This document shows positions 1-44,731 of a stretch of DNA of 44,731 nt, piece by piece. This DNA comes from a virus. The stretch covers positions 1-44,731 of IMG/VR virus record IMGVR_UViG_3300007734_000697, one strand, 5' to 3'. Both the position numbers and the translations under genes were made by a program. The notes below the pieces were generated by a model, which was given only the letters and a program-made list of their open reading frames with translations, ran no database searches and was not told where the DNA came from. Position 1 is the stretch's first letter, and each line of letters starts with the position of its first letter.

Positions 1-120
1 AACTTTTTGAATGGCGATATTTTTGAAAATGTAGTAATTGTTGTTTTAAGTATTACTCTAGTAGTTGTTTTAAGCATGGTATACCTATTCCTAAACCTTT
101 TTCAATGGATATTCAATTAA
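1..120 (+). CDS. 3' end of membrane-anchored HTH protein (full gene at 44293-44724)
   Basis: This is the last part of the HTH gene that starts at 44293, repeated here because the two window ends overlap. It encodes the hydrophobic C-terminus and the TAA stop. It is not a separate gene. Confidence 0.9.
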   Translation, partial: NFLNGDIFENVVIVVLSITLVVVLSMVYLFLNLFQWIFN

Positions 121-127
121 AATTACG
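1..127. repeat. Left copy of 127-bp terminal overlap
   Basis: These 127 bases are identical to 44605-44731. The length is that of a common maximum k-mer of short-read assemblers, so this is best read as the overlap of a circular assembly graph and not as a biological terminal repeat. Joining the ends gives a 44,604-bp circle. Confidence 0.95.
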
Positions 128-156
128 AATCAAAAATAAAATTACGGAGAAAAAAG

Positions 157-285
157 ATGTTAAACCCATGTCCTAACTGCCAATGCACAGCCCAAAAAGG
201 CCACTGTTTCAAATGGGAAGGATTAATCTGCAAATATTGCAATAAACACTTCGATACAGTAGAAAAATGTGAGTGTAGAAAATGA
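157..285 (+). CDS. Small zinc-ribbon protein, 42 aa
   Basis: ATG at 157 follows a good ribosome site (ACGGAGAAAAAAG). The 42 residues contain CPNCQC near the N-terminus, CKYC in the middle and CEC at the end, enough cysteines for one zinc site. The stop overlaps the next start as ATGA at 282-285, so the two genes are translationally coupled. Function unknown; it belongs to the early rightward run of tiny genes. Confidence 0.7.
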   Translation: MLNPCPNCQCTAQKGHCFKWEGLICKYCNKHFDTVEKCECRK

Positions 286-572
286 AGATGGTTATTATTT
301 CTGATCTATTTTGTACTAAATGTGGAAAAATATTTGATGAGGAGCATATTTGTATCCCTTGTAATGAAATAATGATACAGAGCGGCGATCCTATTTTTAA
401 ATGTAATACCTGTGGCGAACTATGGGCTATGCCGGATCATGGACTTGATGAATTTGGTATAAGAAAAAACCCAAAAGGACTTTTAGAGCACACTTGCTCA
501 AAAAAGAGATTAAAAGATTATATTGATGTAAATCACACTGTTTTGAATGAAAATAAAATAGATGAGTTGTAA
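282..572 (+). CDS. Zinc-ribbon hypothetical protein, 96 aa
   Basis: The start overlaps the preceding stop (ATGA). Residues 11-28 contain CTKC and CIPC and residues 41-44 CNTC, with a further Cys near residue 72, so two zinc ribbons are likely. A second in-frame ATG two codons later could be the true start. Role unknown; small Cys-rich proteins in phage early operons often bind nucleic acid or protein, but nothing here shows which. Confidence 0.7.
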   Translation: MKMVIISDLFCTKCGKIFDEEHICIPCNEIMIQSGDPIFKCNTCGELWAMPDHGLDEFGIRKNPKGLLEHTCSKKRLKDYIDVNHTVLNENKIDEL

Positions 573-741
573 CTCTTGCGCCTGTATTTCAAAAGGATTT
601 AAGCATCATAGACATGTCCCATGTCTTCACCGTGAAGTATGCGGTAGATGTAATAAGAATTGGGTAGATATTTTTAATTGCCAATGCAATAGAGTTGAGA
701 CAGTTCAAAAATTTAATCAAAGAAAAGACATTTATGACTAG
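562..741 (+). CDS. Zinc-ribbon hypothetical protein, 59 aa
   Basis: This frame opens at ATG 562, inside the end of the previous gene, and stops with TAG at 739-741. It encodes MSCNSCAC at the N-terminus, then CGRC and CQC, with several His residues. It is the third Cys-rich protein in a row. The tight overlap and Cys spacing support it as real. Function unknown. Confidence 0.6.
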   Translation: MSCNSCACISKGFKHHRHVPCLHREVCGRCNKNWVDIFNCQCNRVETVQKFNQRKDIYD

Positions 742-756
742 AAGGAGATCGATTAC

Positions 757-1215
757 ATGACTGTACACCATTGCAATGAAAAAGATATTCATAAGCCATT
801 TAAATATCTAAGCACAAATATTCAGAGAGCCATATTAAAGAGCAATTTAGAGCTATATTCAAAGCTAGAGTCTTCATTGTATGGAAAAGAAAAATTATTC
901 TACTCAAAGAAAGTATTAGACACTAAGAATAGGCTAGAGGTATTACTTCCGATTCAAAAAGAGCCAATCAAAGAGATTGTATTTGAGCCAATCATAAAAA
1001 TAGAAAGTATAGTAAAAAAGAAAATTAAATTTAAGTATCGCCCAGTAAAGTCTCTATCTTTTGCCGAGAATATACTAAATTTCAGAACTAAGAATGGTTT
1101 ATCAAGACCAGACTTGGCACTTTTATTAGGGGTAGGAAATGATGCAGTTTATAGATGGGAAACAGGGAAAAGGGGTATTACAAGTACAATATTAGGAAGA
1201 TTGAAAGAAATATAA
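757..1215 (+). CDS. Cro/C1-type HTH protein, 152 aa
   Basis: A strong AAGGAG site precedes the ATG. The first 100 residues are basic and unrecognised. Residues about 103-150 form an XRE-type helix-turn-helix: NILNFRTKNGLSRPDLALLL, then a recognition helix containing VGNDAVYRWETGKR. The HTH at the extreme C-terminus is unusual, since most phage repressors carry it first. Probably a DNA-binding regulator of the rightward genes. Confidence 0.75.
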   Translation: MTVHHCNEKDIHKPFKYLSTNIQRAILKSNLELYSKLESSLYGKEKLFYSKKVLDTKNRLEVLLPIQKEPIKEIVFEPIIKIESIVKKKIKFKYRPVKSLSFAENILNFRTKNGLSRPDLALLLGVGNDAVYRWETGKRGITSTILGRLKEI

Positions 1216-1285
1216 ATTGAATAATACGCCTATAGATAAATTGTAACTACCCGTTTATACTTTTATTGAAGCGATTAATTACTTC

Positions 1286-1346
1286 CCGATATGTGGTGTT
1301 GTCGGTACTCATATCACTGGTGAGTAGAAATCCCGAAAGCCAGTGA
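1286..1346 (+). ncRNA. Structured leader: hairpin plus H-type pseudoknot
   Basis: A 150-base gap holds a 4-bp hairpin (1286-1289 with 1302-1305), directly followed by two interlocked helices: TACTCA 1306-1311 with TGAGTA 1321-1326, and TCACTGG 1314-1320 with CCAGTGA 1340-1346. The second helix starts inside the loop of the first, which makes an H-type pseudoknot with a 13-nt third loop. The Shine-Dalgarno AGGAG of the next gene begins 8 nt after it. A competing helix, GATATG 1288-1293 with CATATC 1310-1315, would break the first pseudoknot stem. This looks like a translational switch; I do not recognise a known riboswitch class. Confidence 0.5.
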
Positions 1347-1365
1347 AAAATATAGGAGATATAAA

Positions 1366-1500
1366 ATGAAATATGAATCAAAAGAATCAAAGGAAAGCCC
1401 TTTTCTATGTATGCCTAAAATCAAAGACTCTGGTACCGCTAAAATGAATCTTAAAAGTTCTAATGAGACCTCAGGCAAAATTGGCAAATTGGAAAAATAA
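1366..1500 (+). CDS. Small hypothetical protein, 44 aa
   Basis: ATG follows TATAGGAGATATAAA, a good ribosome site that sits immediately after the pseudoknot. The product is short, rich in Lys and Ser, has no membrane segment and is not recognised. The next gene starts three bases after its stop. Confidence 0.55.
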
Positions 1501-1502
1501 TA

Positions 1503-1643
1503 ATGCCTTTAAAGTCTGGGAAGAATAAAAAAGTTATTTCAGATAATATTTCTACTGAAATAAAGTACGGAAAACCTAAAAAACAAGCGATTGCCATAGC
1601 TCTTTCTAAAGCTGGGCTTTCAAAAAAGAAGGGTAAAAAATGA
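1503..1643 (+). CDS. DUF6496-like small basic phage protein, 46 aa
   Basis: The sequence begins [17 protein letters not shown] and continues with [16 protein letters not shown], the arrangement of a widespread family of short phage proteins (MPLKxGxSxKxISxNI... PxKQAVAIAL). The family has no established function. The stop overlaps the next ATG (ATGA at 1640-1643). Confidence 0.7.
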
Positions 1644-1948
1644 AAAAACCTAAAAGTGTGTTCAGTAGTGCTATTGAGAAAATTGAAAAACCTAAATTAA
1701 GTTCTATAAAATCTACATTTCAACCTAAAATGATTTCTGGTAATAAACCAGGAAAGTTTTCCGCCACCCTCCAAAAGCAAATTAAACCAGGAAAATCTGT
1801 CGGTATTGCCATCCCTATTTCTAAAAATACCGCTCAAAAAGCAATTAAATTAGCAAAGGTTTCATCGGGAATAAAGCCTACAAAATCGCCTCTAATTACA
1901 GCTGGAAAAGAGAAAAAATTAACTTTCAAATCCCCTAAATTTAAATAA
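1640..1948 (+). CDS. Lysine-rich basic protein, 102 aa
   Basis: Coupled to the previous gene by ATGA. The protein is strongly basic throughout (many Lys, few acidic residues) and low in complexity, with repeated K-P and K-S pairs. It has no predicted membrane segment. It may bind DNA or RNA or be a minor capsid-associated protein; no family recognised. Confidence 0.65.
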
Positions 1949-2157
1949 TGTTGAAAAAAGTCATTATCCAAAAAGATGAATTTAAAAAAAAGCTTGAAAC
2001 TGTTAGGTATTGGCATAAGAATGGCTTCTCTACTGCCGCCTCTATTACCTTGAATACATGCATATGTCTTCATTTAAATGGGTATGATTGGATTCCTGAG
2101 GAAAATAAGGCAAATTTAGTATCTCTTTATAATTGGACAAATTATTATCTTGGATAG
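1948..2157 (+). CDS. Hypothetical protein, 69 aa
   Basis: Starts on TAATG, sharing a base with the previous stop. Mixed-charge, Trp- and Tyr-containing small protein ending just inside the large terminase gene. A role beside the terminase is possible from position only. Confidence 0.6.
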   Translation: MLKKVIIQKDEFKKKLETVRYWHKNGFSTAASITLNTCICLHLNGYDWIPEENKANLVSLYNWTNYYLG

Positions 2158-3697
2158 AGAGCACGCTACTAAAAAACTTCAAGAACTAAAGATAAAGAGG
2201 GATAAGCTCTTAAAAGAAGAGCAGCTAGCTAATGATAAAATACTTAGATTTGAGAGACAGAATAAGTCTCTCTTTCTGGGTCATGAAGGGAAGGACTACT
2301 TAGGTCCACACGGAACATGGCGGCATAACTCTCTACAGAAAGAGGCCTATAGAAAATGGTTAGACCCTGGGATGAAAATTCTTACCCTCACAGGCGCAAA
2401 CCGAATTACCAAGAGCTTTACTTCTTTTCAGCTTATTATGGCCGCTATTAGAGGTCAGTTTGCATGGGAAGACCCGGCGTTGCTAGGGCATCATTGGCAA
2501 ATTCTTGATTGGGAGCCACCTATTAAAGTTAGATGGGTAGGTCAAGACTGGGAAAAGCATATTAAAACGACTCTTGAGCCAAAAATAGACGAGCTATTAC
2601 CCCTTTCATGGGGATTTGAACCTAAAAAGAACAATGTTGGTATTCGCGCGACCTGGATAGACCCTAAAACGGGGGGGTCTATAGAAATTATGACCAACAA
2701 ATCTGAATCAGATATATTTGAAGGGTGGAACGGCCATTTAATCGTTTATGATGAGCCCCCTAAAAGAGATAACCGTGTTGCGTGTGCTCGTGGATTAATA
2801 GATACGGGTGGCCGAGAGATATTTGCCATGACACTTTTAAAAGAGGCCTGGGTAGATACGGAAGTAATTAATATGTCACTTCCAGATGGGTCACCAGATC
2901 CTTCAGTATGGAATATAAATGCGGATATTTCTGTAAATATCGGGTTTGGAATTACGCAAGCCGGAGTAGATCAATTTAAGAAAACATTAAATTCCGATGA
3001 AATTTCTGCTCGTATTGACGGAGTTCCAAGCTATAAGAGTGGGTTAATTCTGAAAATTGATAAAAATAAGCATTTTATAAAAAGATTTGAAATCCCAGCT
3101 CATTGGATGATAGACATATCAATCGATATTGGACTGGCAAAGGGCCATGATATTTTATATATGGCAACCGCATCAGATGGATATAAGTACGTATGCTTTG
3201 AAGAAAAGATCACTGGAAATGGAGATGCTATTGCAGACTCTATCATAAAAAAAATTCAGCGTTATAAATTAAGGGTTAATCGAGTTATATGTGACCCATT
3301 AGCAAAATCAGATCGTAACAATGAAAATACAGTCTGGGAAAAAATTGAAATGGCACTTATGAGGGTTGGAATTTACCTAGAATTAGGTGGTAAAGAAAAA
3401 GAAGATGCGATAATCCTTTTAAATGAAAACCTTCTATGGACAATAAACGGAAATCCGGTACTTTTCTTTTTTCGAGATCTTCCTATAACCACAAGACAGG
3501 TATCAAATTGGATGTGGGCTGATCCTGAGTTGATGAAGACCGGAGAAAAGGTTGTTAAGGCATCTAAAAAAGATGAGGATATGTGTGAGAACTTATATCG
3601 CCTAGCATTGTTAGAAACTCGATATGAGGAGCCATTTGTTTATCAAGAGCAGTCCGACTATAATGAAAAAAACAAAAATCCATTTACGGGGTATTAA
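2150..3697 (+). CDS. terL: Terminase large subunit
   Basis: 515 residues, the usual length for a DNA-packaging motor. Residues 81-89 (TGANRITKS) form a variant Walker A loop with Thr where Gly is usual. LIVYDE at 197-202 is the Walker B with the catalytic Glu. A C-terminal RNase H-like nuclease is suggested by SIDIG near 326 and VICDP near 382. The start is TTG at 2150, overlapping the previous stop by 8 bases; no better start is seen. It drives genome translocation at the portal, encoded next. Confidence 0.93.
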   Translation: MDREHATKKLQELKIKRDKLLKEEQLANDKILRFERQNKSLFLGHEGKDYLGPHGTWRHNSLQKEAYRKWLDPGMKILTLTGANRITKSFTSFQLIMAAIRGQFAWEDPALLGHHWQILDWEPPIKVRWVGQDWEKHIKTTLEPKIDELLPLSWGFEPKKNNVGIRATWIDPKTGGSIEIMTNKSESDIFEGWNGHLIVYDEPPKRDNRVACARGLIDTGGREIFAMTLLKEAWVDTEVINMSLPDGSPDPSVWNINADISVNIGFGITQAGVDQFKKTLNSDEISARIDGVPSYKSGLILKIDKNKHFIKRFEIPAHWMIDISIDIGLAKGHDILYMATASDGYKYVCFEEKITGNGDAIADSIIKKIQRYKLRVNRVICDPLAKSDRNNENTVWEKIEMALMRVGIYLELGGKEKEDAIILLNENLLWTINGNPVLFFFRDLPITTRQVSNWMWADPELMKTGEKVVKASKKDEDMCENLYRLALLETRYEEPFVYQEQSDYNEKNKNPFTGY

Positions 3698-5611
3698 TTG
3701 GCAAGAAAAAAAAATATAGATGGTTTAACCGGAAACGGCATGGAGATTTCCCCTAGCCCACAATCCTTTGAGATTAAAAATCTTGCAGAAGGAATGAGTA
3801 AAGATAAGCTAGATAAGATTGGAAGAGAATTGACAGATGGATATAAAAACGATGTAGAAAGTCTGTCAGAATTAAATAAAATGAGAATCCAGTGGAATAA
3901 GCTTTTTGATTTAGCTTATGAAGAGAAAACATTCCCATGGCCTAAGGCATCTAATATTAAAATCCCAATGATTACAACCGCTTGCTTTAATTTCTATGCA
4001 AGAGCCTTTACAAATGTCTTAGGAAGATTCCCATATTTAAAAGTCTATCCGTTTGGGGCTACTCCGGAGGACTTCGCAAGAGCTCTTAGAGTAGAAAAGC
4101 ATATGAATTTTCAAATTTCATTTGAAATGACAGAGATTTTAGATAATTACCGAAAGCTTTACATGGCGCTTCCAAAAGACGGATCAGCATTTTCAAAGGT
4201 TTATTATGATCCATTCGAGAAAAGAAATGTTTTAGAGCATATCTTACAAGAGGACATTGTGGTTAATTATAATTGTCGTGACTTCTATAAAAGCTATAGA
4301 ACTACCCATGTGCTTTATATGAACTTAAATGAAATTATGAAGCGTGGTAGAACTTACGATGGTCAGAAAGCTATATTTATTAATACTGACGACCTAGGAG
4401 ATCCCGTACAGCCAGATTTACCTGAAATAAAAGTACAGCAAGATAAGAATAACTCTGAAACTCCTCCTATGGCTGATTATACAACTCCCAGACAAGTTTT
4501 AGAAATCCATACATATCTAGATCTTAATGATAGTGGTATTAGAGAGCCGTATATTGCATTTGTAGATTTAATTACATCTCGGGTTTTTAGAATAATTTCA
4601 AGAAAGAATCCTCGTGATCCTAAAAAATTAATGGAGTATTTTACTCTTTACACATTTTTCCCAAACCCCAGTTCTATTTATGGATATGGGTTTGGGCGAT
4701 TACTACTTGCCATAAATCATGTTGCCAATACAAATATAAATCAGATGACCGATTCCGCTACGCTGGCTAATATGCAGACCGGAGTTGTGTCTGCAAAGTC
4801 GGGCATTAAGCGAGGAACATTTAAATTGCAGATGGGAGAATTTACAGAGGTCGATACTCGTGTAGATGATTTATCAAAAGCAATTTTCCCTCTAAAATTT
4901 GAACCTCCTTCTCCTGTATTAATGTCCTTAGTTACATTTTTGCAGGGATATGTAGATAGGATTACAACTGTCACTGAATTATTTACAGGAGGGACACCTA
5001 GATCAGATACTTCGGCTACGGCTACTCAATCAGCTGTACAGCTTGGGATGGTTACTTTTACAAATATTCAGGCCGGATGTGTAGAATCTTTTGGTAGAGA
5101 TTGCAAGAAGATGTATATTAATAACTCTCTTTATCTGGATAAAGAGAAAGAACAATATACGGTTCCAGGGAAAGCTACTGGAGATAATGTTTTAAACTTT
5201 ATTAGCATCGCCGACTATGCCTTAGATGCACGGGTACTTCCTACGGCTGATCCTAAGATAATTTCGAATCAGCAATTAATTCAAAAGGCTGAATATATGT
5301 TTAATGCAGTTATGCAAAATCCTATTTTGGCTCAAAATCCTGAAGCAATTGCAATGGTATTCAAGAATAGACTAGAGGCCATGGAATTGCCCCAATATGA
5401 AATTGATACTCTTGTTGGTCTAATGAATCGAGTTGCAGGAGAGCAGCAGGCCCAGCAGCAGGCTTTGGCACAGCAGCAAGCAGCTGAAAGTCAGGCTATG
5501 CAACAAGCCCATAGTGCTGGGTACGCTACTGGGGCGGCTCATGCTACTAAAGGACATGAAGTAATGCAAAAAATTGAGCAATCTAAAAAGGTTCCTACTA
5601 GAACTGCATGA
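3698..5611 (+). CDS. Portal protein
   Basis: 637 residues directly after terL, beginning with TTG at 3698 one base after the terL stop. The sequence pattern (FPWPKASNIKIP followed by a long mixed domain, and a Gln/Ala-rich tail at about 588-612) fits large portal proteins of podoviruses, which form the dodecameric DNA gate and the docking site for terminase and the gp4-type adaptor. The Gln-rich end may be a coiled-coil barrel extension inside the head. Family assignment rests on position and overall pattern. Confidence 0.85.
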   Translation: MARKKNIDGLTGNGMEISPSPQSFEIKNLAEGMSKDKLDKIGRELTDGYKNDVESLSELNKMRIQWNKLFDLAYEEKTFPWPKASNIKIPMITTACFNFYARAFTNVLGRFPYLKVYPFGATPEDFARALRVEKHMNFQISFEMTEILDNYRKLYMALPKDGSAFSKVYYDPFEKRNVLEHILQEDIVVNYNCRDFYKSYRTTHVLYMNLNEIMKRGRTYDGQKAIFINTDDLGDPVQPDLPEIKVQQDKNNSETPPMADYTTPRQVLEIHTYLDLNDSGIREPYIAFVDLITSRVFRIISRKNPRDPKKLMEYFTLYTFFPNPSSIYGYGFGRLLLAINHVANTNINQMTDSATLANMQTGVVSAKSGIKRGTFKLQMGEFTEVDTRVDDLSKAIFPLKFEPPSPVLMSLVTFLQGYVDRITTVTELFTGGTPRSDTSATATQSAVQLGMVTFTNIQAGCVESFGRDCKKMYINNSLYLDKEKEQYTVPGKATGDNVLNFISIADYALDARVLPTADPKIISNQQLIQKAEYMFNAVMQNPILAQNPEAIAMVFKNRLEAMELPQYEIDTLVGLMNRVAGEQQAQQQALAQQQAAESQAMQQAHSAGYATGAAHATKGHEVMQKIEQSKKVPTRTA

Positions 5612-5889
5612 TAAATCGAAATGACCCCGTAGAGCTTTTAAAATTTAGCTCTATTAAAAGAGTCGTGATGCCAGAAGAATGGAGATTATGGGCTGCTGAT
5701 TTCGTTACGGTAAAATTCGTAGATATTTTATCTGCTATTAGACTCGAGTCTTTAGTAACAATGGGGGAGATTCAAAGTGAAAATCAGGATGTTTTTATTG
5801 CAGAATATAATCGAGAGAGAGGTAAATATGAGTTAATAAATGATATTTTCAATTTACTAGATAAAAAAATGACACCGGAGGAAAAATAA
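5608..5889 (+). CDS. Hypothetical protein between portal and co-chaperonin, 93 aa
   Basis: Coupled to the portal stop by ATGA. A compact acidic-basic protein with no membrane segment. Not recognised. Small genes at this position in related phages are often minor head proteins, but nothing in the sequence confirms that. Confidence 0.65.
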   Translation: MINRNDPVELLKFSSIKRVVMPEEWRLWAADFVTVKFVDILSAIRLESLVTMGEIQSENQDVFIAEYNRERGKYELINDIFNLLDKKMTPEEK

Positions 5890-6251
5890 TGGTCTATGGA
5901 AAACGAAGGGTAAAAAAACTTTATAAGGACTTAGTTTTTATAAAAAAACATAATCTTAAAGCAGACTGGGAAAAGAAAACTACTCTTATAATTCCAGATA
6001 CAGTTCAACCTGCTTTTATAGAGGTAGATGAAGGAACTGTAGTTAAGGTATCTGATGATGTTACAAATGTTCAGCCCGGAGATCATGTTGTTTACTCAAA
6101 ATTCTCTAATGTTAATGTTGGGGAAAGATACGGAGAAGGGCTTGTTGCCGTCCGATCATGTGATATTAATTGGGCTTTTGATTTTATTGATGAAAACGGC
6201 ACTATTATTGATCCTCTATCAGAGGAAAATTCAACGGAGGTTTCTTTATAA
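5889..6251 (+). CDS. GroES-like (Cpn10) co-chaperonin
   Basis: 120 residues that line up with the Cpn10 fold from end to end: an N-terminal strand YKDLVFIKK, a stretch matching the GroEL-contacting mobile loop, LIIPDT at about 33-38, GTVVKVSDD, then QPGDHVVYSKF and a C-terminal VRSCDINW that matches the family's LREEDIL ending. Such proteins cap host GroEL and help fold phage capsid proteins (as T4 gp31 does). Its place between portal and scaffold fits capsid folding. A ribosome site (CCGGAGGAAAAATA) precedes the ATG. Confidence 0.85.
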   Translation: MVYGKRRVKKLYKDLVFIKKHNLKADWEKKTTLIIPDTVQPAFIEVDEGTVVKVSDDVTNVQPGDHVVYSKFSNVNVGERYGEGLVAVRSCDINWAFDFIDENGTIIDPLSEENSTEVSL

Positions 6252-7096
6252 TGGATGGTTTAACACACCCGCAAAATGACCCAAATGTACAAATAGAGAC
6301 TCCAATTGAGATTGTTCCTTCATCTGAACAGCAATCCCCGATCCAAATAGAGCAAGAACCTAGAAAAAATAAACATACTGCTGAAAATCGGATTGCTACC
6401 CTTGTCTGGGAAAAAAATGAAGAAAAGAGACGGGCTGAGTCAGAAAGACAAAAAAATCTAGAGCTTGAACAGAGAATAAAGGCATTAGAATCGAGTTCTG
6501 TTCAAAAAGAAACTCAGGAAAAACTTGCCTTATTAAATCAAAAGAAGGTAGAAGCAATAGAAATTGGCGATGGTCAAGCTATAGTAGCATTAGATAGCCA
6601 GATTTTTTCCATTATGGCTCAAAACCCAGGAGTCACGCCTCCTGTACCAGTTCAAAATCCAAGTGTACAAACCTCAGCATTTAATGCAGATGCTTATTTT
6701 GGGGCTAAATATCCTTGGTACTTGCCAGGAAGCCCATCATATAACCCATCTATGGTTTCTTATTCTGCTCAAGTTGATGTGGCATTAAGAAATGATCCTA
6801 ATTGGGCATCCCAGCCTATTGAAATAAGATTAGATGAGGTTGCCAGAAGAGTAATGGGAGCTTTCCCTCAACAACAAGCGCCGGTAGCCCCTTCTGGCTA
6901 TGTTCCGGTACAATCCCAATTTGCTGGAATTGGAATGGTAGAGCCCTCTAGTCAATTTAGACCGGCTACTACTTCTCAGCAATCTATTCAAATGACTGAG
7001 GAAGAATATAAGTTTATTAAAGGCACAAATCCTCATTTAAAAACGGATTCGGAAATCAGGGATCACTACTTAAAATTACAGGCTTTGGAGGCTTAA
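6251..7096 (+). CDS. Putative scaffolding protein
   Basis: 281 residues with an acidic, Gln/Pro-rich start, a charged coiled-coil region (about 35-105, many Glu/Lys/Arg) and a Pro/Gln-rich C-terminal half. This composition and the position just upstream of the head proteins are typical of internal scaffolds, which assemble with the capsid and leave before packaging. No specific family recognised, so the call is inference from composition and place. Confidence 0.6.
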   Translation: MDGLTHPQNDPNVQIETPIEIVPSSEQQSPIQIEQEPRKNKHTAENRIATLVWEKNEEKRRAESERQKNLELEQRIKALESSSVQKETQEKLALLNQKKVEAIEIGDGQAIVALDSQIFSIMAQNPGVTPPVPVQNPSVQTSAFNADAYFGAKYPWYLPGSPSYNPSMVSYSAQVDVALRNDPNWASQPIEIRLDEVARRVMGAFPQQQAPVAPSGYVPVQSQFAGIGMVEPSSQFRPATTSQQSIQMTEEEYKFIKGTNPHLKTDSEIRDHYLKLQALEA

Positions 7097-7097
7097 A

Positions 7098-7766
7098 ATG
7101 ACCGGAAATATTGATCTTGAAAACATAGTTACTTATGATAAACTTGGAAATGGAGAATACAGATTTACATTTGAAGACGGACATACGGAAACGTGTGCTT
7201 TAACTAAAAGTGAAATAACAAGTGTTTCTTCAAAACTTCGCTGGAAAAAACAAGAAATTGCTAAAAAGCAAGAAGAACAAAAAAATTCCAGTGCACTTTC
7301 GGGTAATATGCCTGCTACAACAGCATCAGATTTATCGGCGCAAGCTGCAAATAGTTTTAACGTTCCAAATCGTCCTTTAAAAGCACTTCTATCAGGAGGC
7401 TTTCGTGATTTAATAAGACCAAAAGATCCCAACATGGTGATTTATTGGGCATCTGCTGAAGAAATGGCAGTACGAAGATCATGGGGATGTCAGTTAGCAC
7501 AGCCGAATCAAGTGGAAGGCAGCGACTGTTTATTTGAGAATGCGTTACCAGGAGAAGTTAATGGATTTATAAATGGAAGAATCGTTTATAAAGAACTAAC
7601 AGCGTTAATTTATTCAAAAGACTTACAAAAACAAATTGAATCAATATGGGCCGATATGGCCGCAGAAGTTGATATACAAAGTGAAGAAAGCTTTGTAGCC
7701 CGAGGGGGAATGTCTCCAAGAGGGTTTAATGATCGAGGAATTATAATACAAAGAGAAGAAAGCTAA
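7098..7766 (+). CDS. Hypothetical head-region protein, 222 aa
   Basis: Follows the scaffold gene by one base. Soluble protein with a charged linker near residue 50-62 (KKQEIAKKQEEQKN) separating two domains. Not recognised. The context suggests a head-assembly or minor structural role. Confidence 0.7.
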   Translation: MTGNIDLENIVTYDKLGNGEYRFTFEDGHTETCALTKSEITSVSSKLRWKKQEIAKKQEEQKNSSALSGNMPATTASDLSAQAANSFNVPNRPLKALLSGGFRDLIRPKDPNMVIYWASAEEMAVRRSWGCQLAQPNQVEGSDCLFENALPGEVNGFINGRIVYKELTALIYSKDLQKQIESIWADMAAEVDIQSEESFVARGGMSPRGFNDRGIIIQREES

Positions 7767-7801
7767 AGTTTCCATTTTTCTCTTTTTGAATTAAGGAAAC
7801 T
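7767..7801. promoter_or_regulatory. Hairpin before the decoration/capsid genes
   Basis: AGTTTCC at 7767-7773 pairs exactly with GGAAACT at 7795-7801 around a 21-nt T-rich loop. It sits in the only sizeable gap of the head region, right before the strong ribosome site of the next gene. It may stabilise or process the capsid messenger. The 3' arm is followed by AAATTTAAAGG and not a T-run, so it is a poor terminator. Confidence 0.35.
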
Positions 7802-7823
7802 AAATTTAAAGGAGAAAAGTAAA

Positions 7824-8363
7824 ATGGCAAATATTAATAGCCCACATGGGTTTATTCCTGTTGACAAATTGACTGACGGCGCGACTACCCCAACTCGAAG
7901 TTATGCGGTAGCCGCCGATCATGCAAGTAATATTTTTATTGGAGACCCAATCATTGCTTTGGGTTCTGGCAATTATGATGTAGGGGCTGCTGCTTCTGGT
8001 ATAGCAAATGCTGCGGTTGCAACCGGCTTTACCGATGCAAACGGAATGCCTTTATTGTACTTGCCAGCCTTAACAGCTGGGTATGTTCTTGGAGTGCCGG
8101 TGGCTGAACAGTTATTTACTATTCAGGCAAGTGCAGGATTTGTTTTAACAAATATCAATACTACAGCCGATTATGTTGCTGGTGCGGGTAGTACCTCTAC
8201 TGGTATTTCAGGATTCCAATTAGATTCAGCTAGTTTTGGTGGTGGCGAACCAACATTACGAATCATTGGGCTAGACCCGGCTACCGGCAATGAATTCGGT
8301 ACAAATGCACAAGTTATTGTTCAGTTTGTTGAAAATATTTACGCAAGTACTACAAGCGTTTAA
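7824..8363 (+). CDS. Putative capsid decoration / minor head protein, 179 aa
   Basis: Preceded by AAAGGAGAAAAGTAAA, one of the strongest ribosome sites in the window. The start MANINSPHGFIPV and following IFIGDPI resemble a common small phage head protein encoded just before the capsid gene. The body is Gly/Ala/Thr-rich beta structure without charged coiled coil. Likely an abundant virion surface protein; assignment by pattern and position. Confidence 0.65.
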   Translation: MANINSPHGFIPVDKLTDGATTPTRSYAVAADHASNIFIGDPIIALGSGNYDVGAAASGIANAAVATGFTDANGMPLLYLPALTAGYVLGVPVAEQLFTIQASAGFVLTNINTTADYVAGAGSTSTGISGFQLDSASFGGGEPTLRIIGLDPATGNEFGTNAQVIVQFVENIYASTTSV

Positions 8364-8384
8364 TAGTAAAAGGAGTAAAAAACA

Positions 8385-9290
8385 ATGCCAATGAATACAG
8401 GTAATTTCCCCAGTCTGTTAACCAAGCAGTTAACATTAGTTTTCGGGGCACGACGAGATCAATATCCATTAACTTTTACTAAGTATATGGATGAAGTACC
8501 AAGTAAGCAGTCTTTTGAGCAGTACCAAGAAATTGGAGCTTTTAAAAAGTTTGCTGCTAAACCTCAAGGTACAAACTCAAATCTTCAAAATGCAGCTCAA
8601 GGCCTAAAAACCATTCTAGTGAACGTTTCATACTCAAGCGGTTTTGAAATTACACATGAATTGCAAGAAGATGACCTTTACAATATTGTTCAATCATTCC
8701 CATCTGATCTTGCTGATGCAGGTATGAGAACCAAGGAAATTATTGCAACTAACATCTTAGTTAATGGTTTTTCGATGTCCTTCTTGGGAGCAGACGGACA
8801 ACCATTATTTAGTGTTTCACACACTACTATTGATGGTGGCACATATGCTAACCGTCCGGTAAACGGGGCATCCCTTTCAGAGACAAGTTTACGAGATGAC
8901 TTTATTGGAATCCAAAACTTTGTAGATGCTCGTGGTGAAAAGATGATGGCTACTCCTCAATGTTTAATCATTGAGAAAAAGAACCGTTTTCAAGCACAAA
9001 AACTTATGCTTTCAACACATGAGGTTGCAACTGCTAACAACGCCATCAACCCTGTTGGACCTGGAACTGACTATTTTCCTAAAGGATTTGTAGTTCCTCA
9101 GTATCTAACAAGTCCGTACGCATACTTTATCCGTACAAACGTTAAAGGGCTTGTCTACCAAAATCGTGAAGATTACCGACTGATGGATGTCACTGTCATT
9201 CGACAATTAGTTCAGCAATATATTGGATACTTCCGTTCTGCATGGGGATGGTATGACCCTCGTTCAGCATGGGGAAATCCAGGAATTTAG
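8385..9290 (+). CDS. Major capsid protein
   Basis: 301 residues behind AAAAGGAGTAAAAAACA. The sequence resembles Mu-like/HK97-fold major head subunits: an extended N-arm, a spine-helix region (SDLADAGMRTKEIIATNILV), and a C-terminal VIRQLVQQYIGYFRSAWGW. Codon use and ribosome site fit high expression. It ends in TAG, followed at once by the next gene's GGAG, which shows TAG is a true stop in this genome. Expected to fold with the co-chaperonin encoded upstream. Confidence 0.85.
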   Translation: MPMNTGNFPSLLTKQLTLVFGARRDQYPLTFTKYMDEVPSKQSFEQYQEIGAFKKFAAKPQGTNSNLQNAAQGLKTILVNVSYSSGFEITHELQEDDLYNIVQSFPSDLADAGMRTKEIIATNILVNGFSMSFLGADGQPLFSVSHTTIDGGTYANRPVNGASLSETSLRDDFIGIQNFVDARGEKMMATPQCLIIEKKNRFQAQKLMLSTHEVATANNAINPVGPGTDYFPKGFVVPQYLTSPYAYFIRTNVKGLVYQNREDYRLMDVTVIRQLVQQYIGYFRSAWGWYDPRSAWGNPGI

Positions 9291-9300
9291 GAGAATATCT

Positions 9301-10293
9301 ATGTCGAATGCACAATACACAAACTTTCCAAATGGCATTACGAGTATGGGCGTACCGGTGTGTGGGAACTTGTTCCCTACACAGGGTCGCTATATTTTTG
9401 TAGAACCATCGTCTGGGATTGATGGCAATGATGGATTGACCCCAGCTACTGCCGTTAAAACTCTAGTACAAGCACATTCCTTAGCAACTTCAGGAGCTAA
9501 TGATGTTGTTGTATTCTTCTCTCAAGGAAACACAGGATCATTAACAACTGACTATCAATCAGCTACATTGACTTGGAGTAAAGATAGCACTCACCTTATT
9601 GGTATTTGCGCTCCAACAATTTATAGCCAACGTGCTCGTATTGCACAGCTTTCTACAGCAACTGGAATTTCTCCTTTAATGAATATTACTGCTTCAAATT
9701 GCATTTTTGCTAATTGGAGTATTTTCCACGGAGTAGCCGATGCTACTAGTAAAGTATGTTTGCAAGTTACAGGACAGCGCAACTATTTCTATAACGTATG
9801 TATTCAAGGAATTGGGAATGCAACTATGGATGTCGCAACTGCTTGTAGTTTAGTTATGAGTGGAGCATCAGAAAATACATTTGAGAATTGCACAATTGGT
9901 TTAGACACAATTACTAGAACTACTTCTACGTATGAAGTGCTTTTCCAAAGTTCTGCAACTCGAAACCTATTCAAAGGGTGCATGTTCCCAACTTATTCGG
10001 GGGCCGCAGGTCGAGTATTCATCAGTGCTAATACCGCTGCTTCCATAGATAGAACTACTGAATTTTTGAATTGCAGATTTGTTAATGCAATCAAGTCAGC
10101 TGCAACCCAAATGACAGAGTGGGGAGCGATTAGCTCTAGCGCTGGGGGCCTATTCCTTTTGAATGGTCAGGAAACTACCTTGGTAGGAGCAACTGATTGG
10201 GAAGCAAACACCGAGTCAGGATGTACTTATATCAATGGGGCTCCTCCTGTGAACAATACCTCTGGTTTAGCAGTTCTGGTTGAGGCAACCTAG
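9301..10293 (+). CDS. Beta-helix virion protein, 330 aa
   Basis: The start was set at ATG 9301 because it lies just behind GGAGAATATCT; the frame is open further upstream, into the capsid gene, but without a ribosome site. The protein has VEPSSGIDGNDGLTPATAVKTL near residue 36, the strand pattern that opens many pectate-lyase-like right-handed beta-helices, then Asn-rich turns (TASNCIF, ENTFENCTIG, RNLFKGCMF) typical of the helix rungs. Probably a head decoration or tail-associated protein that may bind polysaccharide. Confidence 0.75.
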   Translation: MSNAQYTNFPNGITSMGVPVCGNLFPTQGRYIFVEPSSGIDGNDGLTPATAVKTLVQAHSLATSGANDVVVFFSQGNTGSLTTDYQSATLTWSKDSTHLIGICAPTIYSQRARIAQLSTATGISPLMNITASNCIFANWSIFHGVADATSKVCLQVTGQRNYFYNVCIQGIGNATMDVATACSLVMSGASENTFENCTIGLDTITRTTSTYEVLFQSSATRNLFKGCMFPTYSGAAGRVFISANTAASIDRTTEFLNCRFVNAIKSAATQMTEWGAISSSAGGLFLLNGQETTLVGATDWEANTESGCTYINGAPPVNNTSGLAVLVEAT

Positions 10294-10301
10294 GGACAAA
10301 A

Positions 10302-10535
10302 ATGACCTACTTAAGACTACCGACTCGCATAAAGAAGGCTTTCGATTACCGAAGGCCATGCGATCGGTGCGGGGGGGATAGTACGGGAATAGTTTATTTT
10401 AGAAGTGATTTATCAAGAGAAGATGTAACAAATTTATTAGTGTGCGATCTTTGCAGGGACAGTTATCCGCCAAATATGGATGCAAAAAAGAGAACTGCGG
10501 GAATTTATTCAGAACATATTTATCGAATCGATTAA
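10302..10535 (+). CDS. Zinc-binding small protein, 77 aa
   Basis: Contains CDRC at about 20-23 and CDLC at about 48-51, a four-Cys zinc pair separated by 24 residues. It lies between two structural genes, an odd place for a nucleic-acid binder. Function unknown. Confidence 0.65.
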   Translation: MTYLRLPTRIKKAFDYRRPCDRCGGDSTGIVYFRSDLSREDVTNLLVCDLCRDSYPPNMDAKKRTAGIYSEHIYRID

Positions 10536-10547
10536 AGGAGAAAGAAA

Positions 10548-11204
10548 ATGTCGTATCCAGTCAGACAAATATTAAGCCTAGCATCTGCTGTAGCAAACGG
10601 CATTGCTCAATCTCAGACCCCATCAGTGGGTGGAGTTCAAAATTTAACATTAAATGGATCATTGGTATCCAGTGGCGTGGCTACGCTAGATGTAGCTCGA
10701 AGGGTTATTGTAACTTCGGCAGCCGATGATACTGGTATTACTATTACAGTTTATGGGACAAATAGAGACAATATTACTCAGCAAGAATCTTTTTTGGGCG
10801 CATCAGGTGCCGCAGCGGTATCAAACAAGGATTTTAAAACAGTTACAAGAATTACAGTAAGTGGGAATACCGCAGGAGCTGTAACAGCCGGAACAAATGG
10901 GATGGCCTCAACTGCCTGGATTATGACAGATCACTATCAAAAACATCGCGTTACAACTGCGGTAGGGGTAAAAGTATTTCCAGGATCAACATTAAATTAT
11001 ACTGTTCAGGCAACTGAGGATGACCTTCAGGATATTACTTATATTACAAACCCATCAAAGTTTGTAACTGCAAACAATAATGCTAGTACAGCAATTGCAA
11101 ATGCAACTGTTTCTGGAGAAGGGGGTTATGCTGCCCCTCCTGTTGCAATTAGATTGACATTTAACTCGTATACCACTGGATCAGCGGAGATAACAGTCGT
11201 TTAA
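10548..11204 (+). CDS. Structural protein, 218 aa
   Basis: AAAGGAGAAAGAAA precedes the ATG, a high-expression site like those of the capsid genes. The protein is Thr/Ser/Ala/Gly-rich with alternating beta pattern and no coiled coil, similar to a group of podovirus virion proteins encoded between capsid and tail. Exact role unknown. Confidence 0.65.
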   Translation: MSYPVRQILSLASAVANGIAQSQTPSVGGVQNLTLNGSLVSSGVATLDVARRVIVTSAADDTGITITVYGTNRDNITQQESFLGASGAAAVSNKDFKTVTRITVSGNTAGAVTAGTNGMASTAWIMTDHYQKHRVTTAVGVKVFPGSTLNYTVQATEDDLQDITYITNPSKFVTANNNASTAIANATVSGEGGYAAPPVAIRLTFNSYTTGSAEITVV

Positions 11205-11302
11205 TGTCAAGCGATTTAAGTATTGAAACTATGAGTTTAGAAAGCTTAAGCTTACCGACGCTATCTTTGCCAACTCTTTCATTGAAAATGGGTGGAATGT
11301 AA
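11204..11302 (+). CDS. Short Leu-Ser-repeat peptide, 32 aa
   Basis: Starts on TAATG with the previous stop and ends on TAATG with the next gene. The peptide holds the repeat SLPTLSLPTLSL and ends KMGGM. The next protein begins with a similar LSLPSLSLG stretch, so the two may derive from one duplicated segment. Coupling at both ends argues for translation; function unknown. Confidence 0.5.
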   Translation: MSSDLSIETMSLESLSLPTLSLPTLSLKMGGM

Positions 11303-11544
11303 TGACTAGTGCTCTTTCATTGCCAAGCCTAAGTCTTGGAAGTGGTGGTGGCGGTGGTGGCGTTGAGGCCATACTCGGAACTATAGGGCAAATAGTTGTC
11401 ACTGAAGGGCCTATAGGAACATTTACTTTGTCTTTTGATTCTCCAACACAATTCGGGAATGTAGATTTAAATGGAATACTTACAGTCAATCCTTTAACTG
11501 GTGGAATTATTGGAAATTATCGAATTAATCCGGGAGAAGCATAA
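11302..11544 (+). CDS. Hypothetical structural protein, 80 aa
   Basis: Begins ALSLPSLSLGSGGGGGG, a Leu-Ser repeat followed by a glycine hinge, then a beta-rich 60-residue domain. It overlaps the 32-aa ORF by one base and ends directly before the long fibre gene. Possibly a small fibre adaptor; not recognised. Confidence 0.6.
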   Translation: MTSALSLPSLSLGSGGGGGGVEAILGTIGQIVVTEGPIGTFTLSFDSPTQFGNVDLNGILTVNPLTGGIIGNYRINPGEA

Positions 11545-14517
11545 ATGATTAAAAAAATTATATTTTCAATTCTTTCTCTTTTGTTAATTTATTCTGTTTC
11601 TTTTGCAGCTCCCGCTCCAAGCGGAACATTTTTTGCTGTTAGCGGCAATATGGGAAATCAATACCCAATTCCAACAAGTAATATATTTTATAATTGGACA
11701 ACTGGAACTACAGCTATTTCCCCCACATTAAATGTGAATAATTTGGTGGTTTCTGGGAATATAATCTCTTCTACCTTAAATATTATTTCTTCTACTGCTA
11801 ATTATGCCTTTTTTTCCTCTACAGCTAATTTCTTATCTGACTTACCTTCAAGAATTGTTACAGATAATTACAATAATTCTGTGGTTTTACAGTCTAGTTT
11901 AACAGTTACCGGAAGTCTTGGAAGTGCCTTAATAGATACAGATGGATCTATTTTAATTCAGGGAACCACATTGGTTGGAAATCAGGTTCCAAGCGTAAGT
12001 TCTGGGACATTAATGTATTTTTACCCTCGAAAATCTGCCTTTAGAGCTGGAACAACCATTGATGATGAATGGGGAGCTGGAAGAGTAGGAAATTATTCAG
12101 GCGGCATAGGGAGGGCAGTCATTGCAAGAGGGCCTCATACATTCGCAACTGGGTTTGCAAGTGTTGCATCTGGAGATTCATCAGTAGCATTTGGCAGGTC
12201 TAGTGCAGGAGGATTTGCTGGGTTTTCTGCGATCACTGGATCTGGAGAGGGCGCATACGCTACCTCTATAGGGCAGGGAACATATGCGCTCCCATATAAT
12301 TCGTTTGTTATAGGACGATACAATTTTGCTTCAACCGGAAACCCCACTGTATGGGTGAATACTGACCCATTGTTTATTATTGGAAATGGAACAGATCAAT
12401 TAACGGGTTCGTCTAACGCGGTGGTAGTCTTAAAGAATGGCAACTTTGGTATTGGCGAAAATTTCCCAACTCAAAAGCTAGTAGTAGTTGGAACTATAAA
12501 CGCTACTGCTTTCACTATAAATGGAAATCCAATAAATAATACTTCAAATTATTCATTGACTTCATCAACAGCTAATTACTCATATACATCATCAACCTCA
12601 AATTATGCTATTCTTTCTGCTTTTTCTGGATTATCGGTAACTTCTGATTATTCTTTTTTGGCATCAACCGCAAACTATTCTACGAGTTCAGGGACTTCAT
12701 CCATGACCTCAACCGCGAATTTCGCTATAACTGCAAACTTTGCAAACACATCGACATTGGCAACAAGCGCATTAACATCTACAACTGCAAATTATTCAAG
12801 CACAGCAAATTTCGCAACGATCTCTCTATCTTCTTTGGTGAGCACGACGGCGAATTATTCTTCTACGGCCAGCTTTTCTTTAAATTCCGGGGCTTCTATT
12901 ACTGCAACGACAGCAAACTATAGCTCTACATCGAACTATTCTGCAACTTCAGGATCTGCAACATCAGCGATTACTTCTTCGACTTCGAACTACAGTTTAA
13001 CTTCCAATTATTCGGTTTCAGCTGGAAGTGCGGCATCTGCTTTAACCTCGACTACTGCCAACTACACATCAACTGCGAATTACGCAACTTCAGCGGGAAG
13101 TGTTGGGTCTCTTGGTAATGGGGTTGTGACGAATCTGAATCTAGTGACTGGAAACTTTGGAGCTATCACCGGTGTTGGCACAATAAGCGCGCTAACAGCG
13201 AATTCAGTTGTAATAACAGGCGCGTCAGTGGGGGGGGTTTTAGTTTCTTCAACGAATGGATTTTTAACTACTCCATTATCTGCATACCCGTTATATTGGG
13301 ATTGGACTAATAAAGGGCTGGCAGTCGGAACGACAAACTTAGGAAATGCTTATTTTGTTGTTCAGGATGAGGCCGCTAGTCAAAATTCATTTTATGTTGG
13401 AAATGCGACCAATAGATTGTTTTTAGATGGATTTTGGGATGTTACCAGTAGCCGAACTGGAATGAAGTTAAAAAATCGTAATTCTGGTGTAAATGCTGCG
13501 TCCAATATTGTATTAGAAAATGATGACGCAAGTGGAAGGTTTCAGATTTTAACAAATTCAACAGCGAGAACGACTTCCGTTGGAACTAGCAACACATTGA
13601 TACAAACAACAAACGGACAACTTTGGCTTGTTACTGCTGTAGACCCATTGATTTTGAATGATGATACCGAGGTTAGAGGCGGCCTTAATGTAACCGGCAG
13701 AGTCACTATGAACTCAATGAATATATCTTCATTTCCAGTAGGGGCCGTATTGGTTGCATCCATTAATGGAAATATATCAGCATCTCCTACAACGGACTTA
13801 ACTTATAATAGAGCCAACGGATATACCGGAATAAAGATTCCAACCCCACAGTTTGAATTACAGGTAAGGGGAACGTTTGGAATAGGGAATAATGTAGATT
13901 ATACAACTATCTCACAGTCGGGAACTAATCAAACTATTATAAGCGGTTCTGGCTCGTCTAGATCAACCAGAATTGACGGGAAGGATTTAATTTTGAAGGG
14001 ATCAGGGAGCGTTACTACTGGGATACAGTTAAATTACGATAGTACTAATGCGGCCGCAACTGAGATTAATTTTTATTCAGATTCGGAAATATTAACCCCT
14101 TATGCCTCTATTACACGAGAGAGTGGAGCAAATGGTCATTTAAGAATTAACAATTCAGGAACCGGATTGATAAGGATGGGGGATACCGTTACCGCTGACT
14201 CGTTCTTAACTGACTATTATGGATATTCAAATTCGCCTACATTTTCCAGAGCAGCGATTGATTGGTCTAGAGCTAGCATGGTTTCAACAAACGTTTCTGG
14301 TTCCATGACAGTTACAATGAGTGTTTCCCCTCCTGCTAATGGAGCTAACTTTCAAAGGCTAACATTAATTGTGGCTAATACCGGTGGTAGTTCCACCTTA
14401 ACTTTCTCATCCAATGTATCTTTTTCTGGTACTGGTCCAACAGTTTCGGCAAACCAAACGAGGGTGCTGGAATTTATATATGACCGGTCAAGATCAAGAT
14501 ATTTTGGAATATTTTAA
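11545..14517 (+). CDS. Large fibre-like repeat protein with signal peptide, 990 aa
   Basis: GGGAG precedes the ATG. Residues 1-22 are a textbook Sec signal: MIKK, then a hydrophobic core, then SVSFA before APAP, with a likely cut after residue 22. The next 300 residues include a trimeric-adhesin-like region (about 205-265), followed at about 335-515 by some two dozen STANYS/TSNYS repeats. The rest is beta-rich with tail-fibre-like segments (GVLVSSTNG, FELQVRGTFGIG) and a C-terminal FIYDRSRSRYFG end piece. Fibre architecture is clear. A cleavable signal on a virion fibre is not expected and may mark export of the protein or capture of a host surface adhesin. Confidence 0.8.
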   Translation: MIKKIIFSILSLLLIYSVSFAAPAPSGTFFAVSGNMGNQYPIPTSNIFYNWTTGTTAISPTLNVNNLVVSGNIISSTLNIISSTANYAFFSSTANFLSDLPSRIVTDNYNNSVVLQSSLTVTGSLGSALIDTDGSILIQGTTLVGNQVPSVSSGTLMYFYPRKSAFRAGTTIDDEWGAGRVGNYSGGIGRAVIARGPHTFATGFASVASGDSSVAFGRSSAGGFAGFSAITGSGEGAYATSIGQGTYALPYNSFVIGRYNFASTGNPTVWVNTDPLFIIGNGTDQLTGSSNAVVVLKNGNFGIGENFPTQKLVVVGTINATAFTINGNPINNTSNYSLTSSTANYSYTSSTSNYAILSAFSGLSVTSDYSFLASTANYSTSSGTSSMTSTANFAITANFANTSTLATSALTSTTANYSSTANFATISLSSLVSTTANYSSTASFSLNSGASITATTANYSSTSNYSATSGSATSAITSSTSNYSLTSNYSVSAGSAASALTSTTANYTSTANYATSAGSVGSLGNGVVTNLNLVTGNFGAITGVGTISALTANSVVITGASVGGVLVSSTNGFLTTPLSAYPLYWDWTNKGLAVGTTNLGNAYFVVQDEAASQNSFYVGNATNRLFLDGFWDVTSSRTGMKLKNRNSGVNAASNIVLENDDASGRFQILTNSTARTTSVGTSNTLIQTTNGQLWLVTAVDPLILNDDTEVRGGLNVTGRVTMNSMNISSFPVGAVLVASINGNISASPTTDLTYNRANGYTGIKIPTPQFELQVRGTFGIGNNVDYTTISQSGTNQTIISGSGSSRSTRIDGKDLILKGSGSVTTGIQLNYDSTNAAATEINFYSDSEILTPYASITRESGANGHLRINNSGTGLIRMGDTVTADSFLTDYYGYSNSPTFSRAAIDWSRASMVSTNVSGSMTVTMSVSPPANGANFQRLTLIVANTGGSSTLTFSSNVSFSGTGPTVSANQTRVLEFIYDRSRSRYFGIF

Positions 14518-14532
14518 GGAGGAACGAGAAAA

Positions 14533-14862
14533 ATGGCAAACGAACATTATTTGGGGAACAGCGAGGACTTTCAATTTATTTTGGAGACCCCTTACAAATT
14601 TCTAATAAATTCACCAGAAGGAATATTTTTCAATGGTGAAAATGTAGTTGAGGCTCATGGGACTGCAAATCTTAGTTTGGGATCAGTTGTGGTAAATGAT
14701 TCAAGGGTAACTGCTGACAGTGAGATTTTCTTAACTGCTCAAAATGGCACTTTAAATTTAGGTGCTATTAATGTTTCAGCAAGAACCCCAGGAACTTCAT
14801 TTACGATTACATCATCCAATGTACTAGACGCAAGAAAAGTAGCCTGGAAATTCAGAGTATAA
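14533..14862 (+). CDS. Small fibre-cap-like protein, 109 aa
   Basis: Preceded by AAGGAGGAACGAG. Its second half (SRVTADSEIFLTAQNGT, NVSARTPGTSFTITSSNV, KVAWKF) matches a C-terminal beta domain that closes many phage fibres and spikes. Here it stands alone as a separate protein after the fibre gene, so it could be a fibre-tip subunit or a detached end domain. Confidence 0.65.
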   Translation: MANEHYLGNSEDFQFILETPYKFLINSPEGIFFNGENVVEAHGTANLSLGSVVVNDSRVTADSEIFLTAQNGTLNLGAINVSARTPGTSFTITSSNVLDARKVAWKFRV

Positions 14863-14879
14863 ATTAAAAGGAGATAATT

Positions 14880-15074
14880 ATGAAAAACTTTCTAATGACG
14901 GAAGAACAAAAAAACAAATTAATCGCATTTGCACAGGAGATTCCCACTAAGTTTGGTCTAGAGTTAATAAAATTTTCTCAGGCACTTCCTGAATTACCAG
15001 GGCAAGAGGAGGCTTCTGTTTCAGAGGAAAAATTACAGACAAATTTAGATTGTCACGAAGTTGTAAAGGATTAA
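14880..15074 (+). CDS. Hypothetical protein, 64 aa
   Basis: AAAAGGAGATAATT precedes the ATG. Helical, acidic small protein starting MKNFLMTEEQKNKL. Not recognised; lies between the fibre cap and the connector gene. Confidence 0.6.
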   Translation: MKNFLMTEEQKNKLIAFAQEIPTKFGLELIKFSQALPELPGQEEASVSEEKLQTNLDCHEVVKD

Positions 15075-15085
15075 GTAGCTGAATA

Positions 15086-15931
15086 ATGACAACTTCAGGT
15101 AACTATTCTTTTGAATTAATGCGGAATCGCATTATCGAGCTTGCCTACAGAGATGTCGGGGCATACACACAGGGTCAAACACTGACTGATGAGCAGTATA
15201 GTATAGCTTCCGACATCTTAAATGCTATGGTGCAGAATTGGCGTGCCGATAATGTGTTTCTGTGGGAAGAAGAATGGATTACCCAGCAATTTACAGAATC
15301 TAGCATTGTTTTAGGTGATGATGGAATTGACTATCAATGCATTCTAAATCATATCTCAACTACCAATACGAGGCCCGTAAGCGGGAATCAGTGGATACCT
15401 TATTGGAAGAAACTTGAGACCTCTTCGGGCACTCCATGGGTAGTTGATACCCCATACACATTCATTGGGAACTTCTCTCTAGATCCAAGTATCGTTGGAA
15501 TTAAAATGGCAAGAATATTCCAATCTTCTGGTCAATTTGAGCAGTTCTTATTGTCAATGACCGAAGAGATGTATTTTACACTTGGGGATATTTCAGTATC
15601 CGGAAAGCCAACGCAGTATTTTTACCGTCGTCAGCCAACTCCTCAGGTTTATTTGTACCCTGCTCCCAACAATGCAACCGATTATGCAATTCAACTTGCA
15701 GTATATCGCTATACGCAAACTGTTGATAATCCTTCTGACAAAACCACATTCTTAAATGAATGGATGATGCCTCTTTATAAGGGATTGGCAGTGCAATTAG
15801 CGCCTGGAGAAGGTATTCCACCAGATAGATTTGGAGTTTTAAAGAAAGAATTTAAAGATGCTTACGATATAGCTAAACAATTAGATCACGAAAGCGGCCC
15901 GGTTGATTTTCAGCCGATGCTACATAGATAG
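15086..15931 (+). CDS. P22 gp4-like head-completion/tail adaptor protein
   Basis: The N-terminal part (ELAYRDVGAYTQGQTLTDEQ, then ILNAMVQNWRADN) and the C-terminal part (YRRQPTPQVYLYPAP, LNEWMMPLYKGLAVQLAPG) fit the podovirus gp4 family, which docks under the portal and starts the tail. Residues about 78-124 look like an inserted small carbohydrate-binding-type module (YQCILNHISTT, then NQWIPYW), making it 281 residues against about 166 in P22. No clear ribosome site before ATG 15086; the gene follows the 64-aa ORF by 11 bases. Confidence 0.8.
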   Translation: MTTSGNYSFELMRNRIIELAYRDVGAYTQGQTLTDEQYSIASDILNAMVQNWRADNVFLWEEEWITQQFTESSIVLGDDGIDYQCILNHISTTNTRPVSGNQWIPYWKKLETSSGTPWVVDTPYTFIGNFSLDPSIVGIKMARIFQSSGQFEQFLLSMTEEMYFTLGDISVSGKPTQYFYRRQPTPQVYLYPAPNNATDYAIQLAVYRYTQTVDNPSDKTTFLNEWMMPLYKGLAVQLAPGEGIPPDRFGVLKKEFKDAYDIAKQLDHESGPVDFQPMLHR

Positions 15932-15942
15932 GGGGAATTAAG

Positions 15943-17556
15943 ATGGCAGATGCATTATACGTTGGGTTTTTATTATCAGGGCTAGTAGATTCTACTGGAT
16001 CGGTATTGCAAAATGGAACCGTTACTTTCTATGAAAGTGGAACAGCTACTTTAAAAGATATTTGGCTAGATGAGAGAAAAATGGATTTGGCGGCTAATCC
16101 CTACACTCTAGACACTGTCGGAGTTGCAAATATTTATGCAGATGGACTTTATACCGTTGTTGTTAAGGATGAAACAGGAACAATTATTCATACTTGGGAT
16201 GGATTATTTTTTAATCCTGACCCTGGAAATGCTTTCGGAGATATTATTGCTACTGATTTTGGGCCAATGGATGGGGATACTATTCAATTAGCAATTATTA
16301 GTGCGGCGGGAGAGGACAGGTCAGTATATCTTTCAGCAGGAAATTGGGAAATTGGAAATAACTTAACTATCCCAAGTAATATAAATCTTAAGTATGGCAT
16401 GGGAGCATATACAACAACATCAACAGGGGTTACATTATCCTTTTCAGGGGTAGTCGAAGCTCCTTTGTACAATATATTTAGAGGGGCCGGAACGACTACT
16501 TTAAACTCAAAGATAAATGATTATCCGACTATCTGGCTTAATGGGGGGGCGTCCACCGATAGAGTGATGACAGGAATTTTAACTATAACTGGGTCTCAGC
16601 AAGTAGACAATTTAAACTTAAATGGGAATACATTAAGCTCAACAAGTGGCGCCTTAAATATATTGCCATTTACAGGTCAGGCGGTTGTAATTGATGGAAA
16701 CTTTTCCTTTGATGGAACTACATTAACGGGTATTTTAGACTCAAATTTAGTATTTACTGCTTTTCCAGGAAGGAATATATCTATTGAAGGGGCTACTTTT
16801 GATGGAGGAATAGTTACTACAACAACTGTTAATGCCAATGTTACCGGAAATCTAACGGGAGAGGTTCTAACCGCATCTCAACCAAACATTACTTCAGTAG
16901 GGACCTTGTCATCCTTAACTATTTCAGGAGGACTTACAGTAGATACATCTACTTTTGTTATTAATGCATCAACTAATGATGTAACGATTAATGGTAATTT
17001 TTTACAGATTAATTCTAGTTCAAATAGCATAAATGAAAATTTAATTTTGCAATCATTTAATAATACATCGGGGTCAGTAATTCAAACATTTCAAAATCCA
17101 AATGGAACTAGAAAGCTTCAAATTAGGGGGGAGATGACTACCGGAAGTGAAAGGTTAGAATTTTTAAGCGGAACGGGGCTTGTTGATTTTTATTATAATG
17201 GAGGAGTTACGGTGGGGTCCCCTACCGGAGGAAATAAAGGAATAGGGACAATAAATATTTCGGGAGATATTTATAAAAATAATACAGCTTATACAAATCC
17301 AGACTACGTTTTAGAGCATTTTTTTACTGGGAAAATTGATAAATTTTCTAAAAATGAAGGTGCCTCTACATATTCTGGATTAATAAATTTAAATAGTCTT
17401 GAAAATTATTTGAAGGAAAATTTTAGATTACCAGGAATATCTGACAAAGCTATGGGAACATTTAAAAGAAGTGATTTCATATTGGAAAAGCTTGAAGAGA
17501 TATTTTTGTATTTGATTCAAATGGAAAAAAGAATAAAGGCATTAGAGTCAAAATAA
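15943..17556 (+). CDS. Tail fibre / tailspike protein, 537 aa
   Basis: Begins MADALYVGFLLSGLVD and continues with a phage neck domain (GTVTFYESGTATLKDIWLDE, then ANIYADGLYTVVVKD) often found at the particle-proximal end of tail spikes. A beta-rich shaft of Asn/Gly/Thr-rich rungs follows, and the last 60 residues form a charged helical, coiled-coil-like end (LEKLEEIFLYLIQMEKRIKA). It has no signal peptide, unlike the 990-aa fibre. Probably the second receptor-binding protein. Confidence 0.75.
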   Translation: MADALYVGFLLSGLVDSTGSVLQNGTVTFYESGTATLKDIWLDERKMDLAANPYTLDTVGVANIYADGLYTVVVKDETGTIIHTWDGLFFNPDPGNAFGDIIATDFGPMDGDTIQLAIISAAGEDRSVYLSAGNWEIGNNLTIPSNINLKYGMGAYTTTSTGVTLSFSGVVEAPLYNIFRGAGTTTLNSKINDYPTIWLNGGASTDRVMTGILTITGSQQVDNLNLNGNTLSSTSGALNILPFTGQAVVIDGNFSFDGTTLTGILDSNLVFTAFPGRNISIEGATFDGGIVTTTTVNANVTGNLTGEVLTASQPNITSVGTLSSLTISGGLTVDTSTFVINASTNDVTINGNFLQINSSSNSINENLILQSFNNTSGSVIQTFQNPNGTRKLQIRGEMTTGSERLEFLSGTGLVDFYYNGGVTVGSPTGGNKGIGTINISGDIYKNNTAYTNPDYVLEHFFTGKIDKFSKNEGASTYSGLINLNSLENYLKENFRLPGISDKAMGTFKRSDFILEKLEEIFLYLIQMEKRIKALESK

Positions 17557-19002
17557 ATGTCAAAAACAGTTCCATTTCCCATAAATGATTTCCCGTACCA
17601 GAATTCAGATATACTGGCTCTAGATAATTTGAGTTCAGAGCTTTGGGATGGGTATATCCAAATAGTAGAGGATAATAAAATATCCTACAAAAGACCCGGA
17701 CTAAGAACAAAATTAATATTAGATTCTTTCAAGTCGATTGACGGGCTCTATTGGTGGATAAAAAAACAGGCATTGATTGTTGTATCTGATGGAAAGATTT
17801 TTAAAATTATCAATGAATCGGGCACTCTAGTTGATCTTACTGGAGATCCCCTTACAGGAACGGCAAATAGAGCAACATTTACAGATAATGGAGGTTATTT
17901 GGTTATTGCAAATGGCTCTCAAATGGTTTATACAGATGGTACGGCTTCAACAATTGCGATAACCGATTCAGATGCCCCACAAAATGTCACGCATGTTGTT
18001 TTTTATGACCAATATATTTTGGCGAATAATGTAGGTAGCGGGCAAATACACTTTGCAAACTTTTCAGGTGTAGCACCAACAGATTGGCAAGCATTAGACG
18101 TATTTACAGCAGAAAGCGACCCAGACGATGTTGTTAGCCTATATGTGAACAAGCGTACAATAATCGTTATTGGTTCGGTATCTACCGAGTTCTTTTTTGA
18201 CGATGCAACAACCCCATTTAGCAGAATTCAGGGGGCTACTTATGCTAGGGGTGGTATGGCTCCATATTCTACTGTATTTGCAAATGAAATAGGATTTTTA
18301 TTTGATGATAAAAGAAGACTATGTAGATTAGAAGGAGTTACCCCACAAATTTTGAGTACTCCATTCGATAAATTGATTCAGGGTTTTGAAACGGTTTCAG
18401 ATGCTACTGCCGATTATGTTACAGTTTTAGGGCGTCATTTCTTATTGTTTTCATTCCCAACAGAAAATCAAACTTTAGTTTATGATTTTCAGACCGATTA
18501 TTGGTGCCGTTGGAGTGAATTTGACTCTTCAACTTCTAGCAGAAATAGATTCCTTGGTGGATGTTATGCATATGCAAATGGATGGAATTTACATTTCTTT
18601 GGAAGTTGGAAATATTCAAATATTTTTACTATGAATGAGAATTTCTATAATGATGACGAACAAAAAATTCACTGGGAAAAAACTATGGGATTCTTAAACC
18701 ATGGGTCCGACCAATACAAGAAAATCTCATATGGACTTGTTATTAGAATTAAATCGGGAGTTGGGTTCGGAGATGGGCACAACGAAGAAGGAAAGCTACT
18801 AATTCGATATCGAGATGATGGAAATTCAGAATGGAGTAACTACAGATATATTGCTCTTAAGCCACAGGGGAAAACAGCATTTCTTTATAAAATAAGAAAT
18901 TTTGGCAGTTATTATTCTAGACAGTATCAATTCAAAATGTCTGACCCAATTCCATTGGTAATTGGGGAATCTTCGGAGGTTATAGATGTCAATGACTTTT
19001 AG
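17557..19002 (+). CDS. P22 gp10-like packaged-DNA stabilisation / tail plug protein
   Basis: 481 residues, close to the 472 of P22 gp10. Typical blocks: a proline-rich start (VPFPINDFPYQNSD), SYKRPGLRTKL, repeated beta-propeller strands (GLYWWIKKQALIVVSDGKI, NGSQMVYTDG), TEFFFDD and AYANGWNLHFFGSW. These proteins sit below gp4 and hold the packaged DNA. The start follows the previous stop directly. Confidence 0.85.
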   Translation: MSKTVPFPINDFPYQNSDILALDNLSSELWDGYIQIVEDNKISYKRPGLRTKLILDSFKSIDGLYWWIKKQALIVVSDGKIFKIINESGTLVDLTGDPLTGTANRATFTDNGGYLVIANGSQMVYTDGTASTIAITDSDAPQNVTHVVFYDQYILANNVGSGQIHFANFSGVAPTDWQALDVFTAESDPDDVVSLYVNKRTIIVIGSVSTEFFFDDATTPFSRIQGATYARGGMAPYSTVFANEIGFLFDDKRRLCRLEGVTPQILSTPFDKLIQGFETVSDATADYVTVLGRHFLLFSFPTENQTLVYDFQTDYWCRWSEFDSSTSSRNRFLGGCYAYANGWNLHFFGSWKYSNIFTMNENFYNDDEQKIHWEKTMGFLNHGSDQYKKISYGLVIRIKSGVGFGDGHNEEGKLLIRYRDDGNSEWSNYRYIALKPQGKTAFLYKIRNFGSYYSRQYQFKMSDPIPLVIGESSEVIDVNDF

Positions 19003-19402
19003 GCCTCCAAATAAGGTTCCTCCTTTTCAGGGGGTTTCAGAAATTAATGGAGTATTAAGTTTCCTGCAAAATATTTATGGAATGTTGGCAGGAAGTCAAC
19101 TTACCAGAACTGATATATACCAGGTTTATTGGGATATGCAATCTGATTCTTCTATTTTAGTTCCAATAAATGCTAATCTGAATATAAAGAGAATAATTGG
19201 GATTAACTTTATCTTAAATAATGATGATGAATCAGAAATATTTGAAGCCTCACTTGTGAAAGATGGAATAGAAGAATGCAAATTAATTTCTGGTACATCA
19301 AATGTATTTTTATCACGCGTCAGTGGAGGGGTCTTTGATGACTCTAGTTTTAGCGATGGAGACATCCAAAGAGGGGTACTAACATTAAAATACACAACTT
19401 AG
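18986..19402 (+). CDS. Hypothetical tail-region protein, 138 aa
   Basis: Overlaps the gp10-like gene by 17 bases, with TCGGAGGTTATAG before the ATG. A soluble beta-rich protein with no recognised family. Position suggests a tail component. Confidence 0.65.
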   Translation: MSMTFRPPNKVPPFQGVSEINGVLSFLQNIYGMLAGSQLTRTDIYQVYWDMQSDSSILVPINANLNIKRIIGINFILNNDDESEIFEASLVKDGIEECKLISGTSNVFLSRVSGGVFDDSSFSDGDIQRGVLTLKYTT

Positions 19403-19437
19403 AATTAGAATCGGCTCAAGAAAGAAGAGATTTTATT

Positions 19438-19836
19438 ATGGGCCTTGAAAATGAAATGTTTAATCATGAACAGGTTGAATTGAAAGTAAAGCATCATTTT
19501 TCTCCTGGCGTGTATGTTAGAGAACTATTTATCCCAGCAGGAGTAATGCTTACTGGGAAAATACACAAGACAGAGCACCTAAATATTATTTCTCAAGGGA
19601 CAATAAAAATTATTGACCCAGAATCAGAATACGAAGTATCAGCACCAACTACCATTTTATCAAAACCCGGTACAAAAAGGGTTGGATTAGCAATTACAGA
19701 TACAGTTTGGATGACAGTACATGAAAATAAATCAAATACAACTGATATCCAAGAGTTAGAAAATCAAATTGTTGTAGATTCATTCGATAATTTAGATAAA
19801 TTTATATCAAGGGAGGATAAGAAATGTCTTTCGTAG
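19438..19836 (+). CDS. Cupin-like virion-region protein, 132 aa
   Basis: The block HHFSPGVYVRELFIPAG then TGKIHKTEHLNIISQGTIKI is the small cupin-type beta barrel found in many podoviruses near the tail genes; His residues at the usual metal position are present. Enzymatic activity is not established for this group. The ribosome site is weak (AGAAGAGATTTTATT). Confidence 0.7.
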   Translation: MGLENEMFNHEQVELKVKHHFSPGVYVRELFIPAGVMLTGKIHKTEHLNIISQGTIKIIDPESEYEVSAPTTILSKPGTKRVGLAITDTVWMTVHENKSNTTDIQELENQIVVDSFDNLDKFISREDKKCLS

Positions 19837-21236
19837 CCGCAGCAATTGTTGGTTCATCGCTAATTGGTGGAATAGTATCTTCAAGCAATGCAAATGCTGC
19901 CAGAAACCAGTTGGCCCAAAATTCTATTGAAGAACAAAAAGCATATAAAGAAGCTCAGCAACTTCTTCAAAAGGGACAAGAAGAGGCTATTAGTAGCCTG
20001 GAGGCCGCCGATTTAAAGGCTAGAGGGCTTATTGATGATGCGGCATTTAAGGCGATAACCGCATTGAATAACACACAAGGTGGCGCAATTCAGACTATGA
20101 AGGAGTTTACCAAGAAATCTGCTGATATATTTGCAAGTGCTCAGCAGGCAACGGTAAAGGATTTGGTAAATTCTGGTTTACTGGCAGCTGATACCGTAAA
20201 TGGGGCGACTCTTAAATCAATTCAGGCAATTACTGGATGGAATGATCAGGCCTTTGACTATATTACTGGCGGAAACGAAAAGGCTATTCAGGCAATTAAA
20301 GAGGGATCTGATAAAAGCATTGCATCTCTTCAGCCATATGCTGATGCCGGAGAGAAAGCTATTCAAAAGATTCAGTTTCTAGGCGGAATGCTTAATCCAG
20401 AACAAAAAGCAGAAGCTTTAAAAGAATTTGGATCTACTCCCGATTCCCCTTTATACCAATTCCAATTGGCTGAAGCAACAAAGGCAACCGATAGATATTT
20501 AAAGGCTAGTGGACAGGCAGTTGGCAGTGGGTTTGGTGCTGAGTTGGCTCAAAAAGCAAATTTGGCTGTTAGTGCACAAGAGGCCGAAAGACAAATGCAG
20601 GCCGCCCAGTCACTTGCTAATACTGGATATGGAGCTGCTTCTCAAATTGCCAATATAAACCAAAATTCAGGAAATCAGACAGCGTCTTATAATGCACAGA
20701 CAGGTCAATTGACTGGGAATTTATCTTCGCAGGCTGGTACAAATATTGCTGGATTAACAGCTAATGCTGGGAATACGGTTGCAAATCAACAGCAATTAAT
20801 TGGTCAAGAATTAGCACAATACAATAACCAATATGGACAGAATTTAGCTAATCTGAATAATAATCTTGGCACTAATATTGCAAATCTCCAATATAGTACC
20901 GGAACGACGCAGGCGGATATAGCACAGCAGTCTGAGTTAAATAAGGCTAGAATGGCGAGCTTACTTGGATCTAATATCGCAAACCTGCAATCTAGTAATG
21001 CGGTTGCGCAAGCTAATTCATTGACTGGGGCTGCCACACAACAATATAATTCTGGTATACAGCAGGCACAATTAGGATATCAGGCAGCTCAGGCCCCATG
21101 GCAGGCTCTTGGTGCTGGTTTAAATGCTGCGTTACAATACGGAGCTCAACAAAATGCCGGGGGTATTCCTGGTGCCACTCCACAGTATAACGCTCCTGGA
21201 TCGCCTTACTATGTATCACCAGGATTAGGAGGATAA
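19824..21236 (+). CDS. Internal virion / DNA-ejection protein, 470 aa
   Basis: Overlaps the cupin gene. A hydrophobic N-terminus (FVAAAIVGSSLIGGIVSS) is followed by long Ala/Gln-rich helices, and the C-terminal third has imperfect repeats around NIANL and NTVANQQ. Ala/Gln-rich, low-complexity, helix-forming proteins at this position resemble the ejection proteins of P22-like phages, which leave the head first and build a channel across the cell envelope. Confidence 0.65.
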   Translation: MSFVAAAIVGSSLIGGIVSSSNANAARNQLAQNSIEEQKAYKEAQQLLQKGQEEAISSLEAADLKARGLIDDAAFKAITALNNTQGGAIQTMKEFTKKSADIFASAQQATVKDLVNSGLLAADTVNGATLKSIQAITGWNDQAFDYITGGNEKAIQAIKEGSDKSIASLQPYADAGEKAIQKIQFLGGMLNPEQKAEALKEFGSTPDSPLYQFQLAEATKATDRYLKASGQAVGSGFGAELAQKANLAVSAQEAERQMQAAQSLANTGYGAASQIANINQNSGNQTASYNAQTGQLTGNLSSQAGTNIAGLTANAGNTVANQQQLIGQELAQYNNQYGQNLANLNNNLGTNIANLQYSTGTTQADIAQQSELNKARMASLLGSNIANLQSSNAVAQANSLTGAATQQYNSGIQQAQLGYQAAQAPWQALGAGLNAALQYGAQQNAGGIPGATPQYNAPGSPYYVSPGLGG

Positions 21237-21245
21237 GGAGTAATA

Positions 21246-22445
21246 ATGTTTAATTCGCAGTTAGACCCAATATCAGCACAATTTGCAAACATACCCAATT
21301 CTATTGCATTAGGAACTCAACAGGGTCAACAAAAAGCAATGAATCAACAGATTTTGCAGAATAATCAAGAAACACAAGATCAAAATAGACAGATTTTTGA
21401 AGAAAATCGGCAGACAAGTGCGATGAAGCAACTTATGGATGAACAAACTATGGAATCCAATAAAAGACAGCAAGCGTTTACCGATTTAAAAAATGTTACC
21501 GAAATTTTTACCCCCATTATAAAAAGTGCCGCAAAAAAAGGACAGGAAGAGCTAGATAAAACCTATAATACCCTTTCGCAAAATCCAATTATAAAATCTG
21601 CATTTGAAAAAATTGGATTAGACCCTAAAGATATTCAATTCTTTGTATCTTCAGATGGAAAAGTAAGTCCTGGTGTAAAAACATTAGTAACGCCACAAGT
21701 AGCAAAAGAGGTAGAAGAATCTACAGGGGTACCTCCTGCTGGGAAATACATATATAAAAAGTTGGACGGTAAAGGGAATGTTGAATGGGAATCTAAAGTA
21801 GAAGAACATGATCCGTTAACCTATGAACAACAGCTTAATATTGCTAGTGCAAAAGGGGCAATTAATGTTAATAATCAAGTTGAGGGATATAAAGCTAAAA
21901 AAGAATATGATAAACAATTAAATATTGAAAATGAATTTGCTAAAGTTCCAACAGTTAAAAAAGCAACTGATTCTAGAAATTATATTAGCGATGCGATTCA
22001 ACATTTTAAAATGGGAACTAATGCGGATGATGCGCAAGGTAAAGATATCCTTCTTAAGGGGGCTGCCGGAAGAATTAGCTTGCCAGTTTATAGGGATTTA
22101 ATGGGGGATGCTGATTTAGGAACTAAAATATATCGAGCAACTCAAAAGGCCATTGGTGGGAAGAATCTTACGCCTCAAGACCGTAAGATGATAGTGAAGG
22201 GTGCGGAGGCTCAATTAAGATATCAAAATAATGTAATCAAAAAAGAAATTAACAATTTTTCAAATAGGGCCGATACATACAAAATGTCTAAAGATGAAAT
22301 AATTCAGAGGTTAAATGGCTCTGTTGGACTTAATAATTCTCAGTCTTCCGAATCTTATAAGGTAGGAGAGGTAAAATCCGTTTTTCATAATGGGAAGCCG
22401 ATAAAGGTCAAAAGAAATGCCAATGGCAAATGGACACAGATATAA
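21246..22445 (+). CDS. Internal virion / DNA-ejection protein, 399 aa
   Basis: AGGAGGATAAGGAGTAATA precedes the ATG, one of the richest ribosome sites here. The N-terminal 80 residues are Gln/Asn-rich and helical (QNNQETQDQNRQIFEENRQ), the remainder is a mixed helical domain. Grouped with the genes on either side as an ejection-protein set by composition and order. Confidence 0.6.
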   Translation: MFNSQLDPISAQFANIPNSIALGTQQGQQKAMNQQILQNNQETQDQNRQIFEENRQTSAMKQLMDEQTMESNKRQQAFTDLKNVTEIFTPIIKSAAKKGQEELDKTYNTLSQNPIIKSAFEKIGLDPKDIQFFVSSDGKVSPGVKTLVTPQVAKEVEESTGVPPAGKYIYKKLDGKGNVEWESKVEEHDPLTYEQQLNIASAKGAINVNNQVEGYKAKKEYDKQLNIENEFAKVPTVKKATDSRNYISDAIQHFKMGTNADDAQGKDILLKGAAGRISLPVYRDLMGDADLGTKIYRATQKAIGGKNLTPQDRKMIVKGAEAQLRYQNNVIKKEINNFSNRADTYKMSKDEIIQRLNGSVGLNNSQSSESYKVGEVKSVFHNGKPIKVKRNANGKWTQI

Positions 22446-24784
22446 TGTCTTCTCCATTGGAATTTTCGGATGATGATATTCAGAATATGGAGAAATTTAA
22501 TATTTCTTCGATGGCTGATTCTCCTCAGATAATTACCGGCAGTTCCAAAGTTCAGAATTTATCTACTCCTGAAAATATTCCGTCATCTCAAGGATCACCA
22601 TTAGAATTTACCGATGAAGATATTAGCAATTTGGAAAAATCGGGTGCTAACGAATCTGCTCAAGATCAATCTGTTGCTTATAATCAATATAAAAATCAGT
22701 ATCAAAATTCTCAACAACAAAGTAAAAATGAAGAATTACAAAAATATCCTCAATTTAAAGGTGAGAGTTTGGCAGAAACGTTTCCTGGGGCTACTAAATT
22801 TCTTTTTGGTCAGACTCTCGAAGAAAGGGATTCGGAAAAGGCTCAAAAATATGCCGATCTTAAAAGTCAAGGATTATCGGATTCAGATGTCAATCTTCAA
22901 ATGAAATTAAATGATTTAAAATATTTTGTCAAAGATGCCGCATCTCTTGCTCCCTATTTTATCACCCCTGGTGAAGGTCTTGCAGCCAAAGGATTGGAAG
23001 CAGCCAAAAAACTATCCTCTCCTTATGCGAGAGTTGCAGTTAGAGCACTGATACCATCCTTGCAATTTGGGTCGATAACTGCTATCTCTGATGAAATAAA
23101 AGGTTTGGTTGGTGGCGAGTCTTTGAAAGAGGCTACAAAGGGAGCGGTTGAAGAAGGTGGAATAGCTACAGCTGTTGGCGTCCCGTTTAGTATGGCTGGA
23201 CAGGCTGCTACAGCGGCTGGTGAAAAGATTGGAACAAAGCTGGGGGAAATGGCTAGTAGGCCACAAATATATTCGAAATCAAAGCAAAAACTAGAAAATC
23301 TAGCACATCTTAAAAAATGGCTTGGATTTCGTACGGCTGACAAGATCGAAAAGCTGCAAGATGAAATTGAACGTTTTAAAATTGGAAGCGATAGAACGCT
23401 GGAAGCATTTAGAACTAACAAACTTTTCCCAGAACAAATTAAATTGAAAGGCGATATAGCAAATACCGAAACATCCATAGATCTTCTTGAAAATTCTATA
23501 TCTCAAGGAGCTAAAAAACTAATGCCATTAGTTTCTGATGTAACTGATTCTTTACAGAAACATTTTAGCGATAAATATAATAAATTCTTGGACGGTCCAT
23601 TTGGAAGCAAGTATGTAAATATGGAAGATACAAAAGGGTTAATAAGTAGATTAACCGGGGAAGTCTCGGATTCGCCAATAGCGGCATCATCCGAGCAAGT
23701 CAAGAAAATGGGGGGATGGGAAGCGTTTGAAAAATCTGTATTGAGCAGAAAGAATGATAGCGGAGTTTCTTTAATAGAAACAATACCTCCAAAAGCAAGA
23801 AATAATTTAAAATCAATATTTACAAAAATTGAAGAAGGGGCTGATATAACGGCAAAGGAAGCTCATCAATTTAAACAAGTCCTACAAGAAACAGCATCTG
23901 GAATAAAATCAAGATCACAAGGAGATGTTAAATCTCTTTTAAGAGCTATGTCTTCTTCTGTAGAAGATGCAATCGATAATGTTCCTGGTAGTAACTATAA
24001 GGACTTAACTGAAAAATATCGTAGATTTTCAAATTTGAAAGATATATCAGATTCTTCATTAGGAAAGCAAGATGAAATTTTTGGATGGAATAGATCAAAT
24101 TTTCCAAAAACTATGCAAGATTTTAGGAAGGTAATTGAATCGGGTAAAGAACCTTTAGAAGATTATGTTCAGCAAGAATATAAAAGAGTTGGAGCATTAT
24201 TTAAATCCGTTGATATTTTGAAAGAAAATGGTTTAACAGGGTTTGCAGAAAAAGTTGAAGGAAGCTTAGACAATATTTCTAAGAATATTTTGGATGTTAA
24301 AAAATTACAGTCTTCAAAAAAATATCTTGAGGAAGCATTGAAAAATTCTCCAGATGAAACGGCCCTCAAAGGAGAGCTTGCCAAACGTTTACAGCAAAAT
24401 ATATCGAAAACGACATCTAAAATCAAAGAAATCGAAAGGGCAAATAAATATGCAAATAGAAAAATTTACCAAAAAGAATATAAAATCGAATCGAGTATGC
24501 CTAAAAAGGAAAGTATGGGCAGTATGATGGCGTTATCTATATTGGGCAATAAGCTTTCTTCTTATGTGCCTGGATTGAAGCCTGCAATGAATGCCGTTAT
24601 TGCGGTACATGCTTTCAATAAATATGGGGATCTAGGTGCGTCTTCTGCCAAAAAGACAATAGATGCCATTGAAAGCAAGATATCCACCCCAGCATTTGCC
24701 AAGCTATCACAGCCATTAAAATATGCAACATATCGGATCTTTAAAGAAGCAAGAGATACTTTACAAGAAGAGGAGCCACAATAA
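22445..24784 (+). CDS. Large internal virion / DNA-ejection protein, 779 aa
   Basis: Start chosen at ATG 22445, which shares its A with the preceding TAA stop. The N-terminus has a short duplication (SPLEFSDDDIQNMEK and SPLEFTDEDISNLEK). Two hydrophobic stretches lie near 165-265 and one near 705-735 (MGSMMALSILGNKL region), separated by long charged helices. The size, helical content and last place before lysis fit the largest ejection protein of a podovirus. No lysozyme motif seen. Confidence 0.65.
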   Translation: MSSPLEFSDDDIQNMEKFNISSMADSPQIITGSSKVQNLSTPENIPSSQGSPLEFTDEDISNLEKSGANESAQDQSVAYNQYKNQYQNSQQQSKNEELQKYPQFKGESLAETFPGATKFLFGQTLEERDSEKAQKYADLKSQGLSDSDVNLQMKLNDLKYFVKDAASLAPYFITPGEGLAAKGLEAAKKLSSPYARVAVRALIPSLQFGSITAISDEIKGLVGGESLKEATKGAVEEGGIATAVGVPFSMAGQAATAAGEKIGTKLGEMASRPQIYSKSKQKLENLAHLKKWLGFRTADKIEKLQDEIERFKIGSDRTLEAFRTNKLFPEQIKLKGDIANTETSIDLLENSISQGAKKLMPLVSDVTDSLQKHFSDKYNKFLDGPFGSKYVNMEDTKGLISRLTGEVSDSPIAASSEQVKKMGGWEAFEKSVLSRKNDSGVSLIETIPPKARNNLKSIFTKIEEGADITAKEAHQFKQVLQETASGIKSRSQGDVKSLLRAMSSSVEDAIDNVPGSNYKDLTEKYRRFSNLKDISDSSLGKQDEIFGWNRSNFPKTMQDFRKVIESGKEPLEDYVQQEYKRVGALFKSVDILKENGLTGFAEKVEGSLDNISKNILDVKKLQSSKKYLEEALKNSPDETALKGELAKRLQQNISKTTSKIKEIERANKYANRKIYQKEYKIESSMPKKESMGSMMALSILGNKLSSYVPGLKPAMNAVIAVHAFNKYGDLGASSAKKTIDAIESKISTPAFAKLSQPLKYATYRIFKEARDTLQEEEPQ

Positions 24785-25387
24785 ATGATTCAAAACTGGA
24801 AACTATCAGAAAACTTTTCGTTATACGAATTTCTAGAAAGCGATAAGGCTAAAGAACCACCGAATTTAACCGAATATCAATTTAATCCACCAAAACTGGC
24901 AGTTAAGTCTTTAGCATACCTCTGTAAAACAGCTCTTCAGCCGATTAGATCAGCGCTTGGATATCCAATTAGTATATCTAGCGGATATCGTTGTCCAGAG
25001 CTTAATTCAAGGGTAGGAAGTAACTCTGGAAGTCAGCATTTACTTGGAGAGGCGGCGGATTGCATAGTCAAGAGTAAAGAGGATGCAATAAATACGATAA
25101 AGCAAGTGTTACTATTGCAAATTAAGAAAGAATTTAGCGAAATTAAGGATATAATTCTAAAATCCAATAACAATGCCAATTTCTATTTATTCGCTTTTGT
25201 CTGCATGAACCTAGATAAATTCGATATAGACCAAGTTATTCACGAATACGGGACCGCTGGAAGGCCGAATTGGGTGCATATTTCATCATCAAACAGGAAA
25301 AATGCTAGACAAATACTTTCAATTGACTCTAAAGGAACCAGGACTTTGACCATTAAAGAGGCTTTAATGCTAGGATGTGAAGGATGA
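24785..25387 (+). CDS. M15-family peptidase endolysin
   Basis: 200 residues with the M15A zinc-peptidase layout: SSGYRCPELNSRVG near 65-78, zinc ligands His85 and Asp92 in SQHLLGEAAD, and the third ligand His165 in NWVHIS, with Glu154 as likely catalytic residue. Such enzymes cut peptide cross-links of peptidoglycan at the end of infection. No signal peptide, so it needs a holin; the next gene is the obvious candidate and overlaps it by ATGA. Confidence 0.88.
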   Translation: MIQNWKLSENFSLYEFLESDKAKEPPNLTEYQFNPPKLAVKSLAYLCKTALQPIRSALGYPISISSGYRCPELNSRVGSNSGSQHLLGEAADCIVKSKEDAINTIKQVLLLQIKKEFSEIKDIILKSNNNANFYLFAFVCMNLDKFDIDQVIHEYGTAGRPNWVHISSSNRKNARQILSIDSKGTRTLTIKEALMLGCEG

Positions 25388-25671
25388 CAAATTTTACTAT
25401 TTTACTCAGAATATTAAATAATTCTTCCAGCCTTTCAGTATTTATAGTATTTTTGGTGGCCGGAGCTTTTGTGGGGGGGATAAGCTCAGTGATATTCTTT
25501 TTCAAAGTAGTTGCATCTAAGGCCGATTTACAGCAATTTATGCATAAATTTGAGACAACGGTAGATCGCCTAGAAACGGCCATTAAAGAGAATACGACCT
25601 GTATTACAAATCATACCAAAGAAATGGCGGTTCTAAACACTAAGATGGAATATTTGGAAAAGTCTAAATAG
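25384..25671 (+). CDS. Holin candidate, 95 aa
   Basis: One hydrophobic segment at about 17-42 (LSVFIVFLVAGAFVGGISSV) followed by a charged helix with heptad-like pattern (DLQQFMHKFETTVDRLETAI) to the C-terminus. Single-TM proteins with a cytoplasmic coiled coil next to an endolysin are commonly holins or pinholins, although an Rz-like role is possible. Its TAG stop abuts the stop of the convergent gene. Confidence 0.6.
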   Translation: MTNFTILLRILNNSSSLSVFIVFLVAGAFVGGISSVIFFFKVVASKADLQQFMHKFETTVDRLETAIKENTTCITNHTKEMAVLNTKMEYLEKSK

Positions 25672-25800
25672 CTATCTGCACTTCCAGGCTATGTATCCCA
25701 TTACTCCACCTATTGCACTAAGAAGGATAAGGCACAGTGTTTGTAAGACTTTTAGATAGAATATCTGTAGGTCAATATACATGAACAAATCTTTTTCCAC
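25672..25800 (-). CDS. Small membrane protein, 42 aa (GTG start)
   Basis: On the minus strand AAAAGGAGGGCACA lies just before GTG 25800. The peptide has one hydrophobic segment (TLCLILLSAIGGVMGYIAW) and a short charged end. It is the last leftward gene, and its stop (25672-25674) touches the stop of the rightward holin candidate, so it could also act in lysis. Function unknown. Confidence 0.6.
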   Translation of the reverse strand: MEKDLFMYIDLQIFYLKVLQTLCLILLSAIGGVMGYIAWKCR

Positions 25801-25815
25801 TGTGCCCTCCTTTTA

Positions 25816-25947
25816 TTATTTAAGTTTAATTCTATCATCAAATACAATCTTTTTACTGCATTTCTTACAAACATAAATACGAATAAAAAAACACAGTACT
25901 GGCATCCTTTTTTCCCATTGGTGCTTACAAAAAAAACGTTTTAGCAT
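25816..25947 (-). CDS. Small basic Cys-containing protein, 43 aa
   Basis: Begins MLKRFFCKHQWEKR and contains CKKC near residue 27; with Cys7 and His9 this could be one zinc site. It overlaps the previous zinc-ribbon gene by 7 bases, with the start inside that gene's end. Unrecognised. Confidence 0.55.
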   Translation of the reverse strand: MLKRFFCKHQWEKRMPVLCFFIRIYVCKKCSKKIVFDDRIKLK

Positions 25948-26102
25948 TTCTTTTTGTACTCCCTGGGTAACGTCTGCCAGTACGGACTTCTACATTTAGG
26001 ATTGACGCATCTAAGGGGGGCTTTTTCAGTCTTGGTAAGCCAAACATGCCCACATCGCATACATTCGCATACAATCCTTCCAAATGCTTCCAGCTTACTC
26101 AT
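25941..26102 (-). CDS. Zinc-ribbon protein, 53 aa
   Basis: Starts on TAATG with the stop of the DUF669-like gene. It contains CMRCGHVWL and, 16 residues on, CVNPKCRSPYW, the layout of a common short phage zinc-ribbon protein (CxRCGHxW...CPxCxSPYW). Function of the family is not established; nucleic-acid binding is likely. Confidence 0.7.
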   Translation of the reverse strand: MSKLEAFGRIVCECMRCGHVWLTKTEKAPLRCVNPKCRSPYWQTLPREYKKKC

Positions 26103-26572
26103 TAGAAGGGGACATCTGATTTCGGTAAGTCATAGTCTAATCCAGGAACGGCCAATTCTTCGTGTTTTTGAGGATAGAACCTTTTTCTTGGAATCCCTTT
26201 ATTATCTGGTTTGGTGACAACTTTGAAAACAAGTCTTTTCCCGTCTATTTCATTATGAATATTCATCAATTCAGTCAGCTCATGTAGGGATATATCAATA
26301 GTTTTTAACATCCATTTAAGTGCTTTTAGACCAAATTCGTTCTCAAGGCTGTAATAGATCGTATTTGTCTTTCCAATATAAACAGGCCCGTCACAACGAA
26401 AAGAAACCATTAATTGCGGCTCGTTATTAAATTGGCTTTTTTGAAAAGCGTGCTTGGTGATGGTGAATTCAAATAGCCCATCTGGAAATTCTTGATATCC
26501 TGAATTTTCCTCTATTTTCTTATATTTTTCATTGTTTCTCTCTAAAATTTCTTGATAATCTTCAAATGACAT
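26102..26572 (-). CDS. DUF669-like single-strand DNA-binding protein
   Basis: 156 residues behind AAAAGGAGAGATAAAA. The middle region (FPDGLFEFTITKHAF, MVSFRCDGPV, GLKALKWMLKTI) fits the DUF669 group of phage recombination-linked proteins, and the C-terminus ends SDVPF, the acidic-aromatic tip by which bacterial SSB proteins recruit partners. It is two genes downstream of a Sak4-like ATPase, a usual pairing in phage recombination modules. Confidence 0.7.
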   Translation of the reverse strand: MSFEDYQEILERNNEKYKKIEENSGYQEFPDGLFEFTITKHAFQKSQFNNEPQLMVSFRCDGPVYIGKTNTIYYSLENEFGLKALKWMLKTIDISLHELTELMNIHNEIDGKRLVFKVVTKPDNKGIPRKRFYPQKHEELAVPGLDYDLPKSDVPF

Positions 26573-26586
26573 TTTTATCTCTCCTT

Positions 26587-27399
26587 TTATTGTTTCTTCA
26601 TGAAATCAACGCCCATAAACATTGATGCCCCGCTTCCAACTACAGACGGTAATTTTCCATCCCATTTTTGAATAGCCCTTAATCGAATCATATTCTCTGA
26701 AATTTCTGTTTTTTGCAGCCTTAAGGATTCTGCTTCTGCTTTTGCTATTGAGATTTTTTGCTCTGATTCGATTTTAATTCGGGTAAGGTCTCTTTCTGCT
26801 TTTAAAGATTTTTGTACAGCAACGTTTTTAGATTCAACGGCTTTATTAAATTCTGGCGAAAAGTCAAAATCTACTATCGATACAGCATCGATGTCGATAC
26901 CATAAGAAATTAATCGATGAGATAAATCCTTTTTAATATGATCACTTACTATTGCTCGATTTGTAATTAATTCTTCTGCCGTGAATTTAGCAGTTACAGA
27001 CTTCATCGTTTCTTGTACTGCTGGGGCGACAATTCTTTCCTCAAGATTCTCTCTATTTAGAAAGTTTGTGTATATTTTATTTGCATATGATTTTTTAATC
27101 CCATAATTAAGGGCAATTGTAGCATGAATGCTTTGAAGGTCTTTTGAGGCCGCTTCCGATTTAGTATCTTCTCTAGAAATTCTAGTGTCTATCTTACGAA
27201 CGCTTTCAATTAATGGGATTTTAAAATGAAGTCCGCCATCAACTATTCTATTTACTTTTCCAAGCCTCACAATAACTCCAACTTCCCCTGGGGAAACTAT
27301 GAAAAAACTTCCTAATATCAACACTATTCCAATAAATATTGATAAGATCAGTTTCCATTTTTTTCCTAAAATTTCAAAAAAATCATTATTCTCGTCCAT
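26587..27399 (-). CDS. Prohibitin / SPFH (band 7) membrane protein
   Basis: 270 residues. A short cytoplasmic start is followed by a transmembrane helix at about 15-36 (LILSIFIGIVLILGSFFIV), then a band-7 domain (PGEVGVIVRLGKVNRIVDGG, IPLIESVRKIDTRI, DLQSIHATIALNY, VKKDLS-type helix and VSIVDFDFSPEFNKAVESK), and a charged coiled coil to about 240. Family members (prohibitins, HflK/HflC) form ring assemblies at membranes and restrain FtsH. In a recombination operon of a phage its task is not obvious. It is coupled to the ATPase gene by TAATG. Confidence 0.85.
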   Translation of the reverse strand: MDENNDFFEILGKKWKLILSIFIGIVLILGSFFIVSPGEVGVIVRLGKVNRIVDGGLHFKIPLIESVRKIDTRISREDTKSEAASKDLQSIHATIALNYGIKKSYANKIYTNFLNRENLEERIVAPAVQETMKSVTAKFTAEELITNRAIVSDHIKKDLSHRLISYGIDIDAVSIVDFDFSPEFNKAVESKNVAVQKSLKAERDLTRIKIESEQKISIAKAEAESLRLQKTEISENMIRLRAIQKWDGKLPSVVGSGASMFMGVDFMKKQ

Positions 27400-28145
27400 T
27401 ATTTTTCTCCTTTATTTTCTAGTAATCTATCTAAAAGTATTTGAAAGTTTGGTTCTATATCTTCTGTTATCCTTGAATCTATAGGCGCGCGATGCTTAGC
27501 ATACCACTTAGCTGTAGGATTTACAGATAGTTTTCGCTCCTTTTTAGGGGTCACATACATATACCCCACCACATCCATAATACCAGGGATTATTTGGGCC
27601 ATTTTTCCACTGAGTAGCGGCCTTTTAATCAAGAATCCTTCTTCCTCGGTTTCGGATTCCAGGCATGTAAATATCGTGTTAATATCCGATTCCTGTAGTT
27701 GCCAACACATCTTCTTAATCTTATCGCCCAATTTTCCCCAATGCTGTATTTGTGCCATCTCCTTATTGTCTTCTTTTACAATTTCTTGAATAAGAATTTC
27801 ACAATATCGGGTAAGACTATCAATACAGATTGTTTTGTAGTCATTCTTTTTAGCAATTTGAACAGCTTCTACTAGATCGGAATAGCTCCTAGCTCGAACA
27901 ACATCGATATCTTTATTGCTTATTGAAAGGGTTCCTCCCTCAAAGTCGATAATTAATGGCTTGGGAGACGTTGACAAAAGAGTCGTTTTTCCTATTCCTG
28001 GAGGCCCATAGATTATTGCGTTCAAACTAACATTTTTTTTAACTTTATTTGCTTTTATTATTTGTATTGGCATCATTACAACCTTCCTATTTGCATTTTC
28101 TTCTAATAATTTATTTAGTTCTTCTTCGTTTGTTTTGTTTTTCAT
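27399..28145 (-). CDS. Sak4-like AAA ATPase (phage recombination)
   Basis: 248 residues with Walker A GPPGIGKT at 47-54, Walker B KTICIDS at 104-110 and a RecA-like core (LIIDFEGGT, ITEDIEPNF). This is the single-domain phage nucleotide-binding protein type of which Sak4 anneals or exchanges DNA strands with an SSB partner. The DUF669-like protein nearby is the likely partner. The ribosome site is weak. Confidence 0.8.
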   Translation of the reverse strand: MKNKTNEEELNKLLEENANRKVVMMPIQIIKANKVKKNVSLNAIIYGPPGIGKTTLLSTSPKPLIIDFEGGTLSISNKDIDVVRARSYSDLVEAVQIAKKNDYKTICIDSLTRYCEILIQEIVKEDNKEMAQIQHWGKLGDKIKKMCWQLQESDINTIFTCLESETEEEGFLIKRPLLSGKMAQIIPGIMDVVGYMYVTPKKERKLSVNPTAKWYAKHRAPIDSRITEDIEPNFQILLDRLLENKGEK

Positions 28146-28166
28146 TTTTTTAATTCTTATATTATT

Positions 28167-28403
28167 TTACCAGCTATCACTTGTTCCACCTCCGCCGGAT
28201 TCTCCCCCGCCAAATCCACTAAAATCACTAAAATCACTATTTGAGGAATCTAAATCTATTCCAATTGATTCTATAGGGCAGGAAGGAAAAATCAATGGAG
28301 CATCTGAGATATAATCTGAGGAATTATTTTTTTTTATTTTGTCTTTGTCGGTTTTTATTTTGTCTTTGTCGGTTTTTATTGAAGTAAATCCTAAATTAAA
28401 CAT
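28167..28403 (-). CDS. Repeat-containing hypothetical protein, 78 aa
   Basis: Start placed at ATG 28403, which follows AGGGAGAATAGAA; the frame is open 16 codons further up, without a ribosome site. The product begins MFNLGFTSIKTDKDKIK with KTDKDKI repeated twice (18-bp tandem), becomes Ser/Asp-rich and ends in a Gly-rich tail (GFGGGESGGGG). The opening resembles that of the Gly-X array protein nearby (MSHLGIEIKT). Function unknown. Confidence 0.6.
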   Translation of the reverse strand: MFNLGFTSIKTDKDKIKTDKDKIKKNNSSDYISDAPLIFPSCPIESIGIDLDSSNSDFSDFSGFGGGESGGGGTSDSW

Positions 28404-28454
28404 TTCTATTCTCCCTATTGTGCTTAAATTTAATATATTAAATCCAGTCATCTG

Positions 28455-28610
28455 CTAGTTAATTGCATTTGTAAATTTCTCACCATCAATCAGTCCCTTT
28501 AAGTAAAGGTAGACCAGGTTGCTTTTTGCTAATCTTATTTTGATATCCTCCTTAATGGATTTTCGTTTCTTCGTAAGAACTCCTAAGTGAATTATTGGTA
28601 AACTTTTCAT
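28455..28610 (-). CDS. Hypothetical protein, 51 aa
   Basis: A clear AAAGGAGTGAGGA precedes ATG 28610. Basic helical small protein (LTKKRKSIKEDIKIRLAKS). Its start lies 12 bases after the stop of the Gly-X array gene. Not recognised. Confidence 0.6.
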   Translation of the reverse strand: MKSLPIIHLGVLTKKRKSIKEDIKIRLAKSNLVYLYLKGLIDGEKFTNAIN

Positions 28611-28622
28611 TCCTCACTCCTT

Positions 28623-28970
28623 TTATCCGTTTCCGTTTCCGTCTCCGTTTCCGTATCCGCCTCCGTCTCCGCCTCCGTTTCCGTATCCGCCTCCGTTTCC
28701 GTATCCGCCTCCGTCTCCGTTTCCGTATCCGCCTCCGTCTCCGTTTCCGTCTCCGTTTCCGTATCCGTATCCGCCTCCGTCTCCGTTTCCGTATCCGTAT
28801 CCGCCTCCGTATCCGCCTCCGTTTCCGTTTCCGTATCCGTATCCGCCTCCGTATCCGCCTCCGTTTCCGTTTCCGTATCCGTTTCCGTTTCCGTCTCCGT
28901 TTCCGTTTCCGTATCCGCCTCCGTATCCGCCTCCGTCTCCGGTTTTTATTTCAATACCAAGATGGGACAT
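28623..28970 (-). CDS. Gly-X dipeptide array protein, 115 aa
   Basis: After a ten-residue head (MSHLGIEIKT) the whole protein is 52 Gly-X dipeptides, X being only Asn, Tyr, Gly or Asp. Every Gly is GGA and every X codon ends in C (AAC, TAC, GGC, GAC). AGGGAAAATACG before ATG 28970 serves as ribosome site. The TAA stop differs from the repeat's TAC by one base, as if the array were cut by a point change. A flexible or adhesive glycine-rich protein; the opposite frame is an Arg-rich shadow. Confidence 0.65.
   Translation of the reverse strand: MSHLGIEIKTGDGGGYGGGYGNGNGDGNGNGYGNGNGGGYGGGYGYGNGNGGGYGGGYGYGNGDGGGYGYGNGDGNGDGGGYGNGDGGGYGNGGGYGNGGGDGGGYGNGDGNGNG
28626..28940. repeat. Hexanucleotide coding array
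   Basis: On the plus strand the tract consists only of the 6-mers CCGTTT, CCGTAT, CCGCCT and CCGTCT in irregular order for 315 bases. Expansion and contraction by slippage is expected. Confidence 0.9.
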
Positions 28971-28980
28971 CGTATTTTCC

Positions 28981-29361
28981 CTAGTCCTGTTTAGTTTCTA
29001 CACATTCAACGATAGATTTTTTAGATCCTTCTGTTGTTGGAATAATCTCTATCCATTGAAGGCAAACTTCATCCACAGGGGCAGCTAATCGACTCTTTTC
29101 TTCAATAATTCCATACAAAGAGACGGCGGATAGAGAAATTGATTTTTTGCACCAAAACCTATATAGTCTTCTTGCCTCTTTAATTATTACCTCTCCCTGA
29201 ACCTTTGTATGCAGATATCCAGCCCATACACCAGCCGAATATGTCCTTATAATTACGTACTTTCCAATCATAGGATGATTCTCATTTGAAATTTCCGTTT
29301 TAGATCCAATTAAATTCTGGAGTTTCTTTATATCTCCTAAAGTCAGCTCATCTAAATTCAT
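28981..29361 (-). CDS. DUF6948-like hypothetical protein, 126 aa
   Basis: Start set at ATG 29361 behind AAAGGAGAGAAAATT. The core (GKYVIIRTYSAGVWAGYL, then EARRLYRFWCKKSISLSAVS and EIIPTTE) matches a common phage protein family with no established role, in which the YSAGV and LTDARR-like blocks are conserved. It is the first gene behind the leftward promoter at 29396-29425. Confidence 0.7.
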   Translation of the reverse strand: MNLDELTLGDIKKLQNLIGSKTEISNENHPMIGKYVIIRTYSAGVWAGYLHTKVQGEVIIKEARRLYRFWCKKSISLSAVSLYGIIEEKSRLAAPVDEVCLQWIEIIPTTEGSKKSIVECVETKQD

Positions 29362-29395
29362 AATTTTCTCTCCTTTTTTATTCTGGAACACACAT

Positions 29396-29425
29396 ACTAT
29401 AACATCCATATTTACAGGATGTCAA
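29396..29425 (-). promoter_or_regulatory. Leftward sigma70-type promoter with inverted repeat in spacer
   Basis: Read leftward: TTGACA (29425-29420), 18-bp spacer, TATAGT (29401-29396). The spacer contains the inverted repeat ACATCC 29402-29407 / GGATGT 29417-29422, a possible operator. It would drive the recombination and repeat genes from 29361 to 25672. Confidence 0.7.
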
Positions 29426-29437
29426 TAATGGGGTATT

Positions 29438-29701
29438 ATGGTCTTTATGTGTGGTGCGATGTGGACGGACACATTGTCTGATCCCATTAGAGATTACAAT
29501 GATGGTTATTGGGGCCGAAGAAATTCAATATCTACAGCCAGTATCAATCCTGGTCACTACACACAGATCTTTGAAGTTTTTATGAGTGGTTGGCCGAATG
29601 TAAAAAGGCTTTCTGAATTTATAGGGATGCAAATCGAGCATCAATATATGGACATTAGTCTAGAATATACCCATATATTACCCCCAATATTTTTGTATTA
29701 G
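29438..29701 (+). CDS. Doubtful ORF, 87 aa
   Basis: Open frame directly upstream of the tRNA, without a ribosome site and without recognised motifs. A shorter frame from ATG 29428 (MGYYGLYVWCDVDGHIV, then stop) overlaps it. The stretch could hold a decayed gene. Listed because nothing else explains these 260 bases. Confidence 0.3.
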   Translation: MVFMCGAMWTDTLSDPIRDYNDGYWGRRNSISTASINPGHYTQIFEVFMSGWPNVKRLSEFIGMQIEHQYMDISLEYTHILPPIFLY

Positions 29702-29711
29702 GAAAGATTTT

Positions 29712-29786
29712 GATGAGATAGCTCAGTGGTAGAGCAGCTGATTTGTAATCAGTAGGTCGCTGGTTCAATCCCAGCTCTCAGCTCCA
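29712..29786 (+). tRNA. tRNA-Thr (anticodon UGU)
   Basis: Full cloverleaf: acceptor 29712-29718 with 29776-29782, D stem GCTC/GAGC with AGTGGTA loop, anticodon stem GCTGA/TCAGT around TTTGTAA, T stem GCTGG/CCAGC with TTCAATC loop, and an encoded CCA at 29784-29786. The anticodon TGT reads ACA. Position 2 of the acceptor is A opposite G71, a mismatch. Threonine ACA codons are frequent in the fibre genes, so it may supplement host supply. Confidence 0.92.
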
Positions 29787-29812
29787 TATATTATAAAATA
29801 AGGAGACATAAA

Positions 29813-29986
29813 TTGAAGATTCGTATACAAAAATTAATAATTTACAATAATCATAAATTTTATACAAAATACAAATGTATTAGATGCAGAATGGATTTGT
29901 TTGAAATTATGAATTCTGGAAAGCAAAAAGAATGCGTTTTTTATTCCGGTGGATCTGAATCTTCTGAAATTCCCGATGATGATTAA
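29813..29986 (+). CDS. Small protein after tRNA, 57 aa (TTG start)
   Basis: AAGGAGACATAAA immediately precedes TTG 29813, so TTG is the likely start. The protein has a CIRC motif near residue 22, a basic N-terminal half and an acidic tail (ESSEIPDDD). Co-transcription with the tRNA is plausible. Function unknown. Confidence 0.55.
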   Translation: MKIRIQKLIIYNNHKFYTKYKCIRCRMDLFEIMNSGKQKECVFYSGGSESSEIPDDD

Positions 29987-30016
29987 TTGACACCAATCCT
30001 TTAAATTAAGTATAGT
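29987..30016 (+). promoter_or_regulatory. Rightward sigma70-type promoter
   Basis: TTGACA at 29987-29992, an 18-bp spacer, and TATAGT at 30011-30016. The expected start is near 30023. No gene begins downstream for over 500 bases; instead a hairpin with a T-run follows at once. Confidence 0.7.
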
Positions 30017-30022
30017 TATATG

Positions 30023-30109
30023 GGATCTCAATCATCCCTACTTACCCCCGATGTTTAACTCTCAGTTTTCCTCAATCTTTCTGAGATATTCCCAAACATC
30101 GGGGGTTTT
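30023..30109 (+). ncRNA. Candidate small structured RNA next to the origin
   Basis: From the predicted start of the 29987 promoter to the end of the terminator hairpin is about 87 nt without an open frame. Most of it folds: a 12-bp GC-rich outer stem with a 6-bp inner hairpin. A short stable RNA beside an origin could regulate or prime replication, or simply be a terminated leader. Inference from promoter and structure. Confidence 0.5.
30045..30109 (+). terminator. Intrinsic terminator-like hairpin
   Basis: CCCCCGATGTTT (30045-30056) pairs perfectly with AAACATCGGGGG (30094-30105), followed by TTTT. Inside the 37-base loop TCTCAG (30060-30065) pairs with CTGAGA (30081-30086). It also ends any read-through from the tRNA unit. 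Confidence 0.7.
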
Positions 30110-30199
30110 CCTTCTAGGAGTTCTTAGTGGGAATTAGGCGCCAGAGCGCAAATAATTCCGCCATCTTTATAAAGCTGGCAGGCATTATAATGTAATATA

Positions 30200-30219
30200 T
30201 TCCCCCGAATTCGGGGGAA
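30200..30219. repeat. Perfect 20-bp palindrome
   Basis: TTCCCCCGAA followed by TTCGGGGGAA, GC-rich in an AT-rich surround. Its CCCCCGA core also occurs in the terminator stem at 30045. A dimeric protein site or a cruciform at the edge of the origin region. Confidence 0.75.
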
Positions 30220-30300
30220 ATAGAATAAAATAGTTGGTATTAAAATAATAATATAAATTCTATTATTATCACTTAATCGGCCAAATAATAATATAATAGA

Positions 30301-30545
30301 ATCTCTTATAAAGCTCTTATAAAGCTCTTATAATCGTTCTTAAATTGGTTTAATAATGTAATTATTTATAAGAGATTTTATCAATTGATCCTGTTCATAA
30401 CCTGTGTATAAGTATATAAATTCTTCAAAAAAGGATTAAAAATCCTAAAAATTTCTACCTATGGGCAAATATTCTTTAAAAGTTATACACAGGTTATCCA
30501 CATGTTTTTGACACTTATCCACATATTTTAACAGGTTATCCACAG
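30301..30545. other. Putative replication origin with DnaA boxes
   Basis: AT-rich iterons on the left are followed by a reverse box TGTGTATAA (30403-30411) and four forward boxes: TTATACACA 30483-30491, TTATCCACA 30494-30502, 30515-30523 and 30536-30544. The forward boxes start 11, 21 and 21 bp apart, thus on one helix face. Three match the strict consensus TTATCCACA. The gene-free stretch from 29987 to about 30590 contains promoter, hairpin, palindrome and this array, and no larger open frame. Confidence 0.75.
30303..30334. repeat. 11-bp AT-rich direct repeats (iterons)
   Basis: CTCTTATAAAG occurs at 30303-30313 and 30314-30324, with a third, partial copy at 30325-30334. An inverted copy, TTTATAAGAGAT, lies at 30365-30376. 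Helical-period iterons next to DnaA boxes fit a DNA-unwinding element. Confidence 0.7.
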
Positions 30546-30590
30546 GTTAAGTAGTACCGGAGGGATTACGGCTACTAAATATTTAAATAT

Positions 30591-30728
30591 ATGCGTAGGG
30601 ATAACTCCATTAAACAAACAGGTTCTAAACTAGGTGCCAAAAAAAAGAAAAAAAGAAAAAAAAGTGAAAAAATATTAAAATTATTTTTATGCCATGTCAA
30701 ATGGTTTTTTAAGGGCTTTACGATTTAA
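30591..30728 (+). CDS. Small Lys-rich peptide, 45 aa (uncertain)
   Basis: Open frame starting MRRDNSIKQTGSKLG, followed by a run of Lys/Arg and a hydrophobic end. No ribosome site at proper distance (GGAGGG lies about 30 bases upstream). The A-rich DNA may give this by chance; if translated it would be a strongly basic DNA binder beside the origin. Confidence 0.35.
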   Translation: MRRDNSIKQTGSKLGAKKKKKRKKSEKILKLFLCHVKWFFKGFTI

Positions 30729-30753
30729 GGAACTATGCTATTATATCGAGCAT

Positions 30754-31098
30754 ATGCAATGGCTTACGCTTATTACTCAGTTCCCAGATATAATTAAGTT
30801 CCCAATGGCTTTTCTAGGTGGTATGGGCGGAAAGTGGGTGTTCGATAGGCTTCTTAAAACTTATTTACAGAAGGCTCACCCTGAAAATATTTGCTTGAAA
30901 TTTGAAAATAAGGTCAATGTTGCTTGTAATTTTATTCTTAGGAAGTCAGTGGAGTTTAACAATTTCTTGGAGGGGTTCAAAAAGGACTATCCAGAGGCAG
31001 GAAAGCTTGTAGAGGACTCAATCATTGATTCAATGACTAGAATTCAATCTACAGTTAATGAGACGACCAATAAAGTTATAGAAAATATTAAGAAATAA
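30754..31098 (+). CDS. Hypothetical protein with hydrophobic N-terminus, 114 aa
   Basis: The frame is open from ATG 30694, but the natural-looking N-terminus is MQWLTLITQFPDIIKFPM at 30754. A moderately hydrophobic stretch to about residue 30 is followed by charged helices. No good ribosome site for either start. It heads a run of coupled small genes (31098, 31202, 31318). Confidence 0.55.
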   Translation: MQWLTLITQFPDIIKFPMAFLGGMGGKWVFDRLLKTYLQKAHPENICLKFENKVNVACNFILRKSVEFNNFLEGFKKDYPEAGKLVEDSIIDSMTRIQSTVNETTNKVIENIKK

Positions 31099-31205
31099 TG
31101 AGCTTATTCCTAGTATTTCTTCTTATAGCTTGTGTCATGTTTATTTTATATTGCTCGTACAGATTGGGCAGCGCGGTTGAAAAAGAAAGACAATCTAAAA
31201 AATGA
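31098..31205 (+). CDS. Small membrane protein, 35 aa
   Basis: Starts on TAATG with the previous stop. One hydrophobic helix (SLFLVFLLIACVMFILY) and a charged tail ending in SKK. The next gene overlaps its stop by ATGA. Confidence 0.6.
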   Translation: MSLFLVFLLIACVMFILYCSYRLGSAVEKERQSKK

Positions 31206-31321
31206 TATTTTCTTTAACTATATTTGAAATTTTATTATTTTTATCTGGTATAATTTTAGGGGCGATTGTTTGTTTTTATATTATTTGCTGGATTCTTAAT
31301 AGTGGGATGCCTAAATTATGA
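31202..31321 (+). CDS. Small membrane protein, 39 aa
   Basis: Nearly all hydrophobic (IFEILLFLSGIILGAIVCFY), one long membrane helix. Coupled by ATGA to both neighbours. Together with the 35-aa protein it forms a pair of tiny membrane proteins of unknown role; lysis or inhibitor functions are possible. Confidence 0.6.
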   Translation: MIFSLTIFEILLFLSGIILGAIVCFYIICWILNSGMPKL

Positions 31322-31659
31322 TTGCCTGTCCTAAACCAACAGAAGAACAATATAAACAGGCCATGTCAGATAATATGTTGGCTTATCTCCGGTCTGGTAT
31401 GGATAAAGATGCTATTAGGTGCCTTGAAAATGGGGCTAATCCTAATTCTAGATATCCAGATGGTCGTACTGCCTTAATGATTGCGGTTCCTCATTTAAAG
31501 CCCGTTAAATCACTTGTTGAGAAGGGGGCCGATATTTTGGCCAAGAATAGTAGGGGAATTGACGCTTATTATTACGCTAAGATGGAAAAATCTACTGCCT
31601 GTATGGAGTTTTTAGATGGTGAGTTGGCTAAGAAGATTCAAGAAATTGGAAAGGATTAG
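31318..31659 (+). CDS. Ankyrin-repeat protein, 113 aa
   Basis: Two to three ankyrin units: DKDAIRCLENGANPNSRYPDG, then GRTALMIAVPHLKPVKSLVE, then KGADILAKNSRGIDAYYYAK. The GANPN and GADIL turns and the TALMIA helix are characteristic. Ankyrin proteins bind other proteins; the target is unknown. Starts by ATGA coupling and overlaps the following gene. Confidence 0.8.
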   Translation: MIACPKPTEEQYKQAMSDNMLAYLRSGMDKDAIRCLENGANPNSRYPDGRTALMIAVPHLKPVKSLVEKGADILAKNSRGIDAYYYAKMEKSTACMEFLDGELAKKIQEIGKD

Positions 31660-32047
31660 TGTCGATCAACTTAGGGCTCAGGGCGGATGGGAAAATCTCC
31701 TAAAGGATGTTTTAAGGCCATCTAAATATCGAAATAATAAAAGTGCATGGAAAGGTTTATTTAGGGGGAGGGATCAGGAAATAAAGTTCGATTCTCAAAA
31801 AGAGATGAATCGTTTCCTTGAATTAAAAAGAGATCCATCAATATCAGAACTGTCTTTGCAGGAAAGGTTTATTTTGACCCATAAATCCCATTTAGAGAAG
31901 GCTAGCTATTATGTGGCTGACTTTGTATATAAACGGGATGGAAAGTGGTATGTTGAGGATGTAAAGGGAATGAAAACAGATACATATATCTTAAAAAGAA
32001 AAATGTTTAAGATGAAGTATCCTACAATGATTTTTATTGAAAGTTAA
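31616..32047 (+). CDS. DUF1064 family protein (putative nuclease)
   Basis: The order KYRNNKSAWKG, IKFDSQKEMNRFLELK, then YYVADFVYKRDGKWYVEDVKG and YILKRKMFKMKYP is that of DUF1064, a PD-(D/E)xK-like phage family; the Asp, Glu and Lys of ADF and VEDVKG form the likely active site. ATG 31616 overlaps the ankyrin gene by 44 bases; TTG 31646 is an alternative start. Its 3' end overlaps the convergent gene by 14 bases. Confidence 0.75.
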   Translation: MVSWLRRFKKLERISVDQLRAQGGWENLLKDVLRPSKYRNNKSAWKGLFRGRDQEIKFDSQKEMNRFLELKRDPSISELSLQERFILTHKSHLEKASYYVADFVYKRDGKWYVEDVKGMKTDTYILKRKMFKMKYPTMIFIES

Positions 32048-32208
32048 GGCCTTTCTCATTTATTCCTATTAAAACTTTTAAAAATGCATCTTCTTTACAT
32101 TTCTTACAATAAGGATTGCTTTTAATGTCGGGATCAATCATAGGCCAAAAAACTTCTGCCTGTTTTTTTGCATGATACGCATTTATAGTCTTTAGCGTAT
32201 ATTTTCAA
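32034..32208 (-). pseudogene. Zinc-ribbon protein gene frameshifted in an A7 run
   Basis: From TTG 32208 the frame reads MKIYAKDYKCVSCKK and soon stops. One base further, the shifted frame reads QAEVFWPMIDPDIKSNPYC and CKKC to a stop at 32034. Joined, these give a known short phage protein type (KCxxCxKQAxxFWPxxDPDI...YCxKC). The break lies exactly in seven T (A on the coding strand) at 32163-32169; six would restore one frame. True mutation, slippage-controlled gene or consensus error are all possible. Confidence 0.65.
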
Positions 32209-32384
32209 GGGATAAATTTTACCTTGTATCCCAGATAAATCCATCCCGAAATAATAGTTAATATGAATAAACACATTATCGGAATAAGAAATTGACCATT
32301 TAGTAGCAGCATTATTAATTTTATTGATAGAAGGGAAATAAAAATGGTTCCAGAAACAATAAATATTGTTCTTGCATAAATCAT
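32205..32384 (-). CDS. Two-helix membrane protein, 59 aa
   Basis: Start taken at ATG 32384, which shares a base with the stop of the upstream gene (TAATG). Two hydrophobic helices: TIFIVSGTIFISLLSIKLIM and IMCLFILTIISGWIYLG. Not recognised. Confidence 0.6.
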   Translation of the reverse strand: MIYARTIFIVSGTIFISLLSIKLIMLLLNGQFLIPIMCLFILTIISGWIYLGYKVKFIP

Positions 32385-32557
32385 TATTTTATTCCTATTT
32401 TGACAATTATATAGAAAATCAAAAAGGCCCCAATCAATGATAATGGAATGGTTGTGGGTAAAAGAACAATCCACCACTTCCATGCTATATAATTTGTAAG
32501 TTTTAATCCTATGAATAAGATTTGTAATAGTCCTATTGTATTATAATTTATTGTCAT
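32384..32557 (-). CDS. Membrane protein, 57 aa
   Basis: Behind AAATAGGAGTATATC. The pattern LLQILFIGLKLTNYIAWKWW followed by VLLPTTIPL and a second helix is a common small phage membrane protein (FxxLKLxxxIxWsWWWVLLPLW). Function of the family is unknown. Confidence 0.7.
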   Translation of the reverse strand: MTINYNTIGLLQILFIGLKLTNYIAWKWWIVLLPTTIPLSLIGAFLIFYIIVKIGIK

Positions 32558-32582
32558 GATATACTCCTATTTAACATACCGC

Positions 32583-32789
32583 TCAAGACTCTGTTTCAAG
32601 CTCATTTTGGGGCGGTTTTTGTTTTATTTCAGATAAGAATTTGTATTTTCTCCTTATACTGGATCGCCAGCTATCTTTTTTGTCTTCTTCGGTTATGTAG
32701 CCAAACCAGGGGATTAAGAAATCCTTAATATCTTCAATAGTATTTATTTTTTCCCAATGGATATTAAATCTCGTGGTTTTATTTTTCAT
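32583..32789 (-). CDS. Hypothetical protein, 68 aa
   Basis: Overlaps the RNA ligase stop by ATGA, with AAGAGGAGAAACA before it. Charged soluble protein, Lys-rich at both ends. Not recognised. Confidence 0.65.
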   Translation of the reverse strand: MKNKTTRFNIHWEKINTIEDIKDFLIPWFGYITEEDKKDSWRSSIRRKYKFLSEIKQKPPQNELETES

Positions 32790-33781
32790 TGTTTCTCCTC
32801 TAATAAAAATTCATTGTTTATTACTTTGAAAGAATTATGGGGATCGATTATTGATCTAAATACTAGTCCTTCCCGCTTTGTAGGACACAGCTTACTATCA
32901 CCGATTGCCATTTCCAAAAGATCGGATAATTCTAGCTCTTGTCTCATAATGCTAGTCGCTATTCTGAATATGGGGACTGTCTCTAATTGTAAGATCTCTA
33001 TTAAATCATTGAATTCTCCTACAGATAAATAGCTTCCATCCGTAATAGAATAGGCATTAAAGAATAAGACTTTGTGGCCCTTTATATTGTATTTGTTTCC
33101 CTGAATTCCTTCGCCAATTAATTCGCCTTGAATAGCTATATTTTTGCCTAAATTTCTCAGTTTCTCCTCTATCTTAAGTTCTTTAGCAACTTTCCAAAAT
33201 GTATTTCCTTCACTTTCCAATAGCTCCATATTCCTGGAGCAAACCCCAAATGTATCATCGTTCAAATAGAATGTAGCACTTGATCCATCCAGCTTTTCAG
33301 TGACAAAATATAATTGCATTTTATCGATTTTATCGTAAATATTTTGTATTCTTTCTTCATCCGTTTTTGGTATAAAAGATGGGAAATTCCCTTTTTGTAT
33401 ACCGGATAAACATGCTGGGATAGGAGGATCGTATTTAAGGACGCCTAAAATATCGGTTACATCTTCCCCTTCTGGCAGATGCGATAGACAGTCTACGGGT
33501 AAAAGTAGTCCCTGGCTTAATTTACCACGCAATCTAATGGTTTTTAGTCTGAATCCTTCTAAATCTCCCATTTTCTTATAGGATGACTTTCTAAGAAATT
33601 CAAATTTAGGGTGAATAGGTAAAAAAGAGTCTATTTCAAAGTAAATAGCTAAGTCGTTAATTTTAAATTCTCCTTTTTTAACCACGACTTGCCAGTCATT
33701 TATATGGGCTAATTCGATAGAATCTGCTCCATAAATTGGAACGATATTTTTAACTCTTTGAATGCTTGCTAATTTTCTCAT
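32786..33781 (-). CDS. RNA ligase, DRB0094 (Rnl5-like) family
   Basis: 331 residues. The first ~110 form the N-terminal OB-like domain (MRKLASIQRVKNIVPI, GADSIELAHINDWQVVVKKG, LAIYFEIDSFLP). The ligase core follows: nucleotidyl-accepting Lys163 in KLDG (163-166), GVCSRN near 184, a GEL block with Glu as motif III-like, EGLVFRS as motif IV and FKVIN as motif V. Such enzymes seal broken RNA, in phages often tRNAs cut by host defence. A phage tRNA gene is 3 kb away. Confidence 0.85.
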   Translation of the reverse strand: MRKLASIQRVKNIVPIYGADSIELAHINDWQVVVKKGEFKINDLAIYFEIDSFLPIHPKFEFLRKSSYKKMGDLEGFRLKTIRLRGKLSQGLLLPVDCLSHLPEGEDVTDILGVLKYDPPIPACLSGIQKGNFPSFIPKTDEERIQNIYDKIDKMQLYFVTEKLDGSSATFYLNDDTFGVCSRNMELLESEGNTFWKVAKELKIEEKLRNLGKNIAIQGELIGEGIQGNKYNIKGHKVLFFNAYSITDGSYLSVGEFNDLIEILQLETVPIFRIATSIMRQELELSDLLEMAIGDSKLCPTKREGLVFRSIIDPHNSFKVINNEFLLEEKQ

Positions 33782-33783
33782 AA

Positions 33784-33909
33784 TTAATTCCTACTAAAAT
33801 AATATTGTATAATACAGTCATTCAAAATCATATCGAGTCTAAGGCGATGGTTAACTGTTGGCCCATCGTATGATTCTAGTTTCATTAGTATTTTATTTGT
33901 TAGGTTCAT
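33784..33909 (-). CDS. Hypothetical protein, 41 aa
   Basis: AAAAGGAAAAATCA precedes ATG 33909, which overlaps the phosphoesterase stub's stop by ATGA. Small soluble protein with basic centre (VNHRLRLDMIL). Not recognised. Confidence 0.55.
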   Translation of the reverse strand: MNLTNKILMKLESYDGPTVNHRLRLDMILNDCIIQYYFSRN

Positions 33910-33986
33910 TGATTTTTCCTTTTGTGCTCACCTAAAGAAAGGAGCGTAGAGTGTCCAAAATGGGTGTCTGAGATTACGTATATCAT
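33906..33986 (-). pseudogene. Metallophosphoesterase N-terminal stub, 26 aa
   Basis: The frame begins MIYVISDTHFGHSTLLSLG, the first metal motif (D-x-H) of calcineurin-like phosphoesterases common in phages, then stops after 26 residues where about 170 are usual. ATGA coupling exists at both ends. Most likely the remnant of an internal deletion. Confidence 0.6.
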
Positions 33987-34156
33987 GATTTATCCCTCTC
34001 TATTATTTCAATGTCTCCACCACACCGGTAAATATCTCCCCATCTGCATTGATCCAAGAAGCTTTTACCGCACTTGCACCTAACAAAAGGGTCTTTTCTT
34101 TCGCTTATTAAAATATCATTGCAGCTTTTACACTTTGCTTTTATTACTCTATTCAT
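33983..34156 (-). CDS. DUF7695-like zinc protein, 57 aa
   Basis: Begins KAKCKSCNDILIS and continues FVRCKCGKSFLD, with GGDIEIIER near the end; this matches a short phage family (KCKxCGDII...FVxCKCGxIxVDGG). Four Cys make a zinc site. The family has no established role. Confidence 0.7.
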   Translation of the reverse strand: MNRVIKAKCKSCNDILISERKDPFVRCKCGKSFLDQCRWGDIYRCGGDIEIIERDKS

Positions 34157-34328
34157 TTTTATTTTCCTTTTTCTCTAAATTTAACCAAATAAATCGATTT
34201 TGAAGAAATCCACATTTTTTGCATTCAAATGTCTCAGATTTTTTACAGCCCCAGCTTATGTAGGCAGGAGTTAGCGGGTTATCTGCAATTTTAATCCATT
34301 TATGTTTACATTCTGTTTCATTTTTCAT
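34149..34328 (-). CDS. Zinc-binding small protein, 59 aa
   Basis: Start at ATG 34328, coupled to the YopX-type gene by ATGA and behind GGGAGCGGC. Contains CKHKW, CKK and CKKCG, so one zinc site is likely. Lys-rich tail. Function unknown. Confidence 0.65.
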   Translation of the reverse strand: MKNETECKHKWIKIADNPLTPAYISWGCKKSETFECKKCGFLQNRFIWLNLEKKENKNE

Positions 34329-34771
34329 GATAGCCGCTCCCAAGAGCCATCGTCGTTGAATTTAACTTCGTCGAAGACTTCGATATTTTTTAGGTAGTCT
34401 GCATCTAAATAGGCTGCCTGTATATCCTCGATTTTGACGGGAAACCATCTTCCTCTCTCATTTAGGTACGATTTTTCAAACGATGCGGATTTTGACCACC
34501 AAAAAATTCTATATAAATTTCCATCGCATTCAAAATACTGTCCCTCAAAAATCCAATTGCCGTTTTTGTCTCCTAGGCCTGTGCAGCGTTGGAGGGTATC
34601 GGGGTCGACAGAATGATGAAAACCCTCTCTATCAATAATAAAATCTACTTGTTGTGGTGAATAATGGGGAGGTATATCATAACCAGTTTCAGTATCCAAA
34701 AGCCTTGTTTTTAGATAATACCCCTCAACCCACTCCCCATTGCGTCTTGCTCGTGCTAGGTGGTAGCTCAT
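34325..34771 (-). CDS. YopX-family protein, 148 aa
   Basis: Has the YopX layout: ARARRNGEWVEGYYL near the start, then LQRCTGLGDKNGNWIFEGQYF (Q-TGLxDKNGxxIxEGD in the family) and a C-terminal beta domain. G+C is somewhat higher than in its neighbours. YopX proteins are common in phage early regions; their activity is unknown. A second member lies at 38375. Confidence 0.8.
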   Translation of the reverse strand: MSYHLARARRNGEWVEGYYLKTRLLDTETGYDIPPHYSPQQVDFIIDREGFHHSVDPDTLQRCTGLGDKNGNWIFEGQYFECDGNLYRIFWWSKSASFEKSYLNERGRWFPVKIEDIQAAYLDADYLKNIEVFDEVKFNDDGSWERLS

Positions 34772-34956
34772 GAATCTGACCTACGTAAATCAAAATGAAC
34801 TATCTCTCCTGTTATAAATGATTTGACCGCCGCAAGGCCTATTAAGCACCCCTCTGCGTGAATTTGGTTTGATCTATTGGTAGTTTTGTACCAAATATTT
34901 TCCGCTTTTTTTATTTCCTTCTCCGTGTACGATAAGATTTCCGTAACAGTTTTCAT
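34768..34956 (-). CDS. Hypothetical protein, 62 aa
   Basis: ATG 34956 (MKTVTEILSYTEKEIKKAE) was preferred to a start 27 codons upstream, because GAGGT precedes it and it is coupled by ATGA to the gene above. Helical small protein. Unrecognised. Confidence 0.6.
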   Translation of the reverse strand: MKTVTEILSYTEKEIKKAENIWYKTTNRSNQIHAEGCLIGLAAVKSFITGEIVHFDLRRSDS

Positions 34957-35165
34957 ACCTCTTTTACCTTCAAAAGTGCCATGATTTTGTTGTAGGTTTT
35001 GTCTCGTTCTGTAGGATCCGGGAATTCCCAGGCCCACGCATTGTCTTCTCCAAAACCAAATTGGATTTGAAATGCCCCCATGTTTTCTGATTTATAAATA
35101 GAAACTATTTTTTCTAAATTAATAGTCGTGTTCTGGTTATTATTTTTATGATTGCAAATCCACAT
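34953..35165 (-). CDS. Hypothetical protein, 70 aa
   Basis: TAGTGAGGAATAACC before ATG 35165. Asn-rich start, then a beta-rich stretch with AWAWEFPDPTERDKTY. Possibly PH-like or a small alpha/beta domain; no family recognised. Confidence 0.6.
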   Translation of the reverse strand: MWICNHKNNNQNTTINLEKIVSIYKSENMGAFQIQFGFGEDNAWAWEFPDPTERDKTYNKIMALLKVKEV

Positions 35166-35167
35166 GG

Positions 35168-35533
35168 TTATTCCTCACTAGATCCGTCTGTATACGAAAA
35201 CGACCGATAAGTTTTTCTTTCCTGAATCCTTTGAGATGTCGCAATATTTGGCTCATCTGCATCTACAAGACCGGCAGAAAGGGTAAATTTGAATTCTAAT
35301 GCCCCTACGATAGATGAATAATCAGGCAGGACATCCTCGCGTAAATTCGCGCTCTTAGGGCTACGTCTTAATACCCTTTCTATTGGCATTGAGTTCATAA
35401 ATTCAAATTCATTAAAATTTGGATCGATGGAATCCAATTTCTGCTGAGGCCATGCTCCGAAGTCTTTTAAAGCCTGTATTGCTTCGGGGGTGTCGTAAAA
35501 ATCTTTAGTTTGTAGTGCTATTATCTTTTTCAT
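35168..35533 (-). CDS. Hypothetical protein, 121 aa
   Basis: Coupled to the Cys-array gene by ATGA. Soluble acidic protein (KDFYDTPEAIQALKDFGAW), with a Ser-rich end. Not recognised. Confidence 0.65.
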   Translation of the reverse strand: MKKIIALQTKDFYDTPEAIQALKDFGAWPQQKLDSIDPNFNEFEFMNSMPIERVLRRSPKSANLREDVLPDYSSIVGALEFKFTLSAGLVDADEPNIATSQRIQERKTYRSFSYTDGSSEE

Positions 35534-36315
35534 TTTTTTACCTTTTTAAGTGATTTTTCTTCAAGAGCACATCTTTTTATGTCTTCGAATGCGGTTTTAT
35601 TATCTGTGAAAAACTGATTTGGCCAATTAACTCTTATTTGTGAATTTTCTGCATAAATTTTAGCCGCTGCTATAGGCGTAGATAAAATTTTCTCTAGTTT
35701 TTTCCCGTTTTCACCGGCTAAAGTCACCACCCATCCAGCTCTACAATGCGTAGTCTCGCATTTGTGCCAGTCTGACATATCGAGTGCCCCTTCAATTGAT
35801 ACTGCTTCATATACTTTTTGATGAATATTTTTTATTTTAGGTATTTTTATTTCCTTTGCTTTGACACTGAGATTACTCAAACCATTGCAATTACCACAAT
35901 TACTCAAACCATTGCAATTACCGCAATAGCTGCAATTACTACAATTTCTACAATTACTTAAACCATTACAATCATTGCAACCCCTACAATCCCTGCATTC
36001 CCTGCAATAGCTGGAATCATAGCAATCACTGCAATTACTGCAATTACTTAAACCATTGCAGGCATTGCAGGCATAGCAAGTACTGCAATGCCTGCAATCA
36101 CTGCAAGCATAGCAATCATTGCAACCCTAGCAATCCTAGCAATCCCTGCATTCCCTGCAATGCCTGCAAGCATAGCAATCCCAGCAGCCCTTATTTGTTG
36201 TATTCATTTCTTCAAAATTAGGGTGATTTTTTGCGAATGCCTCACTTACTCCATTCTCTTCATCTTCTTCTCTTTCGATGAATTCGAAATAATTTTTATA
36301 TATTTTTGTTTTCAT
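35530..36315 (-). pseudogene. Cys-every-third-residue array protein with two in-frame amber codons
   Basis: ATG 36315 follows AAAGGAATCTAAATA and lies 3 bases after the upstream stop. Codons 1-43 form a charged head (MKTKIYKNYFEFIEREEDEE). Codons 44-143 are 34 slots of C-x-y with Cys in 30 and Leu or Ser in four. Codons 144-261 form the domain with MSDWHKCETTHCRAGWVVTL. TAG occurs at codons 60 and 63 (36136-36138, 36127-36129). Without readthrough only a 59-residue head is made; a TTG at 35907 could restart the C-terminal part (125 aa). TAG is a normal stop elsewhere here. Confidence 0.7.
35887..36186. repeat. 9-bp coding repeat array (Cys-x-y)
   Basis: About 34 units of nine bases, each TGC or TGT plus two variable codons, in the same frame over 300 bases. 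Unlike the other two coding arrays it also varies at silent positions (TGC/TGT). A secondary motif NGLSNC recurs three times. Confidence 0.85.
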
Positions 36316-36318
36316 TAT

Positions 36319-37026
36319 TTAGATTCCTTTTTTTTCTAATTCCAATTTGGATTTTTTGTCTTTTTCAATTATTTTGAACCAGTCAAAAACTAATAGGGCG
36401 GCTTTATATGCTAATTCTAGTTGTGCGTAGTTTTTAGAATTAGGATCTAGATTTATTTTGTTTTTATTTTTGAAAAATTTCTTCCAGTCCTCTTTTGATT
36501 TTTCTACGCACCCTATTTTTATATTTCCGGATCTTAAAACTAACACTCTATAGCACGCTCCAAACGAAAATTGCTTCGATCCCACATCCTGGTAGCCACG
36601 CACATCCTGGTTGCCACCCACATCCTGGTAGCCACGCACATCCTGGTAGCCACCCACATACTGGTTGCCACCCACATGCTGGTAGCCACCCACATGCTGG
36701 TAGCCACCCACATCCTGGTAGCCACGCACATCCTGGTAGCCACGCACATCCTGGTTGCCACCCACATCCTGGTAGCCACGCACATGCTGGTAGCCACCCA
36801 CATACTGGTAGCCACGCACATCCTGGTAGCCACCCACATACTGGTAGCCACGCACATACTGGTAGCCACGCACATCCTGGTTGCCACCCACAATGATTGA
36901 AAATTCAGAGTAAATTTCTTCGCAATCCAAATTGCCAGATATTTCTATATCGCATTCAAATATAATTTTGCCATCAAAACTTAAATCCCCTTCTATCTTT
37001 TTATCTTTTATTCTTAATTCCTTCAT
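36319..37026 (-). CDS. Hexapeptide-array beta-solenoid protein, 235 aa
   Basis: AAAAGGAGCATAAAAA precedes the ATG. The first 47 residues already look like solenoid rungs (IEGDLSFDGKIIFE, ISGNLDCEEI). Then come 17 units of G-[NY]-Q-[DYH]-V-[RG] and a non-repeat tail of 85 residues with charged helices. Each unit could be one strand and turn of a beta-helix like bactofilins or hexapeptide proteins. All variation lies at three positions and changes the residue. The role is unknown; a binding surface or polymer is plausible. Confidence 0.75.
   Translation of the reverse strand: MKELRIKDKKIEGDLSFDGKIIFECDIEISGNLDCEEIYSEFSIIVGGNQDVRGYQYVRGYQYVGGYQDVRGYQYVGGYQHVRGYQDVGGNQDVRGYQDVRGYQDVGGYQHVGGYQHVGGNQYVGGYQDVRGYQDVGGNQDVRGYQDVGSKQFSFGACYRVLVLRSGNIKIGCVEKSKEDWKKFFKNKNKINLDPNSKNYAQLELAYKAALLVFDWFKIIEKDKKSKLELEKKGI
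36580..36885. repeat. 18-bp coding tandem array, 17 units
   Basis: Seventeen perfect-length 18-bp units. On the coding strand each is GGC-(A/T)AC-CAG-(G/T/C)AT-GTG-(C/G)GT; no other base varies. The repeat has no stop in five or more frames, which produces long false frames on both strands. Confidence 0.92.
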
Positions 37027-37029
37027 TTT

Positions 37030-37146
37030 TTATGCTCCTTTTTTAAATACGGTTGCGCATTGCACGGGTTGATTTTTTAATACTTCTTTCATTATTTTTT
37101 TGAGGGCTATTTTGGACGGTGATTTTAATGAAATTATTTTAAACAA
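37030..37146 (-). CDS. Small basic protein, 38 aa (uncertain start)
   Basis: A frame from TTG 37146, overlapping the previous gene's end, encodes LFKIISLKSPSKIALKKI and ends in FKKGA; ATG 37092 is an alternative giving 20 residues. Neither has a strong ribosome site. It fills the gap before the hexapeptide gene. Confidence 0.35.
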   Translation of the reverse strand: MFKIISLKSPSKIALKKIMKEVLKNQPVQCATVFKKGA

Positions 37147-37432
37147 TGAAATTTCCTTTAGGTCTTCTGAAAGTTTTAGTGGGGGAAAATAACGGATCAT
37201 GAAATTTCTCTAAAACAAAACCATTGTATTCAAAGCAATCTGTGCACATTCCATCATATTTTTTTAGGCACTCATAGCAAATAAACTTCTCGTTATTTTT
37301 ACATTCCTTGCAACTGGTGTGGCCTTGGTATGGATAAAAGTTAAATTCTTCATGACATGATCGACATGTATCTGATATCGGTTCTGGGTACGGTATATTA
37401 TAATAGTGGGCATATCCAACATCAATATTCAT
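37139..37432 (-). CDS. Multi-zinc-finger protein, 97 aa
   Basis: Four Cys pairs: CRSC near 23, CKEC near 41, CYEC near 52 and CTDC near 63, spaced like a treble RING-type or two zinc ribbons. The start is coupled by ATGA to the preceding gene. Protein- or DNA-binding is likely, target unknown. Confidence 0.7.
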   Translation of the reverse strand: MNIDVGYAHYYNIPYPEPISDTCRSCHEEFNFYPYQGHTSCKECKNNEKFICYECLKKYDGMCTDCFEYNGFVLEKFHDPLFSPTKTFRRPKGNFIV

Positions 37433-37602
37433 AACTCCATCTCCTCTAGTTTTTTAATATGATCTAATACAATTCTTGATTTTTGTAACTTTTCCTTAAT
37501 TTTTCGATGTCTTTTTTCCCACCAGAATTCACCTTGAAATTCTGGTGATTGATCCCTAAGTACATTTTCCGTGGCTTTGGTTTCCTGGCCAAAGACTATC
37601 AT
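37429..37602 (-). CDS. Hypothetical helical protein, 57 aa
   Basis: GAAAGGAGGATAATTT before ATG 37602 and ATGA coupling on both sides. Charged helical C-terminal half (RHRKIKEKLQKSRIVLDHIK). Not recognised. Confidence 0.65.
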   Translation of the reverse strand: MIVFGQETKATENVLRDQSPEFQGEFWWEKRHRKIKEKLQKSRIVLDHIKKLEEMEL

Positions 37603-37826
37603 AAATTATCCTCCTTTCTGGGGATTGCATCTTGTAATTCTTTTATCATACAAAGGCCCTTTGTTTTTGCTGTTGATTCGTATGAAAAAACGTCAACGTC
37701 CCTAAACATATCGCGGCCAACCCATTCAACAACTGTTCTAAATTTATCTTCAACCTGTTCGACGTAGACTATAAAATTTTCTTTGACAGTTCCGTATTTA
37801 AACTCAATCTCAATGTGCTTTTCCAT
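37599..37826 (-). CDS. Hypothetical protein, 75 aa
   Basis: GGGAGAAAAATA before ATG 37826. Small beta-then-helix protein (KHIEIEFKYGTVKENFIVYV). Not recognised. Confidence 0.65.
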   Translation of the reverse strand: MEKHIEIEFKYGTVKENFIVYVEQVEDKFRTVVEWVGRDMFRDVDVFSYESTAKTKGLCMIKELQDAIPRKEDNL

Positions 37827-37915
37827 TATTTTTCTCCCTTATTGTTATTAAAAATTGAAAGGGCGAGCATTAATATCAATATGGATATATAAAATAATAT
37901 TTCATTTTTTGTCAT
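37826..37915 (-). CDS. Tiny membrane protein, 29 aa
   Basis: GAGGAGATTGAA precedes ATG 37915. One hydrophobic helix (ILFYISILILMLALSIF) and a short polar tail. It ends on TAATG with the next gene. First gene behind the promoter at 37979-38008. Confidence 0.6.
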   Translation of the reverse strand: MTKNEILFYISILILMLALSIFNNNKGEK

Positions 37916-37978
37916 TTCAATCTCCTCAGTCTATTTTTCTCTCAAATCTACATCATCCCTGTGTGATTTGATAATCGT

Positions 37979-38008
37979 ATTATATAGCATCATGGGTATA
38001 TATGTCAA
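37979..38008 (-). promoter_or_regulatory. Leftward consensus promoter
   Basis: Read leftward: TTGACA (38008-38003), an 18-bp spacer and TATAAT (37984-37979), perfect matches to both sigma70 boxes. The -35 overlaps the end of the gene at 38005, so it is an internal promoter of the leftward operon, giving extra expression of the genes that follow, including the repeat arrays. Confidence 0.75.
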
Positions 38009-38187
38009 GGATTAAATTCTTTTGATGTTAGGTGATACTGTTGGCAGATGTGACATTTATATACTCTTTTTTCGTTGCGACGATGACCATGGTTGGTATG
38101 TCTCAGATATTTAGATGTGAAATGTGCTCTCGCGAGAGCGATTTTGGCATCCAATTCAGTTAGAAAACTTCTTTTTTTGCATGGCAT
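38005..38187 (-). CDS. Basic zinc-binding protein, 60 aa
   Basis: Begins MPCKKRSFLTELDAKIALA and ends VYKCHICQQYHLTSK; this is a recurrent short phage/bacterial protein (PCxKxxYxTexdAxxAl...YxCpxCxxWHLTSK). The CxxC with following HLTS is a zinc-ribbon end. Function not established. Confidence 0.7.
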   Translation of the reverse strand: MPCKKRSFLTELDAKIALARAHFTSKYLRHTNHGHRRNEKRVYKCHICQQYHLTSKEFNP

Positions 38188-38378
38188 TAGTAATAAATTC
38201 CTTTGTAAAGCCAGTAAAATTTACCATTTAAAAAAACAATTTCAACGCCCCTCCTCTTGATCCATAGACGCAGAGATGCTCTGTCTTTACCCATTTTTTT
38301 TGCGGATTTTGATACTCCGTCATGTTTTTTTGATTCAAGAACTTTTAAAAGTTCTTCTTCGTTTTTTATTAGGTTCAT
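38187..38378 (-). CDS. HTH-like small protein, 63 aa
   Basis: GGAGGCCAGAA before ATG 38378. Residues about 20-50 (DGVSKSAKKMGKDRASLRLW) look like a helix-turn-helix as in resolvase-type or MerR-like tails. Could be a small DNA-binding regulator. Confidence 0.6.
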   Translation of the reverse strand: MNLIKNEEELLKVLESKKHDGVSKSAKKMGKDRASLRLWIKRRGVEIVFLNGKFYWLYKGIYY

Positions 38379-38785
38379 TTCTGGCCTCCTTTATTCTCCA
38401 ATATTTCCGGATTTTCGAATATATTTCCGATTATTTCCATATGATTTTTTTCTATAAGATGAAGTGGAATATCTTGATGGCATTGAGGAAGCTCTAGCCA
38501 AAATGCCCCATCATAAAAAGATACTTCTCCTATAAATCCATCATTTGTTTTTATTATATCGGACTCAAAAATTTCATTATCGTTTTTATCTAAAATCTCA
38601 GTATATTGCATCGTAAAATATATATCGGGTGAATTCCTGACTTGACTGATCGTGATATAATTGTTCACTTTTCGTTCTTTTTCAAAGAAAATTTCGTAGT
38701 CATACATATTAAAAGTCTTGGACATTCCAAGACTTGGTCCCTCTTCCTCATCAATATCAAATACTCTGAATTTAATTTCTCTCAT
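38375..38785 (-). CDS. YopX-family protein, 136 aa
   Basis: Classical YopX: MREIKFRVFD at the start, MQYTEILDKNDNEIFESDII in the middle, and MEIIGNIFENPEIL at the end. ATGA coupled to the next gene. Second paralogue of the family in this genome, closer to the consensus than the one at 34325. Confidence 0.85.
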   Translation of the reverse strand: MREIKFRVFDIDEEEGPSLGMSKTFNMYDYEIFFEKERKVNNYITISQVRNSPDIYFTMQYTEILDKNDNEIFESDIIKTNDGFIGEVSFYDGAFWLELPQCHQDIPLHLIEKNHMEIIGNIFENPEILENKGGQK

Positions 38786-39111
38786 TAAAATTCTCCTATT
38801 ATTTTATGATTATGTTGTTTGTGCTCAATGGTTTTTAGGCCATTTGATTCAATATTTATTGTGACCATTTCGTTTTTATTGAAACATTCTGATTTTTCTA
38901 TTATCCATCTCTCTAGTTTGGCGTTTTCTACTGTTTTGATTACAGTTGTGCCATTTGATGCGGATTGAGAATCTAGGAAAAATACGGGTTTTTTCACTGT
39001 GGAAATTTCGATTGTGCTGCACAAATTGGAAATGCAGCCTAGAAAAATCAGAATTAAACCCAATAATCCGGTTATATTCAATACCAAATTCCAATTATCC
39101 AATTTATTCAT
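38785..39111 (-). CDS. Membrane-anchored hypothetical protein, 108 aa
   Basis: An N-terminal hydrophobic segment (LVLNITGLLGLILIFLGC) followed by a soluble domain. The Cys after FLG resembles a lipobox, but Phe and Leu at -3 and -2 make it weak, so a plain membrane anchor is as likely. Not recognised. Confidence 0.6.
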   Translation of the reverse strand: MNKLDNWNLVLNITGLLGLILIFLGCISNLCSTIEISTVKKPVFFLDSQSASNGTTVIKTVENAKLERWIIEKSECFNKNEMVTINIESNGLKTIEHKQHNHKIIGEF

Positions 39112-39334
39112 TTTCAGGCTCTAGATATGATTTTAGGAATTTGTACAGTTCAATTATTTCATCGTCGAATAAATTGGCACTGAGACTGAGGTAGACTTTG
39201 CTATTATCACTCCCAGGTTTTCGAAACCCTCCCTTAAGAACCCCTTTTATTTTGAATGAAAGTTCGCTTTCGATGCTATCTATATTTTTTTTATTTTCTA
39301 TAATTAGGTCTAGTTTAGATATAATATTTTTCAT
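39104..39334 (-). CDS. Hypothetical protein, 76 aa
   Basis: AAAAAGGAGCCAATTAATC before ATG 39334. Mixed alpha/beta small protein. Its end overlaps the next start by 8 bases. Not recognised. Confidence 0.65.
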   Translation of the reverse strand: MKNIISKLDLIIENKKNIDSIESELSFKIKGVLKGGFRKPGSDNSKVYLSLSANLFDDEIIELYKFLKSYLEPENE

Positions 39335-39336
39335 GA

Positions 39337-39498
39337 TTAATTGGCTCCTTTTTTCTTTTTATATAGTTCGATATCGGTTGTCATGCATGCGAATTTTATG
39401 AATTCTGAATGCGCTAGTTCTTGAGCTGATTTTCTGTTTTTTGCCTTGAATTCTAGATTAAAAATGGGCACATTTACTTTTAGAGTGTAGGTATTCAT
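39337..39498 (-). CDS. Hypothetical protein, 53 aa
   Basis: ATG 39498 is coupled by ATGA to the 31-aa gene and follows GAGGAAAACA. Reads MNTYTLKVNVPIFNLEFKAK then SAQELAHSEF, a small strand-helix fold. Not recognised. Confidence 0.55.
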   Translation of the reverse strand: MNTYTLKVNVPIFNLEFKAKNRKSAQELAHSEFIKFACMTTDIELYKKKKGAN

Positions 39499-39590
39499 TT
39501 GTTTTCCTCATTGACTTTTTGATTTAGTTCTTCTTTTAATATTTTTAAAAATTCCTTGAACGATCCCTTAAATTCCATTGATTTAATCAT
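39495..39590 (-). CDS. Small helical peptide, 31 aa
   Basis: AAAAGGAGAAAAAAA before ATG 39590, a very good ribosome site. Charged helix (FKEFLKILKEELNQKV). ATGA coupling to the next gene supports translation. Confidence 0.5.
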   Translation of the reverse strand: MIKSMEFKGSFKEFLKILKEELNQKVNEENK

Positions 39591-39603
39591 TTTTTTTCTC
39601 CTT

Positions 39604-39996
39604 TTATACTATTGAGCATCGAGGGTTTGGATGGTAATTTTCTTCAATTTGATCATTTACTAATCTTTCGATGGTTTTTTTCTCTGGATCTCCAATATTT
39701 AGGTAGGGGATGACAAAATTTTTGTAATTTTCTAGACATGGATCGCTGAAAATTTTGCTTAGAATATCCTTAATTGCGCCCACATTGTTTATTAGAGGTT
39801 CCCCATTTTCCGCTATTTTTGTGATTAGTTCGAATTTGTACCAAAATTTACCATTGATTGTTTCCGAAAAATCCTTGAGATCGGCTAAATAGGTTTTAGG
39901 AAGTTTGGTATTTTTGCCAATTTGGCGATCCATTACATATTTTGGCACGTTAATTTTCTGTTTTGATGGAATCGATATAATTTTTTTCATATTCAT
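39604..39996 (-). CDS. Hypothetical protein, 130 aa
   Basis: ATG 39996 is ATGA-coupled to the gene above; the ATG two codons on (39990) has the better-spaced AAGGA. Basic soluble protein with a Pro/Lys-rich start. Not recognised. Confidence 0.65.
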   Translation of the reverse strand: MNMKKIISIPSKQKINVPKYVMDRQIGKNTKLPKTYLADLKDFSETINGKFWYKFELITKIAENGEPLINNVGAIKDILSKIFSDPCLENYKNFVIPYLNIGDPEKKTIERLVNDQIEENYHPNPRCSIV

Positions 39997-40178
39997 TCCT
40001 TATCAAATTTTAAAATATTGAGAATGACTATATCTCCCTTAATTCCCACATCTTTTTTAAGCGCATCTATAAGAGATAAAAAACATTTTTTTGTCAATTT
40101 TTCAGCAGAAGAAATACAGTGTTGAGTCACAAGTTCTTTATTTTTTATATACTCAAAAACAACCAGATCGTCATTCAT
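39993..40178 (-). CDS. Hypothetical protein, 61 aa
   Basis: Coupled by ATGA to the HTH gene. Alpha/beta small protein (VVFEYIKNKELV, LTKKCFLSLIDALKK). Not recognised. Confidence 0.6.
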   Translation of the reverse strand: MNDDLVVFEYIKNKELVTQHCISSAEKLTKKCFLSLIDALKKDVGIKGDIVILNILKFDKE

Positions 40179-40483
40179 AATGGAAATTCCTCAACTTTTA
40201 AATCTAGTGCGTCGTAGATTATTTTAATGTGTTTTTTTGTTGGAAAACGATAGCCGGTTTCGAACATTGAGATTTGCTTGTCGCTTAATCTGCCATTTGT
40301 TTTTCTGGATAGCTGATTTTGGCTGAGGCCAGAATGGTGCCTGATTATCCATAGGTGATTTGCTATATTTCTCTGTAATTCCGTTAATTCTCTGTTTTTT
40401 AATATGATTGGAGGGTGCTCATCTCTGTATTTTTCTAGACGTTTTAGTGCATTTTTGGTTGGATTTGGCGTAAAAATTTTCAT
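40175..40483 (-). CDS. XRE-family HTH transcriptional regulator, 102 aa
   Basis: Residues about 40-95 form a Cro/C1 helix-turn-helix (HLWIIRHHSGLSQNQLSRKT, QISMFETGYRFPT, IKIIYDALDL). Short N-terminal extension. Likely repressor or Cro-like regulator; the inverted repeat in the divergent promoter region 1.2 kb upstream is a candidate target. Confidence 0.8.
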   Translation of the reverse strand: MKIFTPNPTKNALKRLEKYRDEHPPIILKNRELTELQRNIANHLWIIRHHSGLSQNQLSRKTNGRLSDKQISMFETGYRFPTKKHIKIIYDALDLKVEEFPL

Positions 40484-40484
40484 G

Positions 40485-40655
40485 CTATTTTAGCTCCTTT
40501 TGGAATCGTTGTAGGCATTCTATTATTTTGGGGATTTCTTCTTTTGGGTTGGCGATATAGATTTGGGAGTCTTCAAATTGATCTGAAATAAGTAGAAATT
40601 TTTTGCCTTTGTAATTTGAAATTGATATCTCTACCTCGTCCCCTAAATATTTCAT
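40485..40655 (-). CDS. Hypothetical protein, 56 aa
   Basis: Starts on TAATG with the preceding stop at 40655, after GAGGAGAAAAAA. Small alpha/beta protein (VEISISNYKGKKFLLIS). Not recognised. Confidence 0.6.
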   Translation of the reverse strand: MKYLGDEVEISISNYKGKKFLLISDQFEDSQIYIANPKEEIPKIIECLQRFQKELK

Positions 40656-40924
40656 TATTTTTTCTCCTCAAACATGAAGGTTTCTTTTTTCATTAGCCCA
40701 CAATTTCTGCATCTTTGTATGTATGTTCGGCCTATTTCCCTTGGTTCGATTTTATCGGTACTTGTAATGCGCGAAATTGCTGATGGGAAGGGTTTGTCAA
40801 AAATTAAATGCTCTTTTTTTATTTCCCATATATGGCATTTAGAGGTTGATGGTTCCATTATTTTATCTTCATAGTGATAGCCGGTTGCTTGAGCTAAGGC
40901 TTTACATGGTTGTGTATTAATCAT
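40655..40924 (-). CDS. Hypothetical protein with C-terminal zinc motif, 89 aa
   Basis: Near the end it has CRNCGLMKKETFMFEE, and Cys residues near 7 and 30 may complete a zinc site. Coupled by TAATG. Not recognised. Confidence 0.6.
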   Translation of the reverse strand: MINTQPCKALAQATGYHYEDKIMEPSTSKCHIWEIKKEHLIFDKPFPSAISRITSTDKIEPREIGRTYIQRCRNCGLMKKETFMFEEKK

Positions 40925-41160
40925 TAATTAGCTCCTTTTTTAGGTAGTCCGAGTCGGTATTTGATTATAATGAAAAGGCAGGCGGCTAAGCAGTGATCTT
41001 GCATAAATGGGGTATGATTTTCAATTTTTATATCATTTAGTTTGAATATTTCAATTAATTCATCAAAAGCCTCTTTGAACGATTCGTTATTTGATCTCTC
41101 CCAATGGTATTGAATATGGTCTAAAGCGTCTTCGAGTGTAATTTCGGACAGGTATTTCAT
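40924..41160 (-). CDS. Hypothetical protein, 78 aa
   Basis: Helical acidic protein (EITLEDALDHIQYHWERS) with a hydrophobic stretch near 58-70. Starts by ATGA coupling to the 34-aa gene. Not recognised. Confidence 0.6.
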   Translation of the reverse strand: MKYLSEITLEDALDHIQYHWERSNNESFKEAFDELIEIFKLNDIKIENHTPFMQDHCLAACLFIIIKYRLGLPKKGAN

Positions 41161-41261
41161 TCTTCTTCATCCTTTATATCAGTAAAAAATTTGTATGGGT
41201 CTTTATCTTTCGGTACAAAGGTAGCCTCATAATCATCGTACGCGTCTGTCGAATCTGACAT
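41157..41261 (-). CDS. Small acidic protein, 34 aa
   Basis: TAGGAGATAATTAAA before ATG 41261. Strongly acidic (MSDSTDAYDDYE... and DEEE end), a composition seen in DNA-mimic inhibitors, but too short to judge. ATGA coupled downstream. Confidence 0.5.
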   Translation of the reverse strand: MSDSTDAYDDYEATFVPKDKDPYKFFTDIKDEEE

Positions 41262-41262
41262 T

Positions 41263-41403
41263 TTAATTATCTCCTAAAACCGAAATAATTTCGTACTCCA
41301 GCTCAAGTTTATCGACCATTATTTTATCGCCACATTCTTTAATTGAGTTTGTGGTGTGGATTCTGAGTTTGGTGTCTGATGGGTGGTAGAGTAAGTATTT
41401 CAT
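41263..41403 (-). CDS. Hypothetical protein, 46 aa
   Basis: ATG 41403 is coupled by ATGA to the upstream gene. Begins MKYLLYHPSDTKLRIHTT. Its stop lies one base from the next start. Not recognised. Confidence 0.6.
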   Translation of the reverse strand: MKYLLYHPSDTKLRIHTTNSIKECGDKIMVDKLELEYEIISVLGDN

Positions 41404-41639
41404 TTCTTTTCCTCAGCTATTAGGCCCATTGCTATTGTGGTTCCAGGAACATCTGAATCTGTAATTAGCTCTCCGCAGTAATTGTAAGTAGCTACGTATC
41501 TAACTTTAATCAAGATATTGTCACTGTTATATGTTCTTAGAATATCAACTACGGTACATTCTTTTGGGTACTTTCCCCGTGTTTTAAACTTCGATCCAAT
41601 TTCATAATCAATAGTTCTATCCAGGCTTCTATCTTGCAT
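41400..41639 (-). CDS. Conserved-type phage hypothetical protein, 79 aa
   Basis: Start set at ATG 41639, properly spaced from AAGGAGTG; a GTG three codons earlier would overlap that site. The core (KFKTRGKYPKECTVVDILRT, then KVRYVATYNYCGELITDSDV) follows a recurrent phage protein pattern (GKxPxxCTVxDxxxTxN...VRYVAxHxFxGQxVTDxDV). Role unknown. First gene behind the leftward early promoter. Confidence 0.65.
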   Translation of the reverse strand: MQDRSLDRTIDYEIGSKFKTRGKYPKECTVVDILRTYNSDNILIKVRYVATYNYCGELITDSDVPGTTIAMGLIAEEKK

Positions 41640-41708
41640 CTCAATCACTCCTTATTCTTTTTATCTCTCAACCTGTTGTAACTCCCGTCAATCTCAGTTG
41701 ATATTAAT

Positions 41709-41737
41709 ATGGTACCATGAGGTTATATACGTGTCAA
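41709..41737 (-). promoter_or_regulatory. Leftward early promoter
   Basis: Read leftward: TTGACA (41737-41732), 17-bp spacer, TACCAT (41714-41709). It would drive the leftward arm beginning at 41639. The -35 lies within the inverted repeat 41727-41756. Confidence 0.7.
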
Positions 41738-41756
41738 CTAGCTAACCGACACGTAT
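41727..41756. promoter_or_regulatory. Inverted-repeat operator between divergent promoters
   Basis: ATACGTGTC (41727-41735) and GACACGTAT (41748-41756) are perfect 9-bp arms, centre to centre about two helical turns. The left arm covers the leftward -35, and the right arm ends 14 bases before the rightward -35. Typical site for a dimeric repressor, for which two or three HTH proteins are encoded. Confidence 0.7.
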
Positions 41757-41769
41757 GTCGCTCAGTGCT

Positions 41770-41798
41770 TTGACAGAATATCTAAACCATGATAAACT
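41770..41798 (+). promoter_or_regulatory. Rightward promoter before the small-terminase gene
   Basis: TTGACA (41770-41775), 17-bp spacer, TAAACT (41793-41798). Expected start near 41805, giving an 89-base leader to ATG 41894. Confidence 0.65.
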
Positions 41799-41811
41799 TA
41801 CGATAGTTACC

Positions 41812-41868
41812 AGCTCGTCTATCTTGATATGCAACACAGTAATTTTAATAGATCAAATACGACGAGCT
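41812..41868 (+). promoter_or_regulatory. Leader hairpin
   Basis: AGCTCGTC (41812-41819) pairs with GACGAGCT (41861-41868), and further in TTGAT (41824-41828) pairs with ATCAA (41852-41856). The structure covers most of the leader between the promoter and the ribosome site TTAGGAGTAATCG. It could control translation, serve as an RNA-stability element, or be DNA-level packaging signal. Confidence 0.5.
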
Positions 41869-41893
41869 TAAATTTTATCATTAGGAGTAATCG

Positions 41894-42397
41894 ATGGAAG
41901 CAATTAAATCTCTTGCGGCTGAATTGATCGCTCAAGCCCCTCCTAAAACTCCTAACACTGAACCAAAATATAATCGTTCAAACGAGATAAAAATTCTTGC
42001 TTTAACACTCTATTCTACAGGGTATTCAATGCAACAAATTGCTGATACCTGCAATGTTTCTAAGGCGTCTGTTCATTCTTGGATTCATAACTGTGAAAAT
42101 CTATTAGATAATGATTCCCTTTTTGAAGTGTCTGACCAATTAAAAGAAAATCTCTCAAAAAAGCTATACATTAATGCAAATAAAAGCTTCGTTTCTGCTA
42201 TGGATGACAATAAAATCGAGAAATCATCAACATTGCAACTCGTAACTGCTGGATCAATTATGATAGATAAGGCTCGGTTACTTGACGGGCAATCAACAGA
42301 GAATGTTGCCCACCTATATAAACGTAGCGAGAAGGCTAAATCGAAGGTTGAGGCCTTAAATAACGAAATAGAAGAGTTGGAACGTCAGCTAAAGTGA
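41894..42397 (+). CDS. HTH protein, probable terminase small subunit, 167 aa
   Basis: TTAGGAGTAATCG precedes the ATG. Residues about 30-62 form a helix-turn-helix (LTLYSTGYSMQQIADTCNVS, KASVHSWI). A central helical region (STLQLVTAGSIMIDKARLLD) and a C-terminal coiled coil (SKVEALNNEIEELERQL) follow. That order and the DKARLLxG motif recall podovirus small terminases. It lies 4.9 kb upstream of terL across the closed ends, farther than usual, and the promoter position would equally suit a regulator. Confidence 0.55.
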   Translation: MEAIKSLAAELIAQAPPKTPNTEPKYNRSNEIKILALTLYSTGYSMQQIADTCNVSKASVHSWIHNCENLLDNDSLFEVSDQLKENLSKKLYINANKSFVSAMDDNKIEKSSTLQLVTAGSIMIDKARLLDGQSTENVAHLYKRSEKAKSKVEALNNEIEELERQLK

Positions 42398-42657
42398 TAG
42401 CCTTTGTATCCTATGATATGTGGCTTTAAAGCGATTTAAAGGACCACTATTTCGCACGGCAATCAGGCAAATGGGAGAGTTGCGCTCCACGGTATCTCAA
42501 GATACCTTCCCTCAATCTCTAGAAATTAAGAGTAACAGCATTGATCTATCTATGCACCATTGCATCACAATTCTTTTGCTAAGTTTGAACTTCCCAGTCA
42601 GTGACTTAACTGTATATATAGTACCAATTATTTAGTGATTAGTCAATAGAAGATACT
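42398..42657. other. Non-coding stretch after the small-terminase gene
   Basis: No supported gene from 42398 to 42850. This part holds a short hairpin, GGTATC/GATACC (42491-42496, 42501-42506) around TCAA, and AT-rich sequence. A 71-codon frame at 42420 lacks a ribosome site. Lying next to a probable terS, it is a candidate packaging (pac/cos) region. Confidence 0.4.
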
Positions 42658-42673
42658 CAATCATATATGATTG
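42658..42673. promoter_or_regulatory. 16-bp palindrome upstream of rightward promoter
   Basis: CAATCATA followed by TATGATTG, perfect. A partial inverted half (CACATATAATTG) follows at about 42678-42689. Its centre is near -60 relative to the promoter at 42690, a usual place for an activator or looping repressor. Confidence 0.6.
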
Positions 42674-42689
42674 CAGTCACATATAATTG

Positions 42690-42718
42690 TTGAACATTGT
42701 GTTAAAATATACTACAAT
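42690..42718 (+). promoter_or_regulatory. Rightward promoter for the early small genes
   Basis: TTGAAC (42690-42695), 17-bp spacer, TACAAT (42713-42718). Expected start near 42725, placing the G-rich tract in the leader of the 42851 gene. Confidence 0.55.
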
Positions 42719-42775
42719 ATCATCATTAATATAGGATATTTTATGATGAATCTATTGGTTTAATTTGAGGCCCGT

Positions 42776-42807
42776 GGGGGGTGGGGAAGGGGAAGGGTTG
42801 GAAGGGG
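42776..42807 (+). promoter_or_regulatory. G-quadruplex-like tract in the early leader
   Basis: Runs of 6, 4, 4, 3, 2 and 4 G separated by one or two bases (T, AA, AA, TT, AA), within an otherwise AT-rich genome. Four runs of three or more with very short loops meet the usual quadruplex rule on the sense strand. It lies about 50 bases after the predicted start and 43 bases before ATG 42851. Confidence 0.7.
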
Positions 42808-42850
42808 CCAGTCGCTGCGTATCTACGAAAAAATAAAAAGAGGTTGATAT

Positions 42851-42994
42851 ATGATTAAAGAATATGAAGAATTAGAAAAAAATAGCTTAGATTCATACAA
42901 GAAAGCATTTGATGAAGGAGTACAGTTCTCTGCGAATCAGACAAGGTCTACTATTGCAGAATTAGAGAAGAAGGTTGAAGGAGTTAAAGATTAA
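42851..42994 (+). CDS. Small acidic helical protein, 47 aa
   Basis: AAGAGGTTGATAT before the ATG. Coiled-coil-like (MIKEYEELEKNSLDSYKKAF, then STIAELEKKVEGV). First gene behind the G-rich leader. Not recognised. Confidence 0.6.
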   Translation: MIKEYEELEKNSLDSYKKAFDEGVQFSANQTRSTIAELEKKVEGVKD

Positions 42995-43175
42995 TTCTAC
43001 AAGTACAATTCTACAAGATATCTGGGATATGGTAGAAGAGTCTAGGAGAAATAGGCAATACGCTAAAGGTAGGTTTATTGGAGCTGATTATATTTACAAC
43101 TGGGGTGTAGCAGACGGGTTGGTAAAGGCACATAGTTACCTATTTGGTAAATGGGAGAAGAAAGGAAATGAGTAG
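42975..43175 (+). CDS. Hypothetical protein, 66 aa (TTG start)
   Basis: TTG 42975 follows GAGAAGAAGG and overlaps the previous gene by 20 bases; ATG 43029 is an alternative. Contains ESRRNRQYAKGRFIGADYIY, basic and aromatic. Not recognised. Confidence 0.55.
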   Translation: MKELKINSTSTILQDIWDMVEESRRNRQYAKGRFIGADYIYNWGVADGLVKAHSYLFGKWEKKGNE

Positions 43176-43380
43176 AGTGCCAAGTACTGAAGAGGTCGAA
43201 TTTGCAATTAAGGAGTGTGAATTCCTTGATTATGATGAGATCATAAGCAGAAAGGAGTTAATGCAGACGATTATATATGCTACGTGTGTTCCATTTGTAA
43301 GTATACAAAGGCATGCCCTATCAACAATACTTGATAGGAAGAATAGGAAGCCTAAATATGAACTTGGAGGTAAAAAATAG
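43168..43380 (+). CDS. Hypothetical protein, 70 aa
   Basis: Start at ATG 43168 behind AGAAAGGAA, overlapping the previous stop. Acidic N-terminus and basic end (LDRKNRKPKYELGGKK). Not recognised. Confidence 0.6.
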   Translation: MSRVPSTEEVEFAIKECEFLDYDEIISRKELMQTIIYATCVPFVSIQRHALSTILDRKNRKPKYELGGKK

Positions 43381-43381
43381 A

Positions 43382-43525
43382 ATGATTAACAAAGTTAACC
43401 ATCTTAGCCATCCTAAAAAAGATAGGACAAGGTGTGGTAAAGATTTGGCCTATACAACCGATATTAAAAAGGTCACGTGTGCTACATGCCTGAGAATAGA
43501 TAGAGTTTTTGGAGGAAAGAAATGA
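43382..43525 (+). CDS. Zinc-binding small protein, 47 aa
   Basis: ATG 43382 lies behind TTGGAGGTAAAAAATAG. Has HLSHPKKDRTRCGKDL and VTCATCLRI: the H...RTxCG...VTCxxC layout of a common short phage/actinophage-type zinc protein. Function unknown. ATGA coupled to the next gene. Confidence 0.65.
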   Translation: MINKVNHLSHPKKDRTRCGKDLAYTTDIKKVTCATCLRIDRVFGGKK

Positions 43526-43902
43526 AAGATTTAAGAGAGGAAGTGAGTACTGAATTAAGTACTGGTAAAGCAATGGCACTGGAAATTTTATTTGCTGGGA
43601 ATGCATTTACTATAAAATTAGGGGGAATAAATTTAGGAATATATATGAATGATATAGCATTCCAGCGTGGAAGTGAAGGATTGTTGATCAATTTGCCAAT
43701 TGATTCTACTGAAAAAGCTTTAAAAGAGGGAGCCATTAGTCGTATTCCACTCAATTATCTTCCTCCGCGTGTTGAGATGTGGGAAAGAGGAGGCGATAAT
43801 GTATTAGATTTTAAGAAGTTTAAGGCAAAAAAATCCGAAATAAATATAGATACTAACTACGAATATTCAACCAGAAAAAGAAGGTTAAAAGATAAAAAAT
43901 GA
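43522..43902 (+). CDS. Hypothetical protein, 126 aa
   Basis: GGAGGAAAGAA before the ATG. Soluble alpha/beta protein (FAGNAFTIKLGGINLGIYM) with a basic C-terminus (YSTRKRRLKDKK). Not recognised. Confidence 0.65.
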   Translation: MKDLREEVSTELSTGKAMALEILFAGNAFTIKLGGINLGIYMNDIAFQRGSEGLLINLPIDSTEKALKEGAISRIPLNYLPPRVEMWERGGDNVLDFKKFKAKKSEINIDTNYEYSTRKRRLKDKK

Positions 43903-44036
43903 GACAAAAGATTATTGGTAATTATTATTTTGGAACAGATCAAGTTCAGGTATTTGACTTAATTAATAAAGAGAAGGAATTATTCGATTCTGAAGGCGAT
44001 AAATGGCTATTAGAGAACTTGGAGGAAAGTAAGTGA
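43899..44036 (+). CDS. Hypothetical protein, 45 aa
   Basis: Coupled by ATGA (43899-43902). Aromatic start (IIGNYYFGTDQVQVFDL) and acidic end. Its own coding sequence carries the GGAGG used by the next gene. Confidence 0.55.
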   Translation: MRQKIIGNYYFGTDQVQVFDLINKEKELFDSEGDKWLLENLEESK

Positions 44037-44296
44037 GAATTTTTATGATTTTGTTAAATTTATTTAAAAAAGAAGAAAAAAAAGAGGATATCAAGATTCC
44101 TGATCCAGTCTATTGTAAAGATTGTAAGTTCTTGCAGAGAGGAGATGTGCCAAATCTTAAATGCTTAAACCCTAAGAACTTTAACAATGTTGATTTAGAG
44201 GGATTTGAGATAAAATTTAGTCTCGGGGTTCCTGAAATTAAGAATCAGAATAATGACTGTCAATACTTTTCTAAAAGGGCTTCCGAGATACTATGA
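44033..44296 (+). CDS. Zinc-binding protein, 87 aa (GTG start)
   Basis: GTG 44033 is ideally spaced from TTGGAGGAAAGTAA, so it is preferred over the later ATG 44045. Contains CKDCKFL near 28, then Cys near 44 and 76 (KCLNPKN, DCQYF), resembling a phage family in which CxxC...CxxP...CxxF form one zinc site. Coupled to the HTH gene by ATGA. Confidence 0.6.
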   Translation: MRIFMILLNLFKKEEKKEDIKIPDPVYCKDCKFLQRGDVPNLKCLNPKNFNNVDLEGFEIKFSLGVPEIKNQNNDCQYFSKRASEIL

Positions 44297-44724
44297 AAGA
44301 GATAATCAAGTGCATAAAACATCACCGAAAAACAAAAAGTCAGCGCCAATTAGCTAAAGAAATAGGTATTTCACAAACCACTCTTTGTAGACTTGAATCC
44401 GGTGGCAATAGAGTCCCTCGATTATCAAATTACAATAAAATAATAAAGTGGTATAGCATTCAAAAATCAATTGAAATACAACAAGAAGGCGCTCTTAATC
44501 CTAATTATAAGTCACTTTATGGCTATAATAGTCCTATTAATAACCATTATAGGTATGGTTTTATTACTAGAAGACAAGAAATTAGAAATAGTAGTTTTAA
44601 AGAAAACTTTTTGAATGGCGATATTTTTGAAAATGTAGTAATTGTTGTTTTAAGTATTACTCTAGTAGTTGTTTTAAGCATGGTATACCTATTCCTAAAC
44701 CTTTTTCAATGGATATTCAATTAA
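44293..44724 (+). CDS. HTH protein with C-terminal membrane anchor, 143 aa
   Basis: Residues 5-52 form an XRE helix-turn-helix (HRKTKSQRQLAKEIGISQTT, LCRLESGGNRVPRL). A polar linker rich in Asn/Tyr follows, and residues about 113-140 are a strong membrane helix (VVIVVLSITLVVVLSMVYLF). A DNA-binding domain tied to the membrane is unusual for phage regulators. The 3' part is repeated at window start because of the assembly overlap. Confidence 0.8.
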   Translation: MKEIIKCIKHHRKTKSQRQLAKEIGISQTTLCRLESGGNRVPRLSNYNKIIKWYSIQKSIEIQQEGALNPNYKSLYGYNSPINNHYRYGFITRRQEIRNSSFKENFLNGDIFENVVIVVLSITLVVVLSMVYLFLNLFQWIFN

Positions 44725-44731
44725 AATTACG
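44605..44731. repeat. Right copy of 127-bp terminal overlap
   Basis: Exact copy of bases 1-127. Continuing from 44731 to base 128 keeps the leader and ribosome site of the gene at 157 intact, which supports true circular closure. Confidence 0.95.

What the first reader, a model, noticed from the sequence alone, without database searches (positions are those of the whole stretch)
36319..37026. Seventeen-unit hexapeptide array with three variable sites and no silent change
Each 18-bp unit keeps 15 bases constant and varies only at the first base of three codons: Asn/Tyr, Asp/Tyr/His and Arg/Gly. Asn (A) never occurs at the D/Y/H site. Over 17 units no synonymous difference is present. It looks like a modular beta-solenoid whose outward face is diversified, perhaps a binding surface for variable partners, generated by unit shuffling and not by a reverse-transcriptase system (none seen).
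Basis: partly seen in the sequence, partly recalled or inferred. Interest (0 to 1): 0.75.

Follow-up and report, generated by a model that had tools for sequence, protein, structure and literature searches.

The report
Phage protein with shuffled, diversified repeat array
A phage gene encodes a stacked, spring-shaped protein built from 17 near-identical six-residue units in which only the outward-pointing residues differ; hundreds of phages carry arrays made on the same principle, and the array changes while the rest of the gene stays the same, which suggests a surface that phages keep re-shuffling without the reverse transcriptase used by the best-known phage diversifiers.

Summary
In detail: 17 exact 18-bp units at 36586-36891 (minus strand) inside gene 36319-37026, 15 constant columns, three variable ones, no silent change. 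On its own this is weak, because only about four changes are needed. Pooled over relatives it is strong. The hexapeptide V-x-G-x-Q-x array occurs in other phages with different codons. The same design recurs as Cys-x-x and pentapeptide arrays, the former also in the gene next door. Changes at presumed outward residues exceed silent changes 243 to 13, and inward residues hardly change (1). Different amino acids at one site nearly always share the third base. Isolates with identical gene flanks differ only in the array: Caulobacter phages have 21, 23 or 28 units. No reverse transcriptase was found in 12 records. Array silent positions are G+C-rich against their own loci, which suggests recombination. 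AlphaFold2 gives a right-handed beta-solenoid of moderate confidence. Best reading: an intracellular accessory scaffold whose outward face is diversified by unit duplication, deletion and conversion under selection, carried by a constant C-terminal domain. The partner is unknown and the binding role is inferred. 'First base only' does not hold in all relatives, and several array lengths rest on short-read assemblies.

The parts
36319..37026 (-). Gene of the hexapeptide-array protein, 235 aa
   Evidence: ORF with ribosome-binding site; homologues with the same layout in other records
37035..37040 (-). Shine-Dalgarno AAGGAG
   Evidence: sequence read
36892..37026 (-). Constant N-terminal solenoid rungs, residues 1-45
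   Evidence: AlphaFold2 pLDDT 91-95 for residues 1-50, strands in register with the array
36586..36891 (-). Array: 17 exact 18-bp units V-[RG]-G-[NY]-Q-[DYH]
36319..36585 (-). Constant C-terminal domain (residues 148-235, motif IKIGC-x7-W), shared with pentapeptide-array proteins
   Evidence: hhalign probability 94%, E 1.2e-7 against the C-termini of Acinetobacter, Caulobacter and Rheinheimera phage pentapeptide proteins
35530..36315 (-). Neighbouring gene of the same design: Cys-x-x array plus WHxCETTHCRAGW domain (phrog_31265); interrupted by two in-frame TAG
   Evidence: intact counterpart L008:3838-4578 close to the hexapeptide gene
36127..36138 (-). The two in-frame TAG codons of the neighbour gene (36136-36138 and 36127-36129)
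   Evidence: codon listing; TAG ends nine other genes here, so recoding is unlikely
28623..28970 (-). Third array: (Gly-x)n, every array Gly GGA, x = N/Y/G/D as AAC/TAC/GGC/GAC
   Evidence: codon listing

Best explanation
A non-virion accessory protein of the phage: a right-handed beta-solenoid made of tandem hexapeptides, with V, G and Q pointing inward and held constant and the alternate residues pointing outward and diversified, followed by a constant C-terminal domain. Diversity comes from gain, loss and conversion of near-identical units by recombination or replication slippage. That process keeps the DNA backbone of the array uniform, while selection favours new outward residues. Shown: the array, its family, the excess of outward changes, uniform backbone within and codon turnover between lineages, array polymorphism at identical flanks, no reverse transcriptase. 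Predicted: the fold. Inferred: recombination as the motor, intracellular location, and a role as an adaptable binding surface for a variable host or rival-phage target, with the C-terminal domain as constant handle or effector.
For: Within-array silent heterozygosity 0-0.10 against 0.05-0.76 between arrays; amino-acid heterozygosity mostly 0.3-0.8 at outward sites. Minimum events over 64 arrays: outward nonsynonymous 243, silent 13, inward nonsynonymous 1; omega 20, 5.6 and 32 for hexa-, tri- and pentapeptide arrays, P 1e-6 to 2e-12. Different residues at one site share the third base in 68/68, 36/36, 37/41 and 281/319 comparisons. Identical flanks, different arrays: Acinetobacter 21-35 units, Caulobacter 21/23/28, Rheinheimera 14-26; HGAP4 (a long-read assembler) is the method given for the Caulobacter phages, and a 375-bp (25-unit) deletion between RW and GB2A is published (PMC11053796). 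No RVT_1 in 12 records. Array GC3 above amino-acid-matched expectation in 12/12, 42/46 and 20/21 arrays, as biased conversion would give. Model: strands every six residues, pLDDT 73.5; bactofilin 6rib Z 11.0, rmsd 2.3 A; tapirin 4wa0 Z 14.7, 2.1 A. Location among small minus-strand genes (HTH, YopX-like), away from the plus-strand structural genes.
Against: No partner, phenotype or expression datum. Model confidence falls to about 50-80 within the array. Repeated blocks exceed shuffles in only 15 of 84 arrays, so simple duplication leaves a weaker trace than expected; conversion or repeated shuffling must be assumed. The GC3 shift could also come from GC-rich donors or from constraint on the DNA. 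Rheinheimera lengths come from 125-bp reads. Most metagenomic and some isolate arrays may be collapsed.
Confidence: 0.62

Rival explanations
1. Neutral satellite: the array expands and contracts by slippage, the three variable sites are merely tolerant, and there is no selection for diversity.
For: Array length clearly drifts; for the focal array alone 4 nonsynonymous and 0 silent changes are compatible with neutrality at outward sites (P about 0.17, site counts).
Against: Pooled, silent changes are depleted 6- to 32-fold against outward changes; neutral homogenisation would treat both alike.
Confidence: 0.13
2. Targeted hypermutation, DGR-like or of another enzyme, rewrites only the variable bases on a fixed template.
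For: Constant third bases under changing first and second bases; near-random unit order with weak serial correlation.
Against: No RVT_1 in 12 records; no second template-like copy in the window; in this array adenines at second codon positions do not vary; the variable base can be first, second or third in the family; unit number changes too, and same-length siblings differ by substituting unit types already in the array.
Confidence: 0.08
3. The DNA array, not the protein, is functional (binding, packaging or recombination site).
For: Silent positions are G+C-rich against the locus; L012 and L021 share all 9 array codons though 48% of flanking silent codons differ.
Against: The same peptide is written with different codons in other phages (window against L008: 6 of 9 array codons differ); alternation of constant and variable residues is a protein pattern; changes fall on nonsynonymous bases of whatever codon position.
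Confidence: 0.07
4. Diversity only prevents mis-stacking or aggregation of identical rungs; there is no variable partner.
For: Identical neighbouring repeats are prone to mis-register in general (own knowledge).
Against: No avoidance of identical or like-charged residues at the expected stacking distance: hexapeptide lag 3 z about 0 to -0.7 for identity, pentapeptide lag 4 slightly positive.
Confidence: 0.1

Closest known systems
Pentapeptide-repeat proteins (PF00805), including phage proteins with DUF5758
   Same: Short in-frame units, solenoid with inward A and L constant and outward residues free; phage members in this study carry arrays of the same evolutionary behaviour and a C-terminal domain related to that of the focal protein.
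   Different: Hexapeptide V-x-G-x-Q-x unit with no Pfam match to any repeat family; the studied pentapeptide proteins MfpA and Qnr are gyrase-binding DNA mimics (own knowledge), which nothing here supports for this protein.
Bactofilins and other right-handed six-residue-strand beta-helices
   Same: Predicted fold: bactofilin 6rib Z 11.0, rmsd 2.3 A over 99 residues.
   Different: No sequence match by Pfam or to PDB sequences; exact DNA repeats with diversified outward sites.
Diversity-generating retroelements
   Same: Constant backbone with variation confined to chosen codons; works as a diversifier.
   Different: No reverse transcriptase or template repeat found; unit number and order change.
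TAL-effector repeat arrays
   Same: Near-identical DNA repeats in which only specific residues vary and arrays change by recombination (own knowledge).
   Different: 34-residue helical repeats reading DNA; here a six-residue beta unit, so no sequence or fold relation is expected (not tested).

Membership tests
Diversity-generating retroelement | Reverse transcriptase gene | tested here: not met
   PF00078 in 0 of 12 records, some of them possibly fragments; controls rang
Diversity-generating retroelement | Template repeat elsewhere in the genome | tested here: not met
   only one other match, with 2 mismatches over 18 bp, at 29547-29564
Diversity-generating retroelement | Adenine-specific variation | tested here: not met
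   A at second position of NAC/NAT does not vary in this array; C/G, G/T and T/A sites vary in the family
Pentapeptide-repeat protein (PF00805) | Match to the repeat model | tested here: not met
   no Pfam repeat family for P0001 at E 0.1; the relatives with pentapeptide arrays do match
Bactofilin | Bactofilin domain by sequence | tested here: not met
   no Pfam match, no PDB sequence match
Bactofilin | Right-handed triangular beta-helix, six residues per side | tested here: inconclusive
   Z 11.0 and rmsd 2.3 A to 6rib, but model pLDDT 73.5 and lower in the array
Hexapeptide (left-handed) acyltransferases | Left-handed beta-helix | tested here: inconclusive
   Z 13-15 but rmsd about 12 A, against 2-3 A for right-handed helices; handedness itself not read from coordinates
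Phage variable-array class described here (array plus constant C-terminal domain) | Uniform codon backbone within an array with outward nonsynonymous variation | tested here: met
Phage variable-array class described here (array plus constant C-terminal domain) | C-terminal domain shared with other array types | tested here: met
   hhalign probability 94%, E 1.2e-7

The most novel reading that the evidence does not exclude
Phages possess a widespread reverse-transcriptase-free diversification system: exchangeable solenoid arrays of several chemistries (V-x-G-x-Q-x, C-x-x, pentapeptide, perhaps G-x) on shared C-terminal domains, kept uniform by recombination and diversified on the outside, acting inside the cell as evolvable binders in conflict with host defences or rival phages.
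Probability: 0.3. Interest if true: 0.86.

Novelty: new variant of a known kind. Interest (0 to 1): 0.63.

Why it matters
Phage diversification is mostly discussed for tail fibres and DGRs. Here a common class of accessory genes, annotated as hypothetical or 'pentapeptide', shows strong diversification of presumed surface residues and array change between phages that are otherwise almost identical. The Caulobacter phages JessA and RapA, which have nearly identical genomes and grow on a laboratory strain, make both the rate and the function directly testable. One report noticed a 375-bp deletion in such a gene (PMC11053796), but no paper found here describes the pattern.

Tried and rejected
tblastn of the whole protein against phages found nothing, probably because repeats are masked. 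A claim that array silent sites evolve more slowly than flanks was examined: true for some pairs (L012/L021 0 of 9, L041/L044) but not in general (window/L008 6 of 9, L062/L081), so not claimed. Charge- or identity-avoidance between stacked rungs: no signal. TAG recoding for the broken neighbour: rejected, TAG ends nine genes and there is no suppressor tRNA. The Cys-x-x array gave no confident fold (pLDDT about 30) and no PDB match. Related terminases (20 loci) gave no close sibling, and the 15 of their records searched, many of them fragments, lack the hexapeptide gene. Literature searches found no description of the pattern; the Barba papers do not mention the pentapeptide genes.

Full report
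OBSERVATION. The array is real and exact. In gene 36319-37026 (minus strand, 235 aa) 17 units of 18 bp occupy 36586-36891; 15 columns are constant and columns 4, 10 and 16 vary, giving V-[R/G]-G-[N/Y]-Q-[D/Y/H], with 6 of 12 combinations used. The gene has an AAGGAG shortly before its ATG. The units are not independent: about four base changes are needed, so the absence of silent change in this one array has P about 0.17 if outward sites are free to change (sites).

FAMILY. Pattern and protein searches found the same hexapeptide with recognisable flanks in L008, L011, L012, L013, L017, L019 and in contigs binned as Chitinophagaceae (L021) and Patescibacteria (L025). Each array uses nearly one codon per position, but the codons differ between phages (GTG, GTT or GTC; GGC or GGG; NAC or NAT). 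The conserved thing is the peptide. Relatives show Arg/Ser as AGG/AGT and Val/Glu as GTA/GAA, so 'first base only' is a property of this array and not of the family.

A WIDER CLASS. The next gene (35530-36315) carries a Cys-x-x array and a domain WHxCETTHCRAGW (phrog_31265). A scan found 166 relatives of that domain in IMG/VR (80 kept); it follows either Cys-x-x arrays (46 of the loci examined) or pentapeptide arrays (25). The focal C-terminal domain (IKIGC-x7-W) is likewise shared with pentapeptide-array proteins of Acinetobacter, Caulobacter and Rheinheimera phages (hhalign probability 94%, E 1.2e-7). So different array chemistries sit on shared C-terminal domains. In this window the Cys-x-x gene is interrupted by two in-frame TAG codons; TAG ends nine other genes, so recoding is unlikely. 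In L008 both genes are intact and close together. A third array of Gly-x dipeptides lies at 28623-28970, again with an invariant GGA.

SELECTION AND HOMOGENISATION. Silent heterozygosity within arrays is 0-0.10, against 0.05-0.76 between arrays. Counting minimum events over 64 arrays, outward nonsynonymous changes are 243, silent 13 and inward nonsynonymous 1; omega at outward sites is 20 (hexa), 5.6 (tri) and 32 (penta), with binomial P from 1e-6 to 2e-12. Some arrays are related, so these P values are optimistic. At a variable site, different amino acids share the third base in 68/68, 36/36, 37/41 and 281/319 comparisons. Old balanced alleles would have diverged there, so variants probably arise repeatedly on a young uniform background. 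As an illustration of an ordinary protein repeat, VWGDQI units of a bacterial peptidase show silent changes and no amino-acid change (L022).

TURNOVER. L013 and L017 are 100% and 99.7% identical over 600 bp on either side, but have 23 and 12 hexapeptide units; their pentapeptide arrays have equal length and differ in two units, each replaced by a unit type already present. L095 and L096 have an identical C-terminal domain and arrays no more alike than shuffled ones. Cultured isolates with 0 or 1 differences in the gene flanks have 21, 21, 23, 26, 28 and 35 units (Acinetobacter), 21, 23 and 28 (Caulobacter JessA, BL94, RapA) and 14 to 26 (Rheinheimera Barba). Pairs at about 99.9% identity often keep the same array (L106-L108, and four of the Barba isolates), so turnover is fast but not per generation. 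Assembly is a caveat: Barba genomes are 125-bp-read assemblies, whereas PMC11053796, which reports the Caulobacter genomes, gives HGAP4, a long-read assembler, as its method (JessA itself was published earlier). That paper calls JessA and RapA nearly identical and reports a 375-bp deletion, 25 units, in the pentapeptide gene of GB2A against RW.

MECHANISM. No RVT_1 in 12 records and no second template-like copy in the window argue against a DGR. Whole-unit changes and replacement by existing units point to recombination or slippage. Repeated blocks exceed shuffles in 15 of 84 arrays, strongly in L013, L040 and L046. Elsewhere order is close to random, which needs many rounds of shuffling or conversion. 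A new clue: third positions in arrays are G+C-rich against an amino-acid-matched expectation from the same locus in 12/12, 42/46 and 20/21 arrays (window 0.67 against 0.27). GC-biased conversion would do this; GC-rich donors or constraint on the DNA could too.

STRUCTURE. AlphaFold2 from a 9-sequence alignment gives a solenoid with a strand every six residues; pLDDT is above 90 for the N-terminal rungs and falls along the array (mean 73.5). VIA-align fits it at 2-3 A to right-handed helices (tapirin 4wa0, bactofilin 6rib) and at about 12 A to left-handed acyltransferases, so right-handed is likely. Alternation then puts V, G and Q inward and the variable residues outward, as in pentapeptide repeats, where A and L point inward (own knowledge). 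The side-chain directions were not read from coordinates.

FUNCTION. The gene lies among small minus-strand genes with HTH and YopX-like proteins, apart from the plus-strand structural and lysis genes; in Caulobacter phages its counterpart follows DNA polymerase I. This favours an intracellular, non-virion role. The gene is patchy: phages with related terminases lack it in the (partial) records held, and the window's terminase was not found in five phages that carry the hexapeptide gene, which fits an exchangeable accessory module. A variable outside on a constant handle is best explained as an adaptable binding surface against a changing target; this step is inference. Stacking avoidance and a neutral satellite explain the data less well.

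Noticed in passing
28623-28970 (-): Gly-x dipeptide array in which every array glycine is GGA and x is N, Y, G or D as AAC, TAC, GGC or GAC: the same constant/variable principle in a third gene, beside a DUF6948 gene.
   Followed up: partly
35530-36315 (-): Cys-x-x array gene broken by two in-frame TAG codons within the array; it also shows silent changes (TGC/TGT, AGT/AGC) that its intact neighbour lacks.
   Followed up: partly
36586-36891 and arrays in other loci: Array third positions are much richer in G+C than the rest of the locus in 74 of 79 arrays; cause not settled.
   Followed up: partly
L131 (Rheinheimera phage Barba29S): The deposited genome has N exactly at variable bases of its pentapeptide array, which may mean mixed arrays within one isolate or unresolved short-read assembly.
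   Followed up: no
L009 and L016: Several adjacent V-x-G-x-Q-x array genes in one phage, with higher silent variation than most single-copy arrays.
   Followed up: partly
26587-27399 (-): Phage-encoded SPFH/Band 7 (prohibitin-like) protein, Pfam E 9e-36.
   Followed up: no
32786-33781 (-): RNA ligase with PHA02142 OB-fold domain.
   Followed up: no
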